This document shows, piece by piece, positions 1 through 64,000 of a stretch of 64,000 nt of DNA. The translations under genes and the position numbers were made by a program. Source of the stretch: Tatumella ptyseos ATCC 33301 (GTDB lineage Bacteria > Pseudomonadota > Gammaproteobacteria > Enterobacterales > Enterobacteriaceae); NCBI RefSeq assembly GCF_000735525.1, contig NZ_JMPR01000035.1:264006-328005 (forward strand), written 5' to 3'. Under the pieces are notes generated by a model, which worked only from the letters and a program-made list of their open reading frames with translations, ran no database searches and had not been told where the DNA came from. Each line of letters opens with the position of its first letter. The first letter of the stretch is position 1.

Positions 1-783
1 GGACATCAGTCCGTTAACGCGGGCGGCCTGGTCAGGTACGCCCAGCAGTTCAATGTCGTCAAGATGAGGCAGTCCGGGCTTCCAGTAAGCGGTGTTACGT
101 TTTCCGAGGGTATGCAACCCGGGGACGAAGGCCTGACAGACAAACGGCCCGGTGCCGATCCCTTTGTTAAAATCGGTGGTGTCTGCCGGCACAATCAGGA
201 ACGCAGGCATCGCCAGCATCAGCGGCAGGTCAAAATTCGGCCCCTGCAGAACAATCTCGACCTGCTGCGGGCTGACGGCGGTCAGCGTTTTAAACTGTTG
301 CGCCAGGCTAAACACACTGGAGGCGACGGAAGGATCCTTATGCCGGGACAAAGACCAGACAACATCGTCAGCCGTCAGGCTTTTACCGTTATGGAAGGTG
401 ACCCCTTTGCGGAGCGTGATCTGCCAGCGGATGCCGTCATCCGACTGCAGTGCGGTCGCCAGTGCTGGTGTGGCGACTAATGTCTGGTTAATTTCGGTTA
501 ACCCGTTATAGAACATATACTGGCGGGTATAGTCTGCGCTGTTGTTGGCTTTTGCCGGGTCCAGGGTATCGGTGGCTGACGAGTTTGACATCGCCGCCCG
601 CATTTTACCGCCTTTTACCGGCACTTCCGCGGCCAGGGCACTGGCAGAGAAACCGGGCAGGCCGCTGCCGATCACGGCCCCGACAGAGAGGAGCTTAATC
701 AGGTCACGCCGGGAAAGGGATCCCCGGTTCAGGGAACGGGTTAACGTGTGCTGGTTCGGAAAATCTTTATCATCTTTGCTCAT
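1..783 (-). CDS. ABC transporter substrate-binding protein, SBP_bac_5 (oligopeptide/nickel) family, partial at 3' end
   Basis: The leftward frame opens with ATG at 783 and runs off the left edge, leaving 261 codons. The N-terminus carries a twin-arginine-like motif (SRRDLIKLL, about residues 23-31), then a hydrophobic stretch ending in Ala-rich sequence near residue 52, as expected for a Tat-exported periplasmic protein. The mature part has family-5 features: LDPAKANNSADY, then TPALATALQSDDGIRWQITL and RKGVTFHNGKSLTADDVVWS. These are typical of DppA/OppA-type receptors. It lies 29 bases downstream of the FAD oxidase gene on the same strand, so it is probably the last visible gene of the operon starting at 4273. 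The ligand cannot be read from the sequence; the neighbouring amine oxidase and aldehyde dehydrogenase suggest an amine, amino acid or short peptide. Transporter permease genes would be expected to the left of the window. Confidence 0.85.
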   Translation of the reverse strand, partial: MSKDDKDFPNQHTLTRSLNRGSLSRRDLIKLLSVGAVIGSGLPGFSASALAAEVPVKGGKMRAAMSNSSATDTLDPAKANNSADYTRQYMFYNGLTEINQTLVATPALATALQSDDGIRWQITLRKGVTFHNGKSLTADDVVWSLSRHKDPSVASSVFSLAQQFKTLTAVSPQQVEIVLQGPNFDLPLMLAMPAFLIVPADTTDFNKGIGTGPFVCQAFVPGLHTLGKRNTAYWKPGLPHLDDIELLGVPDQAARVNGLMS

Positions 784-812
784 CGACGCTCTCCGCAATT
801 GGAACGATTCAG

Positions 813-2090
813 TTAGAACAGGCGATCTTTCGCTTTGTAATACAGCCCGGTCAGTGGCAGAAACCAGGGCTTGCCGAAATAGCCAGGCACCGGTGCCCAG
901 GGTTTATCATTCCAGGGGTTGTTGTCTGCCCGGCCACTGATAAGGTCTGCCATGACATTCCCCATCCATACCGACATCTGGGTACCGTGACCGCTGTACC
1001 CCATGGTGTAATACACGCCATTTTCTTCTCCGGCATGGGGCAGCCTGTCGGCACTCATATCCACCATCCCTCCCCAGCAGTAATCCACCGGTGCAGAGGC
1101 CAGTGCCGGAAAGACCTTGCCCATGGCACTGCGCAGTATTTCTCCGCTACGGCTGTCTGAGGCAGGATTGCTGATGGCAAAACGTGCCCGGCCGCCGAAT
1201 ACCAGCCGGTGATCGGCAGTGGTACGGAAATAATTGCCGATATTCATTGAGTTAACGTAGGTTCGGTCATGAGGCAGTAACCGGTGCAACAGATCCGGGG
1301 CCAGCGGTGCGGTCACGATAATAAAACTACCCACCGGTACAATGCGCCGCTGAACCCAGGGGAAAGGCCCGTCAGATGAACAACCGGTCGCCAGTAAGAC
1401 TTTATCGGCGATGATGTCCCCTTTGGCGGTAGATATCCGGTGGCGCTGACCGGAGAGGCGGGTCATCGCCGTGACCGCGTGATGTTCATAAATACGGGCA
1501 CCGTGGCGTACCGCGGCCTCTGCCAGACCGACCCCGAATTTCCCCATATGCATACTGGCACCGCGCTGTTGCAGTAATCCACCGTGGAAGGCCTGACTGT
1601 CAATTTCCCGGCCAATGTCTGCCGCGGAGATAAGCTCGACCTCCGGGTCCACCGTTTTACGCATCAGCTCACAGGCTGCCCGCAATCCGTCGAAATGGGC
1701 CGGTTTACTGGCCAGCTTGAGTTTTCCGCAGAACCGGAAGTCACAGGCAATGTCTTCCTCTTTGACGATCCCGCTGACATAATTCACCGCAGAATCGTAG
1801 GCGCGGTACATTTCAGAGGCTTTTTCCAGTCCTTTTCTGGCCACCAGGTCGGCGAAGCTTTTGGCAATGCCACTGTTGCAATGGCCCCCGTTTCTGGCCG
1901 AGGCTTCGCTCATAATGCCGTTTTTTTCCAGAACCACGACATCAATCCCCTGCTTAGCCAGACTGCGGGCCGCAGAGATCCCGCTGAATCCTCCGCCGAT
2001 GATCACGACATCTGCCCGTTCAGGTAATGGCGTTTGTGCTGCCCCCTTAAACACCGGGGCATTGGCCTGCCAGAAAGATTCCAGTTTCAT
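813..2090 (-). CDS. FAD-dependent oxidoreductase, DAO / PuuB-like amine oxidase family
   Basis: A 425-residue protein with an N-terminal dinucleotide-binding motif (VVIIGGGFSGISAA, about residues 28-41) and an acidic residue ending the second strand (VVVLEK). SARNGGHCNSG follows, the flavin-contact segment characteristic of PuuB/OrdL-type oxidases. The C-terminal GYSGHGTQMS is the second FAD-binding segment of the D-amino-acid-oxidase fold. PuuB oxidises gamma-glutamylputrescine to an aldehyde; an aldehyde dehydrogenase in the same operon is consistent with an oxidase that makes an aldehyde. The substrate is not fixed: no glutamylputrescine ligase or hydrolase is visible, so the puuB symbol is not assigned. 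It starts 15 bases after the HAD gene stop. Confidence 0.85.
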   Translation of the reverse strand: MKLESFWQANAPVFKGAAQTPLPERADVVIIGGGFSGISAARSLAKQGIDVVVLEKNGIMSEASARNGGHCNSGIAKSFADLVARKGLEKASEMYRAYDSAVNYVSGIVKEEDIACDFRFCGKLKLASKPAHFDGLRAACELMRKTVDPEVELISAADIGREIDSQAFHGGLLQQRGASMHMGKFGVGLAEAAVRHGARIYEHHAVTAMTRLSGQRHRISTAKGDIIADKVLLATGCSSDGPFPWVQRRIVPVGSFIIVTAPLAPDLLHRLLPHDRTYVNSMNIGNYFRTTADHRLVFGGRARFAISNPASDSRSGEILRSAMGKVFPALASAPVDYCWGGMVDMSADRLPHAGEENGVYYTMGYSGHGTQMSVWMGNVMADLISGRADNNPWNDKPWAPVPGYFGKPWFLPLTGLYYKAKDRLF

Positions 2091-2105
2091 CAGTCTGCTC
2101 CCGGG

Positions 2106-2774
2106 TTACATGCCAACAACCGCAGGCAGTTCGTTGATGCCATTGATTTCTGTGTAACGGTAGCCCGGGTTACCTGGCTCATGTCCGCGGTTTACAAAGA
2201 CTTTGTGGGTGATCCCCAGGTCATCCGCCGTCATCAGGTCGTAACGTAAGCTGGAGGAGACATGCAGGATCTCTTCCGGACCACAGCCCAGTTTATTCAG
2301 CATGTATTCAAAGCCCTGCATATGCGGCTTATAGGCACCGGTCTCTTCCGCGGTGATCGCCATATGGATAGGTGCGCCCAGCCGCGGAATATGGTGCGGG
2401 ATCAGGTCTTTCATGGAGTTGGTCAGCAGGACTAACGGAAATTCTTTCGCCAGTACAGCCAGCCCTTCCGGCACATCCGGATGCGGCCCCCAGGTAGCAC
2501 AGTCGCTGTAGATGTAATCGGTATCTGCCGGTTGCCAGTCGACTCCCCACTTCCTGCAGGCACGCTGCAGGGCCTGGCTGACCACGTCGTAGTAGGGCTT
2601 CCATGCCCCGAGAACTTCATCCAACCGGTAGGAGGAGAAATCGCGGATAAAGGCAGGCATCACATCCGCGGGTACACGGTCGGCGAAACGCCGCGAGGCG
2701 GCCCCCGCCATATCGAAATTAATCAGCGTGCCATAACAATCAAACGTGATAAATTTAGGTTTGAAAACGCCCAT
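2106..2774 (-). CDS. haloacid dehalogenase, type II (HAD superfamily)
   Basis: A 222-residue HAD hydrolase. Motif I is FDCYGTLINF, with the nucleophilic Asp near residue 10. Motif II is LLTNSM and motif III contains the Lys of GAYKPHM. The motif IV acidic patch is seen around SSSLRYDLMTADDLGI, which has the SSxxxD pattern typical of L-2-haloacid dehalogenases. In families of this type the active-site Asp attacks C2 of the substrate. Here the gene sits between an aldehyde dehydrogenase and an amine oxidase, so the physiological substrate may be a pathway intermediate rather than a halogenated acid. It starts 26 bases after the aldehyde dehydrogenase stop, with a purine-rich site (rc of ctcctgcttgagg) just upstream. 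Confidence 0.85.
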   Translation of the reverse strand: MGVFKPKFITFDCYGTLINFDMAGAASRRFADRVPADVMPAFIRDFSSYRLDEVLGAWKPYYDVVSQALQRACRKWGVDWQPADTDYIYSDCATWGPHPDVPEGLAVLAKEFPLVLLTNSMKDLIPHHIPRLGAPIHMAITAEETGAYKPHMQGFEYMLNKLGCGPEEILHVSSSLRYDLMTADDLGITHKVFVNRGHEPGNPGYRYTEINGINELPAVVGM

Positions 2775-2800
2775 GATATTCTCCTGCTTGAGGTAGTGAG

Positions 2801-4273
2801 TTAGAAATCGATTAAAACGCTTTTTTGCCGCTGACAGGCCTGGAAAGCCTGCTTACCCAGGTCCTTACCTATCCCTGACCCCATAAAACCGCCGGTCGGA
2901 ATAATAAAGTCTCCGCTCCGGCCGTAGCGATTGACCCACACGGTGCCGGCATCCAGTGACTTTATGGCGCGCAGCGCGACCGCCAGCGTTGAGGTATGTA
3001 CTCCGGCACAGAGGCCATAGGTCTCATGCCGGCACAGCGCAAGCCCCTCTTCTTCATCGTCAAATAACTGGAGAGTGAGCACCGGGCCGAAGATTTCTTC
3101 GCGCACCGCACAATTCTCGCGACTGACCCCGCTGAGCAACGTCGGCCGGTAAAACCAGCCTTCGCCGGTACCTGCAAAACGTTCACCCCCGGTCAACACT
3201 TCGGCCCCCTGCTCACGGGCAAGCGCCACAATCCCGGCGACTTTTTCACCCTGACGGTGATCGATTAGCGGGGAGTAGCGGCTGCTTTCAAGCCAGGTAT
3301 TGCCCGGCGTCACCTGACTGCACAGCCTGATAAGATGTTCCGTCACCGCCGGGGCGATGCCGCGCTGAATGACCAGCCGGGTCCCGGCAACGCAGGCCTG
3401 GCCGCCGTTGGCGGTAAAGCCGCGGAAGATACGTAAGGCGATGGCTTGCGGGTCACCGGCATCATCGAACACCAGTTGCGGACTTTTACCGCCGAGTTCG
3501 AGGGTAACGGGTTTCATACCATGGACCGCCGCATCACTCATTATTCCGGCGCCTGTGGCGGTTGACCCGGTGAAGGAGACTTTCCTGACCAGCGGATGCT
3601 TCACCAGTGCACTGCCGGTGAGCTGACCGCGGCCCTGGACGATATTCAGCACCCCGGCCGGTAACCCTGCCCTGACCGCCAGTTCTGCCATGCGTGCGGT
3701 CGAAAAAGGGGTCAGTTCAGACGGTTTCAGTACCACGGCGTTGCCCGCCGCCAGGGCCGGCCCGCATTTCCAGGAGGCCATTGATAGCGGAAAGTTCCAG
3801 GGGGTGATCGCCCCGACCACCCCGTAAGGCTCAGGGATCACCATGCCAAGGCTGTGGCTGGCGGTCGGCAGCAGGTCGCCACTGTATTTGTCGGCACATT
3901 CACCGTAGAAACGGATAGCCGCCGCCGTAAACGGAATTTCATGCTGCATCACCTCCGTCACCGGTCGGGTGGAGCCTGCCGCTTCGAGCCGCCCTAAATA
4001 GTCGCTGTCCTGCTCAATCAGATCGGCCCAGCGGCGCATCACCGCCCCGCGTTCACGCGGAGAACAGGCAGACCAGCCACTTTCCTGACGGGCGTTTTCC
4101 GCAATATTCACCGCATCATCGACGTCATTAATTCCGGCTTCTGACAGTGAGGCATAAGTTTTGCCATCTGAAGGACGATTGACCGCGAGACTGCCCTCTT
4201 TCATTTTGAGGTATTCGCCGCCAATAAAATTCCCTTCAGGGATATCAATTTTATCCGGATCAAAACTCAGCAT
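2801..4273 (-). CDS. NAD(P)-dependent aldehyde dehydrogenase
   Basis: A 490-residue member of the aldehyde dehydrogenase superfamily at full length. Landmarks are TPWNFPLSMASWKCGPALAA (cofactor and anion-hole Asn), FTGSTATG, the general-base Glu in LELGGKSPQLVF, the catalytic Cys in GGQACVAGTRLV and the EEIFGPVLTL motif. It oxidises an aldehyde to the acid. As first gene of the leftward operon it would handle the aldehyde made by the FAD oxidase encoded two genes downstream. An AAAGG site lies a few bases before the ATG. The C-terminus resembles betaine/gamma-aminobutyraldehyde dehydrogenases only generally, so no substrate is assigned. Confidence 0.9.
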   Translation of the reverse strand: MLSFDPDKIDIPEGNFIGGEYLKMKEGSLAVNRPSDGKTYASLSEAGINDVDDAVNIAENARQESGWSACSPRERGAVMRRWADLIEQDSDYLGRLEAAGSTRPVTEVMQHEIPFTAAAIRFYGECADKYSGDLLPTASHSLGMVIPEPYGVVGAITPWNFPLSMASWKCGPALAAGNAVVLKPSELTPFSTARMAELAVRAGLPAGVLNIVQGRGQLTGSALVKHPLVRKVSFTGSTATGAGIMSDAAVHGMKPVTLELGGKSPQLVFDDAGDPQAIALRIFRGFTANGGQACVAGTRLVIQRGIAPAVTEHLIRLCSQVTPGNTWLESSRYSPLIDHRQGEKVAGIVALAREQGAEVLTGGERFAGTGEGWFYRPTLLSGVSRENCAVREEIFGPVLTLQLFDDEEEGLALCRHETYGLCAGVHTSTLAVALRAIKSLDAGTVWVNRYGRSGDFIIPTGGFMGSGIGKDLGKQAFQACQRQKSVLIDF

Positions 4274-5067
4274 ATATTTACCTTTATTTTAAACAGGAGA
4301 TGAAAGTGAGAATTCATTACGCCGCTGTCTTCCCTGTGATTAATGCAGAAGGCGTGCCAGATATTTAAAAAATTTAATGCGTTTCATGAAGGGCAAAAAA
4401 AAATTTAATGCCGAATCCCGAAGTCAGTTAACGGTAAATTTTTGGTTATTTATAACCTAATGATTTATATAGGTTTATAAAAATCTTCTTCCGCTTATCC
4501 ATTGTGCAGCACTGCACCGGCAGAGTGCGGTGTGGCTTGCCGGCAGAGAAATACGTTGATCCCGGGGATTTATAAATAAGAAAATCATCTGTATTTTCCT
4601 TTTCCTCTCCGGAGTAATAAACCATTCCTATCGGGCACCGAATTTCCCCCTGCCCGGATTGTTCCTCCCGCAGAAAACAGATAATAAGAATATTTACTGA
4701 TAAGACTTTACTATCGCTGTACATATTTATTGAATACCGCCGCCGCCCTGCAATAGTCACCGCGGGGTTTATTTTGCGGATTATTGTTTCAGTGCTCTGC
4801 GCACACAGCACTCCCGGACAGAGAGTTTTTTTATCCGGTTAATTTTGCAATAAAGGAAGGACGATCGATTAAGAGAAAGTATGAAACAAGAGTAATTCTC
4901 AGGGGCCGTCTGAGGGCAGGTGTGATTGTCCGGTAACCGGGGAATTCACCGAAGGTCAGACGTACCGGAGAGATTGCATTGACGATCAAATCTTTATCAA
5001 TACTTTCACCACGACGAATAAAGTTGCGGGCTGTGTTCCTGAAACTGATAAAGTCACTGATGTCCGG
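4274..5067. other. 794-base non-coding or decayed stretch between the amine operon and the siderophore locus
   Basis: No convincing gene is seen. The half next to 4273 must hold the operon promoter. A 121-codon frame on the minus strand (4446-4811) has no recognisable motif. From 5067 leftward the frame of the upstream MFS gene stays open for 78 further codons after its TAA (to a stop at 4831). It reads like protein (for example DFISFRNTARNFIRRGE and LIVNAISPVRLTFGEF), but no family was recognised. It could be a remnant of a lost gene. The stretch is more AT-rich than its surroundings. Confidence 0.4.
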
Positions 5068-6324
5068 TTAATTAACTTTTCCCGGCGCCGTCGGATATTT
5101 AAATTGCTTTTGATGATGTGACAACAGAAGTAAAGCAACAGCCGTTATAAGAGAAATGATAATGATCACCCACCAGGTCGTAATGTATCCGAAGGATTGA
5201 ATACAAGCCCCCATCAGAATACAGGCAGGCATTAACCCTAAACTCCTCAACGTCGTCATTATGCTGTTTATACGCCCGCGATGGCTCACCGGTGATTGAT
5301 TGGCTAAATACACCCCTTCTTTTGTCAAAAGCAGCACTTCTCCTGCGGAGAGGAAAAACCATGCCACAAACTGCATCGCGATCGGGCTAAATAACATGAC
5401 GAATAAGTAGCCTGCTGCAAATAAAAAACCGGCTAACGCAAGGCTTTTTATCTCGCATGTTTGACCGGTGACCCTTATTAATATCGGAGTGATGATAACC
5501 ACCAGCAGACTTGCAAAGGTCATCAGCTGACCAAATAACAAGGGACCGTTCTCACCATAACGATGAGCCAGGAAAAGCGGGGTGACTATCGTCATCTGGT
5601 TTACGCTAAACCAGAGAAAAGTGCATAGAACCCCGAAAACCAGCAGCCATGGCCTCTCTTTGAAGACCCGCCATACCGTGCCTTGCTTCGCTTCCTCAGC
5701 GTCACCAGGTTCTGCGGGAGGTGTCAGACGACGCTCATAGTGATGACGCACACCCAATATAACGATCAAAATGCCGATTAAACCGGCTAAACCGTTACCA
5801 ATAAAAATCCAGGCGGTATGATCCCTGAACAGATACCCCGCCAGCACAGGCCCGACACCCGATCCTAAATTATAAGAAAGATAGCTGAAAGATATCACCG
5901 CATTTCTGTTTTCCGGGGTCGATAAATCAGCCACCAGGGCATTACTCGCAGGAAGCGCAATTCCGAAGAAAAAATAACTGATAAAAAGTAAGACAGGCAG
6001 CATTAAATGCCAGTCATGGAAAAAGCCACTCAGTATAAGCACTCCCGAACCGGCGAGTTCGCCAAAGACCATTATTTTTTTATGGCCAAGGCTGTCAGAA
6101 AGTTTCCCCCCTGAAAAGTTGCCCAATAAATAGAATAACGTCACTCCCATGGCTAATCCCCCGGCGGAGGTCGCTGAATAGCCCAGCTTCAGGGTAAGCA
6201 ACAGGAAGAGAAAAGGGATTATAAAATTACCCAGGCCCAGTACGAATCTTGCTACCGCGATGTAATAAATATCGGTCGGTAACCCCCGATATATAGAGAA
6301 TGAATTTACAAATTTTTTAAGCAA
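5068..6324 (-). CDS. MFS transporter, putative siderophore or drug exporter
   Basis: A 418-residue protein with about twelve hydrophobic segments and a long charged loop (RHHYERRLTPPAEPGDAEEAKQG) halfway, the usual major-facilitator layout. The signature loop 2-3 motif appears as GGKLSDSLGHKKIM. It is the third gene of a leftward series: TonB receptor, YojI-like ABC exporter, then this gene after a 177-base gap. Pairing an MFS exporter with a siderophore receptor suggests export of the siderophore or of a recycled ligand, by analogy with EntS-type carriers; this is inference. Its codon use is slightly more AT-rich than the neighbours. Confidence 0.75.
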   Translation of the reverse strand: MLKKFVNSFSIYRGLPTDIYYIAVARFVLGLGNFIIPFLFLLLTLKLGYSATSAGGLAMGVTLFYLLGNFSGGKLSDSLGHKKIMVFGELAGSGVLILSGFFHDWHLMLPVLLFISYFFFGIALPASNALVADLSTPENRNAVISFSYLSYNLGSGVGPVLAGYLFRDHTAWIFIGNGLAGLIGILIVILGVRHHYERRLTPPAEPGDAEEAKQGTVWRVFKERPWLLVFGVLCTFLWFSVNQMTIVTPLFLAHRYGENGPLLFGQLMTFASLLVVIITPILIRVTGQTCEIKSLALAGFLFAAGYLFVMLFSPIAMQFVAWFFLSAGEVLLLTKEGVYLANQSPVSHRGRINSIMTTLRSLGLMPACILMGACIQSFGYITTWWVIIIISLITAVALLLLSHHQKQFKYPTAPGKVN

Positions 6325-6443
6325 TGAGAACTCTCTCTGGATCCGGCAAAATACAGAACGTAAAATGCCTTATCTGAGCAGTGTAATCTATATTCCGTGT
6401 ATTTTTTATCGTTATCTCTCTGATGAATTTATCGTTAGATCAA

Positions 6444-6470
6444 TGCCGGAGAAACTTTCTCCCCTCCGGC
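6444..6470 (-). terminator. stem-loop after the YojI-like gene, terminator-like
   Basis: GCCGGAG at 6444-6450 pairs with CTCCGGC at 6464-6470. A competing inner inverted repeat, GGAGAAA-C-TTTCTCC, lies at 6447-6461. It lies just downstream of the leftward ABC transporter gene, between it and the MFS gene. There is no clear U-tract, so attenuation or mRNA processing is as likely as full termination. Confidence 0.35.
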
Positions 6471-6501
6471 CAGGATGAGGTCGCCCTCAGGCAGTCTGCC
6501 T

Positions 6502-8136
6502 TCAACGCCCCAGTTGAGAAATCACGTCCCGCGAGGCATTGTCCCGCTGTTCCGCAGTCAGTTCACGTAACTGGCCCTGGTGCATTTCAAGGACTCTGTC
6601 GGCAACGTCGAAATAATCATCATCGTGACTGATGATCATCAGGGTCTTACCCTGCGCCCGGAACCAGGGCAATAATTCGCGATAAAAATAGCGTCTGAAC
6701 TGCGGATCCTGCTCGGCGGCCCATTCATCCAGAAACAGAATATCGCGGCGGGCAGCCAGGGCCAGCAACAGCGCCACCCGTTTCTGCTGCCCCTGCGACA
6801 GGTCCAGCGTGGACAGTTGATTATTCTCAATACTGACCTTTCCCTGCAGGCCAAGTTTCTCCAGCCACAGTTCAGCCAGCGCTTCATCCCCGCTTTCCGG
6901 CGTCACAAACACGGTTTTAAACAGATAAGGCCGGGTAAATACCACCGAGAACAACGACTTCAGCTCTGCGGTATTCAGTGGCTGATCATCCAGCCAGACG
7001 CCGGCCCCGGCGCTGGCATACAAGCCGGTCAGCATCTGACTGAGGGTCGATTTGCCGGAACCGTTAGCTCCGATGATAAATACGATTTCACCACGATTAA
7101 GCCGGGCAGAGACCGGTCCGACACTGAAACCGGATTGCGGGTAATGCCAGCTCAGGTTTTCCCAGCGCAGGGTCTGCCAATCGGCAGGCAGCGACACGTC
7201 CGTTTCCGGCAGTGCTTCCTGATCCGGGGCCAGCATCCCGGTTATTTTTTTAAATGCCAGTTCACCACTCAGTAATGTCGGCCAGGCCCCGATAGCCTGC
7301 AGCAACGGGGAGCGCAGGAACAACACCGTCAGGGAAAACGAGGTTGCCACCGTGCCGGAAATCCAGCTCATGGCCTGTGAAGCCAGGAAAATCAGGCCTG
7401 TCAGCCCCAGCATCATAATATTGGACCAGTTAATGGCCGAGAGGTGAAAACTGTCGGCGCGGATAATATGCTGCCGGTAGCCTAGCGCCGCTTGCTGGTA
7501 GTCATTCTCATAGAAATGCCGGGCACGGGCCGGATCAAGCGCCAGCTCTTTATTACCGTGGATGATAACCTGGAAGACATCCTGCAAATCAGTTTCATAA
7601 TGACGGACTTCCCGCAGGTGCAGGTAAACCCGTGCCACCATCCGGTAACCTGAGTAAAAGGTCAGCCCCATCCAGACGACGACAATGGCCAGTACCGGCA
7701 GAGAAAGATAGCCGAGATACCCGATAGCCACGATCCCCAGGACGATCCCCTGAATCAGCTCCGGCAGACGAACGAACGCCAGTGTAATATTACGGATATC
7801 CGGCCCCAGCATCGATAGCAGTTCCCCGTTGCCCTGTTGCTCCAGCTGGTCCGGCGACATGCCCAGCAGTTGCAGGATCATCCGGCTGCGCTTCTTCCAG
7901 ATAAAGTGGTGTCCCAGCGCGGTCAGTGTCCACTGAGCCGCCAGCGTCACCAGCAATAAGGTGATCAGCAAGCACGCCAGTTTCGCAAGCCCGATTTGCA
8001 GTGAACTTTCCTGCGCCAGCGTCTGGTTGATATAAGAAATCGTAAAAATGCCCAGACAGGCACTGAGCAGGTTTAGCAGGATAATTCCGGCTATCGCCGG
8101 CAGGTGGTGCTTCAGAACTGATTTAAGTAACAACAT
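6502..8136 (-). CDS. yojI: YojI-type ABC exporter, fused membrane and ATPase domains
   Basis: 544 residues from ATG 8136. That start aligns with the E. coli YojI start and length (547 residues) better than the upstream TTG at 8190. About six membrane segments occupy residues 1-300. The ATPase domain follows: Walker A IGANGSGKST, signature-like LSQGQQKRVALLLALA and Walker B DILFLDEWAAEQDP, then the switch His in IISHDDDYF. Segments such as NITLAFVRLPEL, IIRADSFHLSAINWSNIMML and TAEQRDNASRD match E. coli YojI, which exports the peptide microcin J25; the wider family includes cyclic peptide and siderophore exporters such as PvdE. It lies 66 bases downstream of the TonB receptor gene, so export of a siderophore or peptide is plausible here. 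Confidence 0.88.
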   Translation of the reverse strand: MLLLKSVLKHHLPAIAGIILLNLLSACLGIFTISYINQTLAQESSLQIGLAKLACLLITLLLVTLAAQWTLTALGHHFIWKKRSRMILQLLGMSPDQLEQQGNGELLSMLGPDIRNITLAFVRLPELIQGIVLGIVAIGYLGYLSLPVLAIVVVWMGLTFYSGYRMVARVYLHLREVRHYETDLQDVFQVIIHGNKELALDPARARHFYENDYQQAALGYRQHIIRADSFHLSAINWSNIMMLGLTGLIFLASQAMSWISGTVATSFSLTVLFLRSPLLQAIGAWPTLLSGELAFKKITGMLAPDQEALPETDVSLPADWQTLRWENLSWHYPQSGFSVGPVSARLNRGEIVFIIGANGSGKSTLSQMLTGLYASAGAGVWLDDQPLNTAELKSLFSVVFTRPYLFKTVFVTPESGDEALAELWLEKLGLQGKVSIENNQLSTLDLSQGQQKRVALLLALAARRDILFLDEWAAEQDPQFRRYFYRELLPWFRAQGKTLMIISHDDDYFDVADRVLEMHQGQLRELTAEQRDNASRDVISQLGR

Positions 8137-8202
8137 AGTTTTCTGCAGAAAATTCCCGCCAGCACAGGCGGACGGGAAGAGAAAGGACAATCAATGCAGT
8201 GA

Positions 8203-10395
8203 TCAGAAATCCACACTCACTGACAACTTCACGGTACGAGGATCACCCTGGGTCAGATAGCCACTGTCCTGACCTATGGTTTCCCAGTACTTCGCATTCG
8301 TTACGTTTTCTACCCCGGCACGCCAGGTCAGGCGTGTTTGCTGCCACGGCATCGCATACTGGACGCCGAGATCCAGCCGCGTCCAGGCCGGCATACGCAG
8401 GCTATTATTGCTGTCCGCATACTGATGACCGGAGTGCATCAGTGTGCCGTTAACCGTCACGCCCTGCATGCCCGGCACGTCATATTCCGTGTACAGCCGC
8501 CACTGGTTACGGGGAACACCTACCGCATCCTTACCGTTTGCCGACCCGTACATGTTATTCATGACCGGCTTCAGCCAGGTGGTCCCGGCATTCACCCGCC
8601 AGCCCAGTACCGGTTCACCAAAGACATTCAGTTCTACCCCCTGGTTACGCTGCTCACCGGACAGACGGTAAATATTATCACTGCCCAATACGCCAGCCAT
8701 CTTACGCATATCGAACAGCGCCAGGTTGCCACCGAACCGGTCACGCTGGACTTTCAGTCCGATCTCATTCTGCCGGGTACGCCCGATACCGGTGATCTTC
8801 CCGGCATTGGAGGCATTGAAAGGTGCTGCATTCGCGGCCTGAAGGCCCTCGATATGGTTGGCATACACCGATAGCCAGTCACGGGCTTTCCAGACTGCGC
8901 CATAGACCGGGGACCAGCGATGTGCATCAAATGCCCCGTTCGTGTCTTCTGCACCGCTGTATTCATAATTGCGGATACGTAATTTCTGATACCTGGCTCC
9001 GGCAGTAAAAAGTAACCGGTCATCCAGCACGCCGACGGTATCGGAGAACGAAATGCCGTTATTTGCCGTCCGGCTGCGGACCGAAGGCGCGGACATATTG
9101 CCGCCGGTATAGAGAATTCCGGTCGGTTCCACGGCGGTCGGCTGGTAAATATTCGGTCCGGTAAATGCCCCGGACATCTGATAAGCACTGCCTGCCCGGT
9201 TATAGATCCCGGAATAGCCGAGATTGACCTGGTGGCTGATGTCGCCGGTCCGGAACTTACCGCGCACACCGGCCATTCCGCTCACAGTGTCTGCGGTGTA
9301 ATGGGTATTCAGCAGGTTCATGTCTGAATCACCGGCCATGTTGTAGACCACCGGAGAAGCACTGGCTGACCATTCATTGGTGTGGCTGCCGCCAATGGCA
9401 CTGTAAAGCACCCAGTCCGGCGTCAGGTGATAGTCATTCTTCAGCATGGCATAACGGGTGGTCAGGTCGGCATAATTCCAGCTCTGGCCATAGTTGGTTC
9501 GCGGGTCTGGTACCTCAGGCAACGCTGTCATTCCCTCGTCCAGTTTGATCCCGGCACGGCCGTTATGGATAGTGGATTTCACATACCCCAGGTCCAGGGA
9601 GCTGTCGAACTTTTCGCCGCGGTAATCCAGGCCCAGAAACGCCGCTGTGGTCCGGTCTTTTTCATGACGAATTTCAGTTTCGCCTTCCCGGTGGACCACG
9701 TTCGTCCTTACGCCGAACTGGTTATTGTCGCCGAACCGCTGGCCGATATCTGCACTGATCCCGGGTTGACTGCGTGAGTTATAGTCCACATTCAGACGAC
9801 GGACAGGAGAAGCCGTGGCGTGCTTCGATTCAATGTTAACGTTCCCCCCGACGCCGGTCCCGGCGGCCGGGACACCGTTCAGGAAGGCGCTGGACCCTTT
9901 GATCAGCTCTACCCTGTCCACATCCTCCAGCGGCAGGATCTGGCGGGGCAAAATGCCATATAAACCATTCAGGCCAATATCATCGCCGTACAGATCAAAA
10001 CCACGGATGCGAAAACCTTGAGAAAAGTTTCCGTAGCCGCGCACACTCTGAACAGAAGCGTCATTTTTCACCACATCCTGCAGCGTACGGGCCTGCTGAG
10101 CGTCCAGCAAAGTTGAGGTATAGCTGATCACGCTGAAAGGCACATCCAGCGATTTCTGCTCTCCCAATACCCCCAGCCTCGCACCGTTGGCGATGCCGCC
10201 GTCGAGAAACGCCGGTACCGGGTCCTGACCGTTATTGGTATCAGCGCCCGGCGGGCTGGCGGTCACTGTCAGTGTCTCAGGCCGGACTTGCGTGTCAGTC
10301 TCCGCGGCCAGCACCGGGACACTGACCGGTAACAGAGCGATCAGTACAGCCTGACGGAGGACGTCCGGGCGGAATAAAAGGCGAGTTTTGTACAT
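8203..10395 (-). CDS. TonB-dependent siderophore receptor (FhuA/FoxA/FhuE-like)
   Basis: A 730-residue outer membrane receptor. A signal peptide of about 30 residues ends at VPVLAA, followed by ETLTVTASPPG as TonB box region. The plug domain has VQSVRGYGNFSQGFRIRGFD and DVDRVELIKGSSAFLNG; the barrel ends with the terminal aromatic Phe of VSVDF. Plug sequence and length fit ferric hydroxamate or similar siderophore receptors. Its position divergent from fhuF-fhuC-fhuD-fhuB supports a ferric hydroxamate ligand (ferrichrome, ferrioxamine or similar), which cannot be settled from sequence alone. The 165-base shared promoter region with fhuF contains a possible Fur site. Confidence 0.88.
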   Translation of the reverse strand: MYKTRLLFRPDVLRQAVLIALLPVSVPVLAAETDTQVRPETLTVTASPPGADTNNGQDPVPAFLDGGIANGARLGVLGEQKSLDVPFSVISYTSTLLDAQQARTLQDVVKNDASVQSVRGYGNFSQGFRIRGFDLYGDDIGLNGLYGILPRQILPLEDVDRVELIKGSSAFLNGVPAAGTGVGGNVNIESKHATASPVRRLNVDYNSRSQPGISADIGQRFGDNNQFGVRTNVVHREGETEIRHEKDRTTAAFLGLDYRGEKFDSSLDLGYVKSTIHNGRAGIKLDEGMTALPEVPDPRTNYGQSWNYADLTTRYAMLKNDYHLTPDWVLYSAIGGSHTNEWSASASPVVYNMAGDSDMNLLNTHYTADTVSGMAGVRGKFRTGDISHQVNLGYSGIYNRAGSAYQMSGAFTGPNIYQPTAVEPTGILYTGGNMSAPSVRSRTANNGISFSDTVGVLDDRLLFTAGARYQKLRIRNYEYSGAEDTNGAFDAHRWSPVYGAVWKARDWLSVYANHIEGLQAANAAPFNASNAGKITGIGRTRQNEIGLKVQRDRFGGNLALFDMRKMAGVLGSDNIYRLSGEQRNQGVELNVFGEPVLGWRVNAGTTWLKPVMNNMYGSANGKDAVGVPRNQWRLYTEYDVPGMQGVTVNGTLMHSGHQYADSNNSLRMPAWTRLDLGVQYAMPWQQTRLTWRAGVENVTNAKYWETIGQDSGYLTQGDPRTVKLSVSVDF

Positions 10396-10496
10396 AGTTT
10401 CAACCTGCGAGCAGAGTAGTTTCTAAAATATTTCGCCGCACGGAGGCTTTCCTCCACGACAAAGTTCCTGAAAGGTGCTGTAAGCGCAGGATAGTA

Positions 10497-10519
10497 ATGC
10501 AACTCTTTATCATTTGCAT
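10497..10519. promoter_or_regulatory. candidate Fur operator between the receptor gene and fhuF
   Basis: An interrupted inverted repeat, ATGCAA (10497-10502) and TTGCAT (10514-10519), surrounds CTCTTTATCAT; an AT-rich run TTATCATTTGCATTATTATT extends to the right. This resembles degenerate Fur boxes (units of the NATWAT type) and lies in the only promoter region available for both the TonB receptor and the fhu genes. The match to the 19-bp Fur consensus is partial, so the call rests largely on context. Confidence 0.35.
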
Positions 10520-10560
10520 TATTATTCCTGGATATTTACCGCCAGTGATGGAATAACGTC

Positions 10561-11232
10561 ATGCCTTTACCCCACACCTCTGCGAGCGCAACACTGACTG
10601 AAGTTCCGGCCAGTATTGTCTGTCACCCGCACCAGTTTGAGGCCCTGCTCCCCGGCGGCTGGACGGCCTGTTCCCCGGCCCGCAAAGTCGCCTGGCTGTC
10701 ACTGTGGTCACAATGGTTTTTTGCAGATGCACTGATCAACTGGGCCGATCAGTTATGCAGTGAACAGCGTGCCTGTCCGCTGTGGGAATTTAACGGTCAG
10801 CTGACGCTGAATGCCGCGGGCTGCCCGGAACGCTGGCATCAGCGGGGTGAACCACTGCGCGGGCTGACGCCCGCTCAGCAACATCAGCAGACAGAGCAGT
10901 TAATCTGTCAGTTTATTACCCCGGTGTGTCAGACCCTCTCGTCCCTGGCGGGCAATAATCTTACGGTGTTCTGGAGCAATGCCGCGGTGCGGTTATGGCA
11001 GGGTATGCAGCAGGCCGACAGCAAAGCAGCCGATGTCCGGATATTCCGCGACCTTTTTTCTGCCAGCCATTTCACCGACGGCAGTATTAATCGTCTGAAA
11101 GCCCCCTTGCGCACACTGAAAACGCCTGACGGTGAAGACAAAACCGAACGCCGCCATTGTTGTCTGATCTTCCGGCTGGACGATCATCAGAAATGTGCCT
11201 CCTGCCCGCTGGAAAAATGCGGTAAACATTAA
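10561..11232 (+). CDS. fhuF: FhuF-like siderophore-iron reductase
   Basis: 223 residues. The C-terminus shows the FhuF iron-sulfur ligand pattern CC-x10-C-x2-C (CCLIFRLDDHQKCASC), which binds a [2Fe-2S] cluster in the E. coli enzyme. FhuF reduces ferric iron held in hydroxamate siderophores in the cytoplasm so that iron is released. The N-terminal half (SLWSQWFFADALINWADQLC) also fits the family. It is the first gene of the rightward cluster and ends 15 bases before fhuC, which places reductase and importer in one operon. In E. coli fhuF is away from fhuCDB, so the linkage here is a notable but functional arrangement. Confidence 0.88.
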   Translation: MPLPHTSASATLTEVPASIVCHPHQFEALLPGGWTACSPARKVAWLSLWSQWFFADALINWADQLCSEQRACPLWEFNGQLTLNAAGCPERWHQRGEPLRGLTPAQQHQQTEQLICQFITPVCQTLSSLAGNNLTVFWSNAAVRLWQGMQQADSKAADVRIFRDLFSASHFTDGSINRLKAPLRTLKTPDGEDKTERRHCCLIFRLDDHQKCASCPLEKCGKH

Positions 11233-11247
11233 TCCCGGAGAGATCCC

Positions 11248-12048
11248 GTGAAAAGTACCCCCCCGGCACCGCCGGAAGCGACCTTTCGCCTTCATCAGGC
11301 ACAGGTATCCATGGGTCACCGGCAGTTACTTAGCCCCCTGACCCTCGAATTTACGCCTCAGCGAGTGACCGGGTTAATCGGTCATAATGGCTCAGGTAAA
11401 TCGACCCTGATAAAACTGCTCAGCCGGCAGAACCCTGAGTTTGACGGGGAGATTAGCTGGCGGGGTAAACCCCTTCACCAGTGGGGGGCCCGCGAATTTG
11501 CCCGTCAGGTGGCCTACCTTCCTCAGCACCTGCCCGTGGCAGAAGGAATGACCGTTACTGAACTGGTGGCACTGGGGCGCTATGCATGGCACGGAGCACT
11601 CGGCAGGGTGACCGATGAAGACAAAGACATCATCGCCAATGCCATCGAAAGCGTGTCGCTGACCCGGCAGGCCCGCCATCCGGTCGAACAGTTATCCGGC
11701 GGTGAACGGCAACGGGCCTGGATTGCCATGTGTGTGGTTCAGGGCAGCCATTGCCTGCTGCTGGATGAACCCACGTCTGCACTGGATATTGCCCATCAGA
11801 AAGAGGTGCTGTCAGTCATCCGTGATCTCTCACGGCAGCGTCAGTTAACCGTGATCATGGTGCTGCACGATATCAATATGGCGGCGCGGTTTTGTGATGA
11901 ATTTATTGCGCTGCGCCAGGGCGAAAAAATATTCCAGGGCGGTGTCAGCGAACTGATGACAGAACAGCAACTGGAGCAAATCTATGGCGTTGCCATGGGT
12001 ATCATTCGCCAGCCGGAGAACGGGGATCTCATCAGTTATGTCAGATAA
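11248..12048 (+). CDS. fhuC: ferric hydroxamate ABC importer, ATPase subunit FhuC
   Basis: 266 residues. Walker A is IGHNGSGKST (about residue 48), Q-loop YLPQHLP, signature LSGGERQRAWIAM, Walker B CLLLDEPTSALD and switch His VLHDINMAARF. This is the standard iron-siderophore importer ATPase of the FhuC/FepC group. It energises uptake through FhuB using FhuD-bound ligand. GGAG lies before the ATG at 11248. The stop overlaps the start of fhuD by eleven bases, indicating translational coupling. Confidence 0.92.
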   Translation: MKSTPPAPPEATFRLHQAQVSMGHRQLLSPLTLEFTPQRVTGLIGHNGSGKSTLIKLLSRQNPEFDGEISWRGKPLHQWGAREFARQVAYLPQHLPVAEGMTVTELVALGRYAWHGALGRVTDEDKDIIANAIESVSLTRQARHPVEQLSGGERQRAWIAMCVVQGSHCLLLDEPTSALDIAHQKEVLSVIRDLSRQRQLTVIMVLHDINMAARFCDEFIALRQGEKIFQGGVSELMTEQQLEQIYGVAMGIIRQPENGDLISYVR

Positions 12049-12964
12049 TTACCTGCCAGACGGCGACACGCCGATGCTGACCCGTCGTCAGATGCTTTGC
12101 CGCTCGGCACTGATAGTGGCCGCAGCCTCCCTGCCCGCCGGCGCTATCGCAGCAGCCCCTCCGGCGTCAGTGCCTCGGGTGGCGGCCCTGGAATGGTCGG
12201 CTGTCGAAACCCTGTATGCGCTCGGGATCACCCCTGTCGCTGTCAGCGATATCCGCGGTTACCATGACTGGGTCGCGGCACCGGTTCTGCCGCCACAGGT
12301 GACTGAACTGGGGTTACGCACCGAGCCAAACCTGGAACTGCTGGCCAGCCTCTCCCCGGATTTACTGATCCTGCCGGATCACTCCGCGTTGCCTGTCTCC
12401 CGTCTGCAGCAGATTGCTCCGGTATGGGAATACTCCTTCCGTGAGCCGGGTGAAACCCTGCTCAACACTGCCCGCGATAATATCCTGCAACTGGCCCTGC
12501 GCCTTCACCGCGAGGCTCAGGCACAACAGTTTCTCACCGGTTTCCGGCAGCAGATGGCCGGATACCGGCGTCAGTTAGCACCGATGGCGGGTAAAAAGAT
12601 CCTGATGTTCACACTGCTCTCTCCGCGTCAGGTTCTGGTGCTGACGCATGACAGCCTGTTCGGGGAAGTGCTTGCCGCCACCGGACTGGAGTGTGCCTGG
12701 CAAGGGGCCACCAGCCTGTGGGGCAGCGTGATTGTCGGGACCGAACAGTTACTGACCTGTCAGGCGGATATTGCTTTACAGTTTTCACACCATGATACGT
12801 CTGTCACCACCGCGCTTGCCGGTTCGCCTCTCTGGCAGCAGATGCCGTTTAATCAGCAGCATCGGCGTTATTTGCTGGACCCGGTGTGGCTGTATGGGGG
12901 GCTCTGTTCTGCCCTGCGATTTGCCGGGGCACTGGCCCGCAGTGCCGGAGAGTGGCATGCGTAA
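12038..12964 (+). CDS. fhuD: ferric hydroxamate periplasmic binding protein FhuD
   Basis: 308 residues from ATG 12038, chosen because it overlaps the fhuC stop. An in-frame alternative ATG is at 12074. The N-terminus has a twin-arginine-like motif (TRRQML) followed by a hydrophobic, Ala-rich export segment, as in E. coli FhuD. The class III binding-protein fold is indicated by VAALEWSAVETLYALGITPVA and LRTEPNLELLASLSPDLLIL, which hold the ligand-contact strands of the N lobe. It carries Fe3+-hydroxamates from the receptor to FhuB. Confidence 0.9.
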   Translation: MSDNYLPDGDTPMLTRRQMLCRSALIVAAASLPAGAIAAAPPASVPRVAALEWSAVETLYALGITPVAVSDIRGYHDWVAAPVLPPQVTELGLRTEPNLELLASLSPDLLILPDHSALPVSRLQQIAPVWEYSFREPGETLLNTARDNILQLALRLHREAQAQQFLTGFRQQMAGYRRQLAPMAGKKILMFTLLSPRQVLVLTHDSLFGEVLAATGLECAWQGATSLWGSVIVGTEQLLTCQADIALQFSHHDTSVTTALAGSPLWQQMPFNQQHRRYLLDPVWLYGGLCSALRFAGALARSAGEWHA

Positions 12965-14921
12965 ACCTGTCGGGATCCTCCTTATTTTACTGCTGTGCCT
13001 GAGCGCCGCGGGCTTATTGCTCACCAATACCCTGCATTACGTTCATCCGCCCGGAATTGCACAGCTCACTCCCCCGGCCGCGGCCAATCTTCTTCTGCAA
13101 CAACACCTGCTGTTTCAGTACAGCTTTCTGCCGCGTATCGCCGTTGCTCTGCTGGCCGGAGGCGCGCTGGGCCTTGCCGGCTGGCTATGCCAGTTACTGC
13201 TGAAAAATCCGCTGGCGGAGCCGGCCACGCTGGGAATAGCCTCCGGTGCTCAACTGGGGCTGACCCTGGCAACATTGCTGGGTGGCGGCGTGCTGGCCGG
13301 TCAGGGATTTTCGCTGGCCGGGGCCATGGTATGTATGCTGATTATTTTCGCACTCAGCCGTCAGCATCAGTTATCCACCCTGACCCTGCTACTGACCGGA
13401 TTACTGATCGGCCTGTTCTGCTCTGCTCTGCAAAACGGGCTGACCTTATTCCGTCATGAACAATTGCAGGACCTGTTTATCTGGAGCAGCGGTGATCTGG
13501 CGCAGAACGACTGGTCGGTGGCGCGCCGTCTGGCACCGGTACTGATCCTGACCACGCTGCTGACACTGCTGTTTTCCCGTGCGCTGAACCTGCTGCGTCT
13601 GTCCGATGCCATCGTCGACAGTCTGGGAGGCCGCAGTCAGAAGATACGTCTGGTCGGGTTAGCGCTGGTGACAGTGTTATGCGGCTGGACGGTCAGTCAG
13701 GCCGGAATTATCGGTTTTATTGGCCTGTTTGCCCCGCAGATTTGTCGCCTTTATCCGCATCAACGGTTTATCAGTCATATGCTGCGGGTAATGCTGTTCG
13801 GCGCGCTGATTTTGCTTATCTGCGACCAACTGTCGATACTGGCAGGATCGGCGGGATACCCGTTGACTGCCGGCAATATCACGGCTATCGGCGGGATCCC
13901 GTTGATGCTATGGATCATCGCCCGGGCGCGTTTTGTGACTGCGCCGGACCTGCGGACACCGGTCAGCCGGACGCTGTCGATGAACGGTAAAAAGTGTGCG
14001 CTACTGGTACTGCTGATGATCATTGTGGCTCTGATCTGCTTCGCCATTCAAAGAAATGCCAGCGGGATCAGCTTCAGCGTCCATGACCCGCTGGCTTTCC
14101 GCTGGCCCCGGGCCATGGTCGCCGGCAGTTGTGGCGGTTTGTTAGCCATTGCCGGCGTTATCCTGCAGCGCCTGACCGCTAACCCGCTGGCCAGTCCGGA
14201 AGTGCTGGGGGTTAACAGTGGTGCGGCCTGCGGAGTGGTACTGATGCTGCTGTTCTTCCCGGTATCGGGCGGAATAGCCATGTTCCCGGCGGCGCTGGCC
14301 GGCGCACTGCTGAGCCTGGGGATAATTATCTGCTTTGCTTTTGGCAGACGCACATCTTCCCCGCGGATCCTGCTGGCCGGTACCGCACTGAGTGCACTGT
14401 CGGCAGCCGTCATCAGCATTCTGCTGGCGAGCGGTGCGCCAAATACCAGCCAGATCATCAGCTGGCTGTCAGGTTCCTCCCTGGGGGCAACCCCGCAGAT
14501 GGCCCTGATCGGATTAGCACTCTTTCTGGTCGCTCTGCCGGTAGCATTGCTCTTTTCACGGTGGCTGACCCTCCTGCCGCTGGGACGTGAGGTCGCTTCC
14601 TCGCTGGGAATTGCCCTGCGGCCGGTCACCGCGGTATTGCTGATCTTTTGTGCGGTACTCAGTGCCTGCGCCACGCTGTTGCTTGGCCCGATGAGTTTTA
14701 TCGGCTTACTGGCGCCCCGGGTGGTAAGCCAGGCAGGTCTCCGTTCGATGACCGTGGCGCTGCCGGTCGCGGCGGTGACCGGCGCGGTACTGATGATGGT
14801 GGCCGATACCCTGGGCCGGCTGGTGATTTTTCCTTTCCAGATCCCGGCCGGGATCATGGCGGTGTTACTCGGCACTCCGCTGTTTATCGGGTTGTTATGC
14901 GGCAAAAAGCGCAACGGCTGA
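12957..14921 (+). CDS. fhuB: ferric hydroxamate permease FhuB (fused double permease)
   Basis: 654 residues from ATG 12957, which overlaps the fhuD stop (ATGCGTAA); an upstream ATG at 12771 in the same frame lies inside fhuD and is unlikely. The protein is two homologous FecCD permease halves joined near residue 340, about twenty membrane segments in all. E. coli FhuB is 660 residues with the same fusion. Each half has the FecCD glycine-rich segments (NPLAEPATLGIASGAQLG; NPLASPEVLGVNSGAACG) and the ATPase-contact loop region (FIGLFAPQICR; FIGLLAPRVV). It is the last gene of fhuF-fhuC-fhuD-fhuB. Confidence 0.92.
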   Translation: MRKPVGILLILLLCLSAAGLLLTNTLHYVHPPGIAQLTPPAAANLLLQQHLLFQYSFLPRIAVALLAGGALGLAGWLCQLLLKNPLAEPATLGIASGAQLGLTLATLLGGGVLAGQGFSLAGAMVCMLIIFALSRQHQLSTLTLLLTGLLIGLFCSALQNGLTLFRHEQLQDLFIWSSGDLAQNDWSVARRLAPVLILTTLLTLLFSRALNLLRLSDAIVDSLGGRSQKIRLVGLALVTVLCGWTVSQAGIIGFIGLFAPQICRLYPHQRFISHMLRVMLFGALILLICDQLSILAGSAGYPLTAGNITAIGGIPLMLWIIARARFVTAPDLRTPVSRTLSMNGKKCALLVLLMIIVALICFAIQRNASGISFSVHDPLAFRWPRAMVAGSCGGLLAIAGVILQRLTANPLASPEVLGVNSGAACGVVLMLLFFPVSGGIAMFPAALAGALLSLGIIICFAFGRRTSSPRILLAGTALSALSAAVISILLASGAPNTSQIISWLSGSSLGATPQMALIGLALFLVALPVALLFSRWLTLLPLGREVASSLGIALRPVTAVLLIFCAVLSACATLLLGPMSFIGLLAPRVVSQAGLRSMTVALPVAAVTGAVLMMVADTLGRLVIFPFQIPAGIMAVLLGTPLFIGLLCGKKRNG

Positions 14922-15092
14922 AGCCCGACCGGTTCTGAAGGATGCCGGGCAGTGACGACGTTGCCGGGACACAGGAAAGCTGACGTGAATACACCGGGAG
15001 AGGTCTGCCCGGTAATGACAGGAACCGAACCCTGACCGGAAGAGACTGAGAGTGATGTTCTGTCCGGACAGGAAGCGGCTAAAGATGGAAAA

Positions 15093-15117
15093 CTCCCCCG
15101 GCCGGCCTGGCCGGGAG
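15093..15117 (-). terminator. GC-rich hairpin after oprB
   Basis: CTCCCCCGGCC pairs with GGCCGGGAG across a five-base loop, just downstream of the leftward porin gene. On the minus strand it is followed by a short T run (AGTTTTCC). The 14922-15125 spacer separates it from convergent fhuB, for which no separate terminator was found. Confidence 0.55.
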
Positions 15118-15125
15118 AAACGGAC

Positions 15126-16478
15126 TCAGAAAGAAACCACCGTTTTCAGCCCGGCGACCCAGGCATCCGGCGTACTGCCGGCACCGCCCGGATTATGCCA
15201 ATACTGAATATCCGGCTGCAGTTCCAGCCAGGACGTCGCGCGAATGCGATAATACAGCTCGGCGTTGACCGAATGACTGATAGCCGGATACCCGTTCCCT
15301 CCCGGAAACTGCCCCTGGCTGGCAAACTGCAACTGCTCGTTCGCGTAACCACTCATTTTAATATAACTGACGCCCAGTCCCAGCCAGTCTTCGGGCCGCG
15401 CATCCAGTAATCCGCGATAACGCATCGACAGTGAACTGGTCAACCGCACACGGTTAGTACGCTGATCCGAAAGGCTGCCACTCCATGAAATACTCATCCC
15501 CCGGCTGGCATCGTCCGGGTGACGGGTGATCTGCTGGTTACCTGACGCCCAGATAAACCCGGTAGTTCCGTAGGTACGGTAGCCCTGAGGATCCCGGCTG
15601 CCATCCGGTTGCGACACACCCCGGGAAAGGTGCTGCTGGCGGGCATTGGTCAGCAGTGCCCCCACGTTGTAGACGCCGGGCAGTCCGTTGACCTGCGTTT
15701 TCAGTTCCGCCTCGACCGGGAACAATGCCCCGCGGCTGCCCCGGGTTGACCAGCTCCAGGCATGGCTGCGATCCGCCACACGCGGGTTCTGTTCCATCAC
15801 CCCGGCTTTCAGGGTCCACTCCGGTGTCAGTTTATAGGCCAGTGTGGTGCCCCAGCTATGAACATTCCAGTTATTCCACAGCATGGCATTGGCGGATTTC
15901 CCGCCGCACTGACTTAATACCTGAAAATCACAAGGGATAGACTGGTCAAAGGTCTGAACCTTATTGATCAGTCCCACCCGCCAGGAGAGCCGGTGGTCCA
16001 GGAAACTGCGCGAAAACGTCAGCCAGCCCAGACGGGTAATCGACTGCCCGCCCCAGCTTTCCTGAGCCAGGTCGTTAAAGGGAATCGAGGGATTTTGCAG
16101 ACGCGAGCTAGTCAGATTATTGTTATGGTTGCGGTTGACGATATTCCCTTCAATCGCTGCATCCGGAATACCGGTCAGGGCTTCCAAATTCTGATTAAAG
16201 GTCAGGGAGAACTGATCAATATATTCCGCTTTACTGTGGCTGTTATAGCCGCCCGCCATATTGAGCGCCGTCTGGCTGAGGTAGCCGAGAGAATAAGTAA
16301 AGCCGCGGGCTTGCAGTCCCGAACGCAGGCCTCCCGAATCGCCAAGCAAGCCTTCCCGGGGCGCTTCAAACCCCAGAACACTGTAATCCGGGACGGTTGC
16401 CAGCGCTGATGAAGATAAAAATAATGCCGTAATGATGACTGAAGGTTTAAAAGGGCCGTATTTCCCTGAATTATCCAT
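15126..16478 (-). CDS. oprB: carbohydrate-selective porin, OprB family
   Basis: 450 residues with an N-terminal signal (VIITALFLSSSALA) and a beta-barrel of alternating aromatic and polar residues ending in Phe (LKTVVSF). Family landmarks are YIDQFSLTFNQNLEALTGIPDAAIEGNI near the N-terminus and WLGLGVSYIKMSGY and AELYYRIRATSWLELQPDIQYWHNPGG near the C-terminus. OprB proteins let glucose and other sugars cross the outer membrane, and in PQQ-making bacteria feed periplasmic dehydrogenases. That link is inference from the pqq operon at 35045-40634. It is apparently monocistronic. Confidence 0.88.
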   Translation of the reverse strand: MDNSGKYGPFKPSVIITALFLSSSALATVPDYSVLGFEAPREGLLGDSGGLRSGLQARGFTYSLGYLSQTALNMAGGYNSHSKAEYIDQFSLTFNQNLEALTGIPDAAIEGNIVNRNHNNNLTSSRLQNPSIPFNDLAQESWGGQSITRLGWLTFSRSFLDHRLSWRVGLINKVQTFDQSIPCDFQVLSQCGGKSANAMLWNNWNVHSWGTTLAYKLTPEWTLKAGVMEQNPRVADRSHAWSWSTRGSRGALFPVEAELKTQVNGLPGVYNVGALLTNARQQHLSRGVSQPDGSRDPQGYRTYGTTGFIWASGNQQITRHPDDASRGMSISWSGSLSDQRTNRVRLTSSLSMRYRGLLDARPEDWLGLGVSYIKMSGYANEQLQFASQGQFPGGNGYPAISHSVNAELYYRIRATSWLELQPDIQYWHNPGGAGSTPDAWVAGLKTVVSF

Positions 16479-17093
16479 ATTCTCATCCTGAAAGATTATC
16501 CGTTATCCATTGACGGTGATATAACACTAAAGCCCGAATTAACAATATCCTGTAATAAAGCCAGCTGACGAGATAATGAGGCAGGAAAATCATTGTGCGA
16601 AAGACAGCAGATTTTTCTGCGCATTGAGGCACCTCATAAAGGTGGCTGATACTGTTTCCAGGCAGCGCGATGCCGCATAAGCCGCTGAATTCCGGCTACT
16701 GATCACACCCGCACACTGTATCATCCGCATTGTTCAGTGAAAGAGGATTTTGCTCTGTTCACTCAGTATTGTGACCCTTGTCATAATGAGATTACCGCCA
16801 GATGGGAATATTTCTGTTGCGGGCAACTGTTGAAAAATAATGTCCCTTCCCCGTCGGTCAGGGCCAGTGATGTTACAGAAAAAAACGTCACTGATATTAC
16901 GTTGCCTGATAACAGAGACCCGTCCCCCGGCGACATGCCCCGTCAGTCCGGACAGCTCCTCCGGCGGATCAAAAATGCGGATCACGGTCCTGCACCTGTC
17001 ATTTCAACGGCTTATTCCCGGTTCTGACTGCCATTGTGCCGTCAGCTGGCGTATACTTTTCCCTCCGACTGCTTAGATAATCGCCCTCTGCTT
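16479..17093. other. 615-base divergent intergenic region oprB/mdtG, no gene seen
   Basis: The region must carry promoters for oprB (leftward) and mdtG (rightward). A 96-codon frame on the plus strand (16737-17027) starts with GTG, lacks a good ribosome site and has no recognisable motif, so it is not called. No strong repeat or operator was seen. Confidence 0.4.
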
Positions 17094-18308
17094 ATGATCT
17101 CCTGGAAGAAGAACCTGTTTTCCCTCTGGCTGGGATGTTTTATTACAGGTTTAGGTACTAGCCAGATTCTGCCTTTTTTGCCGCTCTATATTTCACAACT
17201 CGGCCACTACAGCACGGCTGATCTCACCCTGTGGTCGGGCCTGACCTTCAGTATTACGTTCCTGGTCTCAGCGATAGTGTCGCCGATGTGGGGACGACTG
17301 GCCGACAGTAAGGGCCGCAAGTTAATGCTGATCCGTGCCGCTATCGGCATGGCTATCGCCATTTTCTTTCAGGGCCTGGTGACCCATGTCTGGCAGCTTT
17401 TTTTATGGCGCGGCATTATGGGGCTGGCCTCCGGCTATATTCCTAATGCGATGGCACTGGTGGCCTCACAGGCACCGAAAGGCAGAAGTGGCTGGGCGCT
17501 AAGCATTCTTTCTACCGCACAGATCAGCGGGTTTCTCGGCGGGCCGTTGCTCGGTGGTTACCTGGCAGATACCATTGGCCTGCGTCCTGTGTTCCAGGTC
17601 ACCACCGGTTTGCTGGTGATTGCCACGCTGGTTACGTTTTTTCTGATCAAAGAAGAACCTCAGCCCGCACGGCAGAAGAATACGGTCAGTAAGCCCCCTT
17701 CTGTCTGGCAGACCGTTCCTTCCGCCAGCGTGATACTGAGCCTGCTGTTTTGCACGTTATCGGTTCAGTTATGTAACGGTTCGGTCAACCCTATCCTGTT
17801 TCTCTATGTGCAGCACCTCTCCCCGGACAGCCATAATATTGCTTTTATCAGCGGGTTTATCGCGGCGCTGCCGGGAATGTCGGCCCTGATCTCCGCCCCC
17901 GTCTGGGGCCGGATGAGCGATACGCTGGGACCGCACCGGATTATTTCTGTCGCCTTCATCATGTTTATCCTGCTGCTGACGCTAATGTCTCTGGTCAGCA
18001 GTGTGACGCAGTTTTCTCTGCTGCGTTTTTTATTGGGTTTTGCTGACGGAGCCATGTTCCCTGCTATCCAGTCACTGCTATTGCGCCACTCTTCAGCCAA
18101 CGTGTCCGGGCGGGTCTTTGGTTACAATCAGTCTTTTATGAACCTGGGAAATGTCACCGGCCCGCTGCTGGGTGCCGTAACGTCCGCGGCTCTGGGGATG
18201 CGCTGGGTCTTTCTGGCTTCGGCTGTAGTGATCCTGCTGAACCTGATTTACCTGAGCCTGACCTTCCGGCGCGCTGGCCGGGCCGGGACATTGAAAGAAG
18301 CCGAATAA
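17094..18308 (+). CDS. mdtG: MFS multidrug efflux transporter MdtG
   Basis: 404 residues from ATG 17094 (MISWKKNL...), which aligns with the E. coli MdtG N-terminus; the upstream in-frame start at 17034 is not needed. Twelve membrane segments are visible. The motif A loop is GRLADSKGRKLMLIRAAIG. ASGYIPNAMALVASQ, FISGFIAALPGMSALISAP, LLGFADGAMFPAIQSLL and FGYNQSFMNLGNVTGPLLGA closely follow E. coli MdtG. The E. coli protein gives resistance to fosfomycin and deoxycholate and is under MarA/SoxS control; a MarA/SoxS-like regulator is encoded at 52656-53003. Confidence 0.88.
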   Translation: MISWKKNLFSLWLGCFITGLGTSQILPFLPLYISQLGHYSTADLTLWSGLTFSITFLVSAIVSPMWGRLADSKGRKLMLIRAAIGMAIAIFFQGLVTHVWQLFLWRGIMGLASGYIPNAMALVASQAPKGRSGWALSILSTAQISGFLGGPLLGGYLADTIGLRPVFQVTTGLLVIATLVTFFLIKEEPQPARQKNTVSKPPSVWQTVPSASVILSLLFCTLSVQLCNGSVNPILFLYVQHLSPDSHNIAFISGFIAALPGMSALISAPVWGRMSDTLGPHRIISVAFIMFILLLTLMSLVSSVTQFSLLRFLLGFADGAMFPAIQSLLLRHSSANVSGRVFGYNQSFMNLGNVTGPLLGAVTSAALGMRWVFLASAVVILLNLIYLSLTFRRAGRAGTLKEAE

Positions 18309-18312
18309 GCGT

Positions 18313-18350
18313 CGTGCGGCTGGCCGGACGAGTGACCGTCAGCCGGCACG
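18313..18350 (+). terminator. hairpin after mdtG
   Basis: CGTGCGGCTG (18313-18322) pairs with CAGCCGGCACG (18340-18350) with one bulged G, directly after the mdtG stop. There is no T-tract on the plus strand, so its strength is uncertain. Confidence 0.4.
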
Positions 18351-18382
18351 GCAGTACGCGACGCGAAAGAAAAGATTAGCCG

Positions 18383-18405
18383 GCTGGCCGGGTCTCCGGG
18401 CCAGC
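18383..18405 (-). terminator. intrinsic terminator after yneE
   Basis: GCTGGCC (18383-18389) pairs with GGCCAGC (18399-18405). On the minus strand the stem is followed by a T-rich run (rc of gaaagaaaagatt). It lies 22 bases past the yneE stop, between convergent mdtG and yneE. Confidence 0.6.
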
Positions 18406-18426
18406 AGTGCCCCTGCGGAACGCAGA

Positions 18427-19344
18427 TCAGGTCAGTTTGAAATGCCGATCCGGGAGTAAAGCCGGAGGTAAAGGTGACAGGTCGTTCATTTCCAGCATAT
18501 GCCGTTCAATGGTCAGACAAATGGCATCCAGCGGTAACTGATTAGATGCCGTGCCGAAAGGCCGTTCCAGTTCTTCTGCCAGCGACTCCAGCGAAAGAAA
18601 GGTATAGGAGATAAAGGCTGACACCAGAATGGTCATATAATGCAGTTCTGTCACCAGCGAGAACGGTAACAGGGTACAGAAAAGATAGACAGTGCGGTGC
18701 AGGATCAGCGTATAGGCAAAGGGGATGGGCGTATTATCCAGCCGCTCACATCCCCCGAGAATGGTCTCGAGTTTACGCAACGGCTTATCCAGTTCAGTAA
18801 ACAGAATATCCGACAGTTTTCCCTCACGGCGCATCTGCCCGAGCGACTCCCCCAGACATAACAACACGCGGTTGGCGCGGAAAGGACTGTTGATCACCTG
18901 CTGAAAAACCGCTTCCGGCAGCAGGCGCTGCAAATCCGCACGGGCGTCACTGCCCCTGAGCTGATGTTTCAGCGCATACGCATAGGCCGACAATAATTCA
19001 GAGAATCTTATCAATTCCGGCGCGTTGGCCGGTAACACGGAATGAAGCTGACGTAGCAAAATACGGCTATTAATCAGCAGTGTTCCCCAGAGTAAACGAG
19101 CTTCCAGAAAGCGCGCATAACTCGCATTGTTGCGAAAGCCCAGGAAAATCGCAATGGCAATGCCCAGCAGACTGAACGGCGCTGTGGTCAGCCGAACGTT
19201 CATACTCTCGTACCAGGGCAGGCTCAGTAAGGCCAGCAGGGACATCAATACATTCAGGCTCAGGCGAAAGGATATTTTTGATAGAACTGATCCATGCCAG
19301 TCAAATAAGCGGATAAACCAGTGCTGAGGTTTTCGGATAATCAT
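18427..19344 (-). CDS. yneE: bestrophin-family anion channel YneE
   Basis: 305 residues of the bestrophin/UPF0187 family: MIIRKPQHWFIRLFDWHGSV at the start, then TAPFSLLGIAIAIFLGFRNNASYARFLEARLLWG in the region forming the pore neck and first cytoplasmic helix, and SLESLAEELERPFG near the C-terminus. Prokaryotic bestrophins such as the Klebsiella homologue form pentameric, cation-selective channels in the inner membrane. The length matches E. coli YneE (304). Transcription is leftward and seems monocistronic; its start faces the mqo promoter region. Confidence 0.88.
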   Translation of the reverse strand: MIIRKPQHWFIRLFDWHGSVLSKISFRLSLNVLMSLLALLSLPWYESMNVRLTTAPFSLLGIAIAIFLGFRNNASYARFLEARLLWGTLLINSRILLRQLHSVLPANAPELIRFSELLSAYAYALKHQLRGSDARADLQRLLPEAVFQQVINSPFRANRVLLCLGESLGQMRREGKLSDILFTELDKPLRKLETILGGCERLDNTPIPFAYTLILHRTVYLFCTLLPFSLVTELHYMTILVSAFISYTFLSLESLAEELERPFGTASNQLPLDAICLTIERHMLEMNDLSPLPPALLPDRHFKLT

Positions 19345-19578
19345 GCGTCTGTCGGCTGTCGTTGGCGGTCTGCCGATTATACAATAATTCTCAAGTCTGA
19401 CCTCAGAAATTGCTGTCAGTCGCCCCCTATCTCCGCCTCCGCAATATCGTAGTATTTAATCACCTGCTGTTACATTCAGGCAGTCCGGTATTACATATGT
19501 TAAATATTTGCCTGCCTCACCATTTTTCATCGCGTAAAATTACCACTTATAATCAATGACTTGTCAGTTCATTCACAT

Positions 19579-19606
19579 TTAACAAACACTTTTAATTCTA
19601 TATAAT
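19579..19606 (+). promoter_or_regulatory. sigma70-type promoter of mqo
   Basis: TTAACA (19579-19584, five of six to consensus) and TATAAT (19601-19606, perfect) are separated by 16 bases in an AT-rich region before mqo. Repeats CACATTTA at 19575, 19621 and 19631 surround it, and TTTAAC/TTTTAAT motifs resemble ArcA half-sites. E. coli mqo is repressed by ArcA-P, but the match here is too loose to call an ArcA box. Confidence 0.6.
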
Positions 19607-19664
19607 TACACAATTCTATTCACATTTAGTCACATTTAGCGTTACACTTCGGCCAGTTTTCCCA

Positions 19665-21320
19665 ATGACCAGGCGTATTATGATGTATTCAAAGAAAATT
19701 GCTTTCAGTCTTACCCTGTTATCCGTGACAACTTTCAGCCAAAGTGTGGCCGCGGCTACCGAAAAAACCGATGTCCTGCTGATCGGTGGCGGCATCATGA
19801 GTGCTTCGCTGGGGACCTGGCTGCATGAACTGCAACCGGATTGGCAGCAGATCATGGTGGAACGGCTGGACGGTGTGGCCGAAGAATCGTCGAACGGCTG
19901 GAATAATGCCGGTACCGGCCATTCTGCGAATATGGAGCTGAACTATACGCCGCAACGTGCCGACGGTAGCATCGATATCAGTAAGGCACTGGAGATCAAT
20001 GAATCGTTTATGATTTCCAGACAGTACTGGTCTTCCCTGGTCAGACAAGGAGTACTGAATAACCCGCACTCCTTTATTAACTCTACCCCGCATATGAGCT
20101 TTGTCTGGGGTGAGGCAAACGTCGATTACCTGCACAAACGCTATGAAGCCCTGCAGACCAGTACCCTGTTCCAGGGGATGAAATACTCCACTGACCAGAA
20201 TCAGATCCGTCAGTGGGCACCGCTGATCATTGATGGCCGTGACCCTGCACAAAAAGTGGCCGCCACCTGGACCCCGCTGGGGACCGATGTCAACTACGGT
20301 GAAATCACCCGTCAGCTGGTTGACAGCCTGAAACAACAGCCAAACTTCAGCCTGGAACTCTCTACCGAAGTGACAGGATTCTCACGCAACGCGGATAACT
20401 CCTGGCATGTAACCGTCAACGACCGTAAAACCAATACGACCCATGATATTGATGCCCGCTATGTCTTTATCGGTGCCGGGGGTGCCTCACTGAAGTTACT
20501 GCAGGAGACCAACATTCCGGAGGCGGAAAACTATGGCGGATTTCCGGTCGGCGGCTCTTTCCTGGTGACAGAAAACCCGGCCATTACCGAACACCATCCG
20601 GTGAAAGTCTATGGCCAGGCCTCGGTCGGTGCGCCACCGATGTCCGTACCGCATCTGGATGCCCGTAATCTGGACGGTAAAAAAGTGGTACTGTTCGGCC
20701 CCTTTGCGACTTTCTCGACTAAATATCTGAAGAACGGTTCGCTGTTTGATTTGCTGAATGCCACCACTACTCATAATTTCATGCCGATGGCCCATGTGGG
20801 TATTGATAACTTTGATCTGGTGAAATATCTGATAGGCCAGGTGATGCTGTCTGATGAAGACCGTTTTGCCGCGCTGAAGGAATACTACCCGGACGCGAAA
20901 CCATCAGACTGGCATCTGTGGCAGGCCGGACAGAGGGTACAGATAGTCAAGAAAGACGCCAGCAAAGGCGGCGTGCTGAAGCTGGGCACTGAGATTGTGA
21001 CCGACCAGCAGAAAACGCTGGCGGCACTGCTGGGTGCCTCCCCGGGTGCCTCGACAGCAGCGCCGATCACCTTAAATGTGATCGAAAAACTGTTCAGCGA
21101 GCAGGTTAAAACCCCGGAATGGCAGCAGAAAATCCGCACAATTGTGCCAAGCTATGGCCGTAAGCTGAACGGTGATGTGGCGCTGACTCAGCAGGTGTGG
21201 GATGAAACGGCTCAGACGTTACAACTGACCAAACCCCCGGTGATCAGTGCACCGGCCACCGCGCAGGCAGCGACCCCGGCGGAACACACGGCCAGTCCGC
21301 AACACGATATGGCACTGTAA
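19665..21320 (+). CDS. mqo: malate:quinone oxidoreductase
   Basis: 551 residues (E. coli Mqo 548). It oxidises malate to oxaloacetate and passes electrons to the quinone pool at the membrane, bypassing NAD-linked malate dehydrogenase. The FAD motif is [17 protein letters not shown]. Further landmarks are [49 protein letters not shown] and [12 protein letters not shown], all family-specific. A hydrophobic N-terminal stretch ([20 protein letters not shown]) looks like a signal or anchor, as in E. coli Mqo. ATG codons at 19680 and 19683 are alternatives to 19665; none has a clear ribosome site. Confidence 0.93.
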
Positions 21321-21361
21321 CGGGATCACTGGACCGCTGGTCAGCGGCGCAGTAGCCGTAA

Positions 21362-22198
21362 TTAACGGATTTCCAGCGGGGTTTCCCGCTGTGGCGCAGG
21401 GAAGCGCCTTTCCAGTAACTGAAGATCATTGTCGGTTAACTCCCCCGTTAAGGCTGCAGCATTGATGGCGGTATGTTCAACACTGCCGGACTCAGGGATC
21501 ACCAGCATATTTCCCTGCCGGATAGCCCAACGCAGCAAAATATCTGCGCTCCCCGTCTGATAATGATCCGCCAGCGCCCGCACGACCGGGTCGTCCAGTA
21601 ATTCACTGCCATGCCCGCCGAGCGGCGAATACCCCATCAGGGTGACCCCGTGTTCTTCACACCACGGCAGTAAGGAATATTCGACCCCACGGGCCGCCGG
21701 GTTATAAAAAATCTGATTCACCGCACACTGATCCCCGCCCGGCGTCTGCCAGAGCTGCTGCATAGCACGGGTATCGAAGTTGGATACCCCCCAGGCCCCG
21801 ATTTTTCCCTGCGCTTTAAGCCACCCGAACCCTTCGATAATCTCATCCAGCGGATGTTCCGATGACCAGTGCAACAGGTATAAATCAAGATACTCTGTCT
21901 GCAGGCGGCGCAGGGAATCCTCGCAGGCCTTCTGCATTGCACCTCGGGAGGCATTCCACGGATAAACTTTAGAGACCAGCCATGCCTGCTCGCGGATCCC
22001 CCTGAGGGCTTCGCCTATCAGGGTTTCCGACTCACCCTCGCCGTACATTTCGGCGGTATCGATAACCCTGATCCCCTGAGATAGCCCGAAACGCAGTGCG
22101 TCGGCTTCCTGCTGACGGGCATGCCGCCCCTGCCCCAGACGCCAGCTCCCCATACCGATGGCAGGAAGCTGCTGACCGCAAAGATCCACTGTATGCAT
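21362..22198 (-). CDS. aldo/keto reductase
   Basis: 278 residues with the AKR (beta/alpha)8 fold. The catalytic tetrad can be traced: Asp in VIDTAEMYG, Tyr in the same motif, Lys in LVSKVYPWN and His in YLLHWSSE. The NADPH-binding C-terminal residues appear as IPESGSVEHTAINAAA. The family reduces aldehydes and ketones with NADPH; the substrate is unknown. It starts two bases after the stop of the preceding carrier gene (22201-23565), so the two are almost surely co-transcribed and translationally linked. Confidence 0.85.
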   Translation of the reverse strand: MHTVDLCGQQLPAIGMGSWRLGQGRHARQQEADALRFGLSQGIRVIDTAEMYGEGESETLIGEALRGIREQAWLVSKVYPWNASRGAMQKACEDSLRRLQTEYLDLYLLHWSSEHPLDEIIEGFGWLKAQGKIGAWGVSNFDTRAMQQLWQTPGGDQCAVNQIFYNPAARGVEYSLLPWCEEHGVTLMGYSPLGGHGSELLDDPVVRALADHYQTGSADILLRWAIRQGNMLVIPESGSVEHTAINAAALTGELTDNDLQLLERRFPAPQRETPLEIR

Positions 22199-22200
22199 AA

Positions 22201-23565
22201 CTATCCTCCGGACACCGGAAGGCGTTCCGGTTGTTTTTTATTTTCCAGTAACTTCTGTTTTTTACCCAGCCACAGGCTGTTGATCAACCACAGCAAAGAG
22301 AGCGGGATTGCCAGCCAGGCGATCAGGCTGCCGCTCAGACCGACCGCATTCATTGCCGTCCAGCTCCAGGCGCCCGCCTGATCACCGGCCCGGTAAACGA
22401 CGGTATCAGTGACATTTTTCGCTTTATATTTTTGCTCCCGTGAAAGCACGGTAAACAACACTTCGCGCGCCGGGCGCGCAAAGGCAAAGTTTCCTGCCCG
22501 ACGGAGCACCGCAAAAATAAACAGGCCCGCCAGTGTCGGCCATACACTTAACATCAGAAATCCGGCCAGGGTGACTAACGGCAGGATAGCCAGGACACGC
22601 CGGGTACCGTAGCGACTGAGCAGGCGTCCGGTGATCAGTAACTGGCTGAGCAATGTAAGAATATTGACAGACAGGTCACTGGCCGCAAAAAAGGTGGTAC
22701 GGCTCTCATCACTTTTGAAAATCTGATGCACCAGGTCCGCCTGCCGGAAATAGACGAAGGTGGAGGTCACCGAAAACAGCAACATATACAGACAGATATT
22801 CAGCAGATACCCGGAGCGGGCAATGGCCAATATCCCGTCAAAAATGCCGCCCTTCACCGGGCCGTCATCCGCCTGAGCCGGTACAGTATCGTGATCTTCT
22901 GTGTCAGACAGCGGATTTTTCCGCACCTGTGTATTCAACTGACGGACACAGAAAACAGCGACTTCAAGTAACACGGCTGAGAGCAAAAAGAGTCCGCTCA
23001 TATTCAGCCAGCGTACCAGCACAGTCGTCAGCAGCGAACCTATTACTGCCCCCAGCGTTGCCCCCGCCGCCATCAGCGAAAATAACCGGCTGGCGCGCTC
23101 ACGGCTGAAAATATCTGCCACCAGCGACCAGAAAACCGACACGACATAGAGATTAAAGACAGAGACCCAGACAAAAAACACTCGCCCCAGCCAGCGATGA
23201 TCGCCGCGGGGCAGAAAAAACATCAGCGCGGCAAAAATAAGCAGGTGAATGATAAAGAAACGGTAGACCCAGGGAATAAAACGCCGTCGCGGCAGACGGG
23301 AAGATAACGCAGAGAACGGCAGTGTCAGCAGGATCATCACAATCAGGGTCGCCGCGAACAGCCATTGCAGATTATTCACGCCCCCGTCAATACCGAGCGT
23401 ATCCCGTATCGGGCGGATAACATAATACGCCGATAACACACAGAAAATGTACAGCATACTCCAGAGCAGCAGGGAGACTTCTTCTCTGCGCACGCCTGCG
23501 GTATGCATCAGTTTACGAATTAGCGGATGGATGGCACCTGCCGACCCTTGCGGTTGATGTTGCAT
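22201..23565 (-). CDS. membrane carrier of the ATP:ADP antiporter (NTT/TlcC-like) / MFS superfamily
   Basis: 454 residues with about twelve membrane segments. EEVSLLLWSMLYIFCVLSAYYVIRPIRDTLG near the N-terminus and FWSLVADIFSRERASRLFSLMAAGATLGAVIGS in the middle match the bacterial branch annotated as NTP/NDP exchange transporters. Rickettsial and chlamydial Tlc proteins import host ATP; free-living bacteria carry homologues of unknown function. The segment EVLFTVLSREQKYKAKNVTDTVVYRAGDQ is also characteristic. Pairing with an aldo/keto reductase gives no clear substrate clue. Confidence 0.75.
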   Translation of the reverse strand: MQHQPQGSAGAIHPLIRKLMHTAGVRREEVSLLLWSMLYIFCVLSAYYVIRPIRDTLGIDGGVNNLQWLFAATLIVMILLTLPFSALSSRLPRRRFIPWVYRFFIIHLLIFAALMFFLPRGDHRWLGRVFFVWVSVFNLYVVSVFWSLVADIFSRERASRLFSLMAAGATLGAVIGSLLTTVLVRWLNMSGLFLLSAVLLEVAVFCVRQLNTQVRKNPLSDTEDHDTVPAQADDGPVKGGIFDGILAIARSGYLLNICLYMLLFSVTSTFVYFRQADLVHQIFKSDESRTTFFAASDLSVNILTLLSQLLITGRLLSRYGTRRVLAILPLVTLAGFLMLSVWPTLAGLFIFAVLRRAGNFAFARPAREVLFTVLSREQKYKAKNVTDTVVYRAGDQAGAWSWTAMNAVGLSGSLIAWLAIPLSLLWLINSLWLGKKQKLLENKKQPERLPVSGG

Positions 23566-23696
23566 GCATTCTCCTGATCACAGTGAATGATGCACTCAGC
23601 CATGCAGAAAGCATTCTCCATGACTCAATGCGCGCCTGAGTCTACAGGTATAGCGTCAAACCGGCGGAAATTCCAATTCCCGGCCGGGAAACTGGC

Positions 23697-24323
23697 TCAC
23701 GGGAGTTGCGGCCGGAACAGGTCAAACCGCTGTTCGTCGCTGATCCCGTAATAGGCAGAAGGTCCGCCGGCACGCAACACCGGCTGTGCCTGACTGGTCT
23801 GATAGACTCCGTCTGTCAGTAAACGCGGATCGATATGTACCCGCACCACTTCACCAAGCACCAGCCAGCTGTCCAGTTCACGGCCATCTGCATCCTGGAG
23901 CCGGAGACATTGCGTCAGACGGCATTCGAAATGAACCGGGCTCTCCGCGACACGGCAGGCCGCAACCTCGACCGCGGGCAGCATTTTCAGCCCGGCATAG
24001 GTAAATTCATCACCGTCCGGCGGTAGCGCGGCCGAACTGGCATTCATCGCTTCGGCCAATGGCCGAGTGACCAGATTCCAGACAAATTCCCCGGTACGAC
24101 TGATATTGGCCACGCTGTCTTTCCAGCCGCTGCTGGCAAAGCCAATCACCGGTGGCGTGTAATTGAAACAGTTAAAAAAACTGTACGGTGCAAGGTTATG
24201 GTTCCCCTGCCCGTCATGGGAACTTATCCAGCCAATAGGACGCGGACCAATAATCGCATTTAATGGATCATGTGGCAGACCGTGCCCCTCCCGGGGCTGG
24301 TAGGAATAATGTTCGTTTGTCAT
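23697..24323 (-). CDS. flavin reductase-like FMN-binding protein
   Basis: 208 residues from ATG 24323 (MTNEHYSY...); an in-frame start 36 bases upstream is less likely. IIGPRPIGWISSHDGQGNHNLAPYSFFNCF and PPVIGFASSG are the FMN-binding signature of the DIM6/NTAB flavin reductase family. FVWNLVTRPLAEAMNASSA continues the split-barrel core. Members supply reduced flavin to monooxygenases or act as esterase/reductases; no partner monooxygenase is adjacent. It is followed leftward by a spacer and preceded by an MFS gene on the same strand. Confidence 0.82.
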   Translation of the reverse strand: MTNEHYSYQPREGHGLPHDPLNAIIGPRPIGWISSHDGQGNHNLAPYSFFNCFNYTPPVIGFASSGWKDSVANISRTGEFVWNLVTRPLAEAMNASSAALPPDGDEFTYAGLKMLPAVEVAACRVAESPVHFECRLTQCLRLQDADGRELDSWLVLGEVVRVHIDPRLLTDGVYQTSQAQPVLRAGGPSAYYGISDEQRFDLFRPQLP

Positions 24324-24394
24324 AGGCTTCCCCTGATTAACCCTGAACAGTCGGGGCAACGGAGCGCCAGAGCTTTCCGTGACCCGACCCGGAT

Positions 24395-25642
24395 TCAGGC
24401 ATTCTCTGTGATTTCACTTTGTGACAGTTGCTGACGACGGCGTAACTGCGGGAACATTACCATCCACAGTCCAACCACCACCAGTGTCCCCACTCCGCCA
24501 ATCACCGACGCCGGCACGGCCCCGATAGCACTGGCCAGTACGCCGGTTTCAAACTCTCCCAGCTGATTAGAGGTATTGATAAAGATTGAGTTCACCGCAT
24601 TGACCCGTCCACGCATCTCGTCCGGGGTATCCAGTTGAACCATCGCCCCGCGGATCACCATGCTGACCATATCAAAACCGCCCAGCGCCACCAATGCCAG
24701 CAGCGACAGGACCACATTATGGGATAACGCGAAGATGACAGTCGCTACCCCGAATCCGGCGACACAACCAAACATAATCAGACCGGTATGGCGGTGGAAG
24801 CTGTTACGGCTGATCCAGATCCCGGTGATCAGTGCCCCGACAGAAGGTGCTGCACGCAGCGCTCCTAACCCCCATGCGCCTGTGTGCAGAACGTCATGGG
24901 CAAAAATGGGCAGTAATGCGGTGACACCGCCCAGCAGTACCGCGAATAAATCCAGCGAAATGACCCCGAGAACATCTTTGCGTTTAACAATAAAATCCAG
25001 CCCGGCGAACAGGTTACGGAGGGTCATGGGTAACGGTTTTACCGGTTCACGCTGGTATTTCAGCCGCATCATCACCAGTAACGATATCAGATAACAGACC
25101 GCGGCCGTTCCGTAGGCCAGTGCCGGTGAGACCACATACAACAGTCCCCCTGCCATCGGCCCGGCAATCACCATCGCCTCGCGAAAGACCTGATTGGTTG
25201 CCATCCCTTTTGACAGCAACCCGGCGGGTAACAGTGCCGGTAACAGCGATGTCATCGACGGACCTTCAAATGCCCGGGCCAGTGAAAAGATAAAGACCAG
25301 CGACAGCAATAACACGGCACTGCCGGGCATCAGAAACGACATCAGGATCAGCCCGAGGGCAGCCAGAAGTTCGACACTCTGCCCCCCGAGGATTAGCGAT
25401 TTGCGGTTGTACTGATCCGCAAGATGTCCGGCAGGCAATGCCAGCAGCACTGAGGGGACAAATTGCATCAGCCCTATCATTCCCAGCATAAATGCACTGT
25501 GCGTCATCGAATAAAGCTGCCAGCTGACGGCGAGTGAGATTATCTGAAAACTCAGGGAGGAACAGGTTTGTGCCGTCACATAGGCACGAAAACCTGTGTG
25601 ATGGAAAATGCGCGATGAAGGCTCCCCGGAAGAAGAGTCCAT
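24395..25642 (-). CDS. MFS transporter, EntS/MFS_3-type
   Basis: 415 residues. The start is preceded by Ser-rich residues, then FRAYVTAQTCSSLSFQIISLAVSWQLYSMT, the typical first helix of the EntS-like MFS_3 family. The motif A loop is AGHLADQYNRKSLILGGQSVE, and RGRVNAVNSIFINTSNQLGEFETG is the family signature in the second half. EntS exports enterobactin; homologues export varied compounds. No siderophore biosynthesis genes are adjacent, so the cargo is unknown. The gene may share a transcript with the flavin reductase 71 bases downstream. Confidence 0.8.
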   Translation of the reverse strand: MDSSSGEPSSRIFHHTGFRAYVTAQTCSSLSFQIISLAVSWQLYSMTHSAFMLGMIGLMQFVPSVLLALPAGHLADQYNRKSLILGGQSVELLAALGLILMSFLMPGSAVLLLSLVFIFSLARAFEGPSMTSLLPALLPAGLLSKGMATNQVFREAMVIAGPMAGGLLYVVSPALAYGTAAVCYLISLLVMMRLKYQREPVKPLPMTLRNLFAGLDFIVKRKDVLGVISLDLFAVLLGGVTALLPIFAHDVLHTGAWGLGALRAAPSVGALITGIWISRNSFHRHTGLIMFGCVAGFGVATVIFALSHNVVLSLLALVALGGFDMVSMVIRGAMVQLDTPDEMRGRVNAVNSIFINTSNQLGEFETGVLASAIGAVPASVIGGVGTLVVVGLWMVMFPQLRRRQQLSQSEITENA

Positions 25643-25869
25643 AAGTAAGCTCCGGAAAAATAAGTGGCGTTATTATCAGCCCGCCAGCATAGCTGATTAC
25701 GCCGGGCAAGCCAATGCGGTAAACACCCGCGACCGGAGAGCCTTTCCCTCCTTAACCCCCGGCAAACACGGCTTTTTTCTGTTGTGCGGGATCCTCCCGG
25801 CGTAATGATAAATATCAACTATGCTTATCGGGTGCGTAATTAAACCCTGTTGTTGTCAAGGAGAAAGGC

Positions 25870-27339
25870 ATGAGCAATGATAATAAACCAAAAATAACCA
25901 CCACTGACGCCGGCATACCGGTCGCCAGTGACGAGCACTCACTTTCTGTCGGCCCGGATGGCCCGCTGGTTCTCCATGATCATTACCTCATCGAACAGAT
26001 GGCGAATTTCAACCGTGAAAGGATCCCGGAACGGCAACCGCACGCCAAAGGGAGCGGTGCATTTGGCCATTTTGAAGTGACTGAAGATGTCAGCCGCTTT
26101 ACCCGCGCCGCCCTTTTCCAGCCGGGAGTGAAAACCGACGTATTAATGCGCTTCTCGACCGTCGCCGGTGAACGCGGCAGCCCGGATACCTGGCGTGATC
26201 CGCGCGGTTTCGCCATGAAATTTTACACTAGCGAGGGAAACTATGACCTGGTCGGGAATAACACGCCGGTTTTCTTTATTCGTGACCCGATGAAATTCCA
26301 GCATTTTATCCGCTCCCAGAAACGCCGTGCGGATAACAACCTGCGTGATAATGATATGCAGTGGGATTTCTGGACGCTTTCCCCGGAATCTGCACATCAG
26401 GTTGCCTGGCTGATGGGGGATCGTGGGATCCCGAAAAGCTGGCGACACATGAACGGATACTCCAGCCACACTTATATGTGGATAAACGCTGAAGGCGAGA
26501 AGTTCTGGGTTAAATATCACTTCAAAACCGATCAGGGCGTTGAATGCCTGACTCAGGAGGAAGCGGATAAACAAGCCGGTGCAGACGGCGATTTCCACGT
26601 CCGGGATTTGTACAACGCCATTGATAACGGTGAGTTCCCGCAGTGGACGCTGTATATGCAGGTTATGCCGTTCGCTGACGCGGAAAACTATCGTTTCAAC
26701 CCGTTCGACCTGACCAAAGTCTGGCCACACAGCGACTACCCGCTGATCAAAGTGGGCAAACTCACCCTGAATAAAAACCCGACAGATAACCATGCACAGA
26801 TAGAACAGGCCGCATTTGAGCCAAATAACCTGGTGCCGGGGATCGGTCTGAGCCCGGATAAAATGCTGTTGGGCCGTATTTTCGCCTACGCGGATGCGCA
26901 CCGCGCGCGTCTGGGGGTAAATTATAAGCAAATTCCGGTCAATGCCCCGCATTCGCCGGTGAACAGCTACAGTAAAGACGGCGCAATGCGAATGGATCCG
27001 GTCAGCGACCCGGTTTACGCCCCTAACTCGAAAGGAGGCCCGAAAGCCGACGGCGATCGTTATCCGACCGACTCCTCATGGGAGACTCAGGGCGCGCTGG
27101 TACGACAGCCTTACTCATTACATGCAGAAGATGATGACTTCGGTCAGGCCAGTACACTGGTGACTCAGGTTATGGATGATGCCGCCCGTGACCGTCTGGT
27201 GAACAATGTCACCGGACACCTGTTAAACGGCGTCCGGGAGCCGGTGCTGTCCAGGGTGTTCGATTACTGGCGGAAGATCGATCAGAATATCGGTGACCGT
27301 ATTGCCAACAGTGTGGCTGCCGCTCAGCAGAAATCGTAA
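25870..27339 (+). CDS. katA: monofunctional haem catalase (small-subunit, clade 3)
   Basis: 489 residues. It dismutes hydrogen peroxide to water and oxygen. The distal His is in [17 protein letters not shown], the distal Asn in [16 protein letters not shown] and the proximal haem-ligand Tyr in [38 protein letters not shown] is the family signature. Length and the lack of a C-terminal flavodoxin-like domain put it with small-subunit catalases, unlike E. coli KatE. A GGAG ribosome site precedes the ATG. The symbol follows common usage and is not certain. Confidence 0.92.
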
Positions 27340-27350
27340 TATCCCGCATG

Positions 27351-27375
27351 TCCGGCGGCTATGTCGCCGGATTTT
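27351..27375 (+). terminator. intrinsic terminator after the catalase gene
   Basis: TCCGGCG (27351-27357) pairs with CGCCGGA (27365-27371), followed by TTTT. It overlaps the 3' end of the convergent vsr gene. Confidence 0.6.
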
Positions 27376-27850
27376 CAGGAATTTCCAGCAAACGAATGCC
27401 GAACTGATCAATTTCTGCCGAATGTTCACCGGCACAGATCCACTCTTCCAGTCGCTCTGCCAGTGCCGTCGCCGGCAATTGCGTTTTACCTTTCATTGCA
27501 CATTCCCAGATGACCAGTACCTTCCAGCCCTGACGCTGCAGTGCCTGCAGGTTTTCTTTGTCCCGTTGCAAATTACGACCGATTTTCGCCAGCCAGAAAT
27601 CCGTTCGGGTGGCCGGCGGTTTAAACAGGTGACAATGATGATGGTGCCAGAAACAACCGTGAGTAAAAATGACCTTTCGCGCCGTCTCCAGGACAAAATC
27701 AGGGCGGCCCGGCAGATCTCTGGCTTGCTGCCGTACTTCCAGCCCCAGGTCTGTCAGTAACTGCTGTAACTGCTTTTCAATGCCGGTATTACAGTGACGG
27801 ATAGCCCGCATGTTTTTGCTGCGGGTCTCGCGGTTATGCACATCAGCCAT
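27359..27850 (-). CDS. vsr: very short patch repair endonuclease Vsr
   Basis: 163 residues from ATG 27850 (MADVHNRETRSKNM...); E. coli Vsr is 156. Vsr nicks 5' of the mismatched T in T:G pairs formed when 5-methylcytosine deaminates in Dcm sites. The fold and metal-binding residues are seen in LPGRPDFVLETARKVIFTHG and CFWHHHHCHLFKPPATRTDFW, which contain the catalytic Asp and the conserved His residues. RSKNMRAIRHCNTGIEKQL is the family N-terminal signature. In E. coli vsr overlaps dcm; no dcm is adjacent here. The longer reading from 27898 lacks homology. Confidence 0.9.
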   Translation of the reverse strand: MADVHNRETRSKNMRAIRHCNTGIEKQLQQLLTDLGLEVRQQARDLPGRPDFVLETARKVIFTHGCFWHHHHCHLFKPPATRTDFWLAKIGRNLQRDKENLQALQRQGWKVLVIWECAMKGKTQLPATALAERLEEWICAGEHSAEIDQFGIRLLEIPENPAT

Positions 27851-27938
27851 CTTCACTCCTCTGTTGACGGCAAACTGCCGGTGCAGGCCGTTGATCACAG
27901 TGAACTGTTCACGATCCCTGATGACTAACTGACATCAG

Positions 27939-27955
27939 CTTAAGGTTTCCTTAAT
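27939..27955 (+). promoter_or_regulatory. BasR (PmrA) box upstream of basRS
   Basis: CTTAAG-GTTTC-CTTAAT at 27939-27955 matches the PmrA/BasR direct-repeat consensus YTTAAK-N5-YTTAAK without mismatch. It lies 313 bases before the basR ATG, with only leader sequence between, and 88 bases upstream of the divergent vsr start. Autoregulation of basRS is the likely meaning. Confidence 0.65.
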
Positions 27956-28268
27956 ACTTCCCCCGCACAATAACCGCGGTGTGCGGGCCACTGTAATAAC
28001 ATTATTACCGGCCGGTCAGCGTCAATGACCGGATAAACGCGGGGTGTAAAGACGCAGAAGCTTTCCCGCAGGACAGACGTGATAGGCTGATATTCCAGTG
28101 CTTCCCGGCAGACGGAGGCTTCAGCATATCCGTACACCACACAGCAACATGGTTAATAACAACACAAGATGTGCAGGAGAGCCAGCCCCGGGCACTGCAG
28201 GGTCGGTTTGGCAGGAGATCTCCTCCCCCCGCCCTGCCGTACCGGATTGCCTTCTGCCGGAGCCACGG
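27956..28268 (+). other. long leader upstream of basR
   Basis: About 310 bases between the BasR box and basR hold no recognisable gene. The basR frame stays open upstream to ATG 28149, but the extension has no homology and the basR start at 28269 fits the family exactly. A GGAGATCTCC palindrome lies near 28213. If transcription starts near the BasR box, this is an unusually long 5' untranslated region. Confidence 0.4.
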
Positions 28269-28955
28269 ATGAAAATACTGATTGTCGAAGACGATACCTT
28301 GCTCCTTGAGGGACTGATGCAGGCCATGCAACAGGAAGGCTATACCTGTGATGGTGTCAGCAGTGCCCGGATGGCGGATAACAGTCTTAAAACCTCGCAA
28401 TACAGCCTGATGATCCTCGACCTCGGATTACCGGATGAAGACGGTTTACAACTGTTGTTACGCCTGCGCCGTGAAAAAATGGCCTTGCCGGTACTGATCC
28501 TGACGGCACGCGATACCCTGAGCGACAGGATCACCGGACTTGACAGTGGTGCCGATGACTACCTGATTAAACCTTTTGCGCTGGAAGAACTGACTGCACG
28601 TATCCGTGCGCTGATCCGCAGGCACAATAACCAGAGCGATAATCGTCTGATCGTTAATGACCTGGTGCTGGATGTCACCTATCGCCAGGTATTCCGGGAA
28701 GGCAAACGCCTGGAACTGACCCCGAAGGAATACGCGTTACTGGCCCGGTTAATGATGAAGGCCGGTATGCCGGTGCATCGTGAGATCCTGTATAACGATA
28801 TTTATAGCTGGGACAGCGAGCCTGCCACCAATACCCTGGAGGTACATATCCATAACCTGCGCAAGAAGATCGGCCGGGCATCTATACGGACATTGCGCGG
28901 CTTCGGATATGTGCTGATTAAGAAAAAAAACTGTTCTGAGGAGTCACTATCCTGA
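28269..28955 (+). CDS. basR: response regulator BasR (PmrA)
   Basis: 228 residues from ATG 28269. The receiver domain holds the acidic pair EDD at residues 7-9, the phospho-acceptor Asp in [12 protein letters not shown] and Lys in [13 protein letters not shown]. The OmpR-type winged helix follows: [19 protein letters not shown] and [15 protein letters not shown]. These closely match E. coli BasR (222 residues). BasR activates lipid A modification genes in response to iron, aluminium or mild acid. Its stop overlaps the basS start region. Confidence 0.93.
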
Positions 28956-30052
28956 ACCTGTCCCCTAAAACGACCACGTTACGTCGCCGGTTGCTGATCA
29001 CCGTGGGCTCTATTCTGCTATTCTGCCAGGCCATCAGCGTGCTGTGGCTATGGCATGAAAGTAAAGAACAGATAGATCTGCTGGTAGAAGGCGTATTGAG
29101 CCACCGTAACGAACAATGGCATGTGGATAAAGAAATCCATGAAGCACTTGCCAGTCTGGCTATTCCAAGCTTTGTGATGATTTGTCTGGCGCTGGTGCTC
29201 TGCTGGCAAGCGGTGCGGCGGGTCACCCAGCCCCTGTCTGATCTCTGCCTGCAACTGGAGAAACGCTCGGGCTTTTCTGCCGAACCCATCGAATTTCAAA
29301 GCAGGATCACCGAAATTGACGCCGTCACGCATGCGATTAATGATATGGTCGCCCGCCTGACCGATACCCTGAACCGGGAACGGTTATTTACCGCGGATGT
29401 GGCCCATGAACTACGCACCCCCCTGGCCGGGTTACGTCTCCACCTGGAACTGATGGCCCGCCAGCACCACCTGGATATGTCTTCCCTGATCCTGCGTCTG
29501 GATCAGATGACCAATAGTGTTTCTCAGTTATTACAGCTGGCGCGGATCAGCCAGTCCTTTACGGAAGGCAATTACCAGCCGGTATTATTGAGAAAAACCG
29601 TGATTTTTCCGCTACGGGACAGTCTGCTGACCATGATTAAATTGCGCCACCAGCAATTGATCCTGCCGGAGGCTGAACATGATTTTAGCGTACAGGGAGA
29701 CCCGACGCTGCTGCAATTGATTGTGCGTAATCTGACAGAGAATGCTCATCGTTATAGCCCGGAACACAGCACCCTGCGCATCAGTCTGCATCCTGTGGTC
29801 ACAGAAGAAGGTCGGCCGGGCATTGAACTTTCAGTGGAAGATGAAGGGCCTGGCATTGATGAAACCCGTGCCAGTGAACTGAGCCGGGCATTTGTACGGA
29901 TGGATAGCCGCTACGGTGGCAGTGGCCTTGGGCTGAGTATTGTCAGCAGGATCTGCCAGCTGCATCATGCCCGTTTTACCCTCACTAACCGGACGGATCG
30001 CCAGGGTTGCCGGGCCTCGGTCATTTATCCGCTAGCGGACGAAACCCTTTAA
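28952..30052 (+). CDS. basS: sensor histidine kinase BasS (PmrB), likely CTG start
   Basis: 366 residues if translation starts at CTG 28952, giving the length of E. coli BasS (363) and its basic N-terminus before the first membrane segment ([17 protein letters not shown]). GAGGAG at 28938-28943 lies eight bases upstream and the CTG overlaps the basR TGA; a TTG at 28991 would remove the N-terminal tail. A short periplasmic loop (about residues 40-70) separates two membrane helices. The HAMP linker, DHp box [19 protein letters not shown] with the phospho-His, N box [14 protein letters not shown]1 EDEGPGIDE and G2 [10 protein letters not shown] are intact. Confidence 0.9.
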
Positions 30053-30153
30053 AAACTGGTAAACCAGACCAGCAGAAAAATCACAACTGTACTCAGACTG
30101 AGTAAAGCAGCACTGAGTTCACTTCCGGAAAAGGTCGCTTTATTCTCCATCAT
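30049..30153 (-). CDS. 34-residue membrane micropeptide under a BasR box (PmrR-like)
   Basis: A short leftward frame, ATG 30153 (or 30150) to TAA 30049, with AGGAG four to seven bases before the start codons. It reads a polar N-terminus (MMENKATFSGSE) followed by one hydrophobic helix (LSAALLSLSTVVIFLLVWF) and ends in TSF. A perfect BasR box lies 44-60 bases upstream. Salmonella PmrR, a membrane peptide of about 30 residues activated by PmrA that inhibits the lipid A kinase LpxT, has a similar size and a similar hydrophobic-aromatic C-terminus. The equivalence is inference from size, topology and box, not from strong sequence identity. It converges on basS, with the stops overlapping by three bases. 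Confidence 0.6.
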   Translation of the reverse strand: MMENKATFSGSELSAALLSLSTVVIFLLVWFTSF

Positions 30154-30196
30154 TACTCTCCTGTCAGGGGGTGTCAGCAGAGTATTTCAGGTAATG

Positions 30197-30213
30197 ATTA
30201 AATTAATATTAAG
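30197..30213 (-). promoter_or_regulatory. BasR (PmrA) box of the micropeptide gene
   Basis: On the minus strand the sequence is CTTAAT-ATTAA-TTTAAT, a perfect YTTAAK-N5-YTTAAK direct repeat. It sits between the acid phosphatase terminator and the micropeptide start, so that gene is its only downstream target on this strand. Chance occurrence in an AT-rich spot is possible, but two perfect boxes flanking basRS argue against it. Confidence 0.65.
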
Positions 30214-30233
30214 CCGGTGAGAAAATCACCGGC
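30213..30233 (-). terminator. terminator of the acid phosphatase gene
   Basis: GCCGGTGA (30213-30220) pairs with TCACCGGC (30226-30233) across a five-base loop; on the minus strand the stem is followed by TTAATATTAATTT. It ends exactly where the BasR box begins, separating phosphatase and micropeptide transcripts. Confidence 0.6.
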
Positions 30234-30273
30234 GACGATCCTGCCTGCTGCAAAATAAAAGCATACGATACGG

Positions 30274-31023
30274 TCAGGCCTGAGGAACGCTGAATTCTGC
30301 TTTCGCTTTTTGTAACTGAGCCGTGAACTCCTGCGAGGTGTGCAGCGTTGCCACGACCGCGGACCCCACCAGCCGTGCCGCATCCACATCACTTTGCCAG
30401 TGATAGCCGCAAATCACCCGGCTTTGACCGAGTTCATATCCCCGTTTCAGGATCTCATTCTGTCGCGCAGGATTAACTTCGGCCAGTACCAGAGCCGTGG
30501 CCCAGCCAATGGCGGTGTGTCCGGAAGGATAAGAACCATTAGAGGAAAGTTCTGCTTGCTGGCGGGTGTTACAGGTAGCCACCTTATAAAAAGCAAACGG
30601 GCGAATACGCATATAGTGTTGCTTTGCCGATCGGGTGGCCAGATCACCGGCATCTTCGATCATATTAGTCAGTAGCTTGTAGAGTTGCGGGGTGGTTGCG
30701 GCACTGATCTCGTGGCCAAATGCCCCGGAGAACGCACTGGCTACCCCGCCACTGCTGAGATTTGCATCGTCGGCCGCCAGTTTACCGCGGGGGGTGTCGC
30801 GTAATAGCCGGCCCTGTTCATACATCGCCTGATCGTTGAGAAAAGTAAGACTGCCAGGCGCAGGCGGAGGGGGCAGTAAGGCCAGACTATCAATGGCCTG
30901 GCTGTTAGTCAGATAGTAGAGCTCAGGCCGGGTGGTCGCATCATTACCGGCGGGGATGGCGGCATATCCGGTCCCGCTCAACAGCCATGCAGAGATCATA
31001 AATACTGACAGTTTTTTGACCAT
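30274..31023 (-). CDS. class A non-specific acid phosphatase (PhoN/PhoC-like, PAP2 superfamily)
   Basis: 249 residues from ATG 31023, preceded by AGGA; a further ATG at 31032 is possible. The signal peptide is [21 protein letters not shown]. The PAP2/class A signature is complete: K(x6)RP in [13 protein letters not shown] in [13 protein letters not shown], and SR(x5)H(x3)D in [17 protein letters not shown]. These enzymes release phosphate from organic phosphoesters in the periplasm via a phospho-His intermediate. The length equals Morganella/Providencia-type PhoC/PhoN proteins. In Salmonella phoN is PhoP-regulated; here it sits beside basRS, but the BasR box points away from it. Confidence 0.88.
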
Positions 31024-31373
31024 AATAAACATCCTGTAAAAAAACGGTGAGAGGCACCGACGTTACCACGTCACATTGCACTTAACTCCGGTACCGGTCA
31101 CAGTTCAGGCTTTGCCCGCAGGTCCGGACGGACAGAGACTCGCGGGGGGTTAATCAGGTGCGAGCTGTTCACTGTCCATCGCCATCAGAGCGTTTTTCTC
31201 TGCGTAGGAATTCCTCCGGAAAAACCGGACGTTAGCGATGATTTTCCCGGGAAAGCATTTGCGCAATGCCTATGAAACATTTATTGTTCCTGCGTCTGAC
31301 GAACCGCGCGGACATTATTACTCTTCAGTCAGGTTTGTTTTTCACCAATGTCGTGCAGTAACGTCGGGAATTT
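31024..31373. other. 350-base intergenic region, no gene seen
   Basis: Divergent promoters for the acid phosphatase (leftward) and the TRIC-type channel (rightward) must lie here. No RNA gene, repeat or operator was recognised. Confidence 0.35.
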
Positions 31374-31991
31374 ATGGACTTTTTTTTACACTTTATCGAC
31401 CTTTTCGGGACCTTTGTCTTTGCCCTGAGTGGCGCTATTGTCGGCGTCAGACATCGTTTTGACTTATTCGGCGTTTTTGCATTAGCGAGTGTCACTGCCA
31501 TCGGTGGCGGCTGTATCAGGGATATTTGTCTCGGCGCGACTCCCCCGCCCGGGCTTGTTAATATCGAGTACTTTTTCTGTATCATTCTGGCGATCGCCTC
31601 CCTCTCCTTCTTTCAGAAACTGGTGTTCTCGTTTGAGAAACCGTCCCTGTTTTTCGATGCGCTCGGTCTGGGTTTTTTCGCGGCATTTGGCGCGAATAAG
31701 ACCTGGCTTTACACACACAGTGTGCAGCTTTCCATTTTGTTAGGCTGTGTCAGTGCCGTGGGCGGTGGGTGCCTGCGGGATATTCTGGTCGGCAAGACAC
31801 CGGTGATCTTTACTAAAGAGATTTATGCCAGTGCGGCAATGATTGGGGCTGCGATTGAACTGCTGGGTTCGGCTAATATCATCCCGGAACGCTACAGTAT
31901 TTTGCTGTCGATTTTTGTCTGTACCCTGATCCGGATGGTGTCGCTGAAATACAATATCACGCTGAAAACTATCGCGAATAAATATTTCTGA
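31374..31991 (+). CDS. TRIC / UPF0126-family membrane channel (YicG/YadS-like)
   Basis: 205 residues with seven membrane helices. The duplicated UPF0126 domain is shown by its two signatures: FALSGAIVGVRHRFDLFGVFALASVTAIGGGCIRDICLG and then VSAVGGGCLRDILVGKTPVIF. GGGxxRD occurs in both halves, which is diagnostic. Prokaryotic TRIC proteins are homotrimeric cation channels; some members have been linked to glycine uptake. The start at ATG 31374 places the first helix at once (DFFLHFIDLFGTFVFAL). Confidence 0.85.
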   Translation: MDFFLHFIDLFGTFVFALSGAIVGVRHRFDLFGVFALASVTAIGGGCIRDICLGATPPPGLVNIEYFFCIILAIASLSFFQKLVFSFEKPSLFFDALGLGFFAAFGANKTWLYTHSVQLSILLGCVSAVGGGCLRDILVGKTPVIFTKEIYASAAMIGAAIELLGSANIIPERYSILLSIFVCTLIRMVSLKYNITLKTIANKYF

Positions 31992-32131
31992 ACGTTAGTT
32001 AATGTCATATTTAACCCTAAATGCGGCGGGTCCCTTTCGGGCTGGTTGTCGCTTTATCCGGGTGTTACTGTAACGACCTCTGAAATTAAGATAATTATTG
32101 AATACTGACTGTTTTATCTGAGGCGATTATT

Positions 32132-32776
32132 ATGTCTATTGTTGAAGTTGTTAAACAACGTTTTACTACCAAAGCCTACGATGCTTCCCGCAAGATTACT
32201 GCACAGCAGGAGCAGGAGTTACTGGATATCCTGCGTTACAGTCCGTCATCCCTGAACCTGCAGCCATGGCATTTCTTTGCCATCACCAGCGATGAAGGCA
32301 AAGAGACTATCCTTCCGGGTATCCGTGATTTTAACGCGGCAAAAGTCCGTGATTCAGCGATGGTTGTTGTTTTCACCAGCAAAGATACCCTGGATGATGC
32401 ACAGTTCAGCAAGGTGCAGCAGCAGGAAGATCTGGACGGTCGCTTTAAAGATGAAGAGACTAAAAACGCCAACGATAAGGGACGCCGTAATTATATCGCT
32501 GCCTATGGTGGCTCAGATGAAGACCTTCGCTACTGGATGGAGCGCCAGACTTATATCTCTCTGGGCTTCCTGCTGCTGGGGGCCGCGGCGATGGGGCTGA
32601 ATGCCACTCCTATTGAAGGTATTGATCCGGTGCTGCTGGATGAACGCCTGGGACTTAAAGAGAAAGGGCTACACAGTCTGGCCGTCGTCGCTATCGGCCA
32701 TAACAGCGAGAAAGATTTTAATGCATCGCTGCCAAAATCACGTTTAAGTGAAGAGACTGTGATCACCCGCCTGTGA
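32132..32776 (+). CDS. nfsB: oxygen-insensitive NAD(P)H nitroreductase NfsB
   Basis: 214 residues (E. coli NfsB 217). It is an FMN enzyme reducing nitroaromatics and quinones by two-electron steps. TTKAYDASRKITAQQ, LRYSPSSLNLQPWHFFAI, DLDGRFKDEETKNANDKGRR, SLGFLLLGAAAMGLNATPIEGIDP and FNASLPKSRL follow the E. coli protein closely and include the FMN phosphate and ring contacts. It has a good ATG with AGGCG upstream and is apparently monocistronic. Confidence 0.93.
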   Translation: MSIVEVVKQRFTTKAYDASRKITAQQEQELLDILRYSPSSLNLQPWHFFAITSDEGKETILPGIRDFNAAKVRDSAMVVVFTSKDTLDDAQFSKVQQQEDLDGRFKDEETKNANDKGRRNYIAAYGGSDEDLRYWMERQTYISLGFLLLGAAAMGLNATPIEGIDPVLLDERLGLKEKGLHSLAVVAIGHNSEKDFNASLPKSRLSEETVITRL

Positions 32777-32787
32777 TCTGATAGTCT

Positions 32788-32813
32788 GCCGCTCCCTGCC
32801 CGGCAGGGGCGGC
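32788..32813 (+). terminator. GC-rich hairpin after nfsB
   Basis: A long stem, GCCGCTCCCTGCC pairing with GGCAGGGGCGGC, starts 11 bases after the nfsB stop. The U-tract is poor (TTGACTA). Confidence 0.5.
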
Positions 32814-33315
32814 TTGACTACCAGGTCTCCGCACACACAATCCCGGAGTGTTGCCTTGCGGCCTTATTTCCCGGGACCACCACTGAACCTGCATCTTCTG
32901 TTGTCATCCTTCCACCGTCACTGCTTTCTGTCATGGCTGCTGATGCACTGCGTGACCCGCCCCGTCTTTAGCAGGGATGGTCCATTGTTGCCGATTTTTC
33001 CCGTTCGCGGTTGTCTCTGATATGCCGTTCTGAGCGAGCCTGCCCCCTCAATGTTAACGATTTGTTTAACACAGACAGATAAACAGCATAAAATGTTGTT
33101 TCTTTGCATAAACCCTGATGATCCCCTGAGCGTAATAAGTTTTTTTTATTTTGCCTCTTTCCAGTCGGTGAAAAACGCGCTTTTATATAGTCATGAGCCG
33201 GCAGGTTATCGCACTGCACATCGCAAAAAACATAGTGTCCGGGGTATCCGACCCGTCTCACCTCAATCCGGCTGTGGGCTTGAAACAGAATGAAAAATAA
33301 AGGCAGAAAGGATAG
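32814..33315. other. 502-base intergenic region before dld, no gene seen
   Basis: Short frames on both strands show no motif. Two TTAAC words 12 bases apart (33054-33058 and 33066-33070) recall ArcA half-sites, but the spacing is off by one. The dld promoter is presumably within the last 250 bases. Confidence 0.35.
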
Positions 33316-35013
33316 ATGAATAACCGTCAGGAGCTGACCCGCAAGCTGCACGAAATCGCGGGAGAAAAACAGGTTTTACTGAGTGAAGACGATAAGGCCT
33401 TTTACACCAAAGGATTCCGCGTCGGTCAGGGTGAAGCACTGGCCGTGGTACTGCCACAGACGCTGTTACAGCTCTGGCAATTGTTAGAAGTTTGTGTTGC
33501 CGAAGATGTTATCATTCTGATGCAGGCCTCCAATACCGGCGTCACCGGAGGTTCAACCCCGGACGGTAATGATTACGACCGCGATATTGTCATTATCAGC
33601 ACCCGTTTACTGACCGGGGTTCAGGTCATTGATGATCACCAACAGGTTATCGCTTTTCCGGGCACGACCCTCACCGAGCTTGAAGACACCCTGAAGCCTC
33701 TGCAGCGTGAACCCCATTCGGTGATCGGTTCCTCCTGTATCGGCGCGTCTGTCATTGGCGGGTTATGTAATAACTCCGGGGGCTCGCTGATCCGTCGTGG
33801 TCCGGCATTTACAGAAAAATCGCTGTTTGCCCGCATTACTGATGACGGACATCTTGAACTGGTTAACCATCTGGGTATTGAGCTGGGCGATACTCCGGAG
33901 AGGATCATTAATGCGCTGGAGACACGCGAATACACGACCGGCGATGCTGCCGACTGGCAGGGTAAAATCTGGGCAGATGATTATTCTGAACAACTGCGCG
34001 ATACTCATGCGGCATCACCGGCCAGATTCAACGGCGATAAACGTTATCTGTATGACAGTGCGGGATGTGCCGGAAAAGTGGTCGTCTTTGCCGCACGTTT
34101 GCCGACGTTTGCCGCCAGCGAAGCTACCCGTACCTTCTATATCGGCAGCAATGATGAAAGCGAACTGATCGGTTTACGCCGTTTTCTGCTGGAAAAAATG
34201 GATGAACTGCCCTTACAGGCGGAATATATTCACGCCGGTGCGTTTGACCTGACATTGCGTTACGCAAAACATATGTATCTGGCCATCCGTAAGCTGGGGC
34301 CGCAGGCCATTCCCGGTTTAATGGCCAACAAAGCGCGCTGGGATGTGCGGATCAGACATGCCCGTTTTCTGCCGCATAATTTTACCGATAAGCTGATCCA
34401 GGGCTTTAATCAGATAACCCCCTCGTTTATCGCACCGCGGATCATGGATTACCGCCGGCGCTTTGTGCACCATCTGATGATTAAAATTGAAGCCCGTCAG
34501 GCTGAACAACTGACGGCATTGCTTGAGGAGTATTTCAGCCAGCGTCCGGGGGAATATTTCCTGTGCGATGACCGGGAAGCTGCCGATGCCTTTCTGATCC
34601 GTTTCGCGGTGGGCGGCTGTACCATCTCCTACTGTGACTACCTCGGCTATGATACCAACCAGCGATTAATTGCTTTTGACGTGGCTCTGCGCCGTAATGA
34701 TGACCAGTGGCGGATCCATCTGCCACCTCATCTTGCGGCGCAGGTCCAGGCCGATTCCTGTTGCGGGCATTTCTTTTGCTTTGTGAACCACCAGGATTAC
34801 GTCCTTAAAGCCGGGGTGGATGCGAAGAAATTCAAACAGGAGGTGATGGAGTATCTGGAACAGCGTGGTGCCCGCTATCCTGCGGAGCACAATGTCGGGC
34901 ACCTGTATCAGGCGTCCTGTGAACATGAACAACACTGGCGTGAACTGGATCCGACCAATACCTGCAACCCGGGGATTGGGAAAACCAGCCGTAAAAAATT
35001 CTGGGGCAAGTAA
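33316..35013 (+). CDS. dld: quinone-dependent D-lactate dehydrogenase
   Basis: 565 residues (E. coli Dld 571). A peripheral membrane FAD enzyme that oxidises D-lactate to pyruvate and reduces quinone. The FAD-binding PCMH domain has IILMQASNTGVTGGSTPDG and HSVIGSSCIGASVIGGLCNNSGGSLIRRGPA. The membrane-binding/cap domain includes DYRRRFVHHLMIKIEARQ and FCFVNHQDYVLKAGVDAKKFK, and the C-terminus has PAEHNVGHLYQA with DPTNTCNPGIGKTS. An AAGGAT site lies close before the ATG. Confidence 0.94.
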   Translation: MNNRQELTRKLHEIAGEKQVLLSEDDKAFYTKGFRVGQGEALAVVLPQTLLQLWQLLEVCVAEDVIILMQASNTGVTGGSTPDGNDYDRDIVIISTRLLTGVQVIDDHQQVIAFPGTTLTELEDTLKPLQREPHSVIGSSCIGASVIGGLCNNSGGSLIRRGPAFTEKSLFARITDDGHLELVNHLGIELGDTPERIINALETREYTTGDAADWQGKIWADDYSEQLRDTHAASPARFNGDKRYLYDSAGCAGKVVVFAARLPTFAASEATRTFYIGSNDESELIGLRRFLLEKMDELPLQAEYIHAGAFDLTLRYAKHMYLAIRKLGPQAIPGLMANKARWDVRIRHARFLPHNFTDKLIQGFNQITPSFIAPRIMDYRRRFVHHLMIKIEARQAEQLTALLEEYFSQRPGEYFLCDDREAADAFLIRFAVGGCTISYCDYLGYDTNQRLIAFDVALRRNDDQWRIHLPPHLAAQVQADSCCGHFFCFVNHQDYVLKAGVDAKKFKQEVMEYLEQRGARYPAEHNVGHLYQASCEHEQHWRELDPTNTCNPGIGKTSRKKFWGK

Positions 35014-35031
35014 CTTCATCCGAAAGTTTGC

Positions 35032-35057
35032 CTGCGGCCGGAGATCACCGGCCGCAG
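35032..35057. terminator. hairpin between convergent dld and pqqF
   Basis: A perfect ten-base stem, CTGCGGCCGG (35032-35041) with CCGGCCGCAG (35048-35057), six-base loop. It overlaps the last codons of pqqF and lies 18 bases after the dld stop. No U-tract is seen on either strand. Confidence 0.45.
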
Positions 35058-37411
35058 CTCAGGATCTCCGCACGGGCCACGGCGTCTTCCAGCCACTGAT
35101 GTAACTGTTGCAGTTGCCGGACAGAGACGCGGTCATGCAATGCCGGCCGGTGTCCCCCGGCCATCTGACTCTGTAATTCGCTGGCCATCGCGTCTGCCGG
35201 CAATACACTGGCGGGCGCTTCAGCCCGCAACCCGCCCCCCTCAGTCATTTGCATGATTTGTTCACGGACACGGCCGAAAAACTGACGGCACCATGCGGCC
35301 AGTTGTGCGCAATCATAGCGTGGCGATTGCAGTGCACAAAGGATCCCCTGACGATCCGCAAACGATTCAAAACGGCAGGAAACCACGTACCCTGCCGAGA
35401 GTTCTTCCCGCAACCATTGATAAAACGCAGGCTGATAAATGGCCCCCAACTGTCGTGCTGCCGCCAGCTCAGCAGGCAGTTCGCTGTCCAGAGGCAGGAA
35501 GAATAGTAAGGCATTATCCCCGTCCCTTTCCGGCAGGTGGTGCGCTTCCCCCTTCAGTGGCGGCAGGATTGACTGTTCCTGTTGTAACAGCAGCGTCTGT
35601 TGCAGAAAGTGACTGATCAGCGAAAAAAGCGCGTCATCCTGACAGCGGACAATACAGGACCAGACCGGGGTTGGTTGTGTTACGGCCAGTCGTTGCGGGA
35701 ACTCTGCCAGTAAACGACGGATCAGAATTTCCTGCGTTGTATCTTCGGCCATGACGGACGCCGAAAGATCCGGCCAAAGCGAGCAAAGCAGCCGGATAAG
35801 TTCCGCAGCCTCACCGGCTGCCGGTAACATCATTCTGACCTGAGGCACGCCCTGGTAAAGTGCCACACTGGCCTCGCCTCCGGCATGCCTGACACGGCTT
35901 ATCCAGGGGTGCAGACGGTATCTGAGCTGTGAGAGTTGCGCCCCGGTCAGGGTCATACCGCGTACAGGCCGAAGGATTATGCCCGCCTCTGCACCAGGTA
36001 TTTCTGAACGATAGCAGAGCGGGCCGTCCGCCGGTCCCTGCAGAGAAGCCTCCGGCAGCGAACGTGCCTGTGCCGGACGGACGGTTTGCGGATAGAAAAC
36101 AAAGTCCGGTGCCGGCTCAGGTGAAACGTCACTGATCTCCGGTGCCGGCGACCACCGGCACAGGAAGCCGCGGGCTGTCGTGACCTGCCCTCCCTCTGAA
36201 GGTTCAGTCTGCAATTCACACGGGGACGTGCTGAGCAATGCCTCTGCCAGTGCAGTAATATCTGCGGTATCTCCGGCCTCCCCGCTGGCAACCTTTCTGA
36301 CCTGTTCCATCGGACTGAGACGCAGAAAATCCTGCCGGGCCAGCCGTACGTAATGCGCCTGTTGTTGCGGGCTGAGACAACACACCTGTGCCAGCCAGTG
36401 ACGAAACAGACGGTTGAGGTCGCCTGCCGGATGTGGCGGACCCGCGGGCCGGGTCAGCCGGATCAGTAACCACAAATAGCCCGGGGCCGCACTGACCACT
36501 TCTGCGGCACTGTGATGACACAGCCCCAGCCTGCGCCCGGCATCAATAAAGGATCCTGGTGCCGCATCACTCAGCAGTGCCTGTAATAAGGGAACCGCCG
36601 CCAGCAGTCGGCTCTGCGGGTCGGCAAGCAGATAACTCAGACAGTGCTGCCCTTCACCGGCCACATGTAACACCACCGGGATCTGCCGCTCGTTCACCGG
36701 CACCGGGGCCCGGGCGGGGAATGGCAGCGTCCGGCAGGCGTTCAGCGGCAGGAGCCCGGACAATCCGGCCTGTGACAGGGCCTCTGTCAGGGCGGCGGAC
36801 AAGTCTGTCAGGGACAGCGGCGCACGGATGATCAGGCAGAGATTGCCGGGAGAGTAATATTGCTGATGAAAAGTCAGTAACGCCTGACGCAGGGCGGGAA
36901 GGTCACCGTCCAGGCTCTGCCGGTTACCGGCCACAAAACGACGGAATGCCGGGGGCTGGCCGATACCGGTAGCCAGTAACGCATTGATCAGGGTCGGCGT
37001 ATGGCGGCTCAGCATGCCATATTCCGCATCAATGACCGGAATTTCGCGCCGAATAGCGTCAGCAGAAAATTCCGGTGACAATGCCATATCCAGCAACCGG
37101 GCGAGACCGGCGCTCAGTTCGTCTGACCGGACATCAAAATAATAAAGCGTCCTGCAGGCTTCTGTAGTGGCATTCACACGGCCGTGGCGGGCTGCCACCC
37201 AGGGCATTAACCGCTGCGCGCCGGGAAAGCGCATCCCCCCCTGGAACAGTAAATGCTCCAGCAGATGCGCTAAGCCCGGCCAGCGGGCGGGTTCATGGTG
37301 ACTGCCGGCATCCACCCGCAGGCAAACCGCCGAGGCAGACAGGTCAGCCACCGACTGTAGCTGAACCGCCATGCCGTTGCTGAGGTAATACAGGGACGAG
37401 GACTCACTCAT
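35045..37411 (-). CDS. pqqF: PqqF, M16-family zinc protease of PQQ biosynthesis
   Basis: 788 residues. The inverted zinc motif HxxEH is in GLAHLLEHLLFQGG and the distal Glu ligand region follows (about residues 125-135, REIPVIDAEYG). M16 proteins such as Klebsiella PqqF (about 760 residues) cut the cross-linked PqqA peptide to release the Glu-Tyr precursor. The C-terminal half is the less conserved inactive M16 repeat. It is the last gene of pqqABCDEF, four bases after pqqE. Confidence 0.92.
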   Translation of the reverse strand: MSESSSLYYLSNGMAVQLQSVADLSASAVCLRVDAGSHHEPARWPGLAHLLEHLLFQGGMRFPGAQRLMPWVAARHGRVNATTEACRTLYYFDVRSDELSAGLARLLDMALSPEFSADAIRREIPVIDAEYGMLSRHTPTLINALLATGIGQPPAFRRFVAGNRQSLDGDLPALRQALLTFHQQYYSPGNLCLIIRAPLSLTDLSAALTEALSQAGLSGLLPLNACRTLPFPARAPVPVNERQIPVVLHVAGEGQHCLSYLLADPQSRLLAAVPLLQALLSDAAPGSFIDAGRRLGLCHHSAAEVVSAAPGYLWLLIRLTRPAGPPHPAGDLNRLFRHWLAQVCCLSPQQQAHYVRLARQDFLRLSPMEQVRKVASGEAGDTADITALAEALLSTSPCELQTEPSEGGQVTTARGFLCRWSPAPEISDVSPEPAPDFVFYPQTVRPAQARSLPEASLQGPADGPLCYRSEIPGAEAGIILRPVRGMTLTGAQLSQLRYRLHPWISRVRHAGGEASVALYQGVPQVRMMLPAAGEAAELIRLLCSLWPDLSASVMAEDTTQEILIRRLLAEFPQRLAVTQPTPVWSCIVRCQDDALFSLISHFLQQTLLLQQEQSILPPLKGEAHHLPERDGDNALLFFLPLDSELPAELAAARQLGAIYQPAFYQWLREELSAGYVVSCRFESFADRQGILCALQSPRYDCAQLAAWCRQFFGRVREQIMQMTEGGGLRAEAPASVLPADAMASELQSQMAGGHRPALHDRVSVRQLQQLHQWLEDAVARAEILSCGR

Positions 37412-37415
37412 CCGG

Positions 37416-38555
37416 TTACCCGCGGGAGGTGAAGATCACCTTCGAGTTTTTCTGATTTCGGAACTGCAGTTGTGCAATACGAATATCACTGCAATCGGCT
37501 TCACGCCGCGCCTGCAGGATTTTATCGTGATGAGCCGATTTACTGCACACCGGGTCCGCATTGTCTGCGTTGCCGGTCAGCATAAACGCCTGACAGCGAC
37601 AGCCTCCGAAGTCTTTCTCTTTCTCATCGCAGGAGCGGCAGGGTTCCGGCATCCAGTCATAGCCCCGGTAGCGGTTAAAGCCAAAGGACTGATACCAGAT
37701 GTGCTGCAAGCTGTTATCCAGCACCGACGGAAACTCTATCGGTAACTGACGGGCGCTGTGACAGGGTAACGCAGTACCGTCCGGCGTCACGTTCATAAAA
37801 ATTGCGCCCCAGCCTCCCATGCACCCTTTCGGGCGTTCTTCATAGTAGTCCGGCGTCACAAATAACAGATTGGTCAGATTGCCGTCGGCCTGCATCTTCT
37901 CGCGATAACGCTTCACCACCGCTTCTGCCCGCGCAATCTGGTCACGGGTCGGTAATAACCCTTCCCTGTTCAGTTGGGCCCAGCCATAAAACTGGCAGGT
38001 GGCTAATTCAACATCATCGGCCTCCAGCTGAATACAAAGCTCAATGATGCGGTCGATCTGATCAATATTATGCCGGTGCAGAACAAAGTTAAGCACCATC
38101 GGATAGCCATGGGCTTTGATTGCTTTCGCCATTTCCAGTTTCTGATGGAAGGCTTTTTCCGAGCCCGCCAGTGCGGCATTCAGCGTTTCATCACTGGCCT
38201 GGAAACTGATCTGGATGTGGTCCAGTCCCGCTTCTGCAAAGGTATCCAGTTTTTTACGTGTCAGCCCGATACCGGAAGTGATCAGATTGGTGTAGAACCC
38301 CAGCTCACGTGCCCCGGCAATCAGTTCCGGCAGGTCTTTACGCACTAAAGGCTCCCCGCCGGAAAAACCGAGTTGTACACTGCCCATCTCGCGTGCCTGA
38401 CGAAAAACGGTCAGCCACTGCTCTGTAGTCAGCTCAGACTGCTCTTTGGCAAAGTCGAGCGGGTTCGAGCAGTACGGGCATTGCAGCGGACACCGGTAGG
38501 TCAGCTCCGCCAGTAACCAGAGCGGCGCTTTAATCTCAGGATTAATTTGCGTCAT
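37416..38555 (-). CDS. pqqE: PqqE, radical SAM enzyme cross-linking PqqA
   Basis: 379 residues from ATG 38555 ([15 protein letters not shown]...), overlapping pqqD by 14 bases; a longer frame to 38612 would lie inside pqqD. The radical SAM motif CxxxCxxC is CPLQCPYC. The C-terminal SPASM region has C(x9)G-type cysteines: [17 protein letters not shown] and [20 protein letters not shown]. PqqE, with PqqD as chaperone, joins Glu and Tyr of PqqA by a carbon-carbon bond, the first step of PQQ formation. Confidence 0.95.
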
Positions 38556-38823
38556 GGAACATGATCCATTTCTGCTTACCGGCCGCCTGCAGGAAATCGA
38601 CAACATCGTCATCCACTCCGCCGGCCTCCGGAAAGCGCTGATTCAGCAGGTCGATAATCTGTGCCACTGTCCGTTGACCATCCACCTGTTCCAGGATCAT
38701 CGCCGCAGTTTCATTCAGTTTCGCCATGCCTTCCGGGTAAAGAATGACGTGACAATCCTGAGTGGCTTCCCATTGCATGCGATATCCGCGGCGGAACATC
38801 ACCACCGATTGTTCAAAACTCAT
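38542..38823 (-). CDS. pqqD: PqqD, PqqA peptide chaperone
   Basis: 93 residues with the RiPP recognition element fold: [46 protein letters not shown] and the C-terminal [13 protein letters not shown]. It binds PqqA and presents it to PqqE. The start follows the pqqC stop after two bases; the end overlaps pqqE. Confidence 0.95.
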
Positions 38824-38825
38824 GG

Positions 38826-39581
38826 TTATACCAGTCGGGTTGTGTGCCAGACCGGCTGATCTGTCACGGTATGATAAGGAGGGCGTTGCAGACTGTAGGC
38901 CATGGTCATGGCATCCAGCATCGTCCAGAGAATATCCAGCTTGAACTGCAGGATTTCCAGCATCCGGTTCTGTTTATCTGCGGTATCGAAGTGCTCCAGC
39001 GCCAGTGCCAGACCATGTTCAACATCACGGCGGGCCTGACTCAGACGACTGCGGAAATAGAAGTAACCTTCCTCTTTGATCCACGGATAATGCTGAGGCC
39101 AGCTATCCAGACGGGACTGGTGAATTTGCGGGGCAAACAGTTCCGTCAGAGAGCTGCAGGCGGCCTCTTCCCAGCTGGCGCGGCGGGCAAAATTCACATA
39201 CGCATCGACCGCGAAACGAACACCGGGTAAAACATGTTTTTCAGAAAGTAAATCTTCACGCGATAACCCCACCGCTTCACCGAGCTGTAACCAGGCTTCG
39301 ATCCCGCCTTCACTGCCGTCTGCACCGTCATGGTCAAGGATACGCTGTACCCACTTACGTCGGGTCGCCGGGTCCGGGCAGTTCGCCATTATTGCCGCAT
39401 CTTTCAGCGGAATGTTGGTCTGATAATAGAAGCGGTTCGCAACCCAGCCCTGGATCTGTTCACGGGTCGCCTGGCCGTTGTGCATAGCGATATGGTAAGG
39501 GTGATAAATATGGTAACAGGCACCTTTATCCCGCAATGCCTGTTCAAAAGCCTGCTTGCTCAGGGTGGTAGTGATCGTCAT
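38826..39581 (-). CDS. pqqC: PqqC, pyrroloquinoline-quinone synthase
   Basis: 251 residues, all-helical oxidase that carries out the final ring closure and eight-electron oxidation with oxygen. [32 protein letters not shown] contains the active-site His/Arg/Tyr residues. [56 protein letters not shown] and [19 protein letters not shown] are family signatures. The length equals Klebsiella PqqC (251). Confidence 0.96.
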
Positions 39582-39584
39582 GGA

Positions 39585-40502
39585 TTAATCCTGTAGCTGT
39601 ATCGCCATTCCGTCCCAACTCACCTCAATGCCCTGCTGTTGCAGGAACCGGCGCTGGGGCGAATCCTCATTGAGGATGGGATTGGTGTTGTTAATATGAA
39701 TAAGAATTTTACGACTGGCAGGTAAAGCCGCCAGCAGTGTCATCAGCCCCTGCTCTTCGGCGAGTGCCAGATGACCCATTGCCCGGCCGGTGTTTTTACC
39801 GACGCCGGTGCTTAGTAATTCATCATCCTGCCAGACGGTGCCATCGATTAACAGGCAGTCGGCTTTTTTCAGCCAGGGCAGGATCACATCATCCGGCTCA
39901 CCCAGCCCGGGGGCATAGAATAATGATTTGCCGTTTGCTTTGTTTTCAATGAACAACGCGACATTGTGTCCGGGCAGAGGACGATCACGGTAAGGTGAGT
40001 ATGGCGGTGCATTACTGAGAATAGGCACCGCGGTAAATGTCAGATTACCGCAGACCGTTACGCTGAAGGGTTCAAGCGGACGAATGGCATGGTGCTGCAG
40101 ACCACCATTCCAGTGCTCCAGCATCGGGAAGACCGGAAAACCGGTACTAAGATCCTGATGAACTTCGTCTGTACACCAGACACGGTGCGGACAGCCTTCA
40201 CGCAGGCTTAAAAGCCCGGTGGTATGGTCTATCTGGCTATCGGTCAGAATAATATCCCCGATGGCGGTCCCGCGCAGTACACCGCGTTTTACCAGCTCAG
40301 GGGTCATGAAAATTTGTCGGGAGATATCCGGAGAGGCGTTACATAAGACCCAGTCTTCACCGTTATCACTGACAATGATTGAAGACTGTGTCCTGGCGTG
40401 AGCATTGATGGTACCGTCACGCAGCCCTTTACAGTTGCTGCAATTACAGTTCCACTGCGGGAAACCACCACCGGCAGCAGAGCCCAGCACTTTGATAAAC
40501 AT
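39585..40502 (-). CDS. pqqB: PqqB, metallo-beta-lactamase-fold hydroxylase of PQQ biosynthesis
   Basis: 305 residues. The N-terminus [26 protein letters not shown] carries the PqqB zinc-binding cysteines. The metal-ligand positions follow in [18 protein letters not shown] and HINNTNPI. PqqB is an iron-dependent hydroxylase acting on the Glu-Tyr precursor before PqqC. It follows pqqA after 60 bases that contain a stem-loop. Confidence 0.95.
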
Positions 40503-40522
40503 AAAATACTCTTTACTGAAGG

Positions 40523-40549
40523 TAAGTGCCGCCCGAAAGCGGCCACTTA
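40523..40549 (-). terminator. stem-loop between pqqA and pqqB (attenuator-like)
   Basis: TAAGTGCCGC (40523-40532) pairs with GCGG-C-CACTTA (40539-40549), ten base pairs with one bulged C and a six-base loop. It lies 13 bases after the pqqA stop. No U-tract follows, so partial termination or 3'-end stabilisation giving more pqqA than pqqB-F mRNA is the likely role. Confidence 0.5.
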
Positions 40550-40562
40550 TGACACCGGATAA

Positions 40563-40634
40563 TTAACGGTTAGAAATGTACAGAGTCACTTCCATACCCA
40601 GGCGCATATCTACGAATTCAGGTTTTTTCCACAT
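40563..40634 (-). CDS. pqqA: PqqA, precursor peptide of PQQ
   Basis: 23 residues; too short for most gene finders. It begins MWKKPEFVDMRLGMEVTLY and ends ISNR. The Glu (15) and Tyr (19) of the EVTLY motif are the atoms that become PQQ. Klebsiella PqqA has the same length and nearly the same sequence. AAGG lies nine bases before the ATG. It is the first gene of the leftward pqqABCDEF operon; the promoter must lie in 40635-40785, unless transcription also enters from the dipeptidase gene. Confidence 0.97.
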   Translation of the reverse strand: MWKKPEFVDMRLGMEVTLYISNR

Positions 40635-40785
40635 AATAATGACCTTAATACTTAAAATGTTAATGTCCGAAAAATAGCCTGCGACCGGGTGCTGCCCGGG
40701 TTTCCCGGAACACCCCCCCTTCACAAGGCCGATAAATGTTGCGCCTTTGTCAAGCAGAGGTCAATGAAAAGATGACTAAATTCTT

Positions 40786-41814
40786 TTAAGCTGTCATAAA
40801 ATGTTCGACGATACGTAACCAGTTGTGACGGCAGACTTTGTCGATCACCGCCCCGCTCAGCCCTGCCTGGTGCAGACTCTCTTCAATGGCCGGTAACCCG
40901 GTCACATCTTTAAGTGCAGCAGGCACACTGGCGCCGTCAAAATCAGACCCCAACGCCACATGATCTTCACCGGCATGGTTGATCATATAACGAATATGCC
41001 GGGTAATGAGTTCTGTCGGCGTATCGTCGTTTCGCTGACCGTCCGGTCGCAGAAAAGCGTTACCAAAATTGATGCCTGCCACGCCGCCACTCTCTGCCAG
41101 GATACGTAATTGCTCATCGGTCAGGTTACGCGGCTGGGGGCAGAGTGCATGGGCATTCGAATGGGTCGCCACCAGTGGCTGATGGCTGTAGCGCGCGGTA
41201 TCAAAAAACGCCTGCTGATTCATATGCGAGACATCAATGATCAGGTTCAGTGCGCCAAGCTGGCGGATAAAATCGATCCCTTTGTCCGTCAGTCCGGGTC
41301 CGCTGTCCGGTGAGCCCGGGAAACTGCCGGTGATGCCCTCGCCGAACCGGTTAGGGTTATTCCAGAACGGACCGACACTGCGGACACCTCCCTGATAAAA
41401 CTCGTTCAGTAACACACCTTCAGTATCCAGCGCATCCGCCCCTTCAATATGAGCAATCATCGCCAGCACACCGTTTTCCAGGCAGTAACGGACCTCTGCG
41501 GCCGTCCGGCAGATTTTGGCCTTACCGTCTGAAAACTGTTCCAGACGACCAAGGATTGCCAGCTGTTCGCGCATGACGCTGACGTGGTCACGCAATGCTC
41601 CGAGGCGCTGCGGGAAATGCCGGGCGACATAGCTTTCCGGCGGGACGAAGATAGCAAAAAATGCGGCCCCTAACCGGCCCTGACGGATACGGCTAAAATC
41701 CAGATGACCGTCGCAGCCCGCCCGGAAGAAGTAATGTTCCGGATTTTCCGGGTGTTGCAGCCATAACTGCATCAGTAAATCATTATGGCCATCAAAATAA
41801 GTCGTTATTGTCAT
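40786..41814 (-). CDS. M19-family membrane dipeptidase (renal dipeptidase-like)
   Basis: 342 residues from ATG 41814 (MTITTYFDGHNDLLM...). Binuclear zinc site residues are seen in order: FDGHND, the bridging Glu in IAHIEGADAL, His in LIIDVSHMNQQAF and THSNAHAL, and a C-terminal Asp in VALGSDFDGA. M19 enzymes cleave dipeptides, often with D-residues at the C-terminal side. It lies 151 bases upstream of pqqA on the same strand. Dipeptidases of this family are found next to pqq operons in pseudomonads, so a role in finishing PqqA digestion (for example freeing the Glu-Tyr unit) is a reasonable inference. Confidence 0.88.
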   Translation of the reverse strand: MTITTYFDGHNDLLMQLWLQHPENPEHYFFRAGCDGHLDFSRIRQGRLGAAFFAIFVPPESYVARHFPQRLGALRDHVSVMREQLAILGRLEQFSDGKAKICRTAAEVRYCLENGVLAMIAHIEGADALDTEGVLLNEFYQGGVRSVGPFWNNPNRFGEGITGSFPGSPDSGPGLTDKGIDFIRQLGALNLIIDVSHMNQQAFFDTARYSHQPLVATHSNAHALCPQPRNLTDEQLRILAESGGVAGINFGNAFLRPDGQRNDDTPTELITRHIRYMINHAGEDHVALGSDFDGASVPAALKDVTGLPAIEESLHQAGLSGAVIDKVCRHNWLRIVEHFMTA

Positions 41815-41870
41815 ACTTTCTGATCCCATGGTAACGCAGAGGGCCTGCTATCCCCCTGCTCAGGGAGAAT

Positions 41871-42737
41871 TTACTGACGTTCAGCCAGATAGCGGCTGAT
41901 CACGGCCAGATCCTGCGCACCAAGCCCGTCGTCTACCGCCTGTTGCCAGAGACGGGTAATGTTATCCAGTGCCGGTAACTGTGCTGCATTACCAGCTTCA
42001 ACGGCTAGCTTCGCATCTTTCAGGGCCCAGATAAGCTGCATTTGTGGCGAGAAGTCGCCACTTTCAATCATTTGCAGTTTGACTTTCGCATAGGGTGCTG
42101 CCAGTGGCCCCCCTTCCAGGGCCTGCCAGAACGCCTCCGGACCGAACCCCAGGCTTTCTGCCAGACGTTCACTTTCTGCCAGGCTCTGCATCAGACCTAT
42201 CAGCCAGCTGTTCACCACCAGCTTCATCCGGGAACCTGCTCCGGCGTCACCCTGCCACAGGGTGGCTTTACTGATGGCAGCAAATACCTGTTCTGCTGCG
42301 CCGGCCCGCGAACGGTCGCCGCTGGCCAGTACCGTGATCTGCGCATTCTCCGCCGGGGCTTTGGTGCCGGAGACCGGCGCATCAAGGAAAAGAATATCCG
42401 GACGTTGCTCACTCAGCAGCTGATGTAGCTTTTCCGTGCCTTCCACACCGAGGGTACCCATCTGACAGACGGTTGCTCCCTGCGGTATTTCGCTCAGCGC
42501 CTGTGTCAGCACATCCCGGGTCGTTTTTTCGTCCGGTAACATGGTGATGATCACCGATGCACGGCTGACTGCCGCGGCAGGAGAATCCGCCAGCGTGAAG
42601 CCCGGTTGTGTTAAATCTTCGCCCTTTTCCGGGCTACGGTTCCAGCCATAAACGGCAAACCCCTTTTTCAGCAGGTTACTGGCAAAGGCGTGCCCCATGG
42701 CACCCAGCCCCAGCACTGCGACTTCAGGTTGTTTCAT
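41871..42737 (-). CDS. NAD(P)-dependent 3-hydroxyisobutyrate dehydrogenase-family oxidoreductase
   Basis: 288 residues from ATG 42737, preceded by GGAGG. The nucleotide-binding site is VAVLGLGAMGHAFASNLLKKG, with Arg of NRSPEK suggesting NADP preference. DAPVSGTKAPAE is the substrate-binding signature and the catalytic Lys lies in GSRMKLVVNSWL. The family covers 3-hydroxyisobutyrate, tartronate semialdehyde and 4-hydroxybutyrate dehydrogenases and imine reductases. It is upstream of the dipeptidase gene on the same strand with a 56-base gap; a link to PQQ is not evident. Confidence 0.85.
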   Translation of the reverse strand: MKQPEVAVLGLGAMGHAFASNLLKKGFAVYGWNRSPEKGEDLTQPGFTLADSPAAAVSRASVIITMLPDEKTTRDVLTQALSEIPQGATVCQMGTLGVEGTEKLHQLLSEQRPDILFLDAPVSGTKAPAENAQITVLASGDRSRAGAAEQVFAAISKATLWQGDAGAGSRMKLVVNSWLIGLMQSLAESERLAESLGFGPEAFWQALEGGPLAAPYAKVKLQMIESGDFSPQMQLIWALKDAKLAVEAGNAAQLPALDNITRLWQQAVDDGLGAQDLAVISRYLAERQ

Positions 42738-42820
42738 ATGACCTCCGTTAATCGTTGATGGGGCCGAAGCCCCTGTCTGCAGCCCCTCCGACGGGAGGAC
42801 CCACGCTAAATCCATTGACT

Positions 42821-43246
42821 TCAGGCGTGTACTGCCGGGCTCGTCACGGTACTACGCCGCCGGGCCTTAGAGACCTGAACATCAGATAATAATGACTCAA
42901 ACGGGATCCCCGTGTGCTGATGGAGTGCCAGAATCTGTGCCTTAGAGAGCTGCCGGGTTCCATTGAGTATTTCGTAGACTCTGGAGGATGTTGCCCTGAT
43001 CATTCGCGCGACATCCTGCACACTCAAACCCTGCTGCTCCATACGAAACTTAATCGCCTCAACTGCTGTGGGAGGGGCAATTTTATAATGAATATCTTCA
43101 TAGGCAGCGATCAGGGTAACCATAACTTCCATAAAGTCCCCCTCCTCTGTACCTGGCTCTGGCTGAGAGTCAAACAGCGGCTCAATGAGCGCCAGTGCGT
43201 TAAGATAATCCGTCTCATTGCGGATAGGCTTAACCTGATATGTCAT
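42821..43246 (-). CDS. higA: HigA-type antitoxin
   Basis: 141 residues. The N-terminal half (ETDYLNALALIEPLFDSQPEPGTEEGDFMEVMVTLI) is the toxin-binding region typical of this HigA branch. The C-terminal helix-turn-helix is QGLSVQDVARMIRATSSRVYEILNGTRQLS. It neutralises HigB and represses the operon. The start overlaps the toxin stop by four bases (ATGA on the minus strand), as in higBA operons where the toxin gene comes first. Confidence 0.88.
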   Translation of the reverse strand: MTYQVKPIRNETDYLNALALIEPLFDSQPEPGTEEGDFMEVMVTLIAAYEDIHYKIAPPTAVEAIKFRMEQQGLSVQDVARMIRATSSRVYEILNGTRQLSKAQILALHQHTGIPFESLLSDVQVSKARRRSTVTSPAVHA

Positions 43247-43542
43247 AGTGTCACCTTCTTTGCATCAATTTTACTGTATTCAGCATGAGTGCCAACAAAC
43301 TTAATGAATACCGCTTGTTGGGCGTAAGCAACGCTACCTATGATCCGATAAGTGTTGCCCTTGATGTCAAAAACAACACGGTTATGTTCTAAAAAATCAA
43401 CTGAGCGGTATTGGCGCTTTATGTCCTGCGGTGAGTGCCAGTGTGCTTTACTGACCTCCTGGTACCAGGCAGACACCGGCCCTTTTGCGTCAGCATGTGT
43501 CGTCCAAAAGTCTGCCAATATCCTTTTTGCTACGACATTCAT
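43243..43542 (-). CDS. higB: HigB-type mRNA interferase toxin
   Basis: 99 residues from ATG 43542 (MNVVAKRILADFW...). Family features are AWYQEVSKAHWHSPQDIKRQY, the RIIGSVAYAQQAVFIKFVGTHAEYSKIDA core with the strand Arg/Phe residues and the C-terminal HAEYSKID motif. HigB of this family cleaves mRNA on ribosomes. An in-frame upstream start at 43581 would begin inside the promoter and operators, so it is rejected. Confidence 0.88.
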   Translation of the reverse strand: MNVVAKRILADFWTTHADAKGPVSAWYQEVSKAHWHSPQDIKRQYRSVDFLEHNRVVFDIKGNTYRIIGSVAYAQQAVFIKFVGTHAEYSKIDAKKVTL

Positions 43543-43556
43543 ATCCAGTCCCTGAG

Positions 43557-43600
43557 TCCCAATATGGGATTCACTATACACCTCCCAAAACGGGACTCAA
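43557..43600 (-). promoter_or_regulatory. higBA promoter with two HigA operators
   Basis: Two matching inverted repeats, TCCC-AATAT-GGGA (43557-43569) and TCCC-AAAAC-GGGA (43583-43595), have centres 26 bases apart. Between them on the minus strand lies a -10 TATAGT (43573-43578); a -35 TTGAGT (43595-43600) follows with a 16-base spacer. One operator thus covers the start site and the other the -35/-10 spacer, the classical layout for antitoxin autorepression. Confidence 0.7.
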
Positions 43601-43778
43601 GCACTTCTTTCGGAAACCTTTGGAGCCAATAAGAGATGAGCGCGTGCCCGTGACATAATACGGAATACCGGCTGTCGCCGGGTATGATGTCCGGGCCTGA
43701 GGGCTTTCTTTTCTGGCCGGTACACCGGTATCGTGGCTGAGCAAACAGCGTGGTGAACGGATAACCCGTACCGGCCGG

Positions 43779-44165
43779 TCAGCAGAAGATACTGTGCAGG
43801 GACGAAGCGATAAGCAGTAAACCGCCTGCAATATTAATGATTTTTTTTAGCACCAACGTATTCGTTTTCTTTGCGGAAAAAATAAGAACCTGGCTGACCG
43901 CCACCAGCCAGAAACTCATTACCATCACATGGACGGAAGCCAGCATCAGATAATGGCTAATGCCACCCTGCTGACCGGCAAACTGTGAAACAACGGTCAG
44001 ATAAAAAATGATCGCTTTCGGGTTCAGGATATTAGCTGTCCACGCGCCCCGCAAACTGACCGGTTCCGTGGCCTCCGGCAGAACACCGTACCGGGCCTTC
44101 ATCCCGCTACGGATCAGTGTCGCCCCCAGCCAGAGCAGCCAGAGAGCACCGGCGACTTTCATGAG
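43779..44165 (-). pseudogene. LysE-family exporter, 5'-truncated
   Basis: The frame encodes the C-terminal two thirds of a LysE/RhtB amino acid exporter: LMKVAGALWLLWLGATLIRSG (third helix), then WTANILNPKAIIFYLTVVSQF, a family signature, and three more helices. The N-terminal roughly 65 residues, including the GPN motif, are missing. Upstream of 44165 the frame runs into the antisense of an FMN reductase fragment. Both genes lost their 5' ends at the same point (about 44160), so a deletion across a divergent promoter is the likely cause. Confidence 0.8.
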
Positions 44166-44594
44166 ACAATGCCTGTCGCTGAGGTTGCTGACTGGAGAAG
44201 AAATCTGCAGGACGCTGATTTGGTCATTATTGCCAGTCCTGAATATGCTCATGGTGTCACTGGTGTAATTAAAAATGCGCTCGACTGGATTGTTTCCAGC
44301 GGAGAGTTCACAGATAAACCGGTATCGATACCCAACCTCTCTCCCCGGGCCGGAATCGCGCATGCTCAGTTAATCGAAATAATCACGGTTATGGGCGCGC
44401 AATATAGCGCGTCATGCAGCCCTGTTGCCTCGCTTGCTGAGCCTTACGTCATTCCCGGGTTGTCTGCCGCAGAATTGTGCGAACAACCAGAGATTAACTC
44501 CCGTTTGCGCCGGTTGTGGGAAGTTATTCTTCTGACACTGACGAGCCGGCATGCCACGACAATACGGTTGCGGAGAGCTTTTTCCAGCTACTGA
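44163..44594 (+). pseudogene. NADPH-dependent FMN reductase, 5'-truncated, 3' end disrupted by IS remnant
   Basis: From ATG 44169 the frame reads VAEVADWRRNLQDADLVIIASPEYAHGVTG and then VIKNALDWIVSSGEFTDKPV, the FMN-binding part of the flavodoxin-like NADPH-dependent FMN reductase family (ArsH/ChrR/YieF type). The first strand and phosphate-binding loop (GSxR) are absent. The C-terminus after LRRLWEVIL changes into sequence that overlaps an IS3-type transposase tail in another frame, so the 3' end is also foreign. Confidence 0.75.
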
Positions 44595-44790
44595 AACGCA
44601 AACGGATTAAGAAAAAGATCCACGGAACGAGAAACGAAGCCAGAAGCGATATTTTTGATTAGATCGAAATGTTTTATAACAGTAAGCGTCGGCAGGGTTC
44701 GGGCGAGCAGATGCCACCGGCTGAATATGAAAACCTATATTATCAACGGCTCAGAAGTGTCTGGATTATCCGTGGCGATCCACTGGGTAA
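44538..44790 (+). mobile_element. IS3-family transposase tail, remnant
   Basis: From about 44552 one frame reads CHDNTVAESFFQLLKRKRIKKK, then IHGTRNEARSDIFD, a TAG at 44660-44662, IEMFYNSKRRQGSG and PAEYENLYYQRLRSVW. This is the C-terminal end of an IS3-type OrfB transposase, the region with the final catalytic Glu (AESFF). The rest of the element is missing and the TAG breaks the frame, so it is not functional. Confidence 0.85.
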
Positions 44791-45625
44791 GATCAGTCCC
44801 AAAGTACCTGTAGATAAACAGGTACTTTGGGACTGCCTGGACTGTTATGGCAATAGTTACGCAAATAAGTAACCAGATATATATTTTAGAGTGAATTGAG
44901 TCAGGTATTTTTGGGATAAATCTCGCCAGAGATATACCAAACCCGCCGAATATAACCAATAAAATTAAAATACTTATATTAATAAGACCTATGAAATGGT
45001 AATCCTTCATACCTGTGTCTGACGAATACAGAGAATAAACAAAAGAACCAAATATAGCCATCGGGAGTGTCAGAGGATTGGCGCACGCAACACTATCTGA
45101 CATAGTGTTACCATGTCTCCTTAGCAAGGGTACTGTCATGACACTACCTCCAACACCAAGGATCGTAGCAATAATCCCAATAAAAATTCCACCTACAGAG
45201 TAGGTTTGAACACTCAACTCTTTCTTCGATACCTGCTTGAAAAATCCTCTTCTGAAGAGACAATCAATGATTGTAATAACCATGTATACAATGAATGCAT
45301 ATCGTATGAAATAGTCATTAATAGCACCAGACATCAATGATCCAATAACTGCCCCAAGGGCAATAAAAATTATCAGTGGATAAACAAGATTTTTGGAGAT
45401 ATTTCCTTTTTTCCAGTTGATGTAGGTAGCGAATGATGAATTGAATATCATCACAGCTGTAGAGGTTGCTACCGCAACATGCATTACGTTTGGGTTATGA
45501 GGATATTGGTTAGACAGCATCTGATATACGAAGGGTACTACTACGAACCCTCCACCGAAGCCAAACATGTACGTTGTAATCCCGGTAAGAAAACCAGCAA
45601 GGGATATAATAATCAACTCATTCAT
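44735..45625 (-). CDS. TauE/SafE (TSUP) family permease, AT-rich, C-terminus fused to scar sequence
   Basis: 296 residues with about eight membrane segments. ISLAGFLTGITTYMFGFGGGFVVVPFVYQ and GGIFIGIIATILGVGGSVMTVPLLRRHG are the duplicated TauE/SafE signatures. The family exports or imports sulfur-containing anions such as sulfoacetate or sulfite. Base composition is far more AT-rich than most of the window, pointing to horizontal transfer. The last 34 or so codons cross a perfect 17-base inverted repeat and IS3 remnant sequence, so the natural C-terminus may be lost. Confidence 0.75.
   Translation of the reverse strand: MNELIIISLAGFLTGITTYMFGFGGGFVVVPFVYQMLSNQYPHNPNVMHVAVATSTAVMIFNSSFATYINWKKGNISKNLVYPLIIFIALGAVIGSLMSGAINDYFIRYAFIVYMVITIIDCLFRRGFFKQVSKKELSVQTYSVGGIFIGIIATILGVGGSVMTVPLLRRHGNTMSDSVACANPLTLPMAIFGSFVYSLYSSDTGMKDYHFIGLINISILILLVIFGGFGISLARFIPKIPDSIHSKIYIWLLICVTIAITVQAVPKYLFIYRYFGTDLTQWIATDNPDTSEPLII
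44795..44834. repeat. perfect 17-base inverted repeat at the IS remnant/TSUP junction
   Basis: AGTCCCAAAGTACCTGT (44795-44811) and its complement (44818-44834) flank AGATAA. It lies between the IS3 tail and the body of the TSUP gene. It could be a terminator for the rightward direction, a pair of element ends or a deletion footprint. Confidence 0.7.
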
Positions 45626-45649
45626 TTTAAATCACCATTTATTAATTTT

Positions 45650-46072
45650 TTAGTGAATAAGTCCATTTTTTTCGGAAGTGGAATTAGTTAAAAATATTTT
45701 CATATAAAAATATAATATTTTCTGATGATTATAAATGACTATGCCTTTACCCTCACCTTTCTTTATTTCATCTTTTGTTGGAAAACTCCAATATTGGTGA
45801 GCATCCTGCGTGATGCCTGGAATATTTTTGCTGAAAAGAAATTTTTGTAAGGAATCTAATAAAAATTTTCCTGACTGCTTTCCTGCGTCAAAAATTGAGT
45901 GCAGGAAACAACGTCTATAATCAAAACTCCCGAATTTTTTGAACAACACGGGTCCGGCATCCCAAAATTCATCTATCTCGTGGATAGAAACAGCGTAAGA
46001 TTTATCTTTTGCGGGCATTGCTCTATAAAATGTCATAACTCCCGTGTATTTAGGTAAGAGATCACTCTCAAG
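45650..46072 (-). pseudogene. formyltransferase-family gene, 5'-truncated
   Basis: The open frame begins just after a TAA at 46073-46075 with SDLLPKYTGVMTFYRAM, the family motif (LLPKYxGxMP-like). KDKSYAVSIHEIDEFWDAGPVLFKK follows, with the IHxIDxxxDxGPVL motif of methionyl-tRNA/sugar formyltransferases, then AHQYWSFPTKDEIKKG. The N-terminal half with the formyl-folate binding sites and the catalytic Asn-His is missing. An ATG at 46036 could still give a 128-residue product. It is AT-rich like the adjacent TSUP gene, 24 bases away on the same strand. Confidence 0.75.
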
Positions 46073-46134
46073 TTAGCCGTGCTATTTATCATCACGTGGT
46101 TTGCTCGTACCTCTCAAACGCTCCAGAAAAAAAT

Positions 46135-46542
46135 TTACGGTTTACCGTTGTAGCCATCCATATAGGTCTCTGTGGCCGCGGAGAGCGCTAACGCCGCCTT
46201 CTGTTCAGGATACTCAGTGCTGTAGGACTGATTATTGAATCTTTCATGCTGCGCAGCAGCCTTGAACATCGGTAGCCCTTCAAAACTCTCAACCCTTCTC
46301 TGAGCCTCTGCACGGCTGAATCCCCTATCACGGTCGACTTTTCCTAAGTCATAAAAGGGCTGTAAAAACTGACGGGCACCTTTAATACTGTCTGCCGTAT
46401 TGACAGACATTTCCGGGTCGGTTCCCAGCGCGCGGTACTGCGCTATCAGATCAGTCGCATGGCGACTGATACTATTATCGGAGACACAACCACTCAGCAG
46501 CAGTGTAATAAAGACCAGTGGGGGTAAAGATTTAATCAGCAT
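46135..46542 (-). CDS. Exc2-family lipoprotein
   Basis: 135 residues from ATG 46542. A signal peptide with lipobox LLSGC (FITLLLSGCVSDN) predicts an outer membrane lipoprotein. HATDLIAQYRALGTDPEMSVNTADSIKGARQFLQPFYDLG and RDRGFSRAEAQRRVESF resemble the Exc2 family first seen as a plasmid entry-exclusion-associated lipoprotein. That name is from recognition only and function is unknown. A start 12 bases upstream (46554) is possible. Confidence 0.7.
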   Translation of the reverse strand: MLIKSLPPLVFITLLLSGCVSDNSISRHATDLIAQYRALGTDPEMSVNTADSIKGARQFLQPFYDLGKVDRDRGFSRAEAQRRVESFEGLPMFKAAAQHERFNNQSYSTEYPEQKAALALSAATETYMDGYNGKP

Positions 46543-46554
46543 TTCAGCACCCAT

Positions 46555-47057
46555 AATGAAATTATTAATTTGTTAGCCGTTATTTATAAACGAATAATAT
46601 TTTTACCGTACCGGAATCCGTACGGGCTGATATCTGAACAATTCCTTACTCTGTTTGTTTTATGCGCACTCCAACGGCCGGATAATGCTTTGTGCATGGC
46701 GGTTGTGTGCGCTATGCCCTGTTTATTCACTAATGCACTCTGGCGTCGGCGGCACGTCAACCCTTCCGACAGACTCTGGTGCCCCGATAATCCACAGCAA
46801 TTCAGCAGGCTGGCTGACTCCCGGTTTTATATCGCGGAAACGCCGCCGCCAGGCGGAGCGGGTTTTTGTCTCTGTATCGCGGCAGATTATGGAATAGTAT
46901 GCTGCATTTAAAAGTAAATTGCCCCGCGACGGTATTTTTTTGCCCCTTAAAACGATTACATTTTAACAAGCTCTGAAAAAAGAGGTAACATCGCCGACGA
47001 TTCAGTGAAATTTAATATTTCCTGCTACGCATTAACCTGTTGCGAGCTTTTAATATA
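46555..47057. other. 503-base region upstream of pqqU, possible decayed element
   Basis: Both strands stay open over 46600-46910. The minus strand reads NAAYYSIICRDTETKTRSAW, then FRDIKPGVSQPAELLWIIG, then GRVDVPPTPECISE before a stop near 46729; the plus strand reads GVGGTSTLPTDSGAPIIHSN. They recall overlapping short frames near satellite-phage P4-type immunity or ash loci, but this is a weak impression. The last 150 bases, AT-rich, must contain the pqqU promoter. Confidence 0.3.
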
Positions 47058-49181
47058 ATGAAAATTAAACTACCACAGCTTAAAGCCAGTCTGATCCTGC
47101 CGGTCATCTTCCCGGCGGCAGGTCTGGCAGCCACTCCGTCACGGACGGATACCTCATCACCGGTAATGATTGTTTCTGCCACACCGGTAAGTCACGGTCT
47201 GTCTGAACTGGATACCCCGGCGGCCGTCAGTGTCGTTTACGGTGAAGATATGCGCAGAGCCCAGCCTCAGGTTAACCTTTCTGAAGGTCTGGCCGGGGTT
47301 CCGGGGCTGCAAATCCTCAACCGCCAGAACTATGCCCAGGACTTACAGCTCTCGATTCGGGGCTTTGGTTCCCGTTCCACTTTTGGTGTTCGCGGCATCC
47401 GTATTTATGTGGATGGCATTCCGGCCACCATGCCGGACGGACAAGGCCAGACATCGAATATTGATATCGGGTCGATTGACCATGTGGATGTGCTGCGCGG
47501 TCCTTTCTCCGCGCTTTATGGCAACAGTTCAGGCGGGGTCATCAACGTGGTGACCAAAAAAGGCCAGCAACCGGATACCCTGAAAGCCGGTAGCTGGTAT
47601 GGCAGCTATGGTAGCTGGCGCAACAGCCTGCAGGCCAGCGGGTCGACCGGCGACGGCACCCATGCCGGCGATGTGGATTACACGGCGTCCGTTTCACGTT
47701 TCACCACCCACGGTTACCGGGACCATAGCGGTGCCAGCAAGAATCTGGCCAATGCCCGGCTGGGGGTGCGGATCGATGATGACAGTACCCTGACCCTGCT
47801 GGTTAACAGTACCCATATTCAGGCCGATGATCCGGGCGGACTGACACCGGGGGAATGGCGGGCGAACCCTGAACAGGTCGCGCCTAACGTCACTCTATAC
47901 AACGCCAGAAAAACGGTCGATCAGACTCAGGCCGGGCTGCATTACGAGCGTTCTTTTGGCGATAACGATGACCTGAGTGTGATGACTTACGCCGGGATCC
48001 GTGAAACAACACAATACCAGTCAATTCCTTCGACTGCGCAGACCAAAAGTCAGAAATTCGGTGTGATTGATCTGACCCGTCATTATCAGGGTATTGATAC
48101 CCGCTGGACGCACCGCGATACCCTGTTTTCGTTGCCGGTCAGCGCCACCGTCGGGCTGGACTATGAAACGATGTCAGAGCAGCGTAAGGGCTATCAGAAC
48201 TTCACTCAGACTGACTTAGGCCAGAAAGGCGCTCTGCGCCGTGATGAAACGAACCTGATGTGGAACCTGGACCCTTACTTCCAGACCGCCTGGCAGCTTT
48301 CCGATAAATGGTCACTGGATGCGGGTGTACGCCTGAGTACCATCAGTTTTGACTCGGATGACCATTACCTGGCGAACGGTGATGACAGCGGCGATAAACG
48401 TTATCATCAGTGGTTACCTGCAGCCTCGCTGAAATATGCTATTGATGACAGCTGGAATACCTACCTTTCTGCCGGTAAAGGGTTCGAAACACCGACCATT
48501 ACCGAACTGTCTAACCGTCCGGACGGAAAAAGCGGTCTCAATCTGGGGCTGAAACCTTCTACTAATAAGACCATTGAATGGGGTACGAAAAAACGTATCG
48601 GGTACGGCCTGCTGAATGCTGCGGTATTCCAGACAGATACCCGTAACGAAATCGTGTCCGCAGATAACAACGAAGGACGCGCGACCTATAAAAATGCCGG
48701 TCAGACCCGGCGCCGCGGGCTGGAACTCGGATTTGAACAGCAATTTGCCGGAGACTGGCAGCTCACCACCTCCTGGACTTTACTGGATGCCCGCTACCGC
48801 AGTAATGCCTGCGCCGGCACCGGTAGCGACTGTACCGGGAACCGGATCCCCGGGATTGCACGCAACATGGGTTACCTCGGGCTGGAGTATGCGCCGTATT
48901 CCGGCTGGTATGGTGGTGCCGATATTCGCTATATGAGTAATATCGAAGCCGATGACCCAAATACTGTTAGCGCTCCGTCTTATACCGTCAGCTCCCTGAA
49001 TACCGGCTACAAATGGCTGGTCGACAACTGGACGGTAGATCTCTCCGGGCGCATCGACAATCTGTTTAATCGTAAATATGTCGGTTCAGTCATTGTGAAC
49101 GAAAGTAATGGTCGTTATTACGAATCTGCACCGGGCCGTAATTACGGTGTCGGTCTGAACGTCAGTTACGCCTTCCGGTAA
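47058..49181 (+). CDS. pqqU: TonB-dependent PQQ receptor PqqU (YncD)
   Basis: 707 residues from ATG 47058; E. coli YncD is about 700 and very similar: SELDTPAAVSVV, NLSEGLAGVPGLQ, NRQNYAQDLQLSIRGFGSRS, YVDGIPATMPDGQGQTSNID and the C-terminal FNRKYVGSVIVNESNGRYYE. A signal peptide and an early TonB box (PVMIVSATP) are present; the barrel ends in YAFR. YncD was renamed PqqU after it was shown to take up PQQ. Finding it 6.4 kb from a complete pqq operon suggests that this organism both makes and recaptures PQQ. Confidence 0.9.
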   Translation: MKIKLPQLKASLILPVIFPAAGLAATPSRTDTSSPVMIVSATPVSHGLSELDTPAAVSVVYGEDMRRAQPQVNLSEGLAGVPGLQILNRQNYAQDLQLSIRGFGSRSTFGVRGIRIYVDGIPATMPDGQGQTSNIDIGSIDHVDVLRGPFSALYGNSSGGVINVVTKKGQQPDTLKAGSWYGSYGSWRNSLQASGSTGDGTHAGDVDYTASVSRFTTHGYRDHSGASKNLANARLGVRIDDDSTLTLLVNSTHIQADDPGGLTPGEWRANPEQVAPNVTLYNARKTVDQTQAGLHYERSFGDNDDLSVMTYAGIRETTQYQSIPSTAQTKSQKFGVIDLTRHYQGIDTRWTHRDTLFSLPVSATVGLDYETMSEQRKGYQNFTQTDLGQKGALRRDETNLMWNLDPYFQTAWQLSDKWSLDAGVRLSTISFDSDDHYLANGDDSGDKRYHQWLPAASLKYAIDDSWNTYLSAGKGFETPTITELSNRPDGKSGLNLGLKPSTNKTIEWGTKKRIGYGLLNAAVFQTDTRNEIVSADNNEGRATYKNAGQTRRRGLELGFEQQFAGDWQLTTSWTLLDARYRSNACAGTGSDCTGNRIPGIARNMGYLGLEYAPYSGWYGGADIRYMSNIEADDPNTVSAPSYTVSSLNTGYKWLVDNWTVDLSGRIDNLFNRKYVGSVIVNESNGRYYESAPGRNYGVGLNVSYAFR

Positions 49182-49190
49182 ACCAGGTAA

Positions 49191-49218
49191 GGTCACAGGC
49201 GGCATCCCGCCTGTGACC
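49191..49218 (+). terminator. strong hairpin after pqqU
   Basis: A perfect 12-base stem, GGTCACAGGCGG with CCGCCTGTGACC, and a CATC loop, nine bases after the pqqU stop. No U-tract follows (TGCTGCC). Confidence 0.55.
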
Positions 49219-49426
49219 TGCTGCCAATACCGGCGCTCCCTCCACTTTGCCATCAGTACCGCAATAAACCGCCCTGCCTGCAGCGGCTTCACCAATATCG
49301 TCCACCTTGACTGAATGATGACCGCATCAGCAGTGCGTCTGGCGGGGCTTCCGGAGCCATAGAACCACTTGTCCGGGGAGATCGGCAATGCTATGTTGTG
49401 CTCCTCTTTAACCCGGAGTCTGACTG

Positions 49427-50689
49427 ATGTCCCTGCATTCCCGTTTACCGGCGATCACCTTACCGATGGTTATTTCCGGCGCTGTTGCCGTACTTGTCGG
49501 CTATGCCAGTTCGGCCGCCATTATCTTTCAGGCGGCCCGGGCCGCCGGTGCAGATACTGCATTAACCGGTAGCTGGCTGGGGATGCTGGGGGTCGGGATG
49601 GGGATCACCTCTTTCGGTCTTTCACTGCGTTACCGGATGCCGATCCTTACCGCGTGGTCTACTCCGGGAGCTGCCATGCTGGCAACCAGTCTCAACGGCG
49701 TCAGTCTCTCCGATACTATCGGACTGTTTATCTTCACGAATCTGCTGATCGTTATCTGCGGCGTCAGCGGGGTATTTTCAAAACTGATGCGTTATATTCC
49801 TGCCTCTATCGCATCCGCGATGCTGGCAGGGATCCTGTTGCACTTCGGATTACAGACCTTCAGCGGACTGCAGCAAAATTTGCCCCTCTGTCTGGCGATG
49901 TGTCTGAGTTTTCTGCTGGCCCGCCGCTGGTCACCCCGTTATGCAGTGTTTTTCACCCTGTTGACCGGAGCTCTGGTGATCATCGTTCAGGGGCAAACCT
50001 CTCTGTCAGGCGTTAGCTGGCACCTGTCGGCCCCGGTATTTATCAGTCCGTCGATAAATCTGCCGCTGTTACTGGGCGTCGGTCTGCCCTATTTCCTGGT
50101 CAGTATGGCCTCCCAAAACGCGCCTGGCATCGCTACGCTGAATGCTCATGGTTATCCGGTACCGGTCTCACAGGTCACCACCATTACCGGCGCGGTTGCC
50201 CTGTTACTCTCTCCGTTTGGCGGTTTTTCTGTCTGTATTGCGGCTATCACCGCCGCCATCTGTATGGGCGAAGACGTCCATCCGCAACGTAATCAACGCT
50301 GGATCGCGGCGGCAATAGCCGGCCTGTTTTACCTGGTGACCGGCGCATTTGGTTCAGCGATTGCACTTTTGTTCAGCACTCTCCCCCCTGTTTTTATCCA
50401 TACCGTGGCAGGCCTGGCCTTACTGACGCCTCTGGCCGCCAGCCTGCACCGCTGTCTGGAACGCCCTGAACAACGTGATACGGCGATAGTGACTTTTCTT
50501 ATCACCGCCTCCGGTGTTTCTGTCGCCGGTATCGGCCCGGCCTTCTGGGGAATGATCGGCGGTGGCCTCTGTCATATTATGCTCAGCCGACGGGTCGTAA
50601 CAGTTCATAGCGCATCGACCCGCACCACCGGTTACCGCTGGAAAAAACCTTTCCGTCGTAAAGGTGTCGGGCATGCGGTCAAAAAATAA
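49427..50689 (+). CDS. BenE-family benzoate/H+ symporter (YdcO-like)
   Basis: 420 residues with about twelve membrane helices. RMPILTAWSTPGAAMLATS and YIPASIASAMLAGILLHFG are BenE-family signatures, and SQNAPGIATLNAHGYPVPVS is the conserved central motif. E. coli YdcO is the closest well-known relative and has the same length range. No benzoate catabolic genes are adjacent, so the substrate may be another aromatic acid. A basic tail (RWKKPFRRKGVGHAVKK) follows the last helix. Confidence 0.88.
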   Translation: MSLHSRLPAITLPMVISGAVAVLVGYASSAAIIFQAARAAGADTALTGSWLGMLGVGMGITSFGLSLRYRMPILTAWSTPGAAMLATSLNGVSLSDTIGLFIFTNLLIVICGVSGVFSKLMRYIPASIASAMLAGILLHFGLQTFSGLQQNLPLCLAMCLSFLLARRWSPRYAVFFTLLTGALVIIVQGQTSLSGVSWHLSAPVFISPSINLPLLLGVGLPYFLVSMASQNAPGIATLNAHGYPVPVSQVTTITGAVALLLSPFGGFSVCIAAITAAICMGEDVHPQRNQRWIAAAIAGLFYLVTGAFGSAIALLFSTLPPVFIHTVAGLALLTPLAASLHRCLERPEQRDTAIVTFLITASGVSVAGIGPAFWGMIGGGLCHIMLSRRVVTVHSASTRTTGYRWKKPFRRKGVGHAVKK

Positions 50690-51294
50690 CTCCTCGACTG
50701 CGCAACCCGTGCCAGTGCGGGTGATTCATAGCCCGTCAGGGGCCGGACTGGCAGCGTTATGCCGGACTGGTCGGAAAATTGCCTGTATTCCCGGGCCAGT
50801 CGCACTCTGGCTGGCCGGTCATTGTCCTGTGATCATCGGGTGAGGATATCGCCGCCGTCAGGGTGGTGCGGGATAAAAGTGACGGCGTCACTTCCCCTGA
50901 TCACTGAGCCCCCCGGAAGCCGGCGCTCTGTAGCCTATGACCGCAAGCCCCTCTGGTCACGTCACAAATAGCGCCATCGCGATATCGTCCCGGCCACTGA
51001 AAGCTGGCGAGTTCTGTTTTGTGGGTGAGCCACTGATCTGCCCTGCTGAAGGTTGTGCGGCTCCCGGCTTTTGCAGCATGAAGTAGTTTACAAAGTTCAG
51101 AAGCGCGGGAAGCGAACCCTGCACTGAAGACCGCAGGCAGGTGCGTGTCATTCCAGAATGAACAGGGTTAATCGGACGGGTGACGGAACCGGGGATAACA
51201 TTCGATCTGCGGGGACTGTACCTCCCGGACAGATTTGAGCCCGGGCGGACGACAGGAGGATGACCACCGGCCAATCCTCCCGCCGTCTTCCGGA
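50690..51294. other. 605-base intergenic region, no gene seen
   Basis: Frames up to 105 codons show no motif. AAGTGACG-G-CGTCACTT at 50877-50893 is a perfect eight-base inverted repeat that could be an operator. It lies between benE (rightward) and barstar (leftward, 3' end), so only terminators are strictly needed here. Confidence 0.35.
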
Positions 51295-51597
51295 TTATTC
51301 AGCAGGCCGCCGCTGACTGACATCCCCGGCAGGTTCTTCGGTCACCAGCGATAACCGGCCTTCCAGCGCCCCGGAGGCTTCCCGCAGCACTGCCAGCACC
51401 GGCGCCAGCTCTGCCGTTACACGGGATGGAGACTCCAGCCGGAACACTGCCGGTAACGCCATTCCGCCGGTCAGCCAGTCCCAGAGTGCATCCAGATTGT
51501 TCCCGAATTCCGGAGGGCAATGGCTGTGCCGCACCAGATGCTGATAAAACGCCGTTCTGCTGGTGATTTCGCGGAAATCAAAAACAATAGTCAGCAT
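51295..51597 (-). CDS. barstar-family ribonuclease inhibitor
   Basis: 100 residues. FGNNLDALWDWLTGG matches the barstar binding helix and loop; its two Asp residues correspond to the barstar Asp residues that plug the barnase active site. TIVFDFREITSRTAFYQHL is the first strand-helix unit. It starts one base after the stop of the barnase-like gene, so both are made from one message and the inhibitor protects the producer. Confidence 0.9.
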   Translation of the reverse strand: MLTIVFDFREITSRTAFYQHLVRHSHCPPEFGNNLDALWDWLTGGMALPAVFRLESPSRVTAELAPVLAVLREASGALEGRLSLVTEEPAGDVSQRRPAE

Positions 51598-51598
51598 T

Positions 51599-52069
51599 TC
51601 AGGGGATCCTTGTAAAGGTTCGGTAGTGATCGGTGGTCAGAAATACCAGCCCGTCAGAGGAATAGAGCAAACGGTCTGCATTACGGTGCCCGCAACGATA
51701 ATTGACATCGGCTTCGTACCACCGGCGCCCCGCTGCATCCGGAAGCCGCCCTTCCCGGTTAGAAAAATGGTCGCCACCGATAGCTTTCCCCGGCAGGACG
51801 TCACACAGGTTCGCATCCGAAGGATCCCATCCATCATGGCGGGCTTCCCCTTTGCGAATGTAGTAGTCCGGTAAGCGATGGTACTGATGGATCCAGGCGG
51901 CGACTTTCTGTGGCGCGGTTTCTGCAGTGATATCACTGACACCTCCCTGCGCCGAATTATGCGTACGGGTCGTCGGCCCGACGGGTGAAGAGCCATGTAA
52001 AGCCGGTTTAATTCCGAGCCAACTGGCAATCAGGGCGATAACTAATGCGCCCCAAAGTTTTTTAGACAT
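51599..52069 (-). CDS. barnase-like extracellular guanyl-specific ribonuclease
   Basis: 156 residues from ATG 52069 (AGGGA six bases upstream; an ATG at 52075 is less well placed). A hydrophobic export segment (LWGALVIALIASWLGI) and a linker precede the nuclease domain. Barnase landmarks are all present: YHRLPDYYIRKGEA (Lys27 equivalent), PGKAIGGDHFSNREGRLP, the general-base Glu in WYEADVNY, Arg83/Arg87 equivalents in GHRNADRLLYSSD and the catalytic His in TTDHYRTFTRI. It should be an active secreted or periplasmic RNase with the adjacent barstar as immunity protein. Confidence 0.92.
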   Translation of the reverse strand: MSKKLWGALVIALIASWLGIKPALHGSSPVGPTTRTHNSAQGGVSDITAETAPQKVAAWIHQYHRLPDYYIRKGEARHDGWDPSDANLCDVLPGKAIGGDHFSNREGRLPDAAGRRWYEADVNYRCGHRNADRLLYSSDGLVFLTTDHYRTFTRIP

Positions 52070-52655
52070 AATCATTCCCTTAAATAAACCGGAGTGACTA
52101 TACCTTTAATCTGTACCCGCTGTCAGCGCTCGTTCTGTGTCAGTATGTTGAAACCCTGAAAGGGTCACGGTCGGGTGCAGAGATACCCGCGCAGAACGCT
52201 TCGGGAAATGTCTGACCAGACTTATTCAGCGAAGCAGTGGCGAGTGTGATGAAACTATGGGAGTGAATGCATAAGGGGATGATCACAGGCGTTGTGTCAT
52301 TAAGGCAGAGTAATTCCCCCTGCCTGCTCACCTGCATCCCAAATGGACCGTCGCGGCATATTTACGGCTATTCCCGCCCTGATAATCCCGGACGTAAGAA
52401 AAGCACCATGAATTGCCGGGAAAAGATAATAGAGCAATTAAAGCGTACCGGTGATACCGGCAGACTTCACTGGTGCTATGTTTACCCTGGTGTGGCGCAT
52501 AGTCTGTTATGCCAGAAGTCTGTCGGTATCTGTCCGCTAAATACAATAACTAAGGACATTATTGCGGGCGGCGGCTACCCGCTGCATCAGTCACTCAGTT
52601 TGCCCTGGTGTGGCGCATAGTCTGTCAGCGGGGACTGGCACGGCGGGCGCCGTGC
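52070..52655. other. 586-base region upstream of the RNase gene, with a direct repeat
   Basis: It holds the promoter of the barnase-barstar pair and a 23-base direct repeat (separate entry). A 70-codon frame from ATG 52409 (MNCREKIIEQLKRTGDTGRL...) spans both repeat copies and has no known motif, so it is not called. Confidence 0.35.
52485..52625 (+). repeat. 23-base perfect direct repeat, two copies 118 bases apart
   Basis: Copies at 52485-52507 and 52603-52625, beginning CCCTGGTGTGGCGCATAG; with one mismatch the match extends leftward by TTT plus one base. The 118-base period is not a multiple of three. They may be ends of a small duplication or a deleted element. Confidence 0.75.
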
Positions 52656-53003
52656 TTAATGCAGGTATTGCGTGCTGCCGGGTGCGGAAGAACGACGCCA
52701 GGTACCCGGAGCCATACCAAATTCCCGCTTAAAGCTGCGGTTAAAGGATTGCTGGGAATCGAAGCCCATCGAAATAGCCACGGTCAGGATCGGGTCATTG
52801 GTGGATGTCAGACGGCATGCTGATTTTTCCAGCTTTTTCTTACGAATGTATTCGCCGAGGGCATAACCGGTGTGTTCTTTGAACATCCGCTGTAGATGCC
52901 ATTTTGAGTAACCTGCCCTTTCCGCTACCAGATCCAGGTTTAACCGGTTTTCAATGTGATTATCGATCCAGCTGATTAGGTCGTTGAAAAAAGCGCTGTT
53001 CAT
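52656..53003 (-). CDS. AraC/XylS-family activator of the MarA/SoxS/RamA type
   Basis: 115 residues from ATG 53003 (an ATG at 53015 is possible), essentially two helix-turn-helix units with no ligand domain. DLISWIDNHIENRLNLDLVAERAGYSKWHLQRMFKEHTG and IRKKKLEKSACRL form the first; ILTVAISMGFDSQQSFNRSFKREFGMAPGTWRR is the second. SoxS (107), RamA (113) and MarA have the same plan and control efflux, porin and redox genes through marboxes. Which of them it equals is unclear because no soxR, marR or ramR gene adjoins it. An MdtG gene is in the window. Confidence 0.88.
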   Translation of the reverse strand: MNSAFFNDLISWIDNHIENRLNLDLVAERAGYSKWHLQRMFKEHTGYALGEYIRKKKLEKSACRLTSTNDPILTVAISMGFDSQQSFNRSFKREFGMAPGTWRRSSAPGSTQYLH

Positions 53004-53183
53004 CAGTCTCTCCATCCGGACTTAAAGAAATAGTATCTGTTGCAGTTGCATTTAATGGTGCGCCAATAATCGCTAAAATGCAAACATAATAGTTGCATTA
53101 AATGCCTTACAGACGCAGGGGATATTCAGGCAATACATGAAAAGTGCCGTGACATCAGGAGGATACCTGCTGCCACGGGGAGA

Positions 53184-53678
53184 TTAACTGTCGGGGATTT
53201 CGCTCACACGATGATCTGCGGCGTTGTATTCAGCCACAGGCGGGTTGGCTTTTGCCCGTACCGTGATTTCGGCCAGAGCATCTGCGACCGAACGCTTCGC
53301 CAATACATTCAGTGAGGCCTGCTCAGCCTCTTCTGCCAGCGATTTAAAATACCAGCAGACATTGGCGCTGACCACACAGCAGGGTTTCTTCACATCCGGA
53401 CGTGAATTCAGCAGCTTTTTCTCATCCGTGACCGACAGATAGATATCACGCAGCGAAATATCCTCAGCCGGTCGGGCCAGGTGGATAGATCCGGTACGCC
53501 CGAGGGTGGTGGCAATAATGCCATCACGGGTTAAGGGTACCATCAGTTTGCGGATCAGGCTGGGGTTTGATTCCATGCCCTGCGCGAGGATAGCACTGGT
53601 CGAGCGTTTTCCGTGCTGCTCTGCCATAGCAACACTCAGTACCATCTGTAGTGCTGTAGGAAAGCGATAATCTAACAT
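53184..53678 (-). CDS. Rrf2-family transcriptional regulator
   Basis: 164 residues. The N-terminal winged helix (YRFPTALQMVLSVAMAEQHGKRSTSAILAQ and NPSLIRKLMVPLTRDGIIATTLGRTGSIHLARP) matches Rrf2. RPAEDISLRDIYLSV leads into the sensor region with three Cys residues in KPCCVVSANVCWYF, a CC-x6-C pattern. Other Rrf2 proteins bind iron-sulfur clusters or sense thiol chemistry through Cys residues. The spacing here differs from IscR and NsrR, so redox or metal sensing is only suggested. The target may be itself or the divergent neighbour. Confidence 0.85.
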   Translation of the reverse strand: MLDYRFPTALQMVLSVAMAEQHGKRSTSAILAQGMESNPSLIRKLMVPLTRDGIIATTLGRTGSIHLARPAEDISLRDIYLSVTDEKKLLNSRPDVKKPCCVVSANVCWYFKSLAEEAEQASLNVLAKRSVADALAEITVRAKANPPVAEYNAADHRVSEIPDS

Positions 53679-53789
53679 TCCGGTTCCTCTGAGAGGTGAT
53701 ACTTTAAACTATACGTTCTGAAACATTCTCAAGTTTAACAAACTATCCCTGACGTGAGAAGCAACCCCCGGCCCGGACCGCACAGAACT

Positions 53790-54719
53790 TTAAGTCAGCC
53801 CTCTCGCCAGTCTGCCAGCCCCCACTAATCCCCCCTGCTGCTGATAACGGGCCCGGGTGATTAACGGCCCGTGACAGGGACGTAAGATCCTGGATCTCAG
53901 TTCCTCATCCAGCAGGCTCATCAGCTCCGGTACTGAAGCCAGACCTCCTCCGGCCACAATTCTGTCCGGCCCCAGAGTATTCACCACCACCGCCAGCACT
54001 TCACTGACCAGTTGGCTCCAGAGAGTCACCACTTTCAGGGCATCAGCAGAGTGGTTCTGCCACTGTTCAATGATGGTCCGGCTATCTGCAGAACGTCCCA
54101 GCAGATGCAGATACAGACGCTCCAGCCCCCTGGCGCCGCCCAGAGTATCAAGACACCCGTATTGTCCGCAGCCACAGCGCAGACGCGGCAAATGCAGCGT
54201 TTGCCCCTGGTAATCGAATTCTGTCCGCGTTATCGGTCCGTGGCCCCACTCACCCGTCAGGCCCCCGGCACCACTGATAATCTGCTGATTAATGACCAGC
54301 CCCCCGCCGACACCACTGCCGAGAATGATCCCCAGCAGAATGGACGGGCTATCACCGGCGTCCGCAGAAGCCTCTGCCAGTGTAAAACAGTCGGCATCAT
54401 TGGCAATCACCACCTGTCGCTGTAAAAAAACACTCAGCTCGCGCGCGACGGTTCGGCCGCGAAACGCCGGAATGTTTCCGGCCAGTATGGTATCGGTTCG
54501 CGGGTCAACCACACCGGCCGCAGAAACAGCCACCGGGGAATCGTCAGCCAGTTGCGGTGCGGCAGCGTTCAGTAACTGTTGTAATGCCTGGCAGAACGCA
54601 GGCCAGTCCTCCGCCGGCATAGGAACTTTACCCATCTCCGTTAAGGAGTTATCGCCGTGATACACCGCACTTTTAATAAAACTTCCGCCCACATCGAAAC
54701 ACATGACTGCTTTGTTCAT
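53790..54719 (-). CDS. ROK-family sugar kinase (NagK/glucokinase-like)
   Basis: 309 residues from ATG 54719, with GGGGAG six bases upstream. The phosphate-binding start is MCFDVGGSFIKSAVY; ANDADCFTLAEA holds the catalytic Asp, GIILGSGVGGGLVINQQI the second phosphate loop, and EWGHGPI with the zinc motif CGCGQYGCLDTLGGARGLE the ROK signature. Length and motifs are close to N-acetylglucosamine kinase NagK (303), but glucose, fructose or N-acetylmannosamine are not excluded. It faces away from tus. Confidence 0.85.
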   Translation of the reverse strand: MNKAVMCFDVGGSFIKSAVYHGDNSLTEMGKVPMPAEDWPAFCQALQQLLNAAAPQLADDSPVAVSAAGVVDPRTDTILAGNIPAFRGRTVARELSVFLQRQVVIANDADCFTLAEASADAGDSPSILLGIILGSGVGGGLVINQQIISGAGGLTGEWGHGPITRTEFDYQGQTLHLPRLRCGCGQYGCLDTLGGARGLERLYLHLLGRSADSRTIIEQWQNHSADALKVVTLWSQLVSEVLAVVVNTLGPDRIVAGGGLASVPELMSLLDEELRSRILRPCHGPLITRARYQQQGGLVGAGRLARGLT

Positions 54720-54865
54720 TATCACTCCCCTTCACCGCATATTCTCCTGGCCGCAGTATAGAGGGAATATTCCGTGGGGGATATCGGTCGTCGCCCGCGG
54801 TGGCCTTTGTTCCCTGCCTGACGATGAAAACCGCAGAGACTTGCATTCCGCGACAATTGTGCAGA

Positions 54866-54888
54866 CAATAGTATGTTGTAACTAATTT
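54866..54888 (+). promoter_or_regulatory. Ter site (Tus-binding replication terminator)
   Basis: The core AGTATGTTGTAACTAA at 54870-54885 is identical to the E. coli TerB core, and its position directly before tus also matches TerB, where Tus represses its own promoter. By analogy the fork-blocking face is the left (GTATG) side, so forks moving rightward along this sequence would be arrested. Confidence 0.9.
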
Positions 54889-54911
54889 ACAAGCAAACTG
54901 AGGTGAGTCTT

Positions 54912-55844
54912 ATGCGGTATACCCTGGTCTCTGAAATGCGTCAGTGTATTGATGAAATGGAGCAGCGGCTGGGCGAACTGTCCCTGGCGCTGGAGGCATT
55001 GCCCTTACTGGCAGCCCGCGTCTTCACTCTGCCGGGAGTGAAAAAAGGTGATGAACAATTACCGCTGGAGACGATCCCTGTCCATCTCTATAGCGGCACC
55101 ACCGCACGACGGCTGGCGCTGGAACACCTGAAATTACTGTTTATGCAACAGCAGTCTGAAAGCCTGAGTACCCGGTCTGCCGTCAGACTGCCGGGCGCAC
55201 TCTTTTTCCAGGCGGATAAAGCTTGCCTCAGCGCATTGCAGGACCAGACCTGCGAAATAAACCGCCTGAAACAGCAGCTGGAAAGACTGATCTCCCGGGA
55301 TTCCGGCCTGCCTTCCGAAGCGCGCTTTCCGTTTGTCCACCAGCATTTTCCAGGGCTGATTACCCTGAATGCCTATCGTTCTGTCACTCTGGAACCGGCT
55401 CCGGCCTCGGTCCATTTTGGCTGGGCAAACAAACATATCATTAAAAAGGTGACCCGGGATGACATCTGCCGGCAGCTGGAAAAAAGCCTGAAGGCAGGAC
55501 GGGCACGTGCGCCATGGACGCGGGAGCAGTGGGCCGAAAAAGTCGCACAGGAGCTGGAAACGCTTTTGTCTTTGCCGGCAGATGCCCCCTTAAAGATAAA
55601 ACGGCCGGTTAAAGTTCAGCCCATCGCCCGGCTGCGCGCGGAAGGCAGCCGTAAACAGCGACAACTGCCCTGCCCGACGCCATTACTGTTCTGCAGTGAA
55701 ACGTCCCGCATCCCCGTCACCGGGGAATTGAATGATTATGATCAGAACAGCATTACACACCGCCACAAACCCGCCGCCCGTGCGATGACCTTACTGATCC
55801 CGCGGCTATGGCTGTGGCTGGATCCTGACGCTGCCGCCAGCTGA
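54912..55844 (+). CDS. tus: DNA replication terminus site-binding protein Tus
   Basis: 310 residues from ATG 54912, matching the E. coli Tus start (MARYDLV...; 309 residues); the GTG at 54903 is a less likely start. RVFTLPGVKKGDE, LLFMQQQSESLSTRSAVRLPGALFFQ, FPGLITLNAYRSVTL, FGWANKHIIKKVTRDD, APWTREQW, LKIKRPVKVQPIARLRAEG and HRHKPAARAMTLLIPRLWLW follow the E. coli protein, including the interdomain DNA-binding strands (KIKRPVKVQPIAR). Tus bound to Ter halts one replication fork direction. Confidence 0.95.
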   Translation: MRYTLVSEMRQCIDEMEQRLGELSLALEALPLLAARVFTLPGVKKGDEQLPLETIPVHLYSGTTARRLALEHLKLLFMQQQSESLSTRSAVRLPGALFFQADKACLSALQDQTCEINRLKQQLERLISRDSGLPSEARFPFVHQHFPGLITLNAYRSVTLEPAPASVHFGWANKHIIKKVTRDDICRQLEKSLKAGRARAPWTREQWAEKVAQELETLLSLPADAPLKIKRPVKVQPIARLRAEGSRKQRQLPCPTPLLFCSETSRIPVTGELNDYDQNSITHRHKPAARAMTLLIPRLWLWLDPDAAAS

Positions 55845-55853
55845 GCCTGAAAG

Positions 55854-57251
55854 TTATGCTTTCAGGCTGCCAACCATCTCCTCCGGCCTGACCCACTGGT
55901 CAAACTCTTCTTCAGTGAGATAACCCAGTTGCAATGCCGCCGCCTTCAGGGTCAGCCCTTGCTTATGCGCTGTTTTGGCGATGTCGGCGGCTTTATCATA
56001 ACCGATATGAGTATTCAGAGCGGTCACCAGCATCAGTGAGTCATTCAGTAACTGTTCAATGCGTGGCCGGTTTGGCTCAATCCCTTCCACACAATGCCGG
56101 GTGAAGCTGTCTATCCCATCTGCCAGCAGCCGGACCGACTGCAGGAAGTTGTGGATAATCATCGGCCGGTAGACGTTCAGTTCAAAGTTACCGGAGGCTC
56201 CGCCGATATTGATAGCCACATCATTCCCCATGACCTGACAACACAGCATTGTCATCGCTTCACACTGTGTCGGATTCACTTTGCCGGGCATAATAGAACT
56301 GCCCGGCTCGTTTTCCGGGATTGACAGTTCCCCGATCCCGCAACGCGGGCCGGAAGCAAGCCAGCGCACATCGTTCGCAATCTTCATCATCGAGGCAGCC
56401 AGCCCTTTCAGTGCGCCGTGGGCATGGACCAGTGCGTCGCAGCCAGAGAGCGCCTCAAACTTATTCGGGGCGGTCACAAAGGGCAGCCCGGTGAATGCCG
56501 CCACTTCACTGGCAACGTTTACCGCATACTGCGGATGGGTATTCAATCCGGTACCGACAGCCGTTCCGCCGAGTGCCAGTTCGGCAAGATGAGGCAGAGA
56601 GTTTTCCAGGTGTCGCTGATTATGCTGCAGCATCGCCACCCAGCCAGAGATTTCCTGGCCCAGCGTCAGTGGCGTCGCGTCCTGCAGGTGTGTGCGCCCG
56701 ATTTTCACGATATCCGCAAACGCCCGGGATTTCTGTTGCAGTGCCGCTGTGATCTTTTTGAGCTGAACTAACAGTGTCTTATGCAAAGCAATCACCGCCG
56801 CAATATGCATGGCTGTCGGAAACACATCGTTAGAGCTCTGACTTTTATTCACATCATCGTTCGGGTGGATCCGCCGGGACATCCCGCGTTCACCGCCCAG
56901 CAGTTCACTGGCGCGGTTTGCCAGCACTTCATTCATATTCATGTTGGTCTGGGTACCGGAGCCGGTTTGCCAGACAGCCAGCGGAAATTCCGTATCATGT
57001 TTACCGGCCAGGACTTCGTCGGCGGCAGCAATAATCGCCTGACTTTTTTCCGCAGGCAGAAGCCCCAGCGACTCATTGACGCCGGCAGCGGCGCGCTTGG
57101 TAATGGCCAATGCCTCTATCAGGGCTTTCGGCATTTTTTCCGATGAGATACGGAAATGCTCCAGAGAACGCTGTGTCTGAGCCCCCCAAAGCTGGCTGGC
57201 CGGAACGTCAATTTCACCCATGGAATCTTTTTCAATTCGCTGAACTGCCAT
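55854..57251 (-). CDS. fumC: class II fumarase FumC
   Basis: 465 residues (E. coli FumC 467). Iron-free, oxidant-resistant fumarase that interconverts fumarate and malate. [64 protein letters not shown], the catalytic-Ser loop [19 protein letters not shown] and [17 protein letters not shown] are all intact. It converges on tus with a nine-base gap between stops, as in E. coli, where fumC is induced by SoxS. fumA, normally upstream of fumC, is absent here. Confidence 0.96.
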
Positions 57252-57666
57252 TTCACTCTCCTGAAGTTATACAGACAGGCATTTCGGGACGACGACCCGG
57301 GGACAGCACGGCCGACGCGGTACAAAGAAATAATCAGTTAACATTATGCACCTGCCTGCGAACAGGCATTGCCATCAGGCGAAAATGCCTCTCTGTAACC
57401 GTAGAACATCCTGTTACCTCCGCAACCAGGGCCCGCGGAAAAAGCACTGGCCGCCCTCTGATACACTGCCGTTCACCTTCTGTTCGGCTTGTGCCTGAAA
57501 AAATGCTATCGTTATCACTGAACGACGGAAAATCCGTGAAGAACGAGCCTTCTGACGACCGGATATTCCGGCGAAAGTCCGGCGGGAAAGCGGGCTGCCG
57601 GGATCAGCAGTAAGCGGTATTCACGGGTCAGAGGCTGAAATTTAGAGATAAAAGGACAACTCGGTG
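57252..57666. other. 415-base divergent region fumC/ydgA, no gene seen
   Basis: E. coli has fumA and manA between fumC and ydgA; no trace is seen here. TGCCTG-CGAA-CAGGCA at 57353-57368 is a small hairpin with a tetraloop. Promoters for fumC (leftward) and ydgA (rightward) must lie here. Confidence 0.4.
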
Positions 57667-59157
57667 ATGAAGAAGACAAAAATTGCTCTGGGTGTGGTTA
57701 TTGCACTGGGTGTGGTCTGGACCGGTACCGCCTGGTATACCGGAAAACAGATCGAAGCGAATATGGGTCAGCTGGTTGATGGTGCTAATCAGCAGATTGC
57801 TCAATACCTGCCTGATAGTCACCTTGTGCTGACTCAGCAGGATTTCCGTCGCGGTATTTTCAGTTCACACGTTCAGCTGGTTTTACAGGGGGGGAGTAAT
57901 GCGACTCAGGATGATCCTCTGGCGCCAGGTCAGAAAGTGATCTTCAGCGAAACGATCGATCACGGCCCCTTCCCGCTGTCACAACTGAAACACCTGAACC
58001 TGGTCCCGGCCGCGGCTTCAGTGCATTCTGAGCTGGTAAATAATGATACAGTGAAAGGGCTGTTCAGCCTCAGTAACGGGCAGTCCCCGGTCAGTGCAGA
58101 AACCCGCCTCGGCTATGATAAATCCAGTGATACGACTTTCGACGTCACTGCGCTGAATTATACCGACAATACCGGGAAAATTTCGGCACAGCCTTCTGTC
58201 TTTACTCTGGCGGCGGATGGTCAGCAAAATAACATCCGTTTCAGCGCGAATGTCGGCGACGTGGCTGCACAGTTCAAAAACGACAGTAACCTGCCGGTGG
58301 ATATGACCATTGCCGGGCTTGATTTCTCCGGTGATACCCATCTCAGCCCGGAAGGCTTACGTCTGGGCAGCCAGAAACTGACGCTGAAATCACTCTCTAC
58401 CGCGGTTAATGCTCAGCCGGTACTTTCTGTGTCCGGTGTGAATATGAACAGCGACTTTGATAACAAGGCGGGCAAAACCGGCGGCAAAATCAATTATGTT
58501 ATCGATAAAGTGCAGCTGAAACAGCAAACCCTGGGCAGTGCCGCGTTAACCGTATCGCTGAATAATTTCGATACGGCCTCAGTGAAACAGTTCTATGACA
58601 ACTACAATGCTGTGGTGAAACAGAACCTGGCCGATATCGCCAGTGGTCAGCAGGACGATCCTCAGGCAATGCAGCAATCTGTCAACGAAACCATTCTGCA
58701 GAATCTGCCACTGATACTGAAAGGTGCACCGGAGTTTTCTGTCGATTCACTGACGCTGAAAAATGAGAAAGGTGAAAGCCGGTTCTCACTAAAAGCTGAT
58801 TTTAACGACCCGTCTACCGTGACCACAGCACCGCAATCACTGGGCCAGGTGGCCGACGGTTATATGAAAAATCTGAATGCCACCCTGTCTGTGAATATGC
58901 CTATGGCTCAGCAATTACTGAGTATCATCGGACAGTCTCAGGGATATAGCATTGAAGATGCCGGAAAACTGGCGTCACAACAGATTCAGGGATTATCTGC
59001 CATGGGACAGATGTTCCATCTGGCGACCGTCAAAGGAGACGACATTGTCTCTGCGCTGCAATACAGCCAGGGTGATGTCACCGTGAATGGTCAGAAGATG
59101 CCACTGGAACAGTTTATCCAGCAGTATGTTCCGGCAGACGCGGCTACCGGCGAGTAA
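57667..59157 (+). CDS. ydgA: DUF945-family protein YdgA
   Basis: 496 residues from ATG 57667 (a GTG lies one codon earlier). A single N-terminal hydrophobic segment (KIALGVVIALGVVWTGTAWYTG) anchors or exports it; the rest is a long beta-rich periplasmic domain: GKQIEANMGQLVDGANQQI, FSETIDHGPFPLSQLKHLNLVPAAASVHSELV and GNFVVNGQKMP-like VTVNGQKMPLEQFIQQYV. E. coli YdgA (502 residues) is an inner-membrane protein of uncertain role. Position between fumC and add is conserved. Confidence 0.88.
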   Translation: MKKTKIALGVVIALGVVWTGTAWYTGKQIEANMGQLVDGANQQIAQYLPDSHLVLTQQDFRRGIFSSHVQLVLQGGSNATQDDPLAPGQKVIFSETIDHGPFPLSQLKHLNLVPAAASVHSELVNNDTVKGLFSLSNGQSPVSAETRLGYDKSSDTTFDVTALNYTDNTGKISAQPSVFTLAADGQQNNIRFSANVGDVAAQFKNDSNLPVDMTIAGLDFSGDTHLSPEGLRLGSQKLTLKSLSTAVNAQPVLSVSGVNMNSDFDNKAGKTGGKINYVIDKVQLKQQTLGSAALTVSLNNFDTASVKQFYDNYNAVVKQNLADIASGQQDDPQAMQQSVNETILQNLPLILKGAPEFSVDSLTLKNEKGESRFSLKADFNDPSTVTTAPQSLGQVADGYMKNLNATLSVNMPMAQQLLSIIGQSQGYSIEDAGKLASQQIQGLSAMGQMFHLATVKGDDIVSALQYSQGDVTVNGQKMPLEQFIQQYVPADAATGE

Positions 59158-59204
59158 AAGCCTGTTGTCAGGCGCTGTTCAACGGCACCTGACTATACGC
59201 CCAT

Positions 59205-59237
59205 AAAAAAACGAATCCCCGGGGATTCGTTTTTTTT
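59205..59237. terminator. bidirectional terminator ydgA / small gene
   Basis: ACGAATCCCC (59211-59220) and its complement (59221-59230) form a palindrome flanked by an A run on the left and T8 on the right. It should terminate ydgA on the plus strand and the small gene on the minus strand. Confidence 0.85.
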
Positions 59238-59293
59238 GACCGGAAAATGGCTGCTTTCAGCCGGCAGCGGCTATCCGTATTTACCGGAGACGT

Positions 59294-59542
59294 TTACAGC
59301 GCATCCGTCAGGCGGTCAACCACAATGCGACCGCTCAGGTCACGCTGAGTGATACGATAATTGGCTGAATAGGAACGACGGCAATTCAGTTTGTCATAGA
59401 GTGAAACCGTACCCTTATGTGCACCGTCTTTATCCACGATAATCCATTGATTAACTTCTTCCTGACCACGATTTTTCAGCTTAACAACATCAGCATGTTC
59501 CAGCTGGTCGCCTTCATCAATTTTAAGATAATCTTTTAACAT
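59294..59542 (-). CDS. uncharacterised 82-residue protein
   Basis: ATG 59542 to stop 59294, chosen over longer readings because sequence upstream of it looks non-coding. It is polar and basic: MLKDYLKIDEGDQLEHADVV, QWIIVDKDGAHKGTVSLYDKLNCRRSYS, then YRITQRDLSGRIVV. There is no signal or membrane segment, so it is probably cytoplasmic. No family was recognised. A good terminator follows and its codon use looks normal, which supports a real gene. Upstream (59543-59772) is AT-rich and shared with add. Confidence 0.6.
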   Translation of the reverse strand: MLKDYLKIDEGDQLEHADVVKLKNRGQEEVNQWIIVDKDGAHKGTVSLYDKLNCRRSYSANYRITQRDLSGRIVVDRLTDAL

Positions 59543-59772
59543 TTTACTGACCCCCGATTGACCTCCTTTACTATATTGCGAAATATTTATCCATTCAATC
59601 GAATATACTAATCGATATAGCCTTACACATAGCAAGGATTAATATCATTTAATGGCCTATTATTCAGTCAGATAACCCTCCTCCCCGCTAAATCAGATGG
59701 TAAATCTCTGGCATTTTACCCCCGGATATTTTTATAATGTGCCGCACTTTTTAAAACTAATCCGGGTGCACG

Positions 59773-60771
59773 ATGATCGATACCACACTTCCCCTGACAG
59801 ACCTCCACCGTCATCTTGACGGGAATATCAGAGCTAACACAATTCTGGAGCTGGGCAGAGAATTTAATATTGCCTTACCTGCCAATGATCTTCCCTCTCT
59901 GCTGCCCCATGTTCAGGTGATGTCTACCCAACCGGACTTAGTCAGCTTTCTGCAAAAACTCGATTGGGGTGTCAAAGTCTTAGGCAGTCTTGAGGCCTGT
60001 CGGCGTGTGGCGTTTGAAAACGTCGCTGACCTGGCGCAAGCTAATATCCATTATGCTGAGCTGCGTTTCTCACCAGGCTATATGGCGATGAGTCACGGTC
60101 TGCCGGTAGAGGGTGTGGTAGAAGCCGTTATCGAAGGGGTTCGCCAGGGCTGTGAACACTATGGCGTCCAGGTCAGACTGATCGGTATTATGAGCCGTAC
60201 TTTCGGTGATAAAGCCTGCCTGCAGGAACTGGAAGGCCTGCTGGCGCACCGCGACCATATCACTGCCGTCGATCTGGCCGGCGATGAACTGGGGTTCCCG
60301 GGGGATCAGTTTCTGAATCATTTCACCCGCGCCCGTGATGCCGGTTTCCGTGTCACCGTCCATGCCGGCGAAGCCGCAGGTCCCGAAAGTATCTGGCAGG
60401 CTATTCATGAACTGGGTGCAGAACGTATTGGTCATGGGGTTAAAGCCATTCAGGACCCGGCCCTGATGGATTATCTGGCTGAACATGGTATTGGTATTGA
60501 ATCCTGCCTGACGTCCAATATTCAGACCAGCACCGTAGCGTCACTGGATGTACATCCGCTGAAACAATTCCTGCAACACGGTGTGATGGCATGTATTAAC
60601 ACCGATGACCCGGCGGTTCAGGGCATTGAATTACCTCATGAATATCAGGTTGCCGCTCCGGCTGCCGGTCTGAATGCCGACGAAATTCGTCAGGCACAGG
60701 AGAACGGCTTGTATATGGCGTTTCTGAGTGCTGAAGAAAAACAGGCACTGCGCCGCAAAGTTGCCGGTTAA
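59773..60771 (+). CDS. add: adenosine deaminase
   Basis: 332 residues (E. coli Add 333). Converts adenosine and deoxyadenosine to inosine forms. Zinc ligands and catalytic residues are seen in [13 protein letters not shown] (HxH), [16 protein letters not shown] (His and Glu), [10 protein letters not shown] (His) and [12 protein letters not shown] (Asp pair). It lies between ydgA and rsxA as in E. coli, where a few other genes intervene. Confidence 0.96.
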
Positions 60772-60782
60772 GTCGCCCGTTA

Positions 60783-60805
60783 ACGGCCCTGTTTTGCGGG
60801 GCCGT
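60783..60805 (+). terminator. terminator of add
   Basis: ACGGCCC (60783-60789) pairs with GGGCCGT (60799-60805), followed by CATCGTTTTCC. It lies just after the add stop. Confidence 0.6.
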
Positions 60806-60949
60806 CATCGTTTTCCGCCGGCATATTGATGTGTAATTGTTCAATAATTTAATTCTGAGTGCGATACCCCGTAGCAAAAGATTTAACAAGGTTGTTATAG
60901 CCAGCCTGATCCCTGATAATACTCACCTTTCAAAACCCATGGCACGACA

Positions 60950-61531
60950 ATGACTGATTATTTATTGCTCTTTATTGGCACAGTGTTAGTGAATAACTTT
61001 GTGCTGGTGAAGTTTCTCGGCCTCTGCCCCTTCATGGGTGTTTCCAAAAAGCTGGAAACCGCCATCGGGATGGGACTGGCGACAACCTTTGTAATTACTC
61101 TGGCCTCCATCTGCGCGTGGCTGGTGAATCACCTTATTCTGGTTCCTCTGGACCTGGTCTATCTGCGTACCATGGCATATATCCTGGTGATCGCAGTCAC
61201 CGTACAGTTCACAGAAATTGTGGTACGTAAAACCAGCCCGTCACTTTACCGCCTGCTGGGGATCTTCCTGCCGCTGATCACCACTAACTGTGCGGTACTG
61301 GGAGTTCCTCTGCTGAGTGTGAACCTGAAGCATACCTTCCTGCAGGCCGCGCTTTACGGGTTCAGCGCTTCGCTTGGGTTCTCTCTGGTCATGGTGCTGT
61401 TTGCCGGCATCCGTGAACGTCTGGTCCTGGCGAATGTTCCGGCACCGTTTAAAGGCTCTTCTATTGCTCTGATCACCGCCGGCCTGATGGCACTGGCCTT
61501 TATGGGCTTCAGCGGATTGGTGAAGTTCTGA
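60950..61531 (+). CDS. rsxA: RsxA, membrane subunit of the Rsx/Rnf electron transport complex
   Basis: 193 residues with six membrane helices. [21 protein letters not shown] and [20 protein letters not shown] hold the conserved Cys residues that bind an iron-sulfur centre within the membrane in Rnf complexes. Identical length to E. coli RsxA (193). The Rsx complex uses NAD(P)H to keep SoxR reduced. Its stop overlaps the rsxB start by one base. Confidence 0.96.
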
Positions 61532-62109
61532 TGAGTGCTATCTGGATTGCGGTTATTTCGCTGAGTATCTTAGGTCTGGTATTCGGCGCTCTGCTGGGGT
61601 ACGCCTCACGCCGCTTTAAAGTAGAAGAAGACCCGATTGTCGAACAGATCGACGAATTACTGCCACAAAGCCAGTGCGGACAGTGTGGCTATCCCGGCTG
61701 CCGCCCTTACGCGGACGCGGTAGGTAATCACGGTGAGATGATCAACAAGTGTGCCCCCGGTGGAGAGCAGACCATGCTCAAACTGGCCACGTTACTGAAC
61801 GTCGAACCCCAGCCGGTGGATGGCGGAGAAGAAGCCAAAGCCCCGGAACGTAAAGTTGCCTGGATTGACGAAAGCAACTGTATTGGTTGCACCAAGTGCA
61901 TTCAGGCCTGCCCGGTCGATGCCATTGTGGGAGCCACACGTGCGATGCATACGGTACTGACCGACCTTTGTACCGGGTGTGACTTATGCGTTGCCCCGTG
62001 CCCGACAGACTGTATCGAGATGCGTCCGGTCCCCGCCACCACTGCTAACTGGAAATGGGATCTCAATACCATCCCGGTCCGTGTTATTCCGGTAGAACAT
62101 CATGCTTAA
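61531..62109 (+). CDS. rsxB: RsxB, ferredoxin-type subunit
   Basis: 192 residues (E. coli 192). An N-terminal membrane helix ([22 protein letters not shown]) is followed by the Fe-S domain [16 protein letters not shown] and two 4Fe-4S ferredoxin motifs, [16 protein letters not shown] and [16 protein letters not shown]. It carries electrons between the soluble and membrane parts of the complex. The gene overlaps rsxC by eight bases. Confidence 0.96.
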
Positions 62110-64000
62110 TCTGTTTTCTCGTTTTCGTGCCGATAAAATCTGGGACTTCAAAGGGGGTATCCATCCGCCGGAGATGAAAACCCAGTCAAACGGTACACCG
62201 TTAGCGGCAATCCCGTTACCGGCACAGTTGATCATTCCGCTGAAACAACATATCGGTCAGGAAGGTGAGTTGCTGGTCAAACCCGGCGATCATGTTTTAC
62301 GCGGACAACCCCTGACCTTCGGACACGGACGGATGTTACCGGTACATGCCCCGACATCCGGTACGGTGACGGCCATTGCCCCGCATATGACTGCCCACCC
62401 TTCCGGTCTGGCTGAGCCTTCGGTATTTATTCGCCCTGACGGGGAAGATCGCTGGATTGAGCGTCAGCCAATCGCTGATTACCTGCAGACAGACCGGCAG
62501 GTGCTCATTCGCCGGATCCATGAGGCCGGAGTCGCCGGACTAGGCGGAGCCGGTTTCCCGACCGCCACCAAACTGAAAGGCGGCCTGAGCGGAGTGAAGG
62601 TCCTTATCATCAATGCTGCTGAGTGTGAACCCTATATTACCGCCGATGACCGGCTGATGCAGGACTATGCCGCAGAAGTGCTGACCGGTAGCCGGATCCT
62701 GCGCCATATTCTGCAGGCTGATCAGGTACTGATTGGCATCGAGGATAATAAGCCTGAAGCTATCCGCAGCCTGAAAGCCGCCCTCGGCAATGATACGGAT
62801 TTACAGATCCGCGTTATTCCGACCAAATACCCCTCCGGAGGGGCAAAACAGCTGACCAAAATCCTGACCGGGCGTGAAGTGCCGCACGGTGGGCGGTCTG
62901 CTGATATCGGTGTACTGATGCAAAACGTGGGAACAGCCTATGCGGTAAAACGCGCGGTTATTGATGGCGAGCCTCTGACTGAGCGTGTCGTCACTCTGAC
63001 CGGTGAAGCATTGAGCCAGCCACGTAATGTCTGGGGACGCCTCGGTACGCCGGTCAGCCATCTTCTGCAATTCGCGGGCTTTACCCCGGATGACAAACAG
63101 ATGGTGATCATGGGCGGACCGCTGATGGGCTTTACACTGCCCTCACTCGATGTACCGATGGTGAAAATTACCAACTGTCTGCTGGCCCCGTCGGCCACAG
63201 AAATGGGGAATAACGAGGAGGAACAGTCCTGCATTCGCTGCAGTGCCTGCGCCGATGCGTGCCCTGCCGGTCTGTTGCCACAGCAGTTGTACTGGTACTG
63301 TCAGGGCGGTGACCATGATAAAGCCAGAGCCTATCACCTGAATGATTGCATTGAGTGCGGTGCCTGTGCTTATGTCTGCCCGAGCAATATTCCGCTGGTA
63401 CAGTACTACCGTCAGGAAAAAGCTGAACTGCTGGAGATCGATCTCGAAGCCCGGCGAACCGCCGAAGCGAAGGCGCGTTTCGAGGCCCGTCAGCAACGAC
63501 TGGAGCGGGATAAAGAGGCCCGTGAAGCTCGCCATGCTGAAGCAAAACGTCGTGTTTCTGCCAGTGAGCAACAGCAAATAACGGCCGCGCTGCAAAGAGT
63601 GAAAAGTAAATCTGCCGGCACCGAAGGTGATGTCGTTGTTCAGGCCGGTAGTACACCGGACAATTCTGAGGTTATTGCTCAGCGTGAAGCACGTAAAGCA
63701 CAGGCCCGTACCCGCCAGGCAGAAAAAGCCGCTGCCGGGACAGAGACTGATGACCGAAAAGATGCTGTCGCGGCCGCCATTGCCCGTGCCAAAGCGAAGA
63801 AAGCGGCTCAGGCTGCGGATACCGCCGGTGAACCGGTAGTGGCTGCGCCGGCTGCCGAAACCGCTGCTGAAGACCCGCGTAAAGCCGCTGTCGCTGCCGC
63901 CATTGCTCGCGCCAAAGCGAAGAAAGCCGCCCAGGCTGCGGATAACGCCGGTGAACCGGTAGTGGCTGCGCCGGATGCCGAAACCACTGCTGAAAACCCT
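62102..64000 (+). CDS. rsxC: RsxC, NADH/FMN-binding subunit, partial at 3' end
   Basis: 633 codons are visible; the gene runs off the right edge. The N-terminal domain ([11 protein letters not shown]), the FMN/NADH-binding region ([43 protein letters not shown]) and two 4Fe-4S motifs ([28 protein letters not shown]) are complete by about residue 435. After that comes a long Ala-, Lys-, Arg- and Glu-rich helical tail with tandem repeats, as in E. coli RsxC (740 residues). The tail varies in length between species. Confidence 0.95.
63776..64000 (+). repeat. 123-base tandem repeat in the rsxC tail
   Basis: A unit of 41 codons begins at GCCATTGCCCGTGCC (63776) and again at 63899; each encodes [15 protein letters not shown], then AGEPVVAAP and an acidic stretch. 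The two copies match nearly base for base, so the array is recent or kept uniform by recombination. It continues beyond the window. Confidence 0.85.

Follow-up and report, generated by a model that had tools for sequence, protein, structure and literature searches.

A probable pmrR orthologue convergent with basS in Tatumella ptyseos, and a conserved inverted repeat in enterobacterial pmrR leaders

An unannotated 34-codon frame on the reverse strand (30049–30153) of the window, a 64,000-nt stretch of the Tatumella ptyseos ATCC 33301 genome, is very probably, on comparative sequence grounds, the Tatumella orthologue of the pmrR gene known from E. coli and Salmonella. The locus as a whole is best explained as a Tatumella pmrR that is BasR-controlled, inhibits LpxT and may be guarded by a hairpin in its leader, a reading to which we assign a probability of about 0.82. 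Like PmrR of E. coli (b4703) and Salmonella, the frame is convergent with and overlaps pmrB/basS, follows a perfect PmrA box 43–44 nt before its ATG and encodes a peptide of ~30 residues with one hydrophobic helix and an F-x3-W motif, in a genome that also carries LpxT; an inverted repeat over the Shine-Dalgarno is likewise shared. It differs from the E. coli/Salmonella system in that the window peptide, at 34 residues, has a longer N-terminus that is not net positive, is unmatched by the NCBIfam PmrR model (NF033224) and comes from a genome in which EptA was not found, and in the upstream neighbour, which is phoC in the window and proP in E. coli/Salmonella.

Within the window, basR (pmrA; response regulator, 28269–28955, forward strand) and basS (pmrB; sensor kinase, 28991–30052, forward strand) both score above the cut-offs of NCBIfam equivalog models (PRK10643, 366.6 bits, and PRK10755, 501.5 bits, respectively). 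Among the best 80 of 248 relatives, Tatumella sp. JGM118 has the closest basS (91%). pmrR runs towards basS, which ends at 30052, and the two genes share 4 bp at their stops. Tandem ATGs at 30153 and 30150 mean that either is possible as the pmrR start, and the Shine-Dalgarno AGGAGA (30157–30162) lies 4–9 nt 5′ of the first. A frame of this length with a ribosome site and one hydrophobic helix had been described in an earlier sequence-only reading, and all three features are confirmed here, the single helix by hydropathy only. The N-terminus is not net positive, unlike that of E. coli PmrR, and the topology is therefore less certain. The peptide has no Pfam match, and a sub-cut-off NCBIfam match to Heimdall-CTERM (E 0.055) was taken as a hydrophobic-helix artefact. 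Upstream of pmrR and co-directional with it lies phoC (acid phosphatase; 30274–31032, reverse strand; NF045654, 441.8 bits, cut-off 430), followed by a terminator-like stem (30213–30233, reverse strand; 8 pairs) with a T-poor tail into the PmrA box. The earlier reading had a phosphatase terminator end at the box; a terminator scan returned 2 sites in 2 kb vs 2.0 in shuffles, and the stem after phoC is thus not beyond chance.

The PmrA/BasR box reported upstream of the frame was found at 30197–30213 (reverse strand; CTTAATATTAATTTAAT), a perfect YTTAAK-N5-YTTAAK separated from the pmrR ATG by 43 nt, compared with 44 nt in E. coli MG1655. There are two perfect boxes in the 64-kb window vs 0.06 in shuffles, and six in the whole genome vs eight for a backward-pattern control; the box alone therefore proves little, and it is its place that counts. 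Three of the six genomic boxes stand in front of pmrR, basRS and arnB (the last identified by a 692.1-bit model match), that of basRS being the second perfect box of the window by pattern match (27939–27955, forward strand). For the remaining three no target could be clearly placed, and chance is likely given the control. A predicted -10 hexamer, AATACT (30181–30186, reverse strand), lies 10 nt 3′ of the pmrR box. In an alignment of 66 leaders its A at position 2 and its T at position 6 never vary, a pattern scan finds a hexamer of the -10 kind 10 nt past the box in 99/104 distinct leaders, and TAAAAT follows the E. coli arnB box at the same spacing as in pmrR leaders.

Comparison of 80 basS loci (the best 80 of 248 relatives) identified a convergent hydrophobic frame with a PmrA box 40–45 nt before its start in 66, the box being perfect in 51 of these and carrying one mismatch in 15. 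Recurrence of the frame at the same box spacing beside basS in 66/80 of these loci is more than chance overall. In E. coli MG1655 the corresponding gene is annotated (b4703), convergent with basS and overlapping its 3′ end by 25 bp. The frame is open in all six Tatumella genomes, five of which have a box with 0–1 mismatch; in the sixth, T. saanichensis, the frame is kept and the box has four mismatches (1/80 of the same loci). Loss or interruption of the frame in relatives, which the sequence-only reading had named as evidence against its proposal, is thus not seen in Tatumella, but the frame is missing at 13 of the best 80 of 248 loci: three from Atlantibacter, two from Superficieibacter, six from Pectobacterium, one from a Pluralibacter MAG and one from a record labelled Citrobacter freundii, in which the BasS end is similar.

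Beyond this set, 70 of 130 further family basS loci carry pmrR, these loci having been drawn from 210/392 genomes with a BasS match (30 supplied by the search itself and 100 chosen mostly by rank order) and with many of the same species; one consists of a 395-base stretch only, so that its negative call is weak. The overall tally over 211 loci is 137 with pmrR, three ambiguous and 71 without. Because F-x3-W was required in the screen of the further loci, the 70/130 count cannot test that motif. An order-wide HMM search with the family alignment reached E ≤ 0.01 in only 20/394 genomes, and several of these matches are clearly pieces of longer reading frames; the search is too insensitive for a 30-residue peptide, and synteny with basS was used instead. 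T. saanichensis has lost both the box and the leader hairpin, has TATACT at the -10 place and carries EptA in its genome; its pmrR may by now be expressed constitutively. A record titled Chryseobacterium has an enterobacterial basS-pmrR locus, and is therefore mislabelled or mixed.

At the peptide level, only F26 and W30 (window numbering), that is F-x3-W, are invariant in 61/61 aligned peptides (mean column identity, 36%), the frame picker for this set having favoured a late W and not the F. In the family alignment the window peptide is 24% identical to E. coli PmrR, and a Tatumella profile matches that of Escherichia/Citrobacter/Salmonella peptides with 95% probability over 23 columns, vs 0.7% for a reversed-sequence control. 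NF033224 (cut-off 30 bits) has no match to the window peptide; it matches 23/61 family members at E ≤ 0.01 and misses 38/61, and is therefore a narrow model. pN/pS is 0.35 across the six Tatumella (21 codons, from Glu12 on) and 0.26, 0.24, 0.22, 0.39 and 0.22 in five other clades (that of Escherichia limited to 25 sequences, with the basS overlap trimmed), vs 0.80–0.94 for shuffled columns, with 0/300 shuffles as low in Tatumella or in any of the five clades; for the window and its nearest relative alone it is 0.25 (8/298 shuffles as low). pmrR codons are under purifying selection, and the codon-level conservation that the sequence-only reading proposed to look for is present, at pN/pS 0.25–0.35. 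Short frames are common and the genomic box count is about that of the backward control, as would be expected of a chance open frame behind a chance box; conservation of frame, codons, box and spacing rules this reading out, with the pN/pS test refuting it, and we give it almost no credence. The candidate PmrR functional homologue of the earlier reading is supported by place, box spacing and the 95% profile match; the wording is rather too weak for what is very probably the orthologue, although its lipid A role would be one carried over from E. coli and Salmonella.

Most pmrR leaders examined, including that of E. coli K-12, contain a covarying inverted repeat between the box and the ATG, and its standing as a real conserved structure is well supported. 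In the window, the left arm (30175–30184, reverse strand) overlaps the -10/discriminator and is predicted to be untranscribed from the BasR promoter, while the right arm (30154–30163, reverse strand) contains the Shine-Dalgarno. Over 66 distinct leaders the mean fold is -15.7 kcal/mol vs -7.7 for dinucleotide shuffles, 58/66 falling in the best 5%; the E. coli K-12 leader folds at -19.9 kcal/mol and the window copy, which has one G.G mismatch, at -11.3. In an alignment in which the window leader and one other were cut to the second ATG, 82.3% of the cells of a 12-pair structure are standard pairs, compared with 36–52% for slid registers, doubly changed cells number 57 vs 21.4 ± 3.6 in shuffles, and covariation is 0.238 vs 0.121, with 0/500 shuffles as high for either of the last two. 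Two measures were weaker: 6 pairs had both sides changed, vs 4.1 (34/500 shuffles as high), and there were 19 further pair types, vs 16.6 (26/500). A BasS tree of 64 of the 66 taxa (two loci, from which basS was not cut, were left out) gives 19 pair-keeping double changes over ten pairs, eight of them at one pair, compared with 0, 2, 3, 5, 6 and 8 for six slid registers, ties being resolved towards pairs in every register. The same tree has 47 pair-breaking changes, and the stem is therefore not rigid. Watson-Crick cells number 796/989 vs 691 shuffled in 99 leaders and 176/230 vs 150.6 in 23 co-directional leaders thinned below 75% identity; T. saanichensis (frame without box) and one spurious frame were left out of the leader sets.

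A reading of the repeat as a DNA operator was rejected, since the arms change in sequence yet keep pairing, with five standard pair types at one position. An intrinsic terminator was likewise rejected, there being no U-tract. Neither a pmrR leader structure nor a Tatumella pmrR appears in the papers searched on pmrR, which were available mostly as listings or passages.

A transcription start 6–8 nt past the -10 would exclude the left arm from the BasR mRNA, so that the hairpin would form only in RNA coming from upstream. Hypothetically, the repeat would form a hairpin that keeps read-through RNA untranslated and leaves the BasR-started mRNA free. For 95 co-directional leaders (box-less T. saanichensis included) openness of the Shine-Dalgarno is predicted at 0.17 for read-through RNA vs 0.38 from the assumed start, 51/95 gaining >0.2, a result that partly follows from the start assumed; for ten divergent leaders the values are 0.38 and 0.33, respectively. 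Mean fold is -17.0 in 94 co-directional leaders vs -7.6 in ten divergent leaders (Mann-Whitney p 3e-6), with neighbour orientation called by simple frame length and with a p value that overstates independence: Erwinia/Pantoea-type peptides account for nine of the ten divergent leaders, perhaps one or two events. Within these nine, folds of -9.3 and -11.7 persist in two leaders; Pluralibacter gergoviae, whose divergent neighbour ~800 bp off looks fimbrial by eye, retains the repeat at -13.2; and weak folds (-5.5 to -8.7) occur in three co-directional leaders of the Kluyvera type.

The repeat could instead act as a hairpin within pmrR's own mRNA, started further upstream, and tune translation, for example with temperature. 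The strong fold over the Shine-Dalgarno in the 66 leaders would suit such a role, but the predicted -10, with its invariant A and T, sits in the left arm, and its 10-nt spacing from the box equals that of TAAAAT past the E. coli arnB box; we regard this alternative as unlikely.

The chief rival to read-through silencing places the repeat at the service of the convergent basS mRNA, as a 3′-end hairpin or terminator that raises the basRS mRNA level. In passages of one paper, stem-loops are predicted for the pmrB 3′ region in E. coli BL21, whose length is reported to have had a strong effect on the amount of pmrB mRNA, and plasmid constructs with 86, 103 or 126 bp downstream of pmrB failed to give, gave partial or gave full colistin resistance, respectively (PMC8004244). 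Mapped onto MG1655 from the base after the stop, +86 stops immediately short of the left arm, +103 takes in the whole repeat and the -10, and +126 reaches the far end of the PmrA box. The region of the predicted stem-loops covers this DNA on the other strand, the construct-length effect maps onto the leader repeat, and leaders fold about equally on either strand (-15.8 and -15.2 kcal/mol), all in favour of a basS role. However, the pmrR promoter is completed by these very steps, and the construct data, as far as those passages give them, could reflect that completion, a role at the basS 3′ end, or the two together. On the basS strand no U-tract follows the repeat (0/89 co-directional leaders with at least 6 T in 10), and the repeat keeps a near-fixed position relative to the pmrR ATG (0–7 nt, sd 1.4), whereas its distance from the basS stop varies widely (36–135 nt, sd 17).

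The strand on which pairing is kept also bears on this rival. In 99 leaders A.C cells, which would read as G.U on the basS strand, number 52 where shuffles give 65.8 (z -5.2), a depletion that G.U cells do not show (62 vs 64.1; z -0.6); the corresponding z values are -6.5 and -2.3 in 89 co-directional leaders and -3.0 and -0.7 in the 23 thinned leaders. In the first set of 66 leaders the raw counts at core pairs (G.U 38, A.C 33) were equivocal, and against shuffles A.C was depleted (33 vs 45). Depletion of A.C but not of G.U points to a hairpin in pmrR-sense RNA, and a basS role, though the leading competitor, is judged improbable, on a par with the own-mRNA hairpin. To the fuller proposition, that the pmrR read-through silencer of Enterobacteriaceae is kept by compensatory change and weakened by a divergent neighbour, and that Tatumella PmrR works without EptA, we give an even chance.

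Fold-back pairing of the Shine-Dalgarno with sequence 5′ of the gene's own start silences outside transcripts in the transposase genes of IS10 and IS50, a precedent for read-through silencing that was not found in the papers searched. pmrR differs from these in being a chromosomal, regulated, small-protein gene and not a mobile element, and in having an upstream arm that doubles as the predicted -10.

BasS sensing of iron or mild acid activates BasR. Following this pathway, which is taken from the literature, activated BasR would bind the box at 30197–30213, and transcription would start ~20 nt before the pmrR ATG, as judged from the predicted -10. The peptide, 34 residues long with one helix, would enter the inner membrane and, by analogy with E. 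coli and Salmonella, inhibit LpxT, so that the lipid A 1-position would keep one phosphate rather than two and the surface would carry less negative charge. In longer RNA from phoC the hairpin may hide the Shine-Dalgarno, and the peptide would then be made mainly from BasR-started mRNA.

LpxT is present in all six Tatumella (58–59% identity to E. coli LpxT), the copy in the window's genome lying on contig C28 (165170–165850; 58% identity, E 1e-84), and ArnT is also found in 6/6. EptA, at 64–70% identity, is found in 3/6 Tatumella only, T. saanichensis among these. In the window's genome and the two other Tatumella EptA was not found, the best hits being just 28–29% identical and corresponding to kdo2-lipid A phosphoethanolamine 7′′-transferases (EptB-type) by NCBIfam, far under the EptA cut-offs. 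A match to E. coli EptA lies in the locus flank of 78/80 basS loci (best 80 of 248). Just 5′ of basRS, where most relatives have eptA, the window has a Vsr mismatch endonuclease (profile match; 27359–27898) and a frame that we take to be catalase-like (25870–27339). The second PmrA box lies ~310 nt 5′ of basR, with no eptA match between them (tblastn, E 1e-5; window 27939–28268).

In E. coli the stated benefit of LpxT inhibition includes room for EptA. With no EptA found in the genome, the benefit of PmrR is probably lower charge, a damped Fe3+ signal at BasS, or access for ArnT; Tatumella PmrR would probably either reduce the charge of lipid A, and with it the BasS signal, or favour ArnT. Passages of the published work describe E. 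coli PmrR as an LpxT inhibitor (PMC8129183; PMC4651636), competition between EptA and LpxT for lipid A position 1 (PMC8129183), and a PmrA-constitutive E. coli that became polymyxin-susceptible and deoxycholate-resistant again when the PmrA box was removed from pmrR (PMC8129183). Such passages also describe iron-selected E. coli B, in which pmrR and the arn genes rise together (PMC13405929), and feedback on PmrB in Salmonella (PMC8004244).

A BasR-regulated membrane peptide of the same descent could have another target in Tatumella, such as BasS, ArnT or another lipid A enzyme. With no EptA hit above 29% in the window's genome and two other Tatumella, the E. coli logic is not carried over whole, and the peptide evolves fast, as its mean column identity indicates; retention of LpxT in all six Tatumella and the F-x3-W common to the Tatumella peptide and E. 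coli PmrR argue against a change of target, which we consider rather less likely still than either of the rival roles for the repeat. LpxT was found in 49/50 genomes tried (50 of the 80 loci), including 12/13 without PmrR, and being nearly universal it makes LpxT-PmrR co-occurrence a test of function with little power. In Kluyvera genomosp. 3 (contig C1:1646078–1646756) an lpxT-like sequence is in three pieces with a stop, and pmrR is intact; the break could be a sequencing error or a real loss.

The window gene adds a member to the known PmrR family, and the leader repeat as a pmrR element is without account in the papers searched, as far as their listings and passages go. Many pmrR copies escape the naming model (38/61 family members unmatched), and convergence with basS, a box 40–45 nt upstream and F-x3-W provide a usable signature. 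If it is true, the read-through silencer would be a way to hold a potent membrane micropeptide tightly off, and would offer another reading of the published pmrB 3′-end effect. PmrR sets lipid A charge and hence the response to polymyxins, iron and bile, and a genome without detectable EptA but with PmrR, LpxT and ArnT would allow competition with EptA to be told apart from charge and signal feedback as the basic job of the peptide.
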